Made by a program: the position numbers and the translations under genes
Part shown: piece after piece, positions 1 to 36,994 of the stretch
How the letters are laid out: the number at the start of each line of letters is the position of its first letter
Numbering within the stretch: the first letter of the stretch is position 1
The notes under the pieces: model-generated
Database searches by the model: none
Seen by the model: the letters and a program-made list of their open reading frames with translations, nothing else
Told to the model about the DNA's origin: nothing
From: Leptotrichia trevisanii DSM 22070
GTDB lineage: Bacteria > Fusobacteriota > Fusobacteriia > Fusobacteriales > Leptotrichiaceae
NCBI RefSeq assembly: GCF_000482505.1
Contig: NZ_AXVL01000025.1
Location: forward strand, 13,737-50,730
Direction of reading: 5' to 3'
Length of the DNA stretch: 36,994 nt

Positions 1-3000
1 CTTGAACTTGAATCTGTTTGTTACAGCTCCTGCATACCATCCGCTTGAATTACCCATCTTGATTTTTTCATCCTCATGAACGTAAGCCACACCGTAGGCG
101 TTACTTGTGTAGTTAATGATTCCTGCAGTATCAGTGTTGTATTCATCTCTCATACCGAACACTTTAATCTTGTTGTTTTGTTTAGATGGATTTCTCCAGT
201 CGTGTTTTAAGTATCTGAACTCTTTGTCCAGCAAGTTTCCAGTTGCATTGATTCTTTGTTGAAGGTTTCCATATTGGTGTCCCATCATTTCGTCTGTTGC
301 CTGATAGAACAGGATTGCTTCATTATTACCAATTCCATTTAATTTTTGAAACAACTTACGTTCTCTTGTATCTAAAGCCTCTACTCCATATCTTTGTTCC
401 AGTCCATCTAGGAAGTTATAAGTATCTGCACTGTTTACTGGTGTACTTTCTCGCCCTGCCCAAGCTGTATACGGTATTTTAACCATATAAATACTTGTCA
501 TTGTTCCATCATTCGGATTTAATGTAGGTGTTGCAAGCCAATTCAGCCCTCCAGAATAGATATTCCAATTTGAAACACCACTTGTCTTGATTGCATTATT
601 ATACGGCCCTAAAATTCTAGGATCTTTAATTAAAATAGACTTGCTATTTGTCATTTCAGTTGCTTCAGTACCAATAATTAAATCAGCCTCTTGAGTTAAA
701 TTTCCTAATCCATTTATTGATTTTGTATAATCTTTTCCTGATGTATTTACATACATTCCAATACTTGATGCTGATACTTCAATAGGATTTTTTGCAAATG
801 TATTTATTACTACAGGTGTCTGTTTTACCCCGTTTATTGTTACTGTCGCAGTCTGTGCTCCTGCAGGTGCGTCAATATTAGCTCCTCCAATTCCTTTACC
901 TGTTGGTGGTGTGGTAAATTTCTGTACAGTATTAGAAGGATTGTTATTTCCATTTACAGTTATATTACCATAGTTTACAACTCTTCCTCCTTTCAAGTAC
1001 ACTCCAACTGAATTTGATCCGTTAATTGTTATTGTTCCTGTGTTGTTAAGTGTTGCTCCTGTTCCAAGGTATACACCAACCACATTTGAGTAACTTCCTG
1101 ATCCTGTTGAGATATTACCTGTATTTATAGCAGTTGCTCCGTTATCCGCATAAATACCTGTTGTATTATTTCCATTTAATACTATATTACTATTATTGGT
1201 TGCTGTACTTCCTGCTCCACTTGCATACATACCTATACTATAATCACCATTTACATTTATTGTTCCATTGTTTATAACATTTCCTGTATCACTGTTCTGG
1301 TATCCTGCAGCCATACCTATTCCAAATGCGTTTGTTGCCGCATTTGAACCTCCAATTGTGATTGTACCTGTATTTGTTGCTGTACCACCACCAACTGAAT
1401 AGATACCAACATTTCCGACACCGTTTCCAAAGTCCATGTTACCTGAGTTTGTTACGGTTCCTGCAGAATAAATACCGTAGTTTCCACTACCTGTTGCACT
1501 CAAGTTTGTAGAGTTATTTACTGTTCCTGCAGCATCACTTGAATAAACATAAATATTATTTGTTCCTAATTCTACATTTGCCACTGTTGAATTAACCGTA
1601 TTACCATTTCCAGCATTTGCTAACGCAACTGATGTATCTCCTAAATTAAATGCAGTACCGCTATTCGTTATAGTTTGTCCACTTCCCACTGTGTATACAC
1701 CTACTGCTTCAGATGCTCCTGTTGCAATTGTTCCTCCTGTAAGGTTTACATTTCCTCCTTGTGAGTATACACCTACACCTTTGTTTCCTACTGTAACTGT
1801 TCCTCCTGTTACATCAGCAGCGTAACCGAACATTCCTATACCATTCTGTCCTACCGTTATATTCCCTGAATTAGATGTAGTGTAGTTTGTAGCCGTGTTT
1901 TCACCATACAGTCCTACACTATTATCACCTAAAGAGATGTTTCCTGTATTTCCGAGAACTGCTCCTGCAGTAATTGTTGCAGCTGGTTTGAACAGTACAC
2001 CCACCGAAGCTGTTCCTGTGCTTGTTATGGTTCCCGCATTTGTTACACCTTGAGTTGTTGAACCTTCAGAGTACATAGCTGTTGACTTGTTGCCCATTGT
2101 AATTGTTCCTGTATTTGTAAGGATACTGTCCCCTATTCCGTAAAGTCCTGTTGATGTATCTCCCAATGTAATAGTTCCTGTTGCATTGTTATTAATAACT
2201 CCAAATTTTGCATACATACCTGTTGAATTTGCACCACTAAGGTTGATTGCACCATTGTTATTTAACGTAACAGCCGTTCTGTTAGCTGTCAAGTTTTCCT
2301 GTGCAATTGCAGTCTGTCCTGCCTGAGTTCCAGTTATAGTATTATTATTGTTATTGTCAATTGATGAATTTGAAATTTCTAACTGGTTGTATGCATCATT
2401 TGCATTATCAAGATTAATTGACTGATTCAATTTAAGCAAACTCTTATATAGCATAAATGTCTTATAGTCACTTCCTACTATATTTGCTCCTAAAGAACTT
2501 GCTAACCCGCTACCTGCTGTATCAGACAGATTCATTGATACGTCAGAAGCTATGAACAGTCTTGAACCACTTGCCATATTAAGTGTCAACTGTCCTATTG
2601 TACCACCAAATGTATTCGCTGACCAGCTTGCTATATCAGAAGATGTAAATGGAGAATATCCACTACCTTGATAATAGAATGCTGTACCTCTTGTATTGGC
2701 ATCAGTACCTCCTGCTATGTTTGCAGTCGTTGCACCTGTGAAATTAATTCTTCCTGTTCCACCATTGTTATCTGCGTAGAATGCCAATGATTTCTGTTGT
2801 GTGTCAATTGTAGTACCATTGAACTTAACTGTACCACCTTGTGCATATGTATTGAATGCACCTCCTGTAGCTTTTATAGTACCACCAGTAATATCAACAG
2901 TACCTCCACTTTGTCCCAATGCACCAATTGATGCACTTCCGTCAACAGCTATAGTTCCTCCACCTGTATGAGTTATAGTACCGTTATTCATTGCTGCAAG

Positions 3001-5082
3001 CCCAACTGCACCATCTGTTGCACTTGAAGCCGTTCCTGTCACATCCACCTTGCCACTATTTGTTATTGTTGAATTATTAGCTATTAATGCTTTAACAGAA
3101 GCCCCTGATGCAGAAATCTTTCCTGTACTTGTAGATGTACCTGCACCATTAGCAAAAATACCTGTTGATTTATCAGCTGTTATTGTAATATCTGCTGCGG
3201 TTGTTATTGGTTTAACTGTATATATTCCTATGTTATCAGCACCACCTGTGATATTGATTTCATGTTTAGTTCCAGAACCTAGAAGATTAACTGTTCCTTG
3301 TTTTACAAACACACCAGTATTGTTTTTTCCTTCTATATTGATAGCATATTCTTTTAATTTAAATGTATTTCCTGATGTACTTTCAAAAAATATACCTGTA
3401 TTTTTAGTTCCTGATAAATCAATATTCATCACAGAAGCTCTTGTATTTGCAGGTAAATCTGTAACTCTATTATCTCCTAAATCTCTATCAAATGCAACCC
3501 CACCTTCTAAATTCATCCATTGCTTAAACACAACTCCTGTAGAAAGTGTTCCAGAAATTTTTAAAGGTTTATTAAATAATATTTCAGCAGAATTATAATC
3601 ATAACTACCTGGATAATCACTGCCTCCATTTACAATAATTCCATATTGCTTACTTCCAGTCATATTAATTGTACCATCATTTATATAAGAAAAACCAGAG
3701 TTTACAGGATTTGTAGGCTGCATAATATATGCTAATATATCACCAGTCCCTCCTAAATTTATAGTACCTGCTCTATTATGAAAATATTGTTGTATTACAT
3801 TGGAATAATTCCCATGCGTTTCATCAAGTGCAATCCATCCAATATTGTTTGATCCATTTGTTGTTATCTTACCATCATTTACAAAACCTGTGTTTCCATT
3901 TGGATGTTGATGATATTGTGAAGTATACAATACCAAATAATTTCCATTTATATTTACATTTGTTCTGTTATTAAGAACCCAAGTTGATTCTCCTCTGTCA
4001 TTATGACCATCTGTATGAAATAACCATTTTTGATAACCTGAAGTCGACGAACCTGTATAATTTATTGTTACATCTCTAATATTTAATGTGTGTCCTCCTA
4101 CATTTTTAAAAGCAGCATACTGAGTTTGATTTGTAAAATTAAAATTTTGAATTCCATGTGGCACTTGATTATGACCGGCTCCTACTACTCCAGTCATATC
4201 AACTTCCGTTGCTTTTACATCATAACTGTTTCCATTTGCAGTTACATCAATTGTACCACCAGTCATATGTTGCTGAGCAATTGGTGCTACAGATCCTCCA
4301 GATTGAATCCATTCTTCATCTCCGTTTCCTGTTGCAGGTGCATTAATTGAAGGAGGATTTACTTCGGGTGCATCTGGTGGAGTAATATTAGGTGTAACCG
4401 GCCTAAAGTTAATCGCCTGTGGCAAGTTAGGCTGTGTAGCTGAAAGTGGAGTAACTGTTGGTGCTGTAAACACTCTCGGATTGATTCCTGCACTTACCTC
4501 GAATGCTACAATTGGTTCATTTACCGGCAACGTACTTGCTATACCATAACCTGATAATCCTTGTCTATTATTTGATGATGCCAGACGAGGATTTCTATTT
4601 CTGCCAAGCAGTGAATAATTTTTACTTTCAGGTGATACATATCTTTCATAGGCATTGGTACTTCTTTCAAATATACCCTCATATGGGTACTTTTCTTCCT
4701 TATCCCCTCTACCTTTATAAGTTCCGTTCCAATTATTATTAAAGTAATTTATACCATATTGCCAGCTGCTCCAAGGTGATTTTACAACATGATCACCTTG
4801 TTCCATTAATTGTGTCAGTTCCAATGTTGTATTTTTCATTAATTTACTGTTTTCTTTTCTTGCCCTTTTAAAATCAGTACGTATTTGATTTATTGATGTA
4901 TTTATCTGATTAACTTGATTCTTGATTCCTGAACCTTCATTATCTGCAAATATATTAGCTGATGCAAAAAGCATTCCTGTCATTAAAAACATAATCAATG
5001 CAGATTCTGTGTATTTAAAATCTTTTGTTCTTTTCGCAAATGCACGCAATTCTTGCGAAATTTTCTTTAAATTATTTGTCAT
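1..5082 (-). CDS. Giant type V autotransporter, N-terminal part (C-terminal barrel cut by window edge)
   Basis: The minus-strand frame is open from the ATG at 5082 to base 1 with no stop, giving 1,694 codons. The start has a good ribosome site (AAAGGAGAG, 9 nt upstream). Residues 1-45 match the N-terminal domain of fusobacterial autotransporters (MTNNLKKISQELRAF, then a TESALIMF membrane stretch ending in a FASANIFA-type cleavage site). A Gln/Asn-rich linker and a Pro-rich stretch near residue 230 follow. The passenger to about residue 1530 is built of short NTGTIT...VGVY-type repeats expected to form a beta helix. From about 1545 the sequence becomes barrel-like (DEMMGHQYGNLQQR, later GNSSGWYAGAV). 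The expected role is surface display, probably adhesion; the ligand is unknown. It is truncated only by the window edge and shows no sign of decay. Confidence 0.93.
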   Translation of the reverse strand, partial: MTNNLKKISQELRAFAKRTKDFKYTESALIMFLMTGMLFASANIFADNEGSGIKNQVNQINTSINQIRTDFKRARKENSKLMKNTTLELTQLMEQGDHVVKSPWSSWQYGINYFNNNWNGTYKGRGDKEEKYPYEGIFERSTNAYERYVSPESKNYSLLGRNRNPRLASSNNRQGLSGYGIASTLPVNEPIVAFEVSAGINPRVFTAPTVTPLSATQPNLPQAINFRPVTPNITPPDAPEVNPPSINAPATGNGDEEWIQSGGSVAPIAQQHMTGGTIDVTANGNSYDVKATEVDMTGVVGAGHNQVPHGIQNFNFTNQTQYAAFKNVGGHTLNIRDVTINYTGSSTSGYQKWLFHTDGHNDRGESTWVLNNRTNVNINGNYLVLYTSQYHQHPNGNTGFVNDGKITTNGSNNIGWIALDETHGNYSNVIQQYFHNRAGTINLGGTGDILAYIMQPTNPVNSGFSYINDGTINMTGSKQYGIIVNGGSDYPGSYDYNSAEILFNKPLKISGTLSTGVVFKQWMNLEGGVAFDRDLGDNRVTDLPANTRASVMNIDLSGTKNTGIFFESTSGNTFKLKEYAINIEGKNNTGVFVKQGTVNLLGSGTKHEINITGGADNIGIYTVKPITTAADITITADKSTGIFANGAGTSTSTGKISASGASVKALIANNSTITNSGKVDVTGTASSATDGAVGLAAMNNGTITHTGGGTIAVDGSASIGALGQSGGTVDITGGTIKATGGAFNTYAQGGTVKFNGTTIDTQQKSLAFYADNNGGTGRINFTGATTANIAGGTDANTRGTAFYYQGSGYSPFTSSDIASWSANTFGGTIGQLTLNMASGSRLFIASDVSMNLSDTAGSGLASSLGANIVGSDYKTFMLYKSLLKLNQSINLDNANDAYNQLEISNSSIDNNNNNTITGTQAGQTAIAQENLTANRTAVTLNNNGAINLSGANSTGMYAKFGVINNNATGTITLGDTSTGLYGIGDSILTNTGTITMGNKSTAMYSEGSTTQGVTNAGTITSTGTASVGVLFKPAATITAGAVLGNTGNISLGDNSVGLYGENTATNYTTSNSGNITVGQNGIGMFGYAADVTGGTVTVGNKGVGVYSQGGNVNLTGGTIATGASEAVGVYTVGSGQTITNSGTAFNLGDTSVALANAGNGNTVNSTVANVELGTNNIYVYSSDAAGTVNNSTNLSATGSGNYGIYSAGTVTNSGNMDFGNGVGNVGIYSVGGGTATNTGTITIGGSNAATNAFGIGMAAGYQNSDTGNVINNGTINVNGDYSIGMYASGAGSTATNNSNIVLNGNNTTGIYADNGATAINTGNISTGSGSYSNVVGVYLGTGATLNNTGTITINGSNSVGVYLKGGRVVNYGNITVNGNNNPSNTVQKFTTPPTGKGIGGANIDAPAGAQTATVTINGVKQTPVVINTFAKNPIEVSASSIGMYVNTSGKDYTKSINGLGNLTQEADLIIGTEATEMTNSKSILIKDPRILGPYNNAIKTSGVSNWNIYSGGLNWLATPTLNPNDGTMTSIYMVKIPYTAWAGRESTPVNSADTYNFLDGLEQRYGVEALDTRERKLFQKLNGIGNNEAILFYQATDEMMGHQYGNLQQRINATGNLLDKEFRYLKHDWRNPSKQNNKIKVFGMRDEYNTDTAGIINYTSNAYGVAYVHEDEKIKMGNSSGWYAGAVTNRFKFK

Positions 5083-5223
5083 TAACTCTTTCTCTCCTTT
5101 AAAAAATATATTTTATAACTTTTTATAAAAGTATACTCAAACTACTATTCATGATGATTGAAAAGTATCTAAGTCTAAATTTATAATTTTAAGTGAAGGA
5201 GATTGAAAAAAAGTATAAAAAAT

Positions 5224-5250
5224 GTGATTTATAGTGATTTCAAGTGATTT
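5224..5250. promoter_or_regulatory. Three GTGATTT repeats at exact 10-bp spacing upstream of the autotransporter
   Basis: GTGATTT occurs on the plus strand at 5224, 5234 and 5244 (AAATCAC in the sense of the gene). The exact 10-bp period places all three on one face of the helix, as expected for a protein binding as a row of dimers. They lie just downstream of the expected start point of the nearer promoter (5261-5290). A similar cluster is present in front of the FadA-like operon at 20782-20813. The binding protein is unknown. Confidence 0.5.
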
Positions 5251-5260
5251 TAGCTTTCAA

Positions 5261-5290
5261 AATATACTTTAATTTCAATTTCCTAGTCAA
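5261..5290 (-). promoter_or_regulatory. Candidate proximal promoter of the autotransporter
   Basis: On the minus strand TTGACT (5285-5290) and TATATT (5261-5266) are separated by 18 bp. Transcription would start near 5254, immediately before the AAATCAC repeats, giving a leader of about 170 nt. Matches are good but spacing is one longer than ideal. Confidence 0.45.
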
Positions 5291-5382
5291 CTTAACATTA
5301 TATTTTAATTTTAATTCCAAAAATCAGAAATATTTTATCAACCAAAAAAATAAAATATCTCTAAAAAATTTGTTACCTATAT

Positions 5383-5410
5383 ATTCTATCAAATTTTTTT
5401 AAATTGTCAA
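5383..5410 (-). promoter_or_regulatory. Candidate distal promoter of the autotransporter
   Basis: On the minus strand a perfect -35 TTGACA (5405-5410) is 16 bp from TAGAAT (5383-5388), which also has the extended TG element one base upstream. Transcription from here would give a leader of about 295 nt. Confidence 0.5.
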
Positions 5411-5552
5411 CTTTTTTTATTTATTGTTAATTATTTCTTTTTTATTATAAAATTAAAATATAATTTATGATATGTAATATAAATTACATATATATCAAAA
5501 TTTTAATTTTAAAAGTATATTTTTCTAAGTTTAAACAAACTATATTTTTATA

Positions 5553-5587
5553 TTATAAAAAAAATAGCCTATTTTTTATAAGCTATT
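5553..5587 (-). terminator. Terminator candidate downstream of the AAA/PD-(D/E)XK gene
   Basis: AATAGC at 5563-5568 and GCTATT at 5582-5587 form a short stem, and on the minus strand it is followed by a run of T. The stem is short and lies about 160 nt past the stop codon, so confidence is moderate. Confidence 0.45.
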
Positions 5588-5749
5588 CTAATTAAGTTAT
5601 AAATTATTTAAATTTTACTTTTTCGTAATAAAATATGGTTAAAATTAAATTTTCAAAATTCTTGATATTTCCATTTATAGTCTTTTTATTATCTCAATAT
5701 AAAAATAATTTAATTTTATTTAAATGATAATATCTTTTTCAAAGAAAAT

Positions 5750-7492
5750 TTATCCCTCCTCAACCACAACTTCCACGTCTTTCTTCCTAAATCCCATCCC
5801 AATTTTCACAATATTTTCATACCCCTCATGTTTCAGCCCATCAGCATAATTCCTGTCATTTATCTGCTTCAACGCACTTTTAGCTGTCCTCTTCAAGTTC
5901 TTGCTATCTTTCGCCTTAGAATGTTTAAATTCAAAAATAAATGCCTTATTTTTCTTATTTCTAGGTTTTAACATCAAATCTGGCAGTCCATCTCCACTTT
6001 CACTATTAGATTTAATATAATATTCCTCATACATCACAGCAACTATTCCCATAACAAACAGATGATACGAATTTTCTTCCTTCAAATCCCTAAAACTAAC
6101 CGAATTTTTTAATAAAATCCTAATTTCATTCCTAAATTTCTCATAATCGCCCTTCATTAAATATTCTCCAAGCAGCGAGAATTTATAATGGCCTCCATAA
6201 GTTCTGTACAAAAATCTAATTTTGAAAAAATCAAATATTTCTTCGTTCGGTATTTTCAAATCATAAACATTTTTGGATACTTTTTTATCAATAGTCAAAT
6301 ATCCGCTGTGAAGGAAAAATTGCCAAATGTTCCCTCGTGCAAAATCATTCACATAATATTGATAATTTGGAGAGTCTTCCCTAATCTCAAACCCATAACT
6401 ATTTCTATTCAAGTTCAAGGCATAATCTATATCCTGAAACGTAACATAGTCATAAATTTCTTTCCTTATACTTTCATGCCCTAGCAATCTTTCAAAATCA
6501 AAGATTATATTTTCATCTGAATTTTCAAGATAATTCATAATTTCATCATTACTGGAAGTATTTATCCAATGTTCCTTTAATTCTCTAAATCTTAAAAAAT
6601 TTACTACTGACCAAGGATTATATATATTCCTGTTTCCAAATAAATATCCATTATACCATTTCTTTACCTCATTTATCTCAAAATCAAGATTATAATACTT
6701 TAATGCCTCTTCAACTTCATTTTCCAAAATTCCAAAATACTCGTTATAATCCTGCTCTAGTACAGTATGTACTTCCAAATTATTCAGCCCAGAAAAAATT
6801 CCTTCCTTAGCAATTCTCAAAATTCCAGTCATAACTGTAATTTCAACATAATCATTACCTTTCACACTCTTTTCAAAAAACTTTTTAAAGAAATTAATAA
6901 TTTCATTATAATATCCATTTACATGTGCCTTTATTATCGGTTTATCATATTCATCAATCAACAAAATTACTTTTTTTCCATAATATTCGTATAAATATCT
7001 TGATAAATCTAATAATGCTCTCTCATAATCTATTTCTTTTCTTTTTAGCCAAATATTATCAAAATCTATTAAATCACCCTTACTTAATTTATCTCGTAAA
7101 AATGTAAATTCATTATAAAGATGTCGTATTTCTCCTTTTAAACCTCTGAACCCATCTTCCCAGTTTGTTTCCTCATAATCCTTAAAACTAATAAAAATAA
7201 CTGGATTCTGTCCCTGTCTATCAAAATATTTGCTTTTAGAAATATAAAGGTTTTCAAAAAGTTTCCTATTTTCATCTTTATTTTCGATATTAAAAAAATA
7301 CTTTAACATCGACATATTAAGTGATTTTCCAAATCTACGTGGACGTGTGAACAGCATTCTTGATGCCCCGCTTTTTAAAATCTCCTCAATCAATCCAGTC
7401 TTGTCAAAATAGTAATAATCCTTTTGAATCATCGTTTCAAAATTGTCAATTCCAATTGGCAAATTTCTCTTTTCTTTCCCATTTACAATCAT
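5750..7492 (-). CDS. AAA-ATPase-like / PD-(D/E)XK nuclease family protein (copy 1)
   Basis: The 580-residue protein has the architecture of the families known as AAA-ATPase_like (N-terminal) and PDDEXK_9/DUF1703 (C-terminal). Near residue 45 it carries FTRPRRFGKS, the P-loop-like motif of the family, and further on LLIDEYDKP, the Walker B/DEYD motif. The C-terminus has GDGLPDL and, 12 residues on, IFEFK, the PD-(D/E)XK catalytic pair. The reading frame could begin two codons earlier at 7498, but the GGGGG ribosome site is correctly spaced only for the ATG at 7492. It is monocistronic with its own consensus promoter and a terminator. A close paralogue lies at 34723-36492. The biological role of the family is not established; a DNA-directed nuclease role is inferred. 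Confidence 0.88.
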   Translation of the reverse strand: MIVNGKEKRNLPIGIDNFETMIQKDYYYFDKTGLIEEILKSGASRMLFTRPRRFGKSLNMSMLKYFFNIENKDENRKLFENLYISKSKYFDRQGQNPVIFISFKDYEETNWEDGFRGLKGEIRHLYNEFTFLRDKLSKGDLIDFDNIWLKRKEIDYERALLDLSRYLYEYYGKKVILLIDEYDKPIIKAHVNGYYNEIINFFKKFFEKSVKGNDYVEITVMTGILRIAKEGIFSGLNNLEVHTVLEQDYNEYFGILENEVEEALKYYNLDFEINEVKKWYNGYLFGNRNIYNPWSVVNFLRFRELKEHWINTSSNDEIMNYLENSDENIIFDFERLLGHESIRKEIYDYVTFQDIDYALNLNRNSYGFEIREDSPNYQYYVNDFARGNIWQFFLHSGYLTIDKKVSKNVYDLKIPNEEIFDFFKIRFLYRTYGGHYKFSLLGEYLMKGDYEKFRNEIRILLKNSVSFRDLKEENSYHLFVMGIVAVMYEEYYIKSNSESGDGLPDLMLKPRNKKNKAFIFEFKHSKAKDSKNLKRTAKSALKQINDRNYADGLKHEGYENIVKIGMGFRKKDVEVVVEEG

Positions 7493-7593
7493 TTTCATTC
7501 CCCCAATTCATTTCAAAATATTCTCAAGCCTCTATAAAACAAGATTAATCTAAAACTAGATTTTGAACTCAGTTTTAAAATTGCTTTACCATT

Positions 7594-7622
7594 ATTATAT
7601 TTATTTTATTAAAAATTGTCAA
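7594..7622 (-). promoter_or_regulatory. Perfect consensus promoter for AAA/PD-(D/E)XK copy 1
   Basis: On the minus strand TTGACA (7617-7622) and TATAAT (7594-7599) are separated by exactly 17 bp, a full match to the housekeeping sigma consensus. The predicted leader is about 95 nt. Confidence 0.75.
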
Positions 7623-7652
7623 ACAATATTTTTTTCTTTTTTATATAAATTC

Positions 7653-7708
7653 ATAAAAAAACATAACCCAGAACTTTTTAATTTTCACCATCCAGTTCTT
7701 AGATTATG
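7653..7708 (-). terminator. Terminator of the ABC importer operon
   Basis: On the minus strand CATAATCTAAGAACT pairs with AGTTCTGGGTTATG (7662-7675 with 7694-7708), two stem segments separated by a small internal loop, and a run of seven T follows. It begins about 20 nt after the stop of the ATPase gene. Confidence 0.65.
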
Positions 7709-7727
7709 CTTTTTAAACTATTTAATT

Positions 7728-8513
7728 TTAAAATATATCTTTATCAGATAATTTTGCATCTTTTGTTTTAAACATTTCAAGCAGTTTTTCCACCGTCAAT
7801 TTTTTCTTTTCCTCACCTTTTATATCAAAAATTACTTCTCCTGCATGAAGCATAATAAGTCTATTTCCATAAGTTATGGCATCTTGCATATTATGCGTTA
7901 TCATAAGACTTGTTATATTATTTTTTTCAATAATTTCCTTTGTCTTTTCCAAAATTATTTCTGAAGTTTGAGGGTCAAGCGCCGCTGTATGTTCGTCTAA
8001 TAATAATATGTCTGGACGGTTCAAAGTTGCCATTATTAGTGATAAACATTGTCTTTGTCCACCAGATAGAAGCCCTACTTGTGTAAACAGCTGATTTTCC
8101 AGCCCAAGTCCCAGACTTGCCAATTGCTTTTTATAAAATTCGATATTTTTTACATCTAATCCAAAAGTAAAGTTAAAATGCTTTCCTTTATTTTTAGCCA
8201 TTGACAAATTTTCTAGTACTGTCATTGATGGAGCTGTTCCCATTGTTGGATTTTGGTAAACTTGTGAAATCCATTTTGCTCTTTTGTGCTGTTCCACATT
8301 GGTTATATTATTCCCATTCAAAATAACATTCCCGCCATCTGGAATAATCTGTCCATTCAATACATTCAAAAGTGTAGACTTCCCAGCACCATTACTTCCA
8401 ATAATCGTTATAAAATCCCCATCATTTATCGTAAAATTCAAACCTTTAAATACTTGTTTTTCTGTTCCCAGTTCAGAGAAGAAAGTTTTGTATAAATTTT
8501 TTATTTCTATCAT
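7728..8513 (-). CDS. ABC transporter ATP-binding protein (TrpXYZ-like importer)
   Basis: This 261-residue ATPase has Walker A GSNGAGKS at residues 39-46, a signature LLSGGQRQ near 150 and Walker B ILLLDEHTAALDP. The DEHTAALD form instead of DEPTxxLD is usual in the subfamily that pairs with ABC_sub_bind lipoproteins. It should energise uptake through the permease encoded directly upstream; its ATG overlaps the permease stop (TAATG), so the two are translationally coupled. In Streptococcus pneumoniae related genes are named trpXYZ for aromatic amino acid uptake, but the substrate here cannot be told from sequence. Confidence 0.9.
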   Translation of the reverse strand: MIEIKNLYKTFFSELGTEKQVFKGLNFTINDGDFITIIGSNGAGKSTLLNVLNGQIIPDGGNVILNGNNITNVEQHKRAKWISQVYQNPTMGTAPSMTVLENLSMAKNKGKHFNFTFGLDVKNIEFYKKQLASLGLGLENQLFTQVGLLSGGQRQCLSLIMATLNRPDILLLDEHTAALDPQTSEIILEKTKEIIEKNNITSLMITHNMQDAITYGNRLIMLHAGEVIFDIKGEEKKKLTVEKLLEMFKTKDAKLSDKDIF

Positions 8514-9655
8514 TATGCTTCTCCCTTCTCGATTAACTTCACTTTTTTCTTACCTTTTTTAGTTTTCTGAATCAACTCATTCCATAAAATTACTGCAAGA
8601 ATTATCGCTGTTATAACTTTTACATCTGTTGGCTTAACTTCCAGTATCTTTATAATATTATCATTGAAATGAAGCCCTTCGTACATATTTCTTGTCCAGC
8701 TGTTTGACATCAATGCCAGATTTATTATGAAATAATACATTAAAGATCCGATTGTAACAATGGAAATTTCATTTATTACTTGAGATTTTTTCAATACTCC
8801 AAGCCCTAAAATAATTGCCGCAAGTCCAATGACGATTGTTCCTACTCCAGACTGCAAATCTGCAACTTTAATATTTTGTGCAAATAATGCCCCTGATAAT
8901 GCCACAACCCCATTTGCAAGCATTAATCCAAATATCTTTAGTCTTTTCTCATTTACTCCAAGACTTACCACAAGCTGCTCATTGTTTCCCAATGCTCTTA
9001 ATGCAAATCCAAATTTTGATGTCAAAATATAATCAACAACCATTTTTATAATAAATGCAATAAGTATTGTAAGCATAAGTTTTACATCTTTTGTATTCGC
9101 TACATAAATTATCAGTCCAATTACAAAAGCAGTATAAACAGCAAGACTTCTAATCATATATTTATTTTCTTTAATTTTATAGTCATAAAGTCCTTTTAAT
9201 ACAAGTAAAATTACAAATATAATTACAAAAGGGATAAAATTCTTTTCATAAGAAATTATTTCATAAATACTTCTCTCCGGCGAGATAAACACATTGGGCA
9301 TTCCGACAATTCTGGAATTTATACTATAAAGCCCTGTCATTACCAGGATTCCTGAAAGCAATCCGTTAATTTTTAAATAAACGTGCAAAGCTCCCGTCAC
9401 ATATCCCGCAATCATTCCACATATAACTGCTAAAATTAGTCCCATAATTGGACTTGTTATTCCAAAAAAACCATTTTTAGAAAGTGCAAATGCCGCAAAT
9501 ACAAATCCTCCAAGTGGAAACGTTCCATCCACCGACATATCAGGAAAATCCAGTATTTTATAAGTCAAATACACTCCCATAACCATTATTGAATATATAA
9601 ACCCCGTTTTAAAAGCCTCTGGAAGACTTTGTAAAAATACTAATAATTCATTCAT
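8513..9655 (-). CDS. ABC transporter permease (TrpXYZ-like importer)
   Basis: The 380-residue protein is strongly hydrophobic, with about nine or ten membrane segments and a basic C-terminal tail (KKGKKKVK). It has the features of the permease family found with ABC_sub_bind lipoproteins and related to branched-chain amino acid permeases, for example KILDFPDMSVDGTFPLGGF near the N-terminus. It is the only permease in the operon and is expected to act as a homodimer in the inner membrane. It lies 50 nt after the nearer lipoprotein gene and overlaps the ATPase gene by one base. Confidence 0.88.
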   Translation of the reverse strand: MNELLVFLQSLPEAFKTGFIYSIMVMGVYLTYKILDFPDMSVDGTFPLGGFVFAAFALSKNGFFGITSPIMGLILAVICGMIAGYVTGALHVYLKINGLLSGILVMTGLYSINSRIVGMPNVFISPERSIYEIISYEKNFIPFVIIFVILLVLKGLYDYKIKENKYMIRSLAVYTAFVIGLIIYVANTKDVKLMLTILIAFIIKMVVDYILTSKFGFALRALGNNEQLVVSLGVNEKRLKIFGLMLANGVVALSGALFAQNIKVADLQSGVGTIVIGLAAIILGLGVLKKSQVINEISIVTIGSLMYYFIINLALMSNSWTRNMYEGLHFNDNIIKILEVKPTDVKVITAIILAVILWNELIQKTKKGKKKVKLIEKGEA

Positions 9656-9704
9656 TTAACTTTTTTCTCTCTTTCTTTTCTGTTCTCTCCAATTAATTTA
9701 TTAT

Positions 9705-10682
9705 TTATTTTCCTACAAATTCAGCCCCATTAAACATAGGATTTTTTACATCCAGCCCTAATGCCTGTGCTGTCTTCTGGTTTACGTACAGTTTCATCTG
9801 TTTTGAAGTTTCAAAAGGAATTTGAGAAACAGGTTTTCCTTTAAGGATTTCAATTGCCATTTCTCCAGTACGTTTTCCTAATACATAATAATCCAGTCCC
9901 ATTGTAAATAATGCTCCCAGTTCTACAGAAGAGTTTTCACTTGCAATTACAGGCTTTTTAGCCGCAATCGCTTCCGAAGTGATAAGGTTTGCTCCTGACA
10001 CAACAAGATTATCTGTTGGTAAGTATAATGCGTCAGTTGCTCCCAATAAATTTTTAGTAGCCTGTGCCAGTTCACCAAAGTTGCTTATTCCTTGTAACAC
10101 AACCTCTATATTTTTTTCCTTGGCAATTTTTTGAATTTCCTGAACCTGAACAGCCGAATTTTGCTCCGACGGATTATACAAAACTCCAACTTTTTTCACA
10201 TTAGGTTTTATTTTCAAAAGTAAATCCAGTTGTCCTGCAATATTTTCAACTTTATCACTTGTCCCTGTTACATTTGGATTCAAAAGTTTTGCACTTGCAG
10301 GATCAGTTACTGCTGAAAACAGTACTGGTATATCTGAAATATTGTTTACCAATGCTTGTGCAGACGGTGTTGCAATACCAAATACCAAATCTTTTTTATC
10401 CGCTTTATAATTTGAAGCAATAAGATTTGCATTTGTTACTTCCCCATTTGCATTCTTTTCATCAAAGTCTGCATTTATTCCAGCTTCCTTAAAGGCATCT
10501 TCAAATCCTTTTTTTGCCAAGTTAAGTGACGGATGTTCCATGAACTGTGTTACGCCAATTTTATAAACCTGTTTATTATCAGCTGGCTGTGAACCATTTT
10601 TCCCACTGACAGTATCACTATTTTTATTTCCACAAGCCAATACCATTAATAAACTTACAACTACTAATAATATTTTTTTCAT
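9705..10682 (-). CDS. ABC transporter substrate-binding lipoprotein, second of a tandem pair
   Basis: The 325-residue protein begins with a lipoprotein signal peptide (lipobox VLAC, Cys17) and continues as an ABC_sub_bind (TrpX-like) periplasmic binding protein. Typical stretches are YKIGVTQFMEHPSLN, a VLFSAVTDP motif and GVLYNPSEQNS. It should capture the ligand for the permease encoded downstream. It lies 45 nt after a paralogous lipoprotein gene and is clearly its duplicate. The substrate is uncertain; aromatic amino acids are a candidate by analogy with streptococcal TrpX. Confidence 0.9.
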   Translation of the reverse strand: MKKILLVVVSLLMVLACGNKNSDTVSGKNGSQPADNKQVYKIGVTQFMEHPSLNLAKKGFEDAFKEAGINADFDEKNANGEVTNANLIASNYKADKKDLVFGIATPSAQALVNNISDIPVLFSAVTDPASAKLLNPNVTGTSDKVENIAGQLDLLLKIKPNVKKVGVLYNPSEQNSAVQVQEIQKIAKEKNIEVVLQGISNFGELAQATKNLLGATDALYLPTDNLVVSGANLITSEAIAAKKPVIASENSSVELGALFTMGLDYYVLGKRTGEMAIEILKGKPVSQIPFETSKQMKLYVNQKTAQALGLDVKNPMFNGAEFVGK

Positions 10683-10727
10683 TTCTCTTCCTTTCCCATT
10701 ATTTTACTAAATCTTTTTATCAAAATT

Positions 10728-11696
10728 TTATTGAATAATCTGTGCTTTGGATTTTATATCCTCAGGTAATGAAATTCCAAGTGCCGCAAGTGTCTTTCTA
10801 TTTACTACAATTTCATTTAAAGGCATTGTCTTAAATTGGATTTCACTAGGCTTTTTACCGTTCTTCAAAATTTCAATTGCCATTTTACCAGCTTCTTTCC
10901 CTATTTCATAATAACTTACACCTTGTGTGATCAAAGCTCCGCCTTTTACATGAGCCGCTTCTGCACCAAATACTATTTTTTTAGCCGCTGTTGCCTTATC
11001 TGTAATCAAGCTCACAACTGATGCCACAAGATTATCTGTCGGCAAGTAAATCGCATCTGTTTCCCTTACCAAGTTATCTGCTGTCTGAGGTATTTCATTC
11101 GCCTGAACAATACTTTTCTCAACAATATTTATTTCTAATTCCTTTGCCGCTTTTTTCAAATCTTCCACTTGAACCTTTGAATTTTGCTCTGATGAATTAT
11201 AAATCACTCCAACTGTTTTTATATTAGGACTTAATTTCTTTAACAATTCCAATTGCTGTTTTACATCCATTCTATCACTTACACCAGTCACATTATCCTT
11301 CAAAATTCCAGCCGACTGTGGATCTGTAATTGCCGAAAACACAACAGGTATGTCATTTGTCGCCTGTGCCGCTGGTTGAGCTGCATTTGTCGCAATCGCA
11401 AATATCAAGTCCTCTTTTGAACTGACAAAGTTATTGGCAATCAAATTTGCATTAGCCGTTTCCCCGTTTGCATTTTTCTCATCAAAATTAGCCTCAATCC
11501 CTGCTTCCTTAAAAGCCGCCTTAAATCCTTCTCTTGCACTGTCAAGTGCTGGATGTGATGCAATCTGTGTAATTCCAATTCTATACTTCTTAGAGCCTGT
11601 CCCGGCTCCACCGCTACCTTTGTTCTCACTACCTGAATTCCCACAACTTAAAACCATAAGTGTCAACGCACTAATTAAAATCAATAATTTTCTCAT
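10728..11696 (-). CDS. ABC transporter substrate-binding lipoprotein, first of a tandem pair
   Basis: The 322-residue protein has a signal peptide with lipobox MVLSC followed by a Gly/Ser-rich linker and the ABC_sub_bind fold (YRIGITQIASHP, VVFSAITDP, GVIYNSSEQNS). It is the first gene of the importer operon. The frame could also begin at a TTG one codon earlier, but the AGAGGA ribosome site is well spaced (about 7 nt) for the ATG at 11696. It parallels the next gene along its whole length, so the pair arose by tandem duplication and may widen ligand range. Confidence 0.9.
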   Translation of the reverse strand: MRKLLILISALTLMVLSCGNSGSENKGSGGAGTGSKKYRIGITQIASHPALDSAREGFKAAFKEAGIEANFDEKNANGETANANLIANNFVSSKEDLIFAIATNAAQPAAQATNDIPVVFSAITDPQSAGILKDNVTGVSDRMDVKQQLELLKKLSPNIKTVGVIYNSSEQNSKVQVEDLKKAAKELEINIVEKSIVQANEIPQTADNLVRETDAIYLPTDNLVASVVSLITDKATAAKKIVFGAEAAHVKGGALITQGVSYYEIGKEAGKMAIEILKNGKKPSEIQFKTMPLNEIVVNRKTLAALGISLPEDIKSKAQIIQ

Positions 11697-11788
11697 CAAT
11701 TTTTCCTCTCTTTCCTACTATCCTACAAATTTTCTCAAAACATCCAAAATAATTTCTTAAAATCCATTCCAAAGTTTTGAGTTAATAA

Positions 11789-11822
11789 AATATTATCCTC
11801 TCAACTAATTTTAGATAATATT
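11789..11822 (-). promoter_or_regulatory. Hairpin in the leader of the ABC importer operon
   Basis: AATATTATC at 11789-11797 and GATAATATT at 11814-11822 form a perfect 9-bp stem that lies directly after the expected transcription start. On the minus strand it is followed by TTTATT. It might be an attenuator or only a stabilising hairpin; no T-box motifs are seen. Confidence 0.35.
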
Positions 11823-11837
11823 TTTTCCTACTATGAA

Positions 11838-11866
11838 ATAATAACATTTTTTTCTCTTTAAAGCAA
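11838..11866 (-). promoter_or_regulatory. Promoter of the ABC importer operon
   Basis: On the minus strand TTGCTT (11861-11866) is 17 bp from TATTAT (11838-11843), with the extended TG element one base before the -10 box. The leader would be about 135 nt. Confidence 0.6.
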
Positions 11867-12020
11867 TATTATTATTTCCTTTTAATAACTTTTTTGATTT
11901 ATTTTTTCATTTTTAAATTAAATAAAATCTTCTTTAATTTTTATTTTATTTGATTAATAAATATTTTTTCTTGATTTTATTTTTTGTTTTAGTTAAATTA
12001 ATTGTTTTAATTAAACTAAA

Positions 12021-12140
12021 AATGTCGTAATTTTTTGGAAATAAAAATTTCTGTTTGAGCAAAGCGAGTTTAATTTTTATTTTCAAAAAATTCTTAGACA
12101 AGCCGGGATTGCAAAGGGGATGGCGACTGTTCCCCTTTGC
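12021..12140. repeat. Repeated structured non-coding element, short copy
   Basis: The stretch between the HU terminator and the importer promoter shares ordered blocks with 25740-25996: ATGTCGT, then TTTTTTGGAA, a hairpin with TGAGC..AGCGAGTT in its loop, CTTAGAC(A/G)AGCC, and a second hairpin with GGCGA(C/T)TG in the loop. Here hairpin one pairs 12037-12049 with 12072-12084 (13 bp, one GU) and hairpin two pairs 12111-12120 with 12131-12140 (perfect 10 bp). No ORF crosses it. It could be a non-coding RNA or a small mobile repeat; the transcribed strand is unknown. Confidence 0.65.
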
Positions 12141-12239
12141 TTTAAAACAAAGAAAAACTAAAAAATTATGAAAAACATTTTTTTATCATTAAAACTTAAA
12201 ATCATAATAAATGTTTATCTAAATAATTAAAAATAAAAT

Positions 12240-12278
12240 AAAAAACTATCTTGAAAAAATAAATAATCTTCAAGATAG
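12240..12278 (-). terminator. Terminator of the HU gene
   Basis: CTATCTTGAA (12246-12255) and TTCAAGATAG (12269-12278) form a perfect 10-bp stem, followed on the minus strand by TTTTTTATTTT. It lies 30 nt past the HU stop. Confidence 0.85.
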
Positions 12279-12307
12279 CCTTAATTTATAAAAAATAAAA
12301 TATTTTA

Positions 12308-12589
12308 TTATTTAGCGTCAGCAACTTTATCAGCTAATTTTTTCCCAACTTTGAATTTTACTACTTTTTTAGCATCTATTTTGATTGGTTTACCAGTTGA
12401 TGGGTTTCTTCCTTCTCTAGCTGCTCTTTCTTTTACTTCAAAAGTTCCCCAACCTACAAATTGGATACTTTCACCTTTTACTAAAAATTCTTCTGCTGTT
12501 CCTAAAAAAATGTTTACTAATTCCTCAGCTCTTTTTTTAGTTTCTCCAGTTGCTTTTGCATAAGCATCTACAAATTCTTTTTTTGACAT
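12308..12589 (-). CDS. hup: HU family DNA-binding protein
   Basis: The 93-residue basic protein is full length for HU. It opens with MSKKEFVDAYA, has the helical dimerisation part to about residue 45, the GWGTFEV strand, and the DNA-binding arm with GRNPSTGKPIKI around residues 60-71, where the Pro that wedges into DNA is present. It is expected to bind and bend DNA as a dimer in the nucleoid. The gene has its own promoter and terminator, a strong site (GGAGGAG) before ATG, and stands as a single transcription unit. Confidence 0.97.
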   Translation of the reverse strand: MSKKEFVDAYAKATGETKKRAEELVNIFLGTAEEFLVKGESIQFVGWGTFEVKERAAREGRNPSTGKPIKIDAKKVVKFKVGKKLADKVADAK

Positions 12590-12628
12590 TATATCTCCTC
12601 CAAACTTTTTTGTTACATCATTTACTAT

Positions 12629-12656
12629 ATGTTACCACATTTTCAGCATTTGTCAA
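12629..12656 (-). promoter_or_regulatory. Promoter of the HU gene
   Basis: On the minus strand a perfect TTGACA (12651-12656) is 16 bp from TAACAT (12629-12634), which carries an extended TG element. The leader is about 33 nt, fitting a highly expressed gene. Confidence 0.7.
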
Positions 12657-12684
12657 GACTTCTTAAAAATTAAAAGCTGAATTT

Positions 12685-15381
12685 TTATTTTATTTTCTTT
12701 CTTGAAATCAATTTTATAACCTCATTTACAGCAAATGGTATCAATGTAAACATCAATACTATATCCCAATTTCCAAATGAAATATTGGTTACTTTAAATA
12801 TTTGGGCAATTGGTGCAAATGAAGTCAGTCCTATCTGTAAAACGATTCCAATAATTATTGAGCCAATTAAATATTTATTTTTGAAAATTCCAATTTCAAA
12901 TATTGTTTTTTGGCTGTTTCTCATTGTTAATGAATAAAATAACTGTGATACTGTAAGTACGATAAATGCCATTGTTCTACCTTGTGTCAAGGCGTGTTTT
13001 GCAGCTACATTTCCAGCTTTTGCCAGTGCTTCCAGTTGTCCCAGGTTTCCAATCATTCCAGTTTCACTAATTCCAAGATAAAATGCCACCAATGTTAAAA
13101 GTCCGATTAATGTTCCACCAATTACTGCTCTCACTCCTGCACCTTCCGAAAAGAAACTTTCCTTAGGATTTCTTGGTGAACGTTTCATTACATCCTTGTC
13201 CCCTGGATCGATTCCAAGTGCTAACGCTGGTAAAGTATCAGTAACCAAGTTTACCCATAATAATTGTGTTGCAACTAACGGCAAGTCCCAATTTAACAAT
13301 GTCGATAGGAAAATACAGATTATTTCTCCCAAGTTACACGAAAGCAGGAATATAATAGTTTTTTTAATATTATTGTAAATATTTCTTCCTTCTTCAATAG
13401 CATGAACAATCGTAGTAAAGTTGTCATCAGTCAAAATCATGTCACTTGCACCTTTGGAAACATCAGTTCCTGTAATTCCCATAGCAACACCAATATCAGC
13501 AAATTTAAGCGATGGTGCGTCATTTACTCCATCCCCTGTCATTGAAACGATATTACCTTTTTGTTTAAAAGCCCTTACAATTTTTACTTTATGTTCAGGT
13601 GAAACCCTTGCAAAAACTTTATATTTTCCAATATTTTCAGAAAATTCCTTATCTGAAAGCTCATCAATTTCAGCACCAGTCAAACTTTGACTTATATCTG
13701 TCGCAATTCCCAGTTCTTTTGCAATGGCAACTGCCGTATTCTTGTGATCTCCTGTAATCATAATCGGAGTAATTCCAGCATTTTTCGCCTCCGTTATCGA
13801 ATCTTTAACTTCTGTTCTCGGCGGATCAATCATCCCGACAATTCCCACTACAACTAGCTCTTTTTCCATCTCTTCAGGATCAATCACAGTATCTACATCT
13901 TTAAATGCCACTCCAAGCACACGAAGGGCATCATCTGACATTTCTGTCGCAGCTTTTAATATTTTTTCCTTCATTTCTTCTGTCAATGCGACGATTTTTC
14001 CATCTAACAAAATTTTATCCGCTCTTAGCAGAATATTGTCAATAGCACCTTTTGTATGGACTCTGTATTTCCCGTCTGTTTCTTCGTTTAGAGTTGACAT
14101 TAATTTTCTGTCTGAATCAAATGGATTTTCACTAACTCTTTTGTACTTGGTATTCAAAGTATTTTTCTCAAGATTAAATCTATCTCCCAATACAACTAAT
14201 GCAACTTCTGTCGGATCCCCAATATCCTGTCCGCTATCAATAGAAGCATCTGAACAAAGCACAAACGAACGAATTAACTCTGTTTCATCCTTATTTGCCA
14301 CAAAGTCTCTTCCTTTTGACGGTACTTCACGTAAATTATCAAGCGTATAAGTTTTTACAACTGTCATTTTATTTTGCGTCAATGTTCCTGTCTTATCCGA
14401 ACAAATTATATTTACTGCCCCCAATGTTTCAACCGCAGGCAATTTTCTTACAATCGCATTTTTCTTTGACATTTTATTGACACCCATTGCAAGCACAATC
14501 GCAACAATTGCCACAAGCCCCTCAGGAATCGCTGCAACTGCCAGACTTATTGATGTCATAAACATACCTAGAACAGGACGTTTTTGAATAATTCCAACAA
14601 CAAATATCACAGCACAGATTCCCATTGCAATATAACCAAGTATTTTTCCAAGTTCATCCAGCTTTATTTGAAGCGGAGTCAATGTATTTTCATCTTCATC
14701 AAGTATTTTTGCAATCTTACCAATTTCAGTTTCCATCCCTGTTGCAACTACGACACCTTCACCACGTCCATAAGTCGCCATAGTTGACATAAATGCCATA
14801 TTCTCCTTATCTCCAACAGGAATTTTTTCATCCTTTGTAATAAAATCAGCATTTTTCTCACTTGGTACAGATTCTCCTGTAAGTGCCGATTCTTCAATTT
14901 GTAAATTTGCACTCTCTATAAGCCTTACATCCGCTGGAATAAATCTTCCTGCATCAATTACCAGAATATCTCCTGGAACCAAATCTTCCGAATTAACCTC
15001 TATAACTTCTCCATTTCTACGAACCAGGCTCTTAGGAGTTGTCATCTGCTGCAATGCCTCGAGTGCCTTTTCAGCCTTAGATTCCTGAACTACACCAACT
15101 ACCGCATTTATAAGCACCACAGCCATTATAATCAGAGCATCCGTCCATCCGTGACGAATATCCACAATAAGATTTATCACAGCAGCCGCAATTAACACAT
15201 AAATTAGTATATCCTGAAGCTGTGCAATGAACAATTGCAATAACGTTTTCTTAGCCTTCCCCTTCAATTTATTCTGTCCATATTTTTCAAGCCTATTATT
15301 CACTTCATCAGTCGTCAACCCAACCTTAGGATCCACATTCAGCTCTTTTAAAACATCATTTTGTGATTTTGTAAACCACAT
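12685..15381 (-). CDS. Calcium-type P-type ATPase (type II cation-translocating)
   Basis: The 898-residue protein has the full P2-ATPase layout: an N-terminal cation ATPase domain, TGES at 168-171 in the actuator domain, PEGL at 286-289 in membrane segment M4, the phosphorylation site CSDKTGT with Asp329, MTGDGVNDAP in the hinge, and a C-terminal membrane domain with NLVTDTLPALALG in M6. The PEGL glutamate and the N..TD residues of M6 are those used for calcium in SERCA-like pumps, so export of Ca2+ from the cytoplasm is likely, though Mn2+ or other cations are possible. The ribosome site is AAAGAGGTG. It lies alone ahead of HU. Confidence 0.92.
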   Translation of the reverse strand: MWFTKSQNDVLKELNVDPKVGLTTDEVNNRLEKYGQNKLKGKAKKTLLQLFIAQLQDILIYVLIAAAVINLIVDIRHGWTDALIIMAVVLINAVVGVVQESKAEKALEALQQMTTPKSLVRRNGEVIEVNSEDLVPGDILVIDAGRFIPADVRLIESANLQIEESALTGESVPSEKNADFITKDEKIPVGDKENMAFMSTMATYGRGEGVVVATGMETEIGKIAKILDEDENTLTPLQIKLDELGKILGYIAMGICAVIFVVGIIQKRPVLGMFMTSISLAVAAIPEGLVAIVAIVLAMGVNKMSKKNAIVRKLPAVETLGAVNIICSDKTGTLTQNKMTVVKTYTLDNLREVPSKGRDFVANKDETELIRSFVLCSDASIDSGQDIGDPTEVALVVLGDRFNLEKNTLNTKYKRVSENPFDSDRKLMSTLNEETDGKYRVHTKGAIDNILLRADKILLDGKIVALTEEMKEKILKAATEMSDDALRVLGVAFKDVDTVIDPEEMEKELVVVGIVGMIDPPRTEVKDSITEAKNAGITPIMITGDHKNTAVAIAKELGIATDISQSLTGAEIDELSDKEFSENIGKYKVFARVSPEHKVKIVRAFKQKGNIVSMTGDGVNDAPSLKFADIGVAMGITGTDVSKGASDMILTDDNFTTIVHAIEEGRNIYNNIKKTIIFLLSCNLGEIICIFLSTLLNWDLPLVATQLLWVNLVTDTLPALALGIDPGDKDVMKRSPRNPKESFFSEGAGVRAVIGGTLIGLLTLVAFYLGISETGMIGNLGQLEALAKAGNVAAKHALTQGRTMAFIVLTVSQLFYSLTMRNSQKTIFEIGIFKNKYLIGSIIIGIVLQIGLTSFAPIAQIFKVTNISFGNWDIVLMFTLIPFAVNEVIKLISRKKIK

Positions 15382-15537
15382 AATTTTTACACCTCTTTCT
15401 GTAATTTTATTTACTTTTTTTATTTAAATTTCAAATAAATTTTTTTGTATATTTTTTATTCTGCTTAAAATAGAATTTTGTATAAATTAACTACATTCAA
15501 TATCAAATTCCTTCATTTTCAAAAAAATATTTCCTAT

Positions 15538-15559
15538 ATTATACACTAAAATTAATTTT
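15538..15559 (-). promoter_or_regulatory. Candidate promoter of the P-ATPase gene (-10 box and weak -35)
   Basis: On the minus strand there is a consensus TATAAT at 15538-15543. The only -35 candidate at correct distance is a weak TGAAAT-like hexamer. Leader length would be about 150 nt. Confidence 0.35.
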
Positions 15560-15756
15560 ATTTCACTATAATTCTAAAGTTTTTTCACTTTTTTTATATA
15601 ACTTGAATTTATTAATTACAATAAAATTAAACTTGAACGTCACAGTTACAAATATGTGAAAAATTCTTCAAAATTATTCAATTTTATCAATTCAGTATAA
15701 AAAATTCAAATGTATTTAATAACTTATACATATATTAAAATAAAATTTTTAATAAA

Positions 15757-15791
15757 AAAACAAAAAAATAGCCCTGAAAAACAGAGCCATT
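15757..15791 (-). terminator. Terminator of the small membrane protein gene
   Basis: On the minus strand AATGGCTCTG pairs with CAGGGCTATT around a T5 loop (15767-15776 with 15782-15791, with GU pairs) and is followed by TTTTTGTTTTTTT. Confidence 0.8.
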
Positions 15792-15822
15792 TCTATAATT
15801 TCTATTTTTTATAACAATTCCT

Positions 15823-16167
15823 TTAATGTTTTGCCACATAGGCAATAGTGTAAATTATTCCTATAACTATCATTACTGCAACAACAAGCATAAAAAATCC
15901 ACTTATTATTATTGAGCAAATATTCATAAAATTACGATTTTTTTGATTTTTGATACATAAAACAGATAATACAAAAGAACATAGAATACACAAGGCATTT
16001 ACTGCACCAAACATATGTGATATTACATAATTTACCTTGAATATTGACATAATTTGACTTAAAATAGGTATTAAGCTCATAATTAATGCTGTTCTACTAG
16101 CAATCAAATGTTGTTTCTTATCTGCAAAAATATCATTGCTTAATTTTTTTATTAGTTCCATTTTCAT
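15823..16167 (-). CDS. Small membrane protein of unknown function, divergent from the two-component system
   Basis: The 114-residue product has a short basic N-terminal segment (MKMELIKKLSNDIFADKKQH) and three hydrophobic helices of about 20 residues, ending in YTIAYVAKH. I do not recognise a family. An earlier in-frame ATG exists at 16188, but GAGAGGAAG is spaced 8 nt from the ATG at 16167, so that start is preferred. It is transcribed divergently from the response regulator gene, and the shared intergenic region has TTTAC repeats placed like an activator site, so it may be the target of that system, for example in envelope stress or immunity to a peptide. This role is inference. Confidence 0.7.
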   Translation of the reverse strand: MKMELIKKLSNDIFADKKQHLIASRTALIMSLIPILSQIMSIFKVNYVISHMFGAVNALCILCSFVLSVLCIKNQKNRNFMNICSIIISGFFMLVVAVMIVIGIIYTIAYVAKH

Positions 16168-16227
16168 AAAAATCTTCCTCTCATCCATTAAATTTAATTT
16201 TATATTTTCTTCCTTTCCTACAGTTAT

Positions 16228-16233
16228 ATATTA
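16228..16233 (-). promoter_or_regulatory. -10 box of the small membrane gene
   Basis: TAATAT on the minus strand has an extended TGG element before it, but no convincing -35 box at 17 bp (ATGTTG). This pattern is typical of activator-dependent promoters. Confidence 0.4.
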
Positions 16234-16260
16234 CCACATCAACCTTACAGCAACATTCTC

Positions 16261-16281
16261 TTTACTTTACATTTACCTTAC
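16261..16281. promoter_or_regulatory. TTTAC direct repeats between divergent promoters, likely response-regulator site
   Basis: Four TTTAC-like units (TTTAC at 16261, 16266 and 16272, CTTAC at 16277) occur in 21 bp; those at 16261 and 16272 are one helical turn (11 bp) apart. They fall at about -40 to -60 of the small membrane gene and -51 to -71 of the response regulator gene. OmpR-family regulators bind such direct repeats, so the adjacent regulator is the natural candidate. Confidence 0.45.
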
Positions 16282-16316
16282 TTTTTTGAAAAACAAAAAA
16301 CTGAGATCAATTTATA

Positions 16317-16325
16317 TGGTATAAT
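16317..16325 (+). promoter_or_regulatory. Extended -10 box of the two-component operon
   Basis: TGG followed by a perfect TATAAT (16320-16325) lies 40 bases before the ATG of the response regulator; the -35 region is poor. The leader is about 34 nt. Confidence 0.55.
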
Positions 16326-16365
16326 AAATTATATAATTTTAAGTATCAACGGAAGGAGAGTTGAA

Positions 16366-17070
16366 ATGATTGAAAAATATTTGACAAATAAATGTATTTT
16401 AATTGTTGATGATGAACAGGAAATTTTGGATATGATTGTATCAATTTTTGCTGATTATGGGTATAAAAATATACAGACTGCAAAAAATGTGAAAGATACT
16501 ATGAAACGTGTTGCAGAAAAACAGCCTGATTTAGCGATACTGGATGTTATGCTTCCAGACGGGAACGGTTTTGACTTACTGGAAAAGTTGAGAAAAGATA
16601 GTAATTATCCAATATTATTTCTTACAGCACGTGGAGAGGATGAGGATAAATTTAAGGGCTTTGGATTGGGGGCGGACGACTATATTGTGAAACCTTTTTT
16701 ACCAAAAGAGCTTTTATTTAGAATTACTGCTATTTTACGGCGAACTTACAAAGAAGAAAGTCCGATTGTAAATTTGAGCGGTTGTCAAATTGACTTTTCC
16801 TGTGGAGAAATTATAAAAGATAATAAAAATATATCATTAACTGCAAAGGAATATGAATTATTACAAACTCTTTACCGAAACGCTGGACGTATCGTAACCA
16901 TTGATACACTGTGTGAAGCTGTATGGGGTGAAAACGCCTATGTTTATACAAATTCTCTGATGACACACATAAGACGCATTAGAGAAAAAATTGAAATCAA
17001 CCCTTCCCATCCGGTATCACTAATAACAATGAAAGGGTTAGGTTATAAACTAATTGTGGAGGAAAAATAA
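16366..17070 (+). CDS. OmpR-family response regulator
   Basis: The 234-residue protein has a receiver domain with the acidic pair DD at 15-16, phospho-acceptor Asp60 (LAILDVMLPDG), Thr87 and Lys109 (VKPF), followed by a winged-helix DNA-binding domain (SLTAKEYELL, recognition segment YTNSLMTHIRRIREKI, GLGYKL). It is full length and all key residues are present. The ribosome site GGAAGGAG is ideal. The gene is co-transcribed with the histidine kinase, whose ATG is one base past the stop. It should be phosphorylated by that kinase and bind direct-repeat DNA; TTTAC repeats lie in its own promoter region. With its kinase it is the only plus-strand unit of the window. Confidence 0.95.
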   Translation: MIEKYLTNKCILIVDDEQEILDMIVSIFADYGYKNIQTAKNVKDTMKRVAEKQPDLAILDVMLPDGNGFDLLEKLRKDSNYPILFLTARGEDEDKFKGFGLGADDYIVKPFLPKELLFRITAILRRTYKEESPIVNLSGCQIDFSCGEIIKDNKNISLTAKEYELLQTLYRNAGRIVTIDTLCEAVWGENAYVYTNSLMTHIRRIREKIEINPSHPVSLITMKGLGYKLIVEEK

Positions 17071-17071
17071 T

Positions 17072-18460
17072 ATGAAAAGCATACTAAAACTCATACGCCG
17101 TTTTATAATAACATTAATATTAAGTTTTATTTTACTTCTATTCTTAAATATTTTTCTATACGGACTATGGATTGTTAAATATGTGTCAAAGGAGCCTCCT
17201 ATGAACTATACTTTTAAAGTAGCAACTATGTTAAAATTTGAAAATGGCAAATACACTTTGCCTGACAAAATAACTGCTGACTTAAAAAAACAAAATATAT
17301 GGGCAATCTTAATTGACAATGATTCAAAAAAAGTTATATGGCAAACTGACAATTTACCTGATGATATTCCAAAAGAATACTCTATATCTGATATTGCCAT
17401 ATTTTCACATGCCTATATAAAAAATTATCCTGTTTTCACCTCTAAAGTTGAAAATAATTTACTTGTACTGGGCTATCCTAAAAACAGTTATTGGAAATAC
17501 CCAATAGCCAGCTGGAAATATGGAATCATTAAAAATATTCCAAAATTTTTACTTGTACTTCTGTGTCTAAACATAATTTTCATATTTTTAATATATTTTA
17601 TTTCCAACTCTAAACTTTTAAGTTCTGTAAATCCAATAATAAAAGGTATACAAAATTTACCTAAAGATATGCCTGTATATGTTAAAGAAAAAGGGGTTTT
17701 GTCAGAACTCGCAAAAAGTATAAATAAAACTTCTGAAATCTTGCAAAATCAAAGAGAACAACTGCGAAATAAAGATACCGCAAGAGCCAACTGGATTGCA
17801 GGAGTTTCCCACGATATTCGCACCCCTTTATCAATGATAACGGGATACACAAGTCAGTTAAAGGCATCTTCAAATTTATCAGATGACACAAATAAAAAAC
17901 TTTCTGTAATTTTAAAACAGAGTGAACGCATAAAAAACTTAATAAACGATTTAAACCTTGCTTCCAAACTGGAATACAATATGCAACCTTTTGAACAAAA
18001 AAGAGAAAATGTGATAGCACTCGTTAGACAAGTTCTCGTTGATTTTTTGAATATGGATATTGATGAAAAATTTCCAATAGAATGGAAAACTGACAGCGAA
18101 TTTACATCCTGTTTTGTCAATGTTGACAGCAACTTAATAAAGCGTGCCTTGTCGAATCTAATTCAAAACTGTATCAATCATAACGAAAACGGATGTACAA
18201 TCTATGTTTCAATAAAAGAAGATAAAGATAACTGTGTAATCTGTGTTGAAGATAACGGAGCAGGAGTTTCTGATGAACAACTGAAAAAACTCAATAATAC
18301 TCCACATTATATGGTTTGTAATACAGATATTACTGAACAGCGACATGGATTAGGACTTCTCATTGTAAAACAAATTATTGATGTCCATAGTGGTAAAATT
18401 ATAGTAAAACACAGTCAATACGGAGGTTTTAAAGTCATTTTACACATTCCAAAATTATAA
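17072..18460 (+). CDS. Membrane sensor histidine kinase, partner of the response regulator
   Basis: With the ATG at 17072 the product has 462 residues. A GGAGG site 9 nt upstream supports this start over an earlier TTG at 17054. Membrane helices lie at about 9-35 and 156-178 and enclose an extracytoplasmic region of some 120 residues without a recognised domain. The dimerisation domain has WIAGVSHDIRTPLS with His247, and the catalytic domain carries the N box NLIQNCINHN and the DNGAGVSD and HGLGLLIV motifs. The signal is unknown. No ABC transporter is adjacent, unlike the bacitracin or lantibiotic sensing systems of Firmicutes that this kinase otherwise resembles. Confidence 0.92.
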   Translation: MKSILKLIRRFIITLILSFILLLFLNIFLYGLWIVKYVSKEPPMNYTFKVATMLKFENGKYTLPDKITADLKKQNIWAILIDNDSKKVIWQTDNLPDDIPKEYSISDIAIFSHAYIKNYPVFTSKVENNLLVLGYPKNSYWKYPIASWKYGIIKNIPKFLLVLLCLNIIFIFLIYFISNSKLLSSVNPIIKGIQNLPKDMPVYVKEKGVLSELAKSINKTSEILQNQREQLRNKDTARANWIAGVSHDIRTPLSMITGYTSQLKASSNLSDDTNKKLSVILKQSERIKNLINDLNLASKLEYNMQPFEQKRENVIALVRQVLVDFLNMDIDEKFPIEWKTDSEFTSCFVNVDSNLIKRALSNLIQNCINHNENGCTIYVSIKEDKDNCVICVEDNGAGVSDEQLKKLNNTPHYMVCNTDITEQRHGLGLLIVKQIIDVHSGKIIVKHSQYGGFKVILHIPKL

Positions 18461-18543
18461 TAAACCTTTACGGATTTGTGGTAATGAGCAATCCTGCGAA
18501 AAAAAACATAATAAAAATAGTAATAACCGTTGTTAAACAAACT

Positions 18544-18590
18544 AAAAAAATTGTCTAATTGTTTCAATAAAGAAATAACTAGACAATTTA
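18544..18590. terminator. Bidirectional terminator between the kinase and the OmpA-like gene
   Basis: AAATTGTCTA (18548-18557) and TAGACAATTT (18580-18589) form a perfect 10-bp stem. On the minus strand it is followed by seven T, and on the plus strand by an AT-rich tract, so it can serve both converging units. Confidence 0.8.
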
Positions 18591-18621
18591 TAAAAATATT
18601 TTTATTAATTAATGATTATTA

Positions 18622-19149
18622 CTATTTTGTAGCTTTGAATTCGATTCTTCTGTTTTCAAATCTTCCTTGTTCAGTATCATTTGGAGCGATCGGTTCAGAT
18701 TCTCCTCTTGATTCTACACCTATGATTCTTGCAGGATCTAATCCAAATTCTATCAATTTATCTCTAACTGCTACTGCCCTTCTCATACCTAAAGCCATAT
18801 TATAAGCATCAGAACCTTTAGAATCTGTATGTCCTATAATTGTTAATTTGAAGTCATGTTGTTCAGCATAATCTTTAACGTTTCTCAATAATTCAAAGTA
18901 TTGAGGTTTAACTACTGATTTATCAAAATCAAAGTTTAATCTTCCAGAATCGAATGCCCAAACTTGTGGTTCTGGAGCTGGTTCTGGTTCCGGTGCTGGA
19001 ATTGGTTCTGGAGCTGGCTCTTCTAACTCAAGAGCGTTAATTCTAATTGTATTTTCTCTCATTTGAGTAGTTGTCAGCCTTCTTGCCATTAGTGGTGAAG
19101 CAACTAACAACCCTAGTGCAATTATTGTTGTTGTTGTTCGTCTAACCAT
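18622..19149 (-). CDS. OmpA-family peptidoglycan-associated envelope protein
   Basis: The 175-residue protein has an N-terminal signal-like helix (TTTTIIALGLLVASPLMA), a Pro-Glu-Ala repeat linker (PAPEP units, about residues 45-62) and a C-terminal OmpA/MotB domain: FDFDKSVVKPQYFELL, IIGHTDSKGSDAYN, with Asp and Arg (NRRIEF) for diaminopimelate binding. It has no beta-barrel, so it is more like Pal or the OmpA C-domain than true OmpA. It probably tethers the outer membrane to the cell wall. Its ATG overlaps the end of the lipoprotein gene by 28 bases and has its own GAGAGG site, so translation is coupled. It is the last gene of the FadA-like operon. Confidence 0.88.
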   Translation of the reverse strand: MVRRTTTTIIALGLLVASPLMARRLTTTQMRENTIRINALELEEPAPEPIPAPEPEPAPEPQVWAFDSGRLNFDFDKSVVKPQYFELLRNVKDYAEQHDFKLTIIGHTDSKGSDAYNMALGMRRAVAVRDKLIEFGLDPARIIGVESRGESEPIAPNDTEQGRFENRRIEFKATK

Positions 19150-19319
19150 GTTTCAGCCTCTCTTTCTAACGATCTATATTTTTGGCTACCTGGATTTGGT
19201 TTGTTTTCTTTTAAATAATCTTCTATATGGTTCAATCTAGTTGTGTTATAATCTACCAATTTTGCGTTTGTACAAGACAAAGCTCCTAATCCTACGAATA
19301 ATAATGCTAACTTTTTCAT
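19122..19319 (-). CDS. Small outer-envelope lipoprotein
   Basis: The 65-residue product has a signal peptide with lipobox GALSC and a short mature part rich in charged residues and ending in four Gln (REAETWLDEQQQQ). The frame is open up to 19343, but the AGAAAGGA site is about 10 nt from the ATG at 19319, which begins a standard MKKLALLF signal sequence. I do not recognise a family. It sits in an operon with FadA-like and OmpA-like genes and overlaps the latter. A role in assembly or anchoring of the surface complex is inferred. Confidence 0.75.
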   Translation of the reverse strand: MKKLALLFVGLGALSCTNAKLVDYNTTRLNHIEDYLKENKPNPGSQKYRSLEREAETWLDEQQQQ

Positions 19320-19373
19320 ATTTTTCATTTCCTTTCTAAACATCCAATTTTATTTTTTTCTCTCTCTTTACTC

Positions 19374-19862
19374 TTAGTTCATTCTATTTTGAATAGTATC
19401 TAATCTTTGTTCCATTTGATCTAACATTTCGTTTGTTTTATGGAATTTTTCAATGTTACTGTTGATTTGATCCACTCTTTTTCTAATTCTTTGAATTTCT
19501 ACGTCCATCATTTTACTTTCAGACATATTTTTTCTTTGAGCTCTTAAATCTCTTGTTCTTGTTTTTCTTTGTTGAGCCGCTTCTTTTGCTTTTTCCGCTC
19601 TTTCTTTAGCTTGTGCCCTAGCAGCTTCTATTTTTTGACGTGCCTCTTGACTTACACCTGTAGGTTCAGCTACTTCTTCAACTGGAACTACCACTTCTTC
19701 TTCTACAACACCTTTTGCTGCTTCTTTAGCTTGTTGGGCTTGTCTTTGCTTAGCTACTTTAACTAATCTTTGCACAGCGGCATCAGTATTTGTTGGAGCT
19801 GAAAATGATACTTGACTCATCGCTAACACCATTACAGCTACTAATCCTAATATTTTTTTCAT
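19374..19862 (-). CDS. Secreted Ala/Glu/Lys-rich coiled-coil protein
   Basis: The product from the ATG at 19862 has 162 residues: a signal peptide ending FSA, an acidic valine-rich stretch (GVVEEEVVVPVEE), then about 60 residues of alternating charge (ARAQAKERAEKAKEAAQQRK) and a C-terminal helix ending in EQRLDTIQNRMN. A longer frame to 19910 exists, but AGAAAGGA is spaced for the shorter start. The helices should form long coiled coils in the periplasm or on the surface. It has no recognised domain. Its neighbours suggest envelope scaffolding or support of adhesins. Confidence 0.75.
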   Translation of the reverse strand: MKKILGLVAVMVLAMSQVSFSAPTNTDAAVQRLVKVAKQRQAQQAKEAAKGVVEEEVVVPVEEVAEPTGVSQEARQKIEAARAQAKERAEKAKEAAQQRKTRTRDLRAQRKNMSESKMMDVEIQRIRKRVDQINSNIEKFHKTNEMLDQMEQRLDTIQNRMN

Positions 19863-19937
19863 TGATTTTCCTTTCTTGAATAATATTTTATAAAAAATAT
19901 CGTCCTTCAAAATAACTAAATTTTTAATTCTTTATTT

Positions 19938-20324
19938 TTATTTAGTTGTTCTTCTAGATTTTTTTGGAGCGTTTTTAACGCCATCTCTTCCAAGAACGCT
20001 GTCAAATTCTCCTAATTCTTTTTCTTCTCTTTGTACACTTCTTACTACTCTTTCATAGAAGTCTACTCTGTCTGCTGCTTTAGCTGCGTTGTATTCTAAT
20101 TTTTCAATTGGAGATTTTCTTTTAACTACTTCTTTTTCTTCAATAACACCATCTTCATCAATTGTAACTAATTTTTCAGTTGTCATTTTTGGTTCTTTAG
20201 GTGTTTTTAAACTTTTGTAGTAATCATCTCTGGCTTGTTTTAATATTTCTTGTGGAGAAGCTGCCATCATAGGCACAGATAATACTGCTACTATCCCACA
20301 TAACAATAATTTTTTTGCTTTCAT
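19938..20324 (-). CDS. Secreted small helical protein of the FadA-like operon
   Basis: The 128-residue protein starts with a clear signal peptide (MKAKKLLLCGIVAVLSVPMMAA). The mature part is highly charged, with TIDEDGVIEEKEVVKRK in the middle, a helical VDFYERVVRSVQREEKELGEF segment and a basic tail (KKSRRTTK). I do not recognise a family. It is second in the operon, 23 nt after the FadA-like gene. Size and helical content resemble the small proteins accompanying fusobacterial adhesins, but the function is unknown. Confidence 0.72.
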   Translation of the reverse strand: MKAKKLLLCGIVAVLSVPMMAASPQEILKQARDDYYKSLKTPKEPKMTTEKLVTIDEDGVIEEKEVVKRKSPIEKLEYNAAKAADRVDFYERVVRSVQREEKELGEFDSVLGRDGVKNAPKKSRRTTK

Positions 20325-20347
20325 CTTTTAATTACCATTCCTTTCAA

Positions 20348-20734
20348 TTAATTCATTACTGATAATAATGTATCCAATTCTGCAATTTTTTGTTCCTTTG
20401 CTGCAATAGATTTGTTTATGTTTTTATAAAGAGTTTCGGAATTATTCAGTATTTTTTTATATTTGTCCCTGTGCCATCTAACTTCTGAATCTACTCTTAA
20501 TTTTTCTAATAATTTTTCTCTGTCAGCCTGTTTAGATTTTAAATCTTCAACTTCAGCTTCCAATTGTGCTTTTTGTTGTCTATAGCTTTCTTTTTGTGCT
20601 TCTTCTTTTCTCATTAATTCATTGAATTGGTTTTCAATTGAATTTAAGCTGCTTTCCAAGCTCTTTTTTTCAGCAGAGAAACCTATTGACGAAACCATCA
20701 TTATTCCAACTAAAAAGAATATTGTCTTTTTCAT
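20348..20734 (-). CDS. FadA-family adhesin
   Basis: The 128-residue protein has a signal peptide (ending GFSA) and a mature chain of about 107 residues predicted as a helical hairpin. It follows the pattern of Fusobacterium nucleatum FadA: SLESSLNSIENQFNEL, a Glu/Gln-rich first helix, RWHRDKYKKIL at the place of FadA RFYKSQYQDL, and a second helix ending LDTLLSVMN. FadA forms filaments and binds host cadherins; whether this homologue does so is unknown. It opens a five-gene envelope operon, with a strong AGGAGG site and a promoter with phased repeats upstream. Confidence 0.85.
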   Translation of the reverse strand: MKKTIFFLVGIMMVSSIGFSAEKKSLESSLNSIENQFNELMRKEEAQKESYRQQKAQLEAEVEDLKSKQADREKLLEKLRVDSEVRWHRDKYKKILNNSETLYKNINKSIAAKEQKIAELDTLLSVMN

Positions 20735-20781
20735 TCGATTTTCCTCCTAATTATTTAATTCCATAACAATAAATGAATATG

Positions 20782-20813
20782 AAATCACTATTAAATCACT
20801 TACCTATCATCAC
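20782..20813. promoter_or_regulatory. GTGAT repeats in the leader of the FadA-like operon
   Basis: On the plus strand AAATCAC occurs at 20782 and 20793 (11 bp apart) with TCATCAC at 20807; in the sense of the operon these read GTGATTT and GTGATGA. They lie at about +3 to +34 from the predicted transcription start. The same heptamer is repeated upstream of the autotransporter at 5224-5250. Confidence 0.45.
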
Positions 20814-20822
20814 TTATTTAAT

Positions 20823-20851
20823 ATTATACCAAATTATATAAAAAAATACAA
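20823..20851 (-). promoter_or_regulatory. Promoter of the FadA-like operon
   Basis: On the minus strand TTGTAT (20846-20851) and a perfect TATAAT (20823-20828) are 17 bp apart, and the -10 box has the extended TG element. The leader is about 80 nt. Confidence 0.7.
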
Positions 20852-20943
20852 TTAATTTTTCAAATAAAATACAAAAATTTTCTTTTTTTATATCATAACC
20901 ATAAATAAAATCAGTAAATACGCCTTTCTTTACAATATTATTT

Positions 20944-21399
20944 TTAAATATTTTTTAATTTTCCAAAAATTTCTTCCACTGTTTTAACATTTTCAATTTG
21001 TTCAACTAATTCTTCTTCATATGATAATTTTGAAATTTCAGCCAGCAAATCTAGATGTTCTTTTTTTGTTTCTTCTGGAGCCGCAATCATAAATATTAAT
21101 TTTGAAGGCTCTCCATCCATACTTTCAAAATCTACACCTTCACCAGAAATACCCAAGGCAAGGGAAAGTTTTTTTACAAGCGGTGTTCTTGCATGTGGAA
21201 TAGCTATCCCATCCTGCATTCCAGTTGGTGTCAATTTTTCCCTTTCGTTTATTTCCTTTACAAATTCTTCCAAATCTTCTGAGTCAAGCACTCCACTTTT
21301 TACAAATAATTGTGCCATTTCTTTAATAATCTGAGTTTTTGTTTTTCCTTCCAAATTTAATTTTACCCTTTCAGGCACTAAATATTCCAATATTTTCAT
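20944..21399 (-). CDS. Stand-alone PTS EIIA domain protein (fructose/PtsN type)
   Basis: The 151-residue protein is a single EIIA-2 domain. The phosphorylatable histidine is His69 in GIAIPHART, and the typical SKLIFMIAAPEETKKEHLDLLAEIS stretch is complete. No EIIB, EIIC or sugar-enzyme gene is adjacent, so a regulatory role, as for PtsN-type proteins, is as likely as sugar transport. It is last in the run metB-like, nuclease, obg, miaA, EIIA. The ribosome site (AAGGAG) is unusually far from the ATG, with a hairpin between them. Confidence 0.88.
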   Translation of the reverse strand: MKILEYLVPERVKLNLEGKTKTQIIKEMAQLFVKSGVLDSEDLEEFVKEINEREKLTPTGMQDGIAIPHARTPLVKKLSLALGISGEGVDFESMDGEPSKLIFMIAAPEETKKEHLDLLAEISKLSYEEELVEQIENVKTVEEIFGKLKNI

Positions 21400-21407
21400 G
21401 TTTTTAT

Positions 21408-21432
21408 ACAGGATAAATCCTGTAATCTCCTT
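21408..21432 (-). promoter_or_regulatory. Shine-Dalgarno site separated from the EIIA start by a hairpin
   Basis: AAGGAG (21427-21432) lies 27 nt before the ATG at 21399. Most of the spacer is a perfect inverted repeat, ACAGGAT and ATCCTGT with two bases between (21408-21423). If the hairpin folds, the effective spacing falls to about 11 nt. Confidence 0.5.
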
Positions 21433-21433
21433 T

Positions 21434-22351
21434 CTAAAATTTTTTCCATTTTTTCAGAATGTCATCTAACATTTGTTTTTCAGACATTACTGATAAATTA
21501 TAAGTAATATAGTTTTTTTCTTTTCTGAACCACGTCAGCTGTCTTTTTGCATATCTTCTGCTTTCCATTTTTATTTCTTCAATCGCTTCATCCAGCGTGA
21601 TTTTTCCTTCAAAATATTTAAACAGTTCCTTATATCCAATTGAAGATATTTTGAAAACACTTTCCTTATACTTATTATATACTTTTTGTGCTTCTTCGAC
21701 AAGCCCTTTTGAAATCATAATTTCCACTCGTCTGTTAATCCGCTCATAAAGTTCCTTTCTATCCCGTGTAAGAAATATTTTAAGAAATTCATAATTATTA
21801 TTCTTGACATTTTGAACACGCAATTCGCTAAACTTTCCGCCAGTCAAAAGGCAAACTTCAATAGCCCTGACTAACCGTAATTTATTGGATAAATCAATTT
21901 CATCATAGGACTTTTTATCCAGGCTTTTTAAAATTTCCTGTAATTTTTCAATACTTTTACTTTCCAGCTCAGCCCTGATTTCTTCATCCTTTGAAGGCAA
22001 TTTTGCAAATCCATCTGTAATTGATTTTATATAAAGTCCTGTTCCACCTGCGATAATGACATTTTTCTCCTTTTTTTCACAATTTTTATTCAAAATATTG
22101 TTTACAGCCTTTTCAAAATCTCCCACAGAATAATCTTCGTCAGGGTTTACAAGATCCATCATATAATGTGGTATTCCCTGCATTTCCTCATGAGTTACCT
22201 TTGCTGTTCCAATATCCAGTTCCTTATAAACCTGAGATGCATCCGCCGATATAATCACTGCATTTAGCCGCTTTGCAAGTTTTATTGACAAATCCGTTTT
22301 TCCTACTCCTGTTGCGCCTGCAATGACAATCCCTTTTAATTTTTTTTGCAT
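21434..22351 (-). CDS. miaA: tRNA dimethylallyltransferase
   Basis: The 305-residue protein is full length for MiaA. It has the P-loop GATGVGKTDLSIKLAK at the N-terminus, the SADASQVYKELDIGTAKVT and HYMMDLVNPDEDYSVGDF substrate motifs and AGGTGLYIKSI. It transfers a dimethylallyl group to N6 of A37 in tRNAs reading codons that begin with U. It lies 78 nt after obg and its stop is followed at once by the ribosome site of the EIIA gene, so they are probably co-transcribed. Confidence 0.96.
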   Translation of the reverse strand: MQKKLKGIVIAGATGVGKTDLSIKLAKRLNAVIISADASQVYKELDIGTAKVTHEEMQGIPHYMMDLVNPDEDYSVGDFEKAVNNILNKNCEKKEKNVIIAGGTGLYIKSITDGFAKLPSKDEEIRAELESKSIEKLQEILKSLDKKSYDEIDLSNKLRLVRAIEVCLLTGGKFSELRVQNVKNNNYEFLKIFLTRDRKELYERINRRVEIMISKGLVEEAQKVYNKYKESVFKISSIGYKELFKYFEGKITLDEAIEEIKMESRRYAKRQLTWFRKEKNYITYNLSVMSEKQMLDDILKKWKKF

Positions 22352-22429
22352 TTTCTAATTTTTTATCCTCCCTATTATAAGTAAACCACATTTTTCTTTT
22401 TTTGCAAATATTTTTATAAAAATTTATTA

Positions 22430-23713
22430 CTAAATCACATATTCAAATTCATATCCAGCAATAATTATAATATCCCCTTCTTCAACTCCAGCCTTTTCAA
22501 GCTCTGTTTCCATTCCAAGACTTCTCATCTTCTGAAGGAAATTTATTATTCCCTCTTCTCCGATAAACACATACTTTTTAAGCACATCATCCACAATACG
22601 TCCATCCACTTCAAATACATTGTCAGCTGTTTTCTTGACAATCCAGTCATCTTTCTTATTGTTTTCCTGAATAAGCTCTTCAACAGAATGAACTTCCTCC
22701 AGCTCTTCCCTAGGTATTTCCTGAATTAATTCCCATGCTTTTGATAAAACTGGCTTTAATCCATCATTTGCGATTACAGAAACTGGATACACATATTCTG
22801 CCCCATTTTCCTTCACAAATTTTTCAAATTCATCATATTTTTCATCCTCGTAAAGCATATCAATTTTATTTGCTACTACAATTTGCCGCTTTTGAGATAA
22901 TTTTTCGCTATAATTTTTTAATTCATGATTTATTTTTACAAAATCTTCCTTAGGATCACGTCCATCCAGCCCTGAAATATCCACAATGTGAACAATCAGT
23001 TTACATCTTTCAATATGCTTTAAAAATCTATCTCCAAGTCCCACTCCCTCGTGAGCCCCTTCAATAAGCCCCGGCACATCAGCCACTACAAAACTTTCCT
23101 CGTCTCCCATTCTGACAACTCCCAATTTAGGCTTCAATGTCGTAAAATGGTAACTTGCAACTTTTGATCTGGCAGCTGAAACTTTGTTAATAAAACTTGA
23201 TTTTCCAACACTTGGGTAACCTACGAGAGCCACATCTGCAAGCAGTTTTAACTCCAGCTTTATTTTTAATTCTACTCCTTCACGTCCACTTTCTGCTATT
23301 CGTGGGGCTTTTTTTACTGATGACTTGAAATGGATATTTCCACGTCCGCCATCTCCACCTTTCAGAAATATTACTTTTTCATTTGGGTTGTCCAAATCAA
23401 GCAACAGTTTATTTGTTTCAAAATCCCTAATCATCGTTCCGACTGGAACTTTTATAATCAAGTCTTCCCCTGATTTTCCAGTAGAACGTGCAGCAGAGCC
23501 TTTTGTGCCATCCTGTGCCTTAAATTTTTTACTGCTCTTAAAATCCACAAGCGTGTTAATATTTGGATCAGCAATAAAGACAATATCTCCGCCTTTTCCG
23601 CCATCTCCGCCATCAGGCCCTCCAAACTGCACAAATTTCTCACGTCTGAATGTAGCCGCTCCGTCCCCTCCGTTTCCAGAAATTACCGTAATTACACTTT
23701 CATCTATAAACAT
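22430..23713 (-). CDS. obg: Obg-family GTPase
   Basis: The 427-residue protein has the glycine-rich Obg fold at the N-terminus (SGNGGDGAATFRREKF, GGDGGRGN), a GTPase domain with G1 GYPSVGKSS, G3 DVPGL and G4 NKID, and a C-terminal OCT domain. It is an essential ribosome-associated GTPase involved in large-subunit assembly and stress response. It lies between the nuclease gene and miaA in a same-strand run. Its more common neighbours, the ribosomal protein genes rplU and rpmA, are not in this window. Confidence 0.97.
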   Translation of the reverse strand: MFIDESVITVISGNGGDGAATFRREKFVQFGGPDGGDGGKGGDIVFIADPNINTLVDFKSSKKFKAQDGTKGSAARSTGKSGEDLIIKVPVGTMIRDFETNKLLLDLDNPNEKVIFLKGGDGGRGNIHFKSSVKKAPRIAESGREGVELKIKLELKLLADVALVGYPSVGKSSFINKVSAARSKVASYHFTTLKPKLGVVRMGDEESFVVADVPGLIEGAHEGVGLGDRFLKHIERCKLIVHIVDISGLDGRDPKEDFVKINHELKNYSEKLSQKRQIVVANKIDMLYEDEKYDEFEKFVKENGAEYVYPVSVIANDGLKPVLSKAWELIQEIPREELEEVHSVEELIQENNKKDDWIVKKTADNVFEVDGRIVDDVLKKYVFIGEEGIINFLQKMRSLGMETELEKAGVEEGDIIIIAGYEFEYVI

Positions 23714-23770
23714 TTTATCATCCTTTTCCTTATTTACTTTTTTTTCATTTAATAAAATTACTTAAACTCA

Positions 23771-24457
23771 TTATTTACTTTTTGTTTTGCCTGTTGCTGC
23801 CGCTTTTTTTTCTCTTCTATAATTCCACGGCTCTACATACCCTCTTTTTCCAAACAGTCCGAGTTTATTCTTTTTGGCATTTTCCTGATAAGCCTGCATT
23901 CTAGTATCATTTTTATCATATTCCTGATACCACCACGCATTTCCAGCCTTTACCATTTCCTCATTTACATTTTTCCCGTTAGCATAGACTACAGCCACTG
24001 TTCTGCCGTATCTATCCCTATTTTTCTCTTCAATTTCAAGCATTTTCCCACTTACCAGCTTTTCCAGTGCCTGCTTGCTCTCATTCCCATAATCCTGCGA
24101 CTTTTCAGGAGCATCAATTCCAAACATCCTAATTTTTATAACTTCTCCGACAAATTTCCCATTTTCCACTTTCTGAACATTCATAGTATCACCATCACTG
24201 ACTTTTATAGCCTGATACCCTTTCAGAATAGTCGGATTCTGCACAGTTTTAGTATTTGAAGAATTATTTTTTGCACTTCTTGAAGCTGTACTTTTTTTAG
24301 AATTACTTGTTTTCACTCTTTTTTTACCCAATCCTGAATTTACCCCATTGTATGCAAACCCAAATATTGCAATCAACACAGTAATTATCGCAGCAATCAG
24401 TTTTTCATTTCCAACTTTTGAACTTCTTCCAGTTCTTTTTCTTCTTTTTGTTGCCAT
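23771..24457 (-). CDS. Membrane-anchored thermonuclease (staphylococcal nuclease family)
   Basis: The 228-residue protein starts with a basic cytoplasmic tail (MATKRRKRTGRSS), one membrane helix at about residues 19-38 and a Ser/Lys/Asn linker. The nuclease domain from about 85 has VSDGDTMNV, RMFGIDAPEKSQDYG and RDRYGRTVAVV, with the arginine and acidic residues of the active site in place. The catalytic domain would face outside the cytoplasmic membrane, where it could degrade external DNA or RNA for nutrition or DNA processing. It lies 18 nt after the PLP enzyme gene, likely in the same transcript. Confidence 0.88.
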   Translation of the reverse strand: MATKRRKRTGRSSKVGNEKLIAAIITVLIAIFGFAYNGVNSGLGKKRVKTSNSKKSTASRSAKNNSSNTKTVQNPTILKGYQAIKVSDGDTMNVQKVENGKFVGEVIKIRMFGIDAPEKSQDYGNESKQALEKLVSGKMLEIEEKNRDRYGRTVAVVYANGKNVNEEMVKAGNAWWYQEYDKNDTRMQAYQENAKKNKLGLFGKRGYVEPWNYRREKKAAATGKTKSK

Positions 24458-24475
24458 CTGTTTTTCCTTTATTCT

Positions 24476-25609
24476 TTATTTTTCCAATGCCTGTTTAAAA
24501 TCCTCAATCAAGTCATCAATATTCTCAAATCCAACTGCAATTCTTATAAGCGAATTTGTAAATCCTCTAGCCTCTTTTTCTTCATCAGGCATTTCAGCGT
24601 GAGTTATTGTACTCGGATGAGTTACCAATGTTTCTGCTCCACCAAGACTCGCAGCAAATAGTGCCACATTCAGACTTTCAAAAAATGTTTTTACCTTTGA
24701 GTCATCCTTTAAAGTAAATGAAAATACTGAACCTCCACCTATCGCTTGACTTTCATGAATTTTTTTACCTTTATTTGTATCCAGAGTCGGATAGTAAATT
24801 TTGTCAACTGCATCATGGCTCTGAAAAAATTCTATCAGTTTTTCAGCATTTTTTTGTGCCGCTTCCACCCTAAGTTTCAATGTTTTAAGACTTCTCATCA
24901 AAAGCCAGCTGTCAAATGGAGAAATTAAGGCTCCAGCTGCAACTTGTGAAAATTTAATTTTTTCCGCAAGTTCCTCATCATTTGTAATCGCAACTCCAGC
25001 CAGCAAATCATGATGCCCAGATAAAAATTTAGTTGCACTATGAATTACAATATCAATCCCAAAATCAAGCGGTTTTTGCAAATATGGAGTCATAAAAGTG
25101 TTATCTGCAATTGTTATCAAGTTATGCTGTTTTGCAATCTCTACAACTCCTCTCATATCCGTAACATCAAGCAATGGATTTGACGGAGTTTCGATAAAAA
25201 TGGCCTTTGTATTTCCCTTAATCGCATTTCGGATATTATCCAAGTCAGTTGTATCAACAAAAGTGTATTCCATCCCGAATTTTGAATAAATATCGTGAAT
25301 AATTCTATAAGTCCCACCATAAATATCCTGTCCCAGAATAATATGATCTCCAGCCTCAAACATCGTAAACACAGATGTCGTAGTCGCCATTCCGGATGAA
25401 AAGGCATATCCATATTTCCCATTTTCTAATGCCGCAAGTATTTCCTCAAGTTCATTTCTCGTAGGTGCCGAAACTCTTGAATATTCAAATTCCTGCGTCA
25501 CTCCAAATTCTACAACAGGAAAAGTTGAGGCAAAATTAACATTCGTTCCCCATAATTCCTTCTTTTTTTCTTTTCTTATCCCATGTATCGTTTTTGTTTC
25601 AAATCTCAT
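24476..25609 (-). CDS. Cystathionine gamma-synthase/lyase family PLP enzyme
   Basis: The 377-residue protein belongs to the Cys/Met metabolism PLP enzymes. It has YAFSSGMATTTSVF in the cofactor phosphate region, ETPSNPLLDVTD, ADNTFMTPYLQKPLDFG, and the Schiff-base lysine in SATKFLSGHHD. Sequence alone does not separate synthase, beta-lyase and gamma-lyase activities. An open frame runs to 25681, but the first 24 codons look unlike the family and the start MRFETKTIHG at 25609 is preferred, with GGAG about 12 nt upstream. It should act in methionine or cysteine synthesis or breakdown, in the latter case giving H2S. Confidence 0.9.
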   Translation of the reverse strand: MRFETKTIHGIRKEKKKELWGTNVNFASTFPVVEFGVTQEFEYSRVSAPTRNELEEILAALENGKYGYAFSSGMATTTSVFTMFEAGDHIILGQDIYGGTYRIIHDIYSKFGMEYTFVDTTDLDNIRNAIKGNTKAIFIETPSNPLLDVTDMRGVVEIAKQHNLITIADNTFMTPYLQKPLDFGIDIVIHSATKFLSGHHDLLAGVAITNDEELAEKIKFSQVAAGALISPFDSWLLMRSLKTLKLRVEAAQKNAEKLIEFFQSHDAVDKIYYPTLDTNKGKKIHESQAIGGGSVFSFTLKDDSKVKTFFESLNVALFAASLGGAETLVTHPSTITHAEMPDEEKEARGFTNSLIRIAVGFENIDDLIEDFKQALEK

Positions 25610-25739
25610 AACAATCTCACACTCCTTTTTTTCTCTTTTTATTTTTAACAACTTATATTTCAATATTCTAATTCCAAACATTTATTTTTTATTTTACATA
25701 TCTATTTTATTCAAACTATACTACAATAATTAAATTCAA

Positions 25740-25996
25740 AATGTCGTGATTTTTTTGGAATGAAAACGATTGTCTGAGCGTTAGCGAGTTTCGTTTTCGT
25801 AGTAATCCAGATTTATCCAAATAATAAATGTTTCGACTACTTTCCCAAATAAAATTTGGGAATATTTCAAAAAAATGCTTAGACGAGCCAGGGATAGTGC
25901 GTAGCACTTTCGCTATTCTCTTTAATATGTCATTATTTAAATATGTTAAAATAACTGTTATTGCGAAATAAAGGGAAATGGCGATTGATTTCCCTT
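25740..25996. repeat. Repeated structured non-coding element, long copy
   Basis: This copy shares with 12021-12140 the ordered blocks ATGTCGT, TTTTTTGGAA, TGAGC..AGCGAGTT, CTTAGACGAGCC and GGCGATTG. Hairpin one pairs 25760-25769 with 25791-25800, and hairpin two pairs 25971-25979 with 25988-25996. Compared with the short copy it has extra sequence at 25801-25875 and about 25893-25970, the former holding a perfect 9-bp hairpin (25842-25862). Stem bases differ between copies in a compensatory way while the loops are conserved. No ORF is present. The 521-base gap 25610-26130 otherwise has only AT-rich flanks. Confidence 0.65.
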
Positions 25997-26130
25997 GCTT
26001 ATCTAAAAAGAAAAAGCATAAAACTAAAGAAAAAAACAATTATTAATTAAAATGTTCCAAAATAAAATCTTAACTAAAGTGTTCAAAGAGAAATTTTTAA
26101 AATAAATTATCAAATAAATCTATAAATTTT

Positions 26131-26700
26131 TTATAATAATTTATGTGGTATTTTTATTATTTTCTCATAGGCAATTCTCTTTTCCCCAACATCAGGCTCT
26201 TTATCTAAATAAATCACACCGCAATAACTGAATCCATTTTTTTCAAGGAACTTTTTCATTGGCTCATTGTTTTCATGCGTATCTGTTTTTATACTGAGTA
26301 TTTTGTTTTTTATGCATTCTTTTTCCGAAAATTCTAATATCTTTGTTGCAATTCCTTTGTTCTTTATTTCAGAATCAACTGCCAGCCTGTGAATTACGAT
26401 ATAATCATCATTTGTTATCCATTTTCCTTCAATTTTAGAATATGGTATTTCTTTTTTAGGCGACAATACAATAGTTCCGACAATTTTTTTAGAAATCTGA
26501 TTTTCGGATTTACCATTTTTTTCAGAAATTTCTTCTAAAATATAACTAATTCCCAATTTTATATCATTTTCAATAACTCCTCTATCTGGATATCCTTTTT
26601 GCCATTGATCCAGCCCTAACTTCTTCAATTCAATTTTTGCCTTTTCAATAATTTCTAAAATTCTGTCCACATCATTAAAAGTTGATTTTCTAAAATTCAT
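26131..26700 (-). CDS. GNAT-family N-acetyltransferase
   Basis: The 189-residue protein has the GNAT fold: an N-terminal FRKSTFNDVDRILEII, the core strand YIVIHRLAVDSEIKNKGIATKIL with the acetyl-CoA loop (NKGIAT), and NEPMKKFLEKNGFSYCG at the end. The substrate cannot be predicted. The frame extends to 26727, but GGAGG is 11 nt from the ATG at 26700, where homology begins. It lies 59 nt after ung. Confidence 0.85.
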   Translation of the reverse strand: MNFRKSTFNDVDRILEIIEKAKIELKKLGLDQWQKGYPDRGVIENDIKLGISYILEEISEKNGKSENQISKKIVGTIVLSPKKEIPYSKIEGKWITNDDYIVIHRLAVDSEIKNKGIATKILEFSEKECIKNKILSIKTDTHENNEPMKKFLEKNGFSYCGVIYLDKEPDVGEKRIAYEKIIKIPHKLL

Positions 26701-26759
26701 CAATTTTTTTACCTCCACAAATCCCATAACCTTAATTTATTATTCTCTAATTTATTCTT

Positions 26760-27431
26760 CTATATTTGCCAGTTTATTTCATCTTTTCCCAGCTCTTTCA
26801 AAATCTCATTAGCTTTCTTAAAATGCCCACAGCCAAAAAAACCACGGCTTGCAGACAATGGGCTTGGATGAACACTTTCCAGAATATAATGCTTGTTGGT
26901 ATCAATAAAGGCTTTCTTGCTTTTTGCATTATTTCCCCAAAGTATGAAAATCATTGGCTCTTCCCGTCTATTTAAATATTTTATCACATTATCTGTAAAA
27001 ATTTCCCATCCTATCTTTGAATGTGAGTTGGCATTTCCAGCAACTACAGTAAGTGCTGTATTTAAAAGTAGGACTCCCTGTTTTGCCCATTTTTCAAGAA
27101 ACCCATTTTTACTCATTCTATAGCCAAATTCATTTTCGATTTCCTTATAAATATTCTTTAAGGAAGGCGGCAAGGCAACTCCCCGCTTTACAGAAAATGC
27201 CAGTCCATGTGCCTGATTTTCCCCATGATATGGATCCTGCCCTAGAATTACAACTTTGCAGTCCTTATAGCTTGTCAGCTTAAACGCAGAAAAAATTTCA
27301 TATTTATCTGGATAAATCGTTTTTGTTTTATATTCTTTTACTAAAAATTTTCTTAAATTTAAGTAATAGTCTTTTTCAAATTCTTTTTCCTTTTCAAAAA
27401 TTCCATCCCAGTCATTTCCGATATTAACCAT
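26760..27431 (-). CDS. ung: Uracil-DNA glycosylase, family 1
   Basis: The 223-residue protein has the catalytic water-activating motif GQDPYHGENQAHGLAFSV, the LLLNTALTV strand and the C-terminal HPSPLSASRGFFGCGHF leucine/histidine loop, all intact. It removes uracil from DNA as the first step of base-excision repair. The frame could begin at 27461, but GGA spaced 11 nt from the ATG at 27431 and the family start (MVNIGNDWDGIF) favour the latter. It follows ecfT by 71 nt with no clear terminator between. Confidence 0.96.
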   Translation of the reverse strand: MVNIGNDWDGIFEKEKEFEKDYYLNLRKFLVKEYKTKTIYPDKYEIFSAFKLTSYKDCKVVILGQDPYHGENQAHGLAFSVKRGVALPPSLKNIYKEIENEFGYRMSKNGFLEKWAKQGVLLLNTALTVVAGNANSHSKIGWEIFTDNVIKYLNRREEPMIFILWGNNAKSKKAFIDTNKHYILESVHPSPLSASRGFFGCGHFKKANEILKELGKDEINWQI

Positions 27432-27502
27432 TTTCCAATCATTCCTTTCCTTAAAATTCAAATTTTATTATATACTCCAATCCCTCTAATATCAAATTAT
27501 TT

Positions 27503-28339
27503 TTAATTTATAAAAGGATTATAAAATCTTCCACCATTTACTTTTATAAGCATAATTGAAATAATTAAAAATATTGCTGTTACAAGGATTGCTATAACAT
27601 CTGGCATTTTCATTTTTCTTGCCTGATACCACGTTCGCTTTTTTCTTTTTCCAAATCCTCTTAAAATCATTGCATTGCTTATAATATCTATTTTTTCAAT
27701 ACTTGAAAATATTAACGGCATTAACGTATAAGAAATATTTTTTATTCTTGTTATTAATTTTTCATTTTTAGAAATATCTATCCCCTTTGCCTGCTGTGCC
27801 TTGCTAATTGTAACAAAGTCCTCCTGCACAGTCGGAATATATCTAAGTGCAATTGAAACTGCATAAGAAAATTTATAAGGTACACCTATCCTGTTTAATG
27901 ACGATGCAAACTCGCTTGGATTTGTCGTAATTATAAACAGTAAAGCGACAGGAATGACTGAAAAATATTTAACAAATATATTAAATTCATAAAACAGCTG
28001 CTCCTGCGTTATTACATAATTTCCAAAAATTTTAAAAATATCGTGCCTTGTTCCATAGATTTTTGTTCCTTCAAGTGGAGAAAATAAAAAAATCATAATT
28101 AAATTTAACATAAGAAAAATAGTAATCAGATAAAATACAATTTTTATTTCATTAAATTTTATTTTTGAAATTCTGAAAAGCACAAAACCTAAAAATGTCA
28201 AAGCCACAAGAAGTCTTGTATCATAAGTAAACATAATAGCCACCGTCCACAGTATAAAACAAATCAGTTTTGCCGCCCCATTCAGTCTATGAATCACAGA
28301 ATCTTTTTCAATATATTCCAGTAAAAATGTACCTGCCAT
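27503..28339 (-). CDS. ecfT: ECF transporter membrane component EcfT
   Basis: The 278-residue protein has five or six hydrophobic helices and the EcfT-type cytoplasmic coupling segments: AQQAKGID near residue 183 and ILRGFGKRKK near 226 correspond to the Ala-Arg-Gly-type motifs that contact the ATPases. It links the S protein to the fused ATPase in the cytoplasmic membrane. Its ATG follows the stop of the ATPase gene directly (TAGATG), which indicates translational coupling. Confidence 0.92.
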   Translation of the reverse strand: MAGTFLLEYIEKDSVIHRLNGAAKLICFILWTVAIMFTYDTRLLVALTFLGFVLFRISKIKFNEIKIVFYLITIFLMLNLIMIFLFSPLEGTKIYGTRHDIFKIFGNYVITQEQLFYEFNIFVKYFSVIPVALLFIITTNPSEFASSLNRIGVPYKFSYAVSIALRYIPTVQEDFVTISKAQQAKGIDISKNEKLITRIKNISYTLMPLIFSSIEKIDIISNAMILRGFGKRKKRTWYQARKMKMPDVIAILVTAIFLIISIMLIKVNGGRFYNPFIN

Positions 28340-30052
28340 CTAATCACCCGCCTTTTTCTGCTCTTTTTCATAATGTACAAATGTTCTTATAAGCTCTTCG
28401 GAATTTATCCCAACCTTTTCCGCCACATAATGAAGTGAAGTTTCCTTCAAATTTGCCTGTTCCAATACATTCCTATCTGCCAAAATCTGTGCCGGATTTC
28501 CTGATTTTATAATTTTCCCGTCATTAAAAACGTATGCCTTGTCAGTATACTCTAACATCAAGTGCATATCGTGAGTTATAAACAGAATTGTAATCCCAAA
28601 TTCATTTAGCTGCTTCAAAAATTCCATTATTTCCCTGTAATGAAACAAATCCTGCCCTGCTGTTGGCTCGTCCACTATTATCATTTCAGGCTGCAATACA
28701 AGCACGGAAGCTATTGTAACTCTTTTTTTCTGCCCATAGCTAAGTGCCTTTATAGGCCATTTCCTAAATGGCTTTAATTTACATATTTCCAAAATTTCAA
28801 AAACTCTTTTCTCTATTTCGTCTTCTGAAACTCCTCTAGTTTTAAGTCCTAACGCAACTTCATCAAAAACTGTAACTTTTGAGATCATTGCATTTGGATT
28901 TTGTAGCACAAAACCTATTTTTTCAGCCCTTTTAGTTATATTTTCATCACTTATATCCAAATTTTTATAATAAATTTTCCCTTCATCCTGCTTCTCAAAT
29001 CCTGCAATAACCTTTGACAATGTCGATTTCCCAGCCCCATTTGAGCCAACTATGCTTATCATTTCACCTTTTTTTACATCTATATCTATATTTTTTAATA
29101 TTTTTCTTTTTTTATTGTATGAAAATGAGATATTTTCCAGCTTTAATAATGTTTCTTCAGATTTTTCCCTTGCTTTTGGAGAATTATATTTTATCCAATT
29201 TAGAATGCTGTCTTTCGCTACAGAAAAATCAATTTTCTCAATATTGGAAATATTGCTATACTTCTCAAGACTGGCATTGCTGTATTTTAGCAAGGAGATA
29301 TACAGAGGCTCCCTTATATTCATCTCATTTAACAAATTTCCATTCAAAATATTGTCAGGCGTGTCATCAGCAACGATTCTTCCCCCATCTACAACAATAA
29401 TCCTGTCAATTCCCCTGTGCAATACATCTTCAAGCCTATGTTCTATAATTATTGTAGTCAATTTTTTATTATTATGAAGCTCATCTATAAGTTCAATCGC
29501 ATATTTTCCGCTCAAAGGATCAAGATTTGCAAGCGGTTCATCGTAAAGAACAATTTTAGTATCGTCCACCATTATTCCAGCGAGTGACACTTTCTGCTTC
29601 TGTCCTCCTGACAAATCATGCGGCTTCAAGTCAAGCAATGTTTCAATTTTTACAAATTTTGCAATCTCCTTTACCTTCTCTTTCATAATCTGTGTCTCTA
29701 CTTCATCATTTTCCAGAGCAAACGCTATATCTTCCACAACAGTAAGCCCCACAAACTGTGCATCCGAATCCTGAAGAACAGTTCCCACATATTTAGAATG
29801 TTCAAACACTTCCTTGCACTTTTTCCCATAAATTTCAAACTTTCCTGTAATTTCCCCTTTGTAAAAATAAGGGACAAGTCCATTTACACAATGCCCCAAC
29901 GTGCTTTTCCCCGAACCTGACGGTCCTATTATTACAACTTTCTCCCCTTCATAAATTTTCAAATTTATATTATGTAATGTAGGTTCCGACTGACTTTCAT
30001 ACTTAAATGTAAAATTTTCAAAATTTACAGCAATCTTTCTATTTTCTTTCAA
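28340..30052 (-). CDS. ECF transporter fused double ATPase (EcfA-EcfA')
   Basis: The 570-residue protein joins two ABC ATPase domains. The first has GPSGSGKST, LSGGQKQKV and IVLYDEP; the second, from about residue 300, has GSNGAGKST, LSYGQKKRV and MIIVDEP. In most ECF systems these are two genes; fused forms occur in the YkoD-like group. The start codon is TTG at 30052: no ATG is near, and a strong AAGGAGG site lies 5 nt upstream. It is followed immediately by ecfT and preceded by the S-component gene. Confidence 0.93.
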   Translation of the reverse strand: MKENRKIAVNFENFTFKYESQSEPTLHNINLKIYEGEKVVIIGPSGSGKSTLGHCVNGLVPYFYKGEITGKFEIYGKKCKEVFEHSKYVGTVLQDSDAQFVGLTVVEDIAFALENDEVETQIMKEKVKEIAKFVKIETLLDLKPHDLSGGQKQKVSLAGIMVDDTKIVLYDEPLANLDPLSGKYAIELIDELHNNKKLTTIIIEHRLEDVLHRGIDRIIVVDGGRIVADDTPDNILNGNLLNEMNIREPLYISLLKYSNASLEKYSNISNIEKIDFSVAKDSILNWIKYNSPKAREKSEETLLKLENISFSYNKKRKILKNIDIDVKKGEMISIVGSNGAGKSTLSKVIAGFEKQDEGKIYYKNLDISDENITKRAEKIGFVLQNPNAMISKVTVFDEVALGLKTRGVSEDEIEKRVFEILEICKLKPFRKWPIKALSYGQKKRVTIASVLVLQPEMIIVDEPTAGQDLFHYREIMEFLKQLNEFGITILFITHDMHLMLEYTDKAYVFNDGKIIKSGNPAQILADRNVLEQANLKETSLHYVAEKVGINSEELIRTFVHYEKEQKKAGD

Positions 30053-30144
30053 ATTTTCCTCCTTTCAAGCTAGAGATATACTTTTTTATTTAAATTTATT
30101 CAGTAATCTGAATTCCAATTTTTAGTTCCATAAAGATTAAACAA

Positions 30145-30201
30145 AATACCCGCCTAATCTTCTCACAGCCACCTAAGACTACTTGAAAAATGCGGGTTAT
30201 T
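30145..30201 (-). promoter_or_regulatory. Two-part hairpin between the S-component and fused ATPase genes
   Basis: On the minus strand AATAACCCGC pairs with GCGGGTATT (one bulge), enclosing a second stem TAGTCTT with AAGATTA around a 13-nt loop AGGTGGCTGTGAG. A T-rich stretch (TTTTGTTT) follows. It begins 5 nt after the S-gene stop. It may be a leaky terminator that sets S to ATPase ratio, or a regulatory RNA. Confidence 0.55.
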
Positions 30202-30206
30202 TGAAA

Positions 30207-30749
30207 TTATTCCTGTTTTAAACTTCCTTTGCTTACTATTGTTTTTGAAAATGCGAATATTAAAATTGTCCCTAAGATTGCTACAATCAACATATTCCCA
30301 AGTGCCGCTGTAACTCCTTGTGCAAATGCTTTCGCCTGTGGTTCCTTATATATTGCAATATCAATAATCGGAGCCAGAACTACCCAGCTTATCAAACTTA
30401 TAATTACTTCCCCAATTATAAATTTTACAATTTTTGCTCCATTAAAATTCTCAATTTTAATAATTTTCCCTAAAAATCCACTTGCCATTCCAAAAAACGC
30501 AGCTGCTACAACCCAGCTGAACCACACGCTTCCATATCCTGAAATATCATTAAGCACATGCCCAATAAATCCAATCCCCAGCCCAACTGCAGGCCCGTAT
30601 ATAAATGCCATCAACGCCACAAATGCAAAAGTTACTTGCAATGTCGTGTTAGGAATTGGTGTTGGAATTGCTACAAATCTTGATAATACAATATAAATCG
30701 CTGCACCGATTCCCATTGCTACCACTTTTTTAATCGCTGTTGCTTCCAT
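30207..30749 (-). CDS. ECF transporter S component, UPF0397-like
   Basis: The 180-residue membrane protein has about six helices and the UPF0397/ECF S-component pattern: KKVVAMGIGAAIYIVLSRF, IPTPIPNTTLQVTFAF and YGPAVGLGIGFIGHVLND. It binds the vitamin or precursor and passes it through EcfT. Family members sit beside YkoD-like fused ATPases, as here; thiamine precursors or cobalamin-related compounds are possibilities but the substrate is not determined. The open frame runs to 30842, but the AGAGGTGA site and homology place the ATG at 30749. Confidence 0.88.
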   Translation of the reverse strand: MEATAIKKVVAMGIGAAIYIVLSRFVAIPTPIPNTTLQVTFAFVALMAFIYGPAVGLGIGFIGHVLNDISGYGSVWFSWVVAAAFFGMASGFLGKIIKIENFNGAKIVKFIIGEVIISLISWVVLAPIIDIAIYKEPQAKAFAQGVTAALGNMLIVAILGTILIFAFSKTIVSKGSLKQE

Positions 30750-30788
30750 CAATCTCACCTCTTTTAAAATTTTCAAAAGTTTAAATAC

Positions 30789-30817
30789 ATTATATACTAA
30801 TATTACTTTTTTCTCAA
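30789..30817 (-). promoter_or_regulatory. Promoter of the ECF transporter operon
   Basis: On the minus strand TTGAGA (30812-30817) and TATAAT (30789-30794) are 17 bp apart. The leader is only about 33 nt, too short for a riboswitch. Confidence 0.65.
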
Positions 30818-30849
30818 CTAAAAATAACGATACTTTTTGCAAAATATAT

Positions 30850-31335
30850 CTAATCCTTAAACTTTATATTTATCCCTTCTTTTTCAACTTCAAGATGAAT
30901 CATTTCCACCTGTGCATTTTCAAAAATCCTTCTCGAAGCCTTTGTTGAATCAAGCGACTTATGCTTGTCAGAAAAATATATTACTTTTTTTATTCCTGAT
31001 TGAACAATTGCCTTTGCACACTCATTACACGGAAAATGTGTCACGTAAATAGTACAATTTTTAAGAGATTTTATACTGTTAAGAATAGCATTAAGTTCAG
31101 CATGCACAACATAAGGATATTTCGTATCCAAAAACTCTCCGTCCTTATCCCAAGGCATACTGTCATCCGAACTTCCCATAGGAAACCCGTTATATCCAAT
31201 TCCTATTATTTTTTTATCTTCATCAATAATACAAGCCCCAACCTGTGTAGATGGATCCTTGCTTCTCATTCCAGACAAAAATGCAATTCCCATAAAATAT
31301 TCATCCCACGATAAATAATTTTCTCTTTTAGACAT
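30850..31335 (-). CDS. dCMP deaminase
   Basis: The 161-residue zinc enzyme has YLSWDEYFMGIAFLSGMRSKDP, the catalytic HAE at 78-80 (VVHAELNAI) and the zinc cysteines PCNEC at 102-106, with GIKKVIYFSDK following. The pattern is very close to the eukaryotic DCTD type. It converts dCMP to dUMP for dTMP synthesis. It begins only 2 nt after the stop of the TOPRIM-like gene and has a good GAGGT site, so it belongs to the same transcript as the AAA/TOPRIM pair. Whether it is simply the cellular enzyme or part of that system is open. Confidence 0.92.
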   Translation of the reverse strand: MSKRENYLSWDEYFMGIAFLSGMRSKDPSTQVGACIIDEDKKIIGIGYNGFPMGSSDDSMPWDKDGEFLDTKYPYVVHAELNAILNSIKSLKNCTIYVTHFPCNECAKAIVQSGIKKVIYFSDKHKSLDSTKASRRIFENAQVEMIHLEVEKEGINIKFKD

Positions 31336-31337
31336 TT

Positions 31338-31850
31338 TTATACCTCGCTTTCTAAAATATCCAATATTTTAAAAATATTACTTCCAATACTTACATTTTC
31401 AGGTTCTTCAATCCTTAAATATTTTTCAATTGATTCTTTCATTATAAATTTTTCAGCAATTTTAACCTTTTCCTTTTTATTCTTAGATTTATTATCAATT
31501 TTCAAAATCATTTCAATATTTTCATTATTTTTTATCAATTTATATTTATTTTTTTGAATAAATTTCTTTATATCTTCTAAAAATATTCTATCTTTCTCTT
31601 CTCTTTTAAATTTATCCAAATCAATCACATAAATGATTTCATAATCAGAGTTTCTATTTTGATTTTTAAATTTATTTATTTTTTGTTTAATCTGTTTTTC
31701 TTTTTTATTATAATTATATTTCCCATCAAGAATAATCCACTCTAATTTAATTTCTTTCTTCAATTTTTCAGATTCCACATAATACTTGACAATTTTATCA
31801 ACATATATTTTATCTGAATTTCCCTCAACCAAAAATAGCCACAGTTTCAT
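31338..31850 (-). CDS. TOPRIM-like small protein paired with an AAA ATPase
   Basis: The 170-residue, Lys-rich protein starts KLWLFLVEGNSDKIYVDKI, with Glu9 in the EGxSD motif typical of TOPRIM domains, and continues to YEIIYVIDLDKFKRE with Asp77 and Asp79, the DxD pair that binds metal. This fits the nuclease-like TOPRIM domains (DUF4435/RloB-like) encoded next to AAA15-type ATPases in PARIS, RloAB and related phage-defence pairs. The match is by motif; exact family membership is not certain. It lies 9 nt after the ATPase gene and is likely its effector. Confidence 0.65.
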   Translation of the reverse strand: MKLWLFLVEGNSDKIYVDKIVKYYVESEKLKKEIKLEWIILDGKYNYNKKEKQIKQKINKFKNQNRNSDYEIIYVIDLDKFKREEKDRIFLEDIKKFIQKNKYKLIKNNENIEMILKIDNKSKNKKEKVKIAEKFIMKESIEKYLRIEEPENVSIGSNIFKILDILESEV

Positions 31851-31859
31851 AACTCCCCT

Positions 31860-33164
31860 TTAATTCTTCTCTTCAAATATATTAAATATTTCAAAAAAAT
31901 CATAATACTCAATATTATATGGCATATTTGGTAACATCCCCTCCAAATACTGCTTTCTTGGAGAATAATTTCCATTTTTTATCCAAGGCTTTATTTCCTG
32001 ATATTCAGTCATAAAATCTATCGAATTTTTATATTTTTTTAAAGTATCCAAAATACTTGTATTATGAGCTGTAAACGTAAACTGTCCTTTCCCATTTTCA
32101 GCAAAAAACTCAATTAACCTATTCAAATATAAATCATGAATACTCATATCTATTTCATCAACAAACACAATTCCACCATTATTAACTGTATCTAAAACAT
32201 CAAATAATCTAAACAGTGACTTCATTCCCATACTTTCATATTCAAAATTTATCTTGTAATCCTTGTAGTTGAAAACATATTCAATTTCATAATAATTTTC
32301 ATCAAAATCTTTCTTTTCAAACTCTATTTTATTTAGTTCAGGATTAAATAATTTCAAAAATCTTTCTTTTCTTTCTAGACTTTTATTCAAATTTTCAATT
32401 TCTTCTTTTGTTTTAGATAAGATATTTCTCTTTTTAGCTTCTTGATTTACATAATCAATATATATTTTATCAAGCCAATTTTGATTTTCAAAATTGATAT
32501 AAACCATTTTATAATGACTATCTTCCAAATGAGTAAAGACATTAATTTTTGAATACAATACATATAAATATATAAATCCAAATTTTTCAGATTTTAATTC
32601 ATTTGTTTCATATTTTTCAACATCATCAATAACCAGTTTTATTATACTTTTTCTATCCAGCAAATTCATTGATAACTTTTCTATTTCATCTAAATTTTTA
32701 AAATAATTTGACTTCTCTTTGTTTATCTTTCCATTTTCTATAATTAATGTTTTTAATATCTCTTTTCTATCTAGCTTTTTTTTATTTATTATTTCTTTTG
32801 TAATAATAATTTTCCCATTTTCTATTTTCAAACTTATTGAATGTTCAAAAATATGTTTTTTATTATTTTTATCAATAATCAAAAATTCAGAAGACAAATA
32901 ACATTCTTTAAGTTTTTTATTTATTATTTCATTTAACAAACTACTTTTTAAAATTAAATAGTCACTGTCTAATACAATATTTCTTAAAATTTCAATTCCT
33001 TTTATAACAGCAGTTTTCCCAATTCCATTCCTTCCAAAAATTCCTTTAACATTATAATTTTCCCTATTAAAATTGCGTATATCCTGCTTATAAAAACTAA
33101 TTTCAATCGTTTTTTCAATATTTTTTATTCCATTTAATCTAAATTCTAAAAGATAAAATTCCAT
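31860..33164 (-). CDS. AAA15/RloA-like ABC-type ATPase of a putative defence pair
   Basis: The 434-residue protein is an SMC/ABC-like ATPase: Walker A GRNGIGKT at 44-51, a Lys/Glu/Asn-rich inserted middle part, an ABC-signature-like YESMGMKSLF near 309-318, Walker B GIVFVDEID with Asp336-Glu337, and a TAHNTSIL switch with His367. Such proteins pair with TOPRIM effectors in anti-phage systems (RloA, AriA of PARIS, AbiL). The C-terminal end carries an IKPWIKNGNYSPRKQYLEGMLP stretch common in the family. It is the first gene of the unit and has a promoter embedded in inverted repeats. Anti-phage function is inference. Confidence 0.75.
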   Translation of the reverse strand: MEFYLLEFRLNGIKNIEKTIEISFYKQDIRNFNRENYNVKGIFGRNGIGKTAVIKGIEILRNIVLDSDYLILKSSLLNEIINKKLKECYLSSEFLIIDKNNKKHIFEHSISLKIENGKIIITKEIINKKKLDRKEILKTLIIENGKINKEKSNYFKNLDEIEKLSMNLLDRKSIIKLVIDDVEKYETNELKSEKFGFIYLYVLYSKINVFTHLEDSHYKMVYINFENQNWLDKIYIDYVNQEAKKRNILSKTKEEIENLNKSLERKERFLKLFNPELNKIEFEKKDFDENYYEIEYVFNYKDYKINFEYESMGMKSLFRLFDVLDTVNNGGIVFVDEIDMSIHDLYLNRLIEFFAENGKGQFTFTAHNTSILDTLKKYKNSIDFMTEYQEIKPWIKNGNYSPRKQYLEGMLPNMPYNIEYYDFFEIFNIFEEKN

Positions 33165-33183
33165 CCTAAACCACTCCTTTTAA

Positions 33184-33215
33184 AAAATATACATTTTGTA
33201 TATTTTAATACAAAA
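33184..33215. promoter_or_regulatory. Nested inverted repeats overlapping the AAA-gene promoter, candidate operator
   Basis: AAAATATACA (33184-33193) and its exact complement TGTATATTTT (33197-33206) form a 10-bp inverted repeat with 3 bp between. Overlapping it, TTTTGTAT (33194-33201) and ATACAAAA (33208-33215) form another with the -10 box as spacer. A repressor site is the natural reading. Confidence 0.55.
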
Positions 33216-33230
33216 GGTTGAAAAAATCAA
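33202..33230 (-). promoter_or_regulatory. Promoter of the AAA/TOPRIM/dCMP deaminase unit
   Basis: On the minus strand TTGATT (33225-33230) and TAAAAT (33202-33207) are 17 bp apart. The predicted leader is about 30 nt, ending in an AAAAGGAG ribosome site. Confidence 0.55.
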
Positions 33231-33249
33231 TATTTTTCTTTAATAATAA

Positions 33250-34590
33250 TTACTTAACAACCACTTTCTTCTTAACATCCAAAAACTCTATCTCCAACTT
33301 ATCCTCTCGACTAAGCTCAATCCCTCTTTTAACAATTTTCCCATTTTTTCGAGTTATCGTATACCCTTGTTTTAAAATATCACTTACAGAATATTTAGAT
33401 AGCTGCACTTTTTTGTATTTCAGTTCATTTTTTCGATTCTCAAAAAATTCCAGCATTATCTGATTTAATTCAGCTGATTTTTTCTTTAAATTTTCTTTTT
33501 CGCTTAAAATTATTTTTTGTAAATTAATTCTATCAAATCTCTGTTTTCGGTAATCCAGCTGTTCCCTTGACTTTTGTACAATTATTCTAAGTTCTCTTGA
33601 TAATTTCTGTTCTTTTTCTATTAATTCAAATTTTTTATTATCTAGAATATTTGCAAAATTCTTTATATAATAGTTATTTTTTCTGTATTCCAGTTCTTTT
33701 TTCATCATTGCAACTTTATTTAAAAGTAATTTACTCAAAAGATTCTTTTTACTTTCCAGTTCATCTGTTAATTTATCTTTTTCAGGAATCAAGATTTCTG
33801 CTGCCTGAGTTGGTGTAGCCGCCCGTTTATCAGCGACTAAATCTGAAAGAAGATTATCAATTTCATGTCCTACCGCTGAAATTACAGGAATTTCCGATTT
33901 ATAAATGGCTTCTATCACAGCTTCCTCGTTAAATGCCCACAAATCCTCAATACTTCCTCCGCCACGTCCAACAACAAGTGTATCTATTTTAAGCTGTTTC
34001 TCTTCGTTCATCCTATTAAAAAACTCAATCCCCGCTGAAACTTCCTGTGCTGCCCCTTCTCCTTGAACTTTTGCTGGATAAAGGTAAATATTCACATTTG
34101 GAAATCTTTTATGTGTCGTGTTTATAATATCTCTGATTGCAGCTCCTGTATCAGCTGTTACAACTCCAATATTTATCGGTAATTTAGGCAACTGTTCTTT
34201 TATTTCATCAGAAAAATATCCCTTTTCAAAATACATTTTTTTAAGCATTTCCATTTTTTCATAAAGCAGCCCTAGAGAATTGCTCTTTTCAAGAAAATCC
34301 GCCACAATCTGATAACTTCCATTCGCCTCATAAAGCGTAACGCTCCCACGAATTTTTACCGAATCTCCTTCCTTCAAGTCCTCAGGCACTCCTCTATACT
34401 TATAACGAAAAATAGCGCATTTTACGCTTGCACTTGCATCTTTTAACGTAAAATACAAATGTCCCGAACGATAATACGTAATATTAGAAAGCTCCCCTTC
34501 AATAAAAATGTTCTTAAAAGTATTTGTCCCCTCCAAAAACATTTTAACTTCCCTATTTATATCACTTACGGAAAATACTGTCTGTTCCAT
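33250..34590 (-). CDS. xseA: Exodeoxyribonuclease VII large subunit
   Basis: The 446-residue protein has the N-terminal OB domain (FSVSDINREVKMFLEG, IEGELSNITYYRSGHLYFTLKD), the catalytic part (GVVTADTGAAIRDI, VVGRGGGSIEDLWAFNEE, ISAVGHEID, VADKRAATPTQAAE) and a long coiled-coil C-terminal region ending in the YTITRKNGKIV beta part. With XseB it degrades single-stranded DNA; xseB is not in the window. The frame could extend to 34653, but GAGGG 6 nt from the ATG at 34590 and homology fix the start. No clear terminator separates it from the AAA gene. Confidence 0.95.
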   Translation of the reverse strand: MEQTVFSVSDINREVKMFLEGTNTFKNIFIEGELSNITYYRSGHLYFTLKDASASVKCAIFRYKYRGVPEDLKEGDSVKIRGSVTLYEANGSYQIVADFLEKSNSLGLLYEKMEMLKKMYFEKGYFSDEIKEQLPKLPINIGVVTADTGAAIRDIINTTHKRFPNVNIYLYPAKVQGEGAAQEVSAGIEFFNRMNEEKQLKIDTLVVGRGGGSIEDLWAFNEEAVIEAIYKSEIPVISAVGHEIDNLLSDLVADKRAATPTQAAEILIPEKDKLTDELESKKNLLSKLLLNKVAMMKKELEYRKNNYYIKNFANILDNKKFELIEKEQKLSRELRIIVQKSREQLDYRKQRFDRINLQKIILSEKENLKKKSAELNQIMLEFFENRKNELKYKKVQLSKYSVSDILKQGYTITRKNGKIVKRGIELSREDKLEIEFLDVKKKVVVK

Positions 34591-34671
34591 AATTTCCCTC
34601 ATTTCTTGCATTTTTTGTTCTTTAATAATAACATATTTTAGTATATTTCTCAACTGATGAAAATGTTTTAT

Positions 34672-34711
34672 AAAAAAATTTAGAGGGTATGAACATCATA
34701 ATCTCATACCC
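34672..34711 (-). terminator. Terminator of AAA/PD-(D/E)XK copy 2
   Basis: GGGTATGA (34685-34692) and TCATACCC (34704-34711) form a perfect 8-bp stem; on the minus strand a run of T follows shortly after (AAATTTTTTT). Confidence 0.7.
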
Positions 34712-34722
34712 GCTTTTTCTAG

Positions 34723-36492
34723 TTATTCTTCCTCAACCACAACTTCCACATCCTTTTTCCTGAATCCCATCCCAATTTTCACAATTTCCTTATAACCTTC
34801 ATATTTTAACCCTGCAAAATAATTCCTGTCATTTATTTGCTTCAAGGCACTTTTTGCAGTTCTCTTCAAATTTCTGCTGTCTTTTGCCCTTGAATATTTA
34901 AATTCAAATATAAATGCTTTTTTATTTTTATCTTTTGGCTTTAATACCAAATCAGGAATTCCATCTCCACTTTCCACATTCGACTTTACAAAATAATTTT
35001 CTGACATTATGGAAACTAGTCCAATTACAAACAAATGATAAGAATTTTCTTCCTTCAAGTCCCTAAAACTTATCGCATTTTTTAAAAGTTCCCTTATTTC
35101 CAATCTAAATTTTTCATAATTTCCATTAATCAAATGCTCTTCAAGTCCATAAAATCTGTAATGTCCCCGATACGTTCTATACAAAAATCTTATTCTGAAA
35201 AAATCAAACAGTTCCTCATTTGGAATTTTCAAGTCGTAAACATTTCTTCCAAGTTTTTTTTCAACGGTTAAATATCCGCTATGCAAGAAAAATTGCCAAA
35301 TATTCGCATGCCCGAAGTCATTCATAAAATAATCCCGTTCAATTTCATAATTTTTCCCATTTTCCCTAACTTCAAATCCGTAATTATTTTTATTCAAGTT
35401 CAAGGCATAATCTATATCCTGAAACGTCACAAAATCATAAATTTCCTTCCTTATGCTCTTATGGCTAAGCAACTCCTCCAGCTCAAAAATAATTTTCTCG
35501 TCTGAATTTTCCAAATAGTTCATAATTTCATCATTACTTGAAGTATTTACCCAATGTTCTTCAATCTTCTTGTCATCTAAAAAATTAATCGTAGACCAAG
35601 GGTTGTAAACTTCCTTTTTCCCAAAACAATAACCATTATACCACTTTTTGACTTCTTCCAGTTCGAAGTTAAGCTCGTAATATTTTAATGCCTCTTCAAC
35701 TTCACTTTCCAAAATTCCAAAATGTTCAGTATAATTATCACTCAAAACAGTATTCACTTTAAGATTGTTGAGTCCAGAAAAAATCCCTTCCTTAGCAATC
35801 CTTAAAATTCCTGTAATTACCGTGATTTCTGCATAATCATTTCCTTTTACTGCCTTTTCAAAGAAAGTCTTGAAAAAATTTATCACATCATTATAATACC
35901 CATTAGCATGTGCTTTTATTATTGGCTTATCGTATTCATCGATTAATAAAACAACTTTCTTGCCATAGTATTCAAATAAATATCTTGATAAGTTTGACAA
36001 GGCACGGCTATAATTACCTTCCTTTTTTTTTAACCATATATTATCAAAATCCATTAAATCGCTTTTTTCTAGTTTTTCCCGCAAAAATCTGAATTCATTG
36101 TACAAGGATTTTATTTCCTCTTTTATACTGTTAAAACCATTTTCCCAGTTTGTTTCCTCAAAATCCTTAAAACTGATAAAAATAACCGGATTCTGCCCCT
36201 GTCTATCAAAATATTCACTTTTAGAAATTTCTAAATTTTCAAAAAGTTTTCTATTTTCTTCCTTATTCTTCACATCAAAAAAATACTTTAACATCGACAT
36301 ATTAAGCGATTTTCCAAATCGACGTGGTCTTGTAAACAGAATTCTTGTCGTCCCACTTTCCAGAATTTCTTCAATCAGCCCAGTTTTGTCAAAATAATAG
36401 TAATTATTTTGTATCATCACTTCAAAATTGTCAATTCCAACTGGCAAATTTTTCTTTTTTTCCACTTTCTCATTTTTTCCCTTTTTAATCAT
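34723..36492 (-). CDS. AAA-ATPase-like / PD-(D/E)XK nuclease family protein (copy 2)
   Basis: The 589-residue protein aligns end to end with the product of 5750-7492; by eye about three quarters of residues agree. It keeps FTRPRRFGKS, LLIDEYDKP, GDGIPDL and IFEFK, so both the ATPase and the PD-(D/E)XK sites look intact. The N-terminus (MIKKGKNEKVEKKK) and the stretch around residue 310 diverge most. It is a single-gene unit with a near-consensus promoter and its own terminator, like copy 1. Both copies lie next to an autotransporter gene. The function of the family is unknown. Confidence 0.88.
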   Translation of the reverse strand: MIKKGKNEKVEKKKNLPVGIDNFEVMIQNNYYYFDKTGLIEEILESGTTRILFTRPRRFGKSLNMSMLKYFFDVKNKEENRKLFENLEISKSEYFDRQGQNPVIFISFKDFEETNWENGFNSIKEEIKSLYNEFRFLREKLEKSDLMDFDNIWLKKKEGNYSRALSNLSRYLFEYYGKKVVLLIDEYDKPIIKAHANGYYNDVINFFKTFFEKAVKGNDYAEITVITGILRIAKEGIFSGLNNLKVNTVLSDNYTEHFGILESEVEEALKYYELNFELEEVKKWYNGYCFGKKEVYNPWSTINFLDDKKIEEHWVNTSSNDEIMNYLENSDEKIIFELEELLSHKSIRKEIYDFVTFQDIDYALNLNKNNYGFEVRENGKNYEIERDYFMNDFGHANIWQFFLHSGYLTVEKKLGRNVYDLKIPNEELFDFFRIRFLYRTYRGHYRFYGLEEHLINGNYEKFRLEIRELLKNAISFRDLKEENSYHLFVIGLVSIMSENYFVKSNVESGDGIPDLVLKPKDKNKKAFIFEFKYSRAKDSRNLKRTAKSALKQINDRNYFAGLKYEGYKEIVKIGMGFRKKDVEVVVEEE

Positions 36493-36532
36493 GTCCCCTC
36501 AATTCCTCTCTTTTTTATTTATTATTAACCAC

Positions 36533-36561
36533 ATTATATTTGTATTTTTACCAAAAGTCAA
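36533..36561 (-). promoter_or_regulatory. Promoter of AAA/PD-(D/E)XK copy 2
   Basis: On the minus strand TTGACT (36556-36561) and TATAAT (36533-36538) are 17 bp apart, nearly full consensus. The leader is about 33 nt. Confidence 0.7.
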
Positions 36562-36581
36562 ATAATATTAGAAAAATTATG

Positions 36582-36615
36582 AAAAAAGAACAGCAAAACC
36601 TAAGTTCCACTGCCC
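36582..36615 (-). terminator. Terminator of the right-hand autotransporter gene
   Basis: On the minus strand GGGCAGTGGAAC pairs over 12 positions (including GU pairs) with GTTTTGCTGTTC around a 4-nt loop and is followed by TTTTTT. It lies about 90 nt past the stop. Confidence 0.75.
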
Positions 36616-36705
36616 TTTCATCCTTTTTCTTTTTTCAAGTTCTTAACTTAAACATCTGTTTAATCTTTATTTGTTAAAGTTCTTCGCTTTTCCCAATTCT
36701 TCGTT

Positions 36706-36994
36706 CTAGTAAATAGCTCTAAATCCAATACCTGCCCTTACATTCTTACCTTTGGTATCATATCCTCCATTTACTGTTACTCCAAATCTTGTGTTGTCAA
36801 CTCCAATGTTCAAGTCAAACTTACCGTTTCCTTTTCTGTCATCCTTTTCCCCTCTGATTCCGAACCAGTCAGCACTTGTGTATCTTACTCTTCCTCTGTT
36901 GTTCACATCTCCAACTTTTCCTAGTTCATTCTCATAGGCTGCTGTAAGTCCCACTGTCAAGTTTGTTCTTACTGCTAACGGTTGCACATATTTG
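36706..36994 (-). CDS. Autotransporter beta-barrel C-terminus (N-terminal part beyond window)
   Basis: The frame is open from the right edge to a TAG at 36706, giving 95 residues. They alternate as outer-membrane strands (NLTVGLTAAYENELG, KFDLNIGVDNTRFGVTVNGGYD) and end in GIGFRAIY, with the terminal aromatic expected by the BAM complex. It is the C-terminal end of a translocator barrel from a second giant autotransporter transcribed toward the left. An in-frame GTG at 36987 is not a real start. Confidence 0.85.
   Translation of the reverse strand, partial: KYVQPLAVRTNLTVGLTAAYENELGKVGDVNNRGRVRYTSADWFGIRGEKDDRKGNGKFDLNIGVDNTRFGVTVNGGYDTKGKNVRAGIGFRAIY

What the first reader, a model, noticed from the sequence alone, without database searches (positions are those of the whole stretch)
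5224..5250. Helically phased AAATCAC repeats just downstream of the autotransporter promoter
GTGATTT occurs three times at exactly 10-bp steps. The cluster starts about 4 bp after the expected start point of the proximal promoter. Because the FadA-like operon has the same heptamer at the same place relative to its promoter, one regulator could coordinate two classes of surface proteins.
Basis: partly seen in the sequence, partly recalled or inferred. Interest (0 to 1): 0.55.

Follow-up and report, generated by a model that had tools for sequence, protein, structure and literature searches.

The report
Adhesin mRNA leaders with complementary motifs
A short repeated motif in front of giant surface-protein genes of the mouth bacterium Leptotrichia mirrors the start of another adhesin gene's message, as if the messages of the two kinds of surface protein could pair with each other and be controlled together.

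Summary
The repeat is real: GTGATTT at 5224, 5234 and 5244. In 13 Leptotrichia genomes all 17 exact pairs 9-11 bp apart lie ahead of autotransporter (AT) genes (12) or a fadA-like gene (5); the reversed-pattern control gives 3. AT genes carry AAATCACT in sense (60 sense against 2 antisense units in 84 leaders); the fadA leader carries its reverse complement. The promoter 4 bp upstream is not conserved; arrays mostly sit deep inside predicted 5' leaders. The fadA leader complements AT leaders far above decoys (43 against a null mean of 7.3, maximum 17). In a second clade both sides changed together (AT CACTCACTCA/AAACTATTC; fadA GAGTGA/GAATAGTTT), and fadA is again essentially the only sense partner in the genome. 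There the AT site fills the invariant loop of a covarying 28-bp hairpin. Best reading: the fadA mRNA leader pairs with AT mRNA leaders, linking two adhesin classes (about 0.5). Main rival: a DNA-binding regulator with direct-repeat operators (about 0.25), favoured by the 10-bp phasing and the lack of wobble-preserving changes. No expression data were available.

The parts
5224..5250 (-). Array of three AAATCAC units in the predicted 5' leader of the AT gene, 10-bp steps
5194..5289 (-). Predicted leader hairpin (arms 5289-5263 and 5217-5194) with the array in its apical loop
   Evidence: L014: 22 pairs span the array, z -2.2; the helix is not kept column by column in related leaders
5383..5410 (-). 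Best predicted AT promoter, TTGACA-16-TAGAAT, about 130 bp upstream of the array
   Evidence: score 13.4; strong promoters 120-240 bp upstream of the array in L104, L084, L090
1..5082 (-). Autotransporter gene (fuso_auto_Nterm, NF033175), runs off the window
20823..20851 (-). Predicted fadA-like promoter TTGTAT-17-TATAAT
   Evidence: conserved in the genus
20735..20816 (-). Predicted fadA-like 5' leader, complementary to AT leaders
20782..20813 (-). Three GTGAT units (starting at 20813, 20799, 20788 on the - strand) near the start of the fadA-like leader
20348..20734 (-). FadA-like adhesin gene
   Evidence: PF09403, E 6e-17
16366..18460 (+). PhoB/OmpR-type response regulator and histidine kinase; considered as the regulator, but found at this locus in only 3 of 13 genomes

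Best explanation
The repeat is an RNA-level site in the 5' leaders of AT mRNAs. Two or more AAAUCACU units (CACUCACUCA plus AAACUAUUC in a second clade) are shown in the loop of a leader hairpin. The 5' end of the fadA-like mRNA carries the matching AGUGAUUU units (GAAUAGUUU and GAGUGAG in the second clade). The fadA leader, as the full mRNA or a fragment, would pair with the AT leaders and so couple two adhesin classes: one regulator leader, many targets. Shown by computation: the motifs, orientation, complementarity beyond decoys, change in step between clades, a covarying hairpin in one group of clade B. Inferred: that both regions are transcribed, that they pair in cells, and the direction. 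My guess (about 0.25) is that fadA transcription lowers AT mRNA, since the sites lie well before the AT start codon (about 70-120 nt in clade B, 130-580 nt in clade A), which suits duplex cleavage or altered stability better than start-site blocking.
For: Sense arrays in 23 of 116 AT upstream regions, antisense arrays in 0. Unit AATCACT: 60 sense, 2 antisense in 84 clade-A leaders; TCACTCA: 32 sense, 0 antisense in 32 clade-B leaders. fadA-AT complementarity: score >=17 in 15 of 116 and >=14 in 43 of 116, against same-sense 0 and 7 and 400 decoy draws with means 0.66 and 7.3, maxima 5 and 17. blastn of the fadA leader over 13 genomes: no second copy; mid-leader matches include seven AT leaders, all antisense. 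Clade swap: AT leaders match their own clade's fadA leader better (11.5 against 9.6; 11.1 against 10.2). Clade B: GAATAGTTT..GAGTGA falls on antisense AT leaders (15 rows), the two fadA leaders and one other place; reversed control 1. Hairpin: 28 pairs, 87.7% of cells paired, 7 pairs changed on both sides, covariation reached by 1 of 500 shuffles. Pairs spanning the site: clade B 25.3 against 10.4 in G-free controls (p 3.5e-8), clade A 12.3 against 6.6 (p 0.02). Window AT with own fadA leader: predicted duplex -26.2 kcal/mol.
Against: AT spacing is 10 bp more often (16) than 11 (11), while fadA units 2 and 3 are 11 apart, so many clade-A duplexes need a bulge, and the 9-11 and 19-21 peaks look like DNA phasing. 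Mismatches do not favour G-U wobble: 2 of 32 keep a pair. The fadA 5' end is not predicted to be open (mean unpaired 0.35-0.52). Clade-A hairpins are weakly supported: the 25-nt flank test gave a median fraction of 0.46 and the L014 helix is not kept in related leaders. The A2 stem was taken from one member's own fold, and covariation in the second clade-B group A3 is weak (1 pair). G010 shows neither match. Most AT leaders (75 of 116) have no site. Transcription start sites are predictions.
Confidence: 0.5

Rival explanations
1. DNA operator: an OmpR/PhoB-type or other direct-repeat-binding protein binds AGTGATTT units on one DNA face ahead of AT genes and, inverted, ahead of fadA, and controls both.
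For: Spacing peaks at 9-11 and 19-21 bp; direct repeats at 10-11 bp fit such regulators (general knowledge); a PhoB/OmpR-type regulator lies near fadA in the window; lack of wobble-type changes; co-variation would also follow from a change in specificity.
Against: Distance from the predicted promoter varies from about 50 to 330 bp; orientation is fixed and opposite in the two gene classes, which operators do not need; the nearby regulator is at this locus in only 3 of 13 genomes; in clade B the gap between the two elements differs (AT 0-12, fadA 21-23) and the site fills a covarying RNA loop.
Confidence: 0.25
2. A third RNA (an unannotated sRNA) or an RNA-binding protein targets the AT leader loops; the fadA leader is only another partner or a decoy.
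For: Sense orientation, loop position and many targets fit an sRNA regulon; sigma-E sRNAs FoxI and FoxJ of Fusobacterium act on type 5 autotransporters and on fadA3-autotransporter operons (PMC11005410, abstract and passages).
Against: No other convincing locus resembling the fadA leader in the searches made; off-target matches examined lie mostly in open reading frames. A loop-binding protein would not explain complementary fadA motifs.
Confidence: 0.15
3. Shared ancestry or drift: leader sequences copied between neighbouring surface genes, without function.
For: AT and fadA genes are near each other in several genomes, and AT genes are repeated paralogues.
Against: Both sides changed together in clade B; fixed orientation; AT groups with different flanks share the motif.
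Confidence: 0.07

Closest known systems
irvA-gbpC of Streptococcus mutans (riboregulatory mRNA; Liu 2015, cited in PMC7101444, passages read)
   Same: One mRNA pairs through a seed with the mRNA of a surface adhesin and changes its stability.
   Different: One target there; here one leader and many paralogous targets, sites in predicted hairpin loops, pairing only predicted; no relatedness by descent is claimed.
FoxI and FoxJ, sigma-E dependent sRNAs of Fusobacterium nucleatum (PMC11005410, abstract and passages read)
   Same: Post-transcriptional control of autotransporters and fadA3-autotransporter operons in a relative of the same phylum.
   Different: Free-standing sRNAs; here the only complementary partner found is the leader of the fadA-like gene itself. 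Homology was not tested.
OmpR/PhoB-type direct-repeat operators (general knowledge)
   Same: Direct repeats about one helical turn apart.
   Different: Variable promoter distance, inside predicted leaders, fixed and opposite orientation, loop structure in clade B.
Antisense-RNA target loops such as FinP-traJ or hok-sok (recalled, from no call)
   Same: Invariant loop sequence on a stem that varies in sequence, with a complementary partner RNA.
   Different: Those are cis-encoded antisense pairs; here the partner is a distant mRNA leader and the targets are many.

Membership tests
Trans-acting mRNA leader (irvA-like) | Complementarity between two mRNA leaders beyond chance | tested here: met
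Trans-acting mRNA leader (irvA-like) | Complementarity kept by matched change in relatives | tested here: met
   G010 is an exception
Trans-acting mRNA leader (irvA-like) | Both regions are transcribed leaders | tested here: inconclusive
   promoter prediction only (best promoter upstream of the array in 18 of 23)
Trans-acting mRNA leader (irvA-like) | Pairing changes target mRNA or protein in cells | not testable with these tools
   no expression data
Antisense target loop | Covarying stem, invariant loop carrying the complementary sequence | tested here: met
   clade B group A2 only; weak in A3
Antisense target loop | The same in the window's own clade A | tested here: inconclusive
OmpR/PhoB-type operator | Direct repeats one helical turn apart | tested here: met
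OmpR/PhoB-type operator | Constant position relative to the promoter | tested here: not met
   (predicted promoters)
OmpR/PhoB-type operator | Conserved linked regulator | tested here: not met
   the window's regulator and kinase at this locus in G000, G002 and G009 only (the G005 contig was short)
Known Rfam leader element | Match to an Rfam family | tested here: not met
   (11 sources)
FoxI/FoxJ sRNA | Sequence homology and sigma-E control | not tested
   no comparison was run

The most novel reading that the evidence does not exclude
In Leptotrichia the leader of a single fadA-like adhesin mRNA is a trans-acting regulatory RNA for a whole set of giant autotransporter mRNAs. It pairs with loop-displayed sites in their leaders, and regulator and targets have evolved in step across the genus: a leader-to-leader adhesin switch.
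Probability: 0.4. Interest if true: 0.82.

Novelty: new variant of a known kind. Interest (0 to 1): 0.62.

Why it matters
Adhesin switching in Fusobacteriota is little understood, and RNA control in Leptotrichia seems hardly studied (no paper in the library searched holds 'Leptotrichia', 'autotransporter' and 'untranslated region'; one search listed none on this subject among 15 of 145). A one-to-many mRNA-leader regulon, with regulator and targets changing together, would extend single cases such as irvA-gbpC to a gene-family-wide network, and gives concrete, quickly testable base pairs.

Tried and rejected
Flanking-hairpin test with 25-nt arms: not general in clade A (median fraction 0.46; only L015 strong). 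Covariance over 16 clade-B leaders in one alignment: no consensus structure; I then split them into A2 and A3. Wobble-type substitution test: no support. Rfam: nothing. The covariance model R1 finds 11 AT leaders with E below 1e-10 and six weaker matches (E 0.004 to 0.75): three lie in an open frame that looks orthologous (L248-L250), one (L220, G008:1425585) overlaps an AT leader already counted as L083, and two (L208, L221) were not examined. Linked response regulator as the conserved regulator: rejected on distribution. Pattern matches outside the genus (11 rows in 83 genomes) were not examined for context. Whole-leader duplex energies point the same way (26 of 116 leaders with at most 1 of 40 shuffles as good, about 5.7 expected) but are noisy and not relied on.

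Rows dropped: of 129 NF033175 matches I used 116. Left out: ten below the cut-off (one of them a second match in a gene already used), the partial G000:C36 match, the second fragment at G012:1642890, and the contig-edge match G009:C3:83. G000:C11, below the cut-off because the contig ends there, was kept. The clade-B site pattern and the complementarity score were chosen after looking at the sequences; the decoy null uses the same score.

Full report
OBSERVATION. The three GTGATTT units are present as described. On the coding strand of the autotransporter (AT) gene, whose ATG is at 5082, they read AAATCAC-ttg-AAATCAC-tat-AAATCAC. Single heptamers are near chance in the window (15 against 9.5); clusters are not. 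The genus is Leptotrichia: the fadA-leader pattern finds L. hongkongensis JMUB5056, whose chromosome length equals that of G003.

GENOME SCAN. Exact pairs 9-11 bp apart occur 17 times in the 13 genus genomes (reversed control 3) and 11 times in 83 other genomes of the order. All 17 lie ahead of AT genes (12 rows, 10 genes; NF033175 places) or of one FadA-like gene (5 genomes).

ANATOMY OF AT LEADERS. I took 600 bp ahead of 116 of 129 NF033175 matches (dropped rows are listed under Tried and rejected). Twenty-three regions, in 10 of 13 genomes, hold two or more AAATCAC-like units 9-11 bp apart; all 23 are in sense, none antisense. Spacing counts: 9 (6), 10 (16), 11 (11), 12 (0), 13 (2), 19-21 (11). 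By simple promoter scoring the best site lies upstream of the array in 18 of 23, at very different distances (-10 element 51-331 bp before the array start). In five it lies downstream; two of those arrays are within 22 nt of the edge of the stretch.

THE FADA SIDE. The fadA-like leader has, shortly after TATAAT, AAGTGATGATAGGTAAGTGATTTAATAGTGATTTC. It is well conserved in seven genomes and shortened or altered in the others. This is the reverse complement of the AT motif, not the same motif in sense. Local alignment of the reverse complement with AT leaders of the same genome gives scores of 17 or more in 15 of 116 and 14 or more in 43 of 116; same-sense alignment gives 0 and 7, reversed 0 and 1. 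Decoy 70-mers from the same loci give means of 0.66 and 7.26 and maxima of 5 and 17 in 400 draws. Matches run into spacers and flanks, for example a 17-nt exact match in L016 and L107. blastn with the leader finds no second copy in the genus; matches in its middle part include seven AT leaders, all antisense, next to a background of short chance matches.

CO-EVOLUTION. In G006 and G008 the fadA leader differs (GAGTGGTGATAG..GAATAGTTTGAG..GTGAGTGAG in G008), and so do the AT leaders (CACTCACTCA..AAACTATTC). fadA unit 2, AAGTGATTT, aligns with GAATAGTTT; AT AAATCACTT is matched by AAACTATTC. AT leaders match the fadA leaders of their own clade better than those of the other (clade A 11.46 against 9.57, n=84; clade B 11.11 against 10.17, n=32; G010, counted in clade B, alone shows neither). 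The bipartite pattern GAATAGTTT..GAGTGA occurs in G006 and G008 (none in G010) at 18 places: 15 rows antisense in AT leaders, the two fadA leaders, and one other place over a gene start; reversed control 1. The gap between the two elements is 0-12 in AT leaders and 21-23 in fadA. AATCACT is 60 sense to 2 antisense in clade A; TCACTCA is 32 to 0 in clade B.

STRUCTURE. In the 41 leaders with a site (23 arrays plus 18 clade-B sites found by a pattern written after inspection), the site is mostly unpaired (0.82 against 0.43) and enclosed by more pairs (18.0 against 7.9) than other windows of the same leaders. Because the sites lack G, I repeated the test with G-free control segments: clade B 25.3 against 10.4 (p 3.5e-8), clade A 12.3 against 6.6 (p 0.02). 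In nine clade-B leaders a 28-bp stem, taken from one member's predicted fold, has 87.7% of cells paired, 7 pairs with both sides changed, and a covariation score reached in 1 of 500 shuffles; slid versions score lower. A second clade-B group shows little covariation, and the window's own helix is not kept column by column in related leaders.

MECHANISM. I read this as RNA pairing between the fadA leader and AT leader loops. The window's AT and fadA leaders are predicted to pair at -26.2 kcal/mol. Against it: 10-bp spacing is commoner than the 11 of fadA, wobble-preserving changes are not enriched (2 of 32), the fadA 5' end is not predicted to be open, and no transcript data exist. The main rival is a DNA-binding regulator. 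The response regulator near fadA is at that locus in only 3 of 13 genomes.

LITERATURE. PMC11005410 (abstract and passages): sigma-E sRNAs of F. nucleatum regulate type 5 autotransporters and fadA3 operons. PMC7101444 (passages): irvA mRNA pairs with gbpC mRNA in S. mutans. A search for Leptotrichia + autotransporter + untranslated region found 0 papers; Leptotrichia + small RNA found 145, of which the 15 listed were seen as listings only, none on this subject.

Noticed in passing
L182, L184, L185 (fadA-like leaders of G007, G011, G012): The leader is about 150-190 nt longer, with a conserved structured part (CCTAAGGAACTAC..GGGGATAG..TTACGGGAGTTTT in part) whose GGAACTAC could pair with the altered third unit (GTAGTTCC); no Rfam match. 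Possibly an undescribed leader element.
   Followed up: partly
window 16366-18460: VanRS/PhoBR-like two-component pair beside the fadA operon, found at this locus only in G000, G002 and G009 (88-100% identical), as if gained or lost as a unit.
   Followed up: partly
L015 (G000:C69, about 230 nt before the AT start): Array enclosed by a very stable hairpin (flank duplex -22.8 kcal/mol), far beyond the other clade-A leaders.
   Followed up: no
window 18622-20734: Operon-like run of FadA-like, small unknown, FAD-I-like and OmpA-like genes downstream of the complementary leader.
   Followed up: no
clade-B AT leaders, e.g. L102: The loop element AAACUAUUC could also form a small hairpin with GAUAGUUU followed by a U run, terminator-like in outline; a possible attenuation switch (read from the sequence).
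   Followed up: no

What the first reader, a model, noticed from the sequence alone, without database searches (positions are those of the whole stretch)
18622..20734. FadA-like adhesin operon with three unassigned exported proteins
Five exported proteins are encoded in one operon: FadA-like, two charged helical proteins, a tiny lipoprotein and an OmpA-like cell-wall anchor. The combination suggests a multi-part surface fibre with a periplasmic and a wall-bound part. The three middle proteins match no family I recognise.
Basis: partly seen in the sequence, partly recalled or inferred. Interest (0 to 1): 0.5.

Follow-up and report, generated by a model that had tools for sequence, protein, structure and literature searches.

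The report
Probable helper genes for surface adhesins
Five small exported proteins in an oral Leptotrichia form a gene set that is kept together in part of the Fusobacteriota and, in related bacteria, usually sits right beside genes for giant surface proteins of a family that includes known adhesins, so it is probably a shared helper for those proteins rather than a fibre of its own.

Summary
The five-gene operon is real (minus strand, 20734 to 18622). Its order is conserved in 13 of 13 Leptotrichia genomes and in related genera. Gene 1 is a FadA-family member. Gene 3 just passes the curated FAD-I family cut-off, so it is not quite unassigned. Genes 2 and 4 match no Pfam or NCBIfam family. Gene 4 is a lipoprotein whose end overlaps gene 5 (an OmpA-type wall binder) in 25 of 25 loci measured; its conserved C-terminal motif also holds gene 5's ribosome-binding site. 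Outside Leptotrichia and a Sebaldella-like genus, a type V autotransporter is the next gene after 13 of 15 cassettes. In the four Leptotrichia genomes read around the locus the cassette stands alone, while the window's genome has at least 15 autotransporters of that family. Cassette-linked autotransporters are not a separate lineage. Best reading: a periplasmic accessory module of fusobacterial autotransporters, a five-gene relative of radABCD and, by architecture, of the fadA3 operons of F. nucleatum, acting in trans in Leptotrichia. The physical mechanism (wall tether, holder or feedback sensor) is inferred. The 'surface fibre' reading is less likely but not excluded. New variant of a known kind.

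The parts
20348..20734 (-). gene 1: FadA-family protein (128 aa, signal peptide, helical)
   Evidence: Pfam FadA 62.4 bits, cut-off 28.5; profile of its family matches solved FadA 3etw, E 4e-8; separate branch from six other FadA-family proteins, support 100/100
19938..20324 (-). gene 2 (P2): charged exported protein with invariant core YxRVVRSVxREE; position of RapB
   Evidence: no Pfam or NCBIfam match; alignment A1 of 18; two predicted helices, mean pLDDT 66.7; weak, composition-biased match to RapB, inconclusive
19374..19862 (-). gene 3 (P3): FAD-I-family exported protein with a conserved, charged C-terminal part
   Evidence: NCBIfam NF041845 35.9 bits, cut-off 35; alignment A2 of 18
19122..19319 (-). 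gene 4 (P4): 65-aa lipoprotein; its LEREAE codons hold the ribosome-binding site of gene 5
   Evidence: lipobox LSC|TN; invariant C16, R28, E33, Y35, L36, L51, E52, E54, A55 in 18 sequences; GAG in 19 of 19 loci measured at E54 against 22 of 104 other Glu codons
18622..19149 (-). gene 5 (P5): signal peptide, conserved LTTTQMRENTIRINALE segment, Pro/Glu linker, OmpA-type peptidoglycan-binding domain
   Evidence: Pfam OmpA 71.9 bits, cut-off 27.2; model block pLDDT 89-95 over residues 81-175; invariant T108, D109 and R124 in 17 sequences
19122..19149 (-). 28-nt overlap of genes 4 and 5, with a CAA repeat read as Gln in P4 and Thr in P5
   Evidence: overlap of 4-49 nt, always 1 mod 3, in 25 of 25 loci measured (one further complete locus, L029, was not measured)
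18544..18589 (-). hairpin with U run after gene 5, probable terminator, bidirectional by sequence
   Evidence: fold z = -4.0; inverted repeat found once, 0 expected
1..5082 (-). start of a large autotransporter of the same family as those beside cassettes elsewhere (runs off the window); candidate client, not co-transcribed
   Evidence: NCBIfam NF033175 162.9 bits, cut-off 55; no Pfam match in this truncated piece
36706..36994 (-). C-terminal end of another autotransporter, by sequence likeness only
   Evidence: ends YDTKGKNVRAGIGFRAIY, close to the ends of the linked autotransporters; no family match for this short piece

Best explanation
The operon is an accessory cassette of the giant fusobacterial type Va autotransporters, uncoupled from any autotransporter gene in Leptotrichia, where one copy would act in trans on the autotransporter set. 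Shown: five exported proteins, conserved order, conserved genes 4/5 overlap, direct linkage to and co-occurrence with autotransporters of the NF033175 family. Inferred: gene 5 grips peptidoglycan through its OmpA domain; the gene 4 lipoprotein sits in the outer membrane; the helical proteins of genes 1 to 3 bridge or form a periplasmic scaffold around the autotransporter, helping to hold, stabilise or monitor it; the stretch just after gene 5's signal peptide (LTTTQMRENTIRINALE) is the likely docking site for a partner; the overlap and the embedded ribosome-binding site keep genes 4 and 5 made together.
For: An autotransporter is the next gene after 13 of 15 cassettes outside Leptotrichia and the Sebaldella-like genus g9 (G081 4/5, G084 3/3, G039 2/2, G066 1/2, G017, G023, G085 1/1 each), and all 13 have an NF033175 match over the cut-off. 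In 4 of the g9 loci fetched a large autotransporter-like ORF directly precedes the set (three of these sets are complete, L110 has genes 1 to 3 only, and the ORFs were judged by size and C-terminal end, not run through a family library). Full-length gene 5 is in 23 of 98 genomes, all among the 36 that carry NF033175 autotransporters; by genus 8 of 8 lie within 11 of 29 (P = 3.8e-5). The window's genome has at least 15 such autotransporters at E <= 1e-10 and one cassette. Linked autotransporters are not a lineage of their own: 9 label changes against a shuffled mean of 10.1. Published F. nucleatum operons agree: rapA-rapB-fad-I-radD (passages of PMC7023056); fadA3a and fadA3b in operons with type 5 autotransporters (passages of PMC11005410); an 'OmpA family' gene 9 nt before autotransporter FNP_2361 and an 'outer membrane protein' gene 15 nt before FNP_2283, worked out from printed coordinates (table passage of PMC1924603).
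Against: No physical interaction is shown. In Leptotrichia no autotransporter adjoins the cassette in the 4 of 13 genomes whose surroundings I read (window, L111, L112, L144); the other nine were seen only with 1.5 kb around gene 2. Of the 36 autotransporter-bearing genomes 13 have no full-length gene 5, including G026-G029 with 7 to 19 autotransporters each, so the cassette is not needed for this family in general. In F. nucleatum single rapA or rapB mutants showed no significant change in coaggregation, and the fad-I mutant had more radD transcript and more coaggregation, not less (passages of PMC7023056). One of five G081 cassettes and one of two G066 cassettes have no adjacent autotransporter.
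Confidence: 0.55

Rival explanations
1. Self-standing surface fibre: FadA-like subunits polymerise on the surface, with genes 2 to 4 as minor subunits and gene 5 as wall anchor.
For: Gene 1 is a FadA-family protein; mature genes 1 to 3 are 37-44% charged residues; gene 5 is a wall binder by family.
Against: The same set adjoins autotransporters in other genera and full-length gene 5 was found only in autotransporter-bearing genera. The cassette FadA-like proteins form a branch apart from the two FadA-family genes that the same genome also carries on contig C72. Nothing in the sequence shows surface exposure of genes 1 to 3.
Confidence: 0.15
2. General outer membrane to peptidoglycan tether, with no special tie to autotransporters: the lipoprotein and the OmpA-type protein hold the membrane to the wall, the helical proteins brace them.
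For: Location beside housekeeping genes (PTS IIA, miaA, obg-type GTPase) without an adjacent autotransporter in the Leptotrichia read; gene 5 has an OmpA-type domain with T108, D109 and R124 invariant.
Against: 75 of 98 genomes of the phylum lack full-length gene 5 at E <= 1e-60 (some are incomplete), whereas a general tether should be more widespread; linkage to autotransporters.
Confidence: 0.15
3. Feedback sensor: the periplasmic proteins report autotransporter load and lower its transcription.
For: In F. nucleatum loss of fad-I, of the family that gene 3 marginally matches, raised radD transcript 3.49- and 5.95-fold in the two subspecies; in subspecies polymorphum loss of rapA or rapB raised it too, 2.28- and 3.26-fold (passages of PMC7023056).
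Against: Indirect and in another genus; no protein with an evident signalling part is in the cassette; the neighbouring two-component system is absent beside the cassette in L. hongkongensis (L144).
Confidence: 0.12

Closest known systems
radABCD operon of F. nucleatum (rapA/fadA2, rapB, fad-I, radD)
   Same: FadA-like gene first, small gene second, FAD-I-family gene third, next to a type Va autotransporter; a RadD-type operon in genome G039 gives significant profile matches for genes 1 and 3.
   Different: radABCD as described has four genes, no gene 4 lipoprotein and no OmpA-type gene, and its RapB and FAD-I are predicted lipoproteins (passages). The FadA-like protein of the G039 RadD-type operon lies outside the cassette branch. 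In the window no autotransporter is attached.
fadA3a/fadA3b autotransporter operons of F. nucleatum
   Same: A FadA paralogue in an operon with a type 5 autotransporter (passages of PMC11005410); an 'OmpA family' gene and an 'outer membrane protein' gene stand just before two F. nucleatum polymorphum autotransporters (table passage of PMC1924603; that these are fadA3 operons is my inference).
   Different: No named F. nucleatum genome was returned here, so gene-by-gene identity is untested; whether these operons hold genes 2, 3 and 4 I did not see in print.
FadA adhesin
   Same: Pfam FadA family; profile match to the solved adhesin 3etw.
   Different: Paralogous branch; first gene of an operon; adhesion not shown.
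OmpA/Pal-type peptidoglycan-binding proteins
   Same: C-terminal OmpA domain; T108, D109 and R124 invariant.
   Different: 175 aa with a plain signal peptide, no lipobox and no room for a beta-barrel; a conserved cassette-type segment after the signal peptide.

Membership tests
FadA family (gene 1) | Pfam PF09403 above its gathering score | tested here: met
   62.4 bits, cut-off 28.5
FadA family (gene 1) | adhesion to host cells or filament formation | not testable with these tools
   needs experiment
radABCD operon | FadA-like gene and FAD-I-family gene in first and third place | tested here: met
   FAD-I match marginal, 35.9 against 35 bits
radABCD operon | second gene homologous to RapB | tested here: inconclusive
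   15.4 bits with bias 15.0 against RapB of G039, E 4.7e-6 in a set of five sequences
radABCD operon | RadD autotransporter as last gene | tested here: not met
   no autotransporter follows in the window; the linked autotransporter of L094 scores 164.8 bits on the RadD model, cut-off 3500
fadA3 autotransporter operon | sequence identity of gene 1 with FadA3 | not tested
   no FadA3 sequence was at hand; the named-genome scan returned one Leptotrichia only
fadA3 autotransporter operon | autotransporter in the operon | tested here: not met
   not met in the window; an autotransporter is the next gene in 13 of 15 relatives
OmpA-type peptidoglycan binder (gene 5) | PF00691 above cut-off | tested here: met
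   71.9 bits, cut-off 27.2
OmpA-type peptidoglycan binder (gene 5) | Asp and Arg that bind diaminopimelate (roles recalled, from no call) | tested here: met
   D109 and R124 invariant in 17 sequences; binding itself not tested
bacterial lipoprotein (gene 4) | lipobox with invariant Cys | tested here: met
   C16 invariant in 18 sequences; processing not tested

The most novel reading that the evidence does not exclude
A single five-protein periplasmic platform serves, in trans, an entire set of 15 or more paralogous giant autotransporters in one cell: a shared accessory complex for type V secretion, a pathway usually thought to need only general envelope factors.
Probability: 0.28. Interest if true: 0.7.

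Novelty: new variant of a known kind. Interest (0 to 1): 0.45.

Why it matters
RadD and its relatives are important adhesins of oral fusobacteria, and the small genes beside them are still largely uncharacterised. A five-gene version that exists both joined to and freed from autotransporters gives a natural experiment: Leptotrichia should show whether these proteins help autotransporters in trans. It also shows that part of the striking conservation in the tiny lipoprotein (its LE[RK]EA motif) may be explained by the ribosome-binding site of the next gene, a warning for anyone reading it as a binding motif.

Tried and rejected
Gene 2 fold: the model is weak (mean pLDDT 66.7, pTM 0.29) and Foldseek found no PDB match; nothing was concluded. 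Influenza hemagglutinin hits of the gene 1 profile were dismissed as coiled-coil likeness. The promoter scan was at chance level (12 found, 11.3 expected) and was not used. A dedicated autotransporter lineage for the cassette was tested and not supported (51 N-terminal rows, picked by me from a match list that the tool cut, so not all autotransporters; 10 of the 13 cassette-linked ones are in it). Its first run failed on empty rows and was repeated with the start rule changed.

Rows left out of counts. One search listed 54 gene 2 matches; 30 became loci (L004-L033). Of these, three (L027, L028, L033) have only a weak gene-2-like ORF and one (L024) is cut by a contig end; the other 26, the window included, hold all five genes, 24 in the window's order and two (L022, L023) with genes 2 and 3 exchanged. 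In L014 gene 1 is cut by the contig end and in L020 gene 3 is split. For autotransporter linkage: 'next gene' means a gap of 12 to 547 nt; G085 (L014) counts although its gene 1 is cut; G086 is too fragmented to judge; a G085 contig with an OmpA-type gene some way before a gene 1 start (L172) is not counted as a cassette. The autotransporters after the cassettes in L105 and L107 are split into two ORFs; they are counted as linked and left unmended. In genus g9, L113 (G089, genes 1 to 3) ends too near the contig end to judge, L148 (G087) has gene-3-like ORFs before autotransporters but no cassette, and two further g9 loci (G088 C39 and C160) were not read around.

Full report
What is there. Five minus-strand ORFs lie between 20734 and 18622, with gaps of 23, 75 and 54 nt and a final overlap of 28 nt. 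They are a FadA-family protein, P2 (no family), P3 (NCBIfam FAD-I family, 35.9 bits against a cut-off of 35), a 65-aa lipoprotein P4 and an OmpA-type wall binder P5. All evolve under purifying selection among Leptotrichia: dN/dS 0.08 to 0.52 over 20 comparisons. A stable hairpin with a U run follows P5. The window lies in Leptotrichia: genome G071, of the same genus, has a contig of the length of L. hongkongensis JMUB5056, and the named scan returned that record.

Conservation. A search of 98 Fusobacteriota genomes with P2 gave 54 matches, of which 30 became loci; 26 of the 30 contain all five genes, 24 in the window's order and two with genes 2 and 3 exchanged. All 13 Leptotrichia genomes have the set. 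The profile of the lipoprotein finds strong matches (E <= 1e-20) only in genomes with the cassette; one of them, in G081, is a lipoprotein gene standing alone before an autotransporter. The strongest gene 1 hits come from cassettes as far as I checked, with many weaker FadA paralogues elsewhere.

The genes 4/5 overlap. In 25 of 25 loci measured, P4 and P5 overlap by 4 to 49 nt, always in the same relative frame. The most conserved C-terminal motif of P4, LE[RK]EA, is encoded by the purine-rich stretch that forms P5's ribosome-binding site. The Glu codon in it is GAG in 19 of 19 loci measured, against 22 of 104 other Glu codons of the same genes (Fisher P = 2.5e-11; the sequences are related, so P is indicative). 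In most Leptotrichia the overlap includes a CAA repeat that gives P4 a Gln-rich tail and P5 a Thr-rich start; its length varies by whole units, so both frames survive.

Link to autotransporters. Outside Leptotrichia and the Sebaldella-like genus g9, 13 of 15 cassettes have a large autotransporter as the next gene, after gaps of 12 to 547 nt (G085 from coordinates). All 13 have a match over the cut-off to NF033175, the 'autotransporter-associated N-terminal domain'; two were run through Pfam and both carry the autotransporter beta-domain. In four g9 loci an autotransporter-like ORF lies directly before the set (L108, L109, L110, L150); L110 has genes 1 to 3 only, and these ORFs were not run through a family library. 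In the window's genome NF033175 finds at least 15 autotransporter starts at E <= 1e-10; one lies in the window, 13.5 kb downstream of the cassette on the same strand (window 5082). In G067 the first 70 codons of a FadA-like gene stand directly before an autotransporter start (L169), which looks like the stump of a lost cassette.

Co-occurrence. Full-length P5 (E <= 1e-60) is in 23 of 98 genomes and NF033175 autotransporters in 36; all 23 are among the 36. By genus, 8 P5 genera all fall within 11 autotransporter genera of 29 (hypergeometric P = 3.8e-5). Against a strict need: 13 autotransporter-bearing genomes have no full-length P5; G089 among them holds a partial set (L113). Genomes G026-G029 carry 7 to 19 such autotransporters without it; in the two loci read there a FadA-like gene stands without the other four (L165, L166).

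Is the cassette dedicated to one autotransporter? I built a tree of 51 autotransporter N-termini, 10 of them next to a cassette and one next to a P4 gene alone. The linked label needs 9 changes against a shuffled mean of 10.1, and 120 of 500 shuffles are as low. Linked and unlinked autotransporters of one genome are near relatives. This fits a helper that can serve many clients, and fits one cassette for a large set in Leptotrichia. It is not proof of action in trans; the tree rests on about 130 residues and has weak deep forks.

Relation to known operons. In F. nucleatum, rapA-rapB-fad-I precede radD. RapA is a FadA-family member; single rapA and rapB mutants show no significant change in coaggregation; the fad-I mutants have more radD transcript and more coaggregation, and in subspecies polymorphum the rapA and rapB mutants also have more radD transcript (abstract and passages of PMC7023056). 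The operon is called radABCD in passages of PMC12186487. Passages of PMC11005410 state that fadA3a and fadA3b lie in paralogous operons with type 5 autotransporters. A table passage of PMC1924603 lists an 'OmpA family' gene ending 9 nt before one autotransporter and an 'outer membrane protein' gene ending 15 nt before another. So the general kind is known. What I did not find described is the five-gene composition, the genes 4/5 overlap with its embedded ribosome-binding site, and the free-standing form; searches made: open-access text only, seen as listings and passages. Three papers I asked for by id, which I recall as earlier analyses of fadA3 and of FadA/RadD evolution, were not held, so this absence is weak.

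A RadD-type operon in genome G039 let me compare the two kinds inside one species. Gene 1 and gene 3 profiles match its RapA (40.5 bits) and FAD-I (23.1 bits), while gene 2 matches its RapB only weakly and with biased composition. The 3,509-aa ORF after it was taken as RadD by position and not run against the RadD model. That operon also encodes a PPIC-type peptidyl-prolyl isomerase, a hint that such gene sets deal with folding. The tree of FadA-like proteins separates 15 cassette members from 6 others (five further FadA-family proteins and this RapA) with support 100/100, with some long branches.

A remnant in Leptotrichia. All 13 Leptotrichia genomes carry a second full-length P5-like protein. 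The one in the window's genome (G000 C6:58407-58934) is solitary, and in the tree it groups with the P5 of the autotransporter-linked cassette of G066 (100/99, with a long-branch caution). Leptotrichia may therefore once have had a linked cassette as well and kept only its OmpA-type gene. The solitary status was read in the window's genome only.

Mechanism. Shown: export signals, a lipoprotein box, a wall-binding domain with invariant residues at the binding positions, genomic association. Inferred: a periplasmic scaffold at the outer membrane, wall-anchored by P5, that holds or monitors autotransporters. The mutant data from F. nucleatum argue against an essential secretion factor, at least for single radABCD genes, and leave a stabilising or feedback role.

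Noticed in passing
window 16366-18460 (+): A response regulator and histidine kinase pair lies between the cassette and the P-type ATPase gene here and in G070 (L111) but not in L. hongkongensis (L144), so it was gained or lost at this spot.
   Followed up: partly
window 31338-33164 (-): An AAA ATPase matching the PADLOC AbiLi model (105 bits) with a 170-aa neighbour without a match: possible anti-phage pair.
   Followed up: partly
window 5750-7498 and 34723-36492 (-): Two similar proteins of 582 and 589 aa, not matched in PADLOC; by recall they look like AAA-ATPase/PD-(D/E)XK nuclease fusions.
   Followed up: no
L146:13516-14163 (genome G039): PPIC-type peptidyl-prolyl isomerase without an evident signal peptide inside a RadD-type operon, between rapB and fad-I.
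   Followed up: partly
L169:573-1241 (genome G067): A 70-codon 5' stump of a cassette-type FadA-like gene directly before an autotransporter start, as if the rest of a cassette had been deleted.
   Followed up: no
L098:8279-8518 (genome G081): The gene 4 lipoprotein alone, without the other four genes, directly before an autotransporter.
   Followed up: no
L033:1168-1791 (G071) and weak gene 2 matches in the other 12 Leptotrichia: Each of the 13 Leptotrichia genomes also has a weak match to the N-terminal part of gene 2 in a longer open frame (208-231 aa) elsewhere in the genome; the one fetched has no cassette around it.
   Followed up: no
L020:1948-2420 (genome G084): Gene 3 is split into two ORFs in one of three copies.
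   Followed up: no
G000 C72:29125-29921 (L001, L151): Two further FadA-family genes in tandem after an enolase-like gene; in G066 two FadA-like genes after a similar enolase-like gene stand directly before the linked cassette.
   Followed up: partly
window 1-5082 and the stretch before it (L173): Three large autotransporter genes in a row on the minus strand at the left end of this contig.
   Followed up: partly
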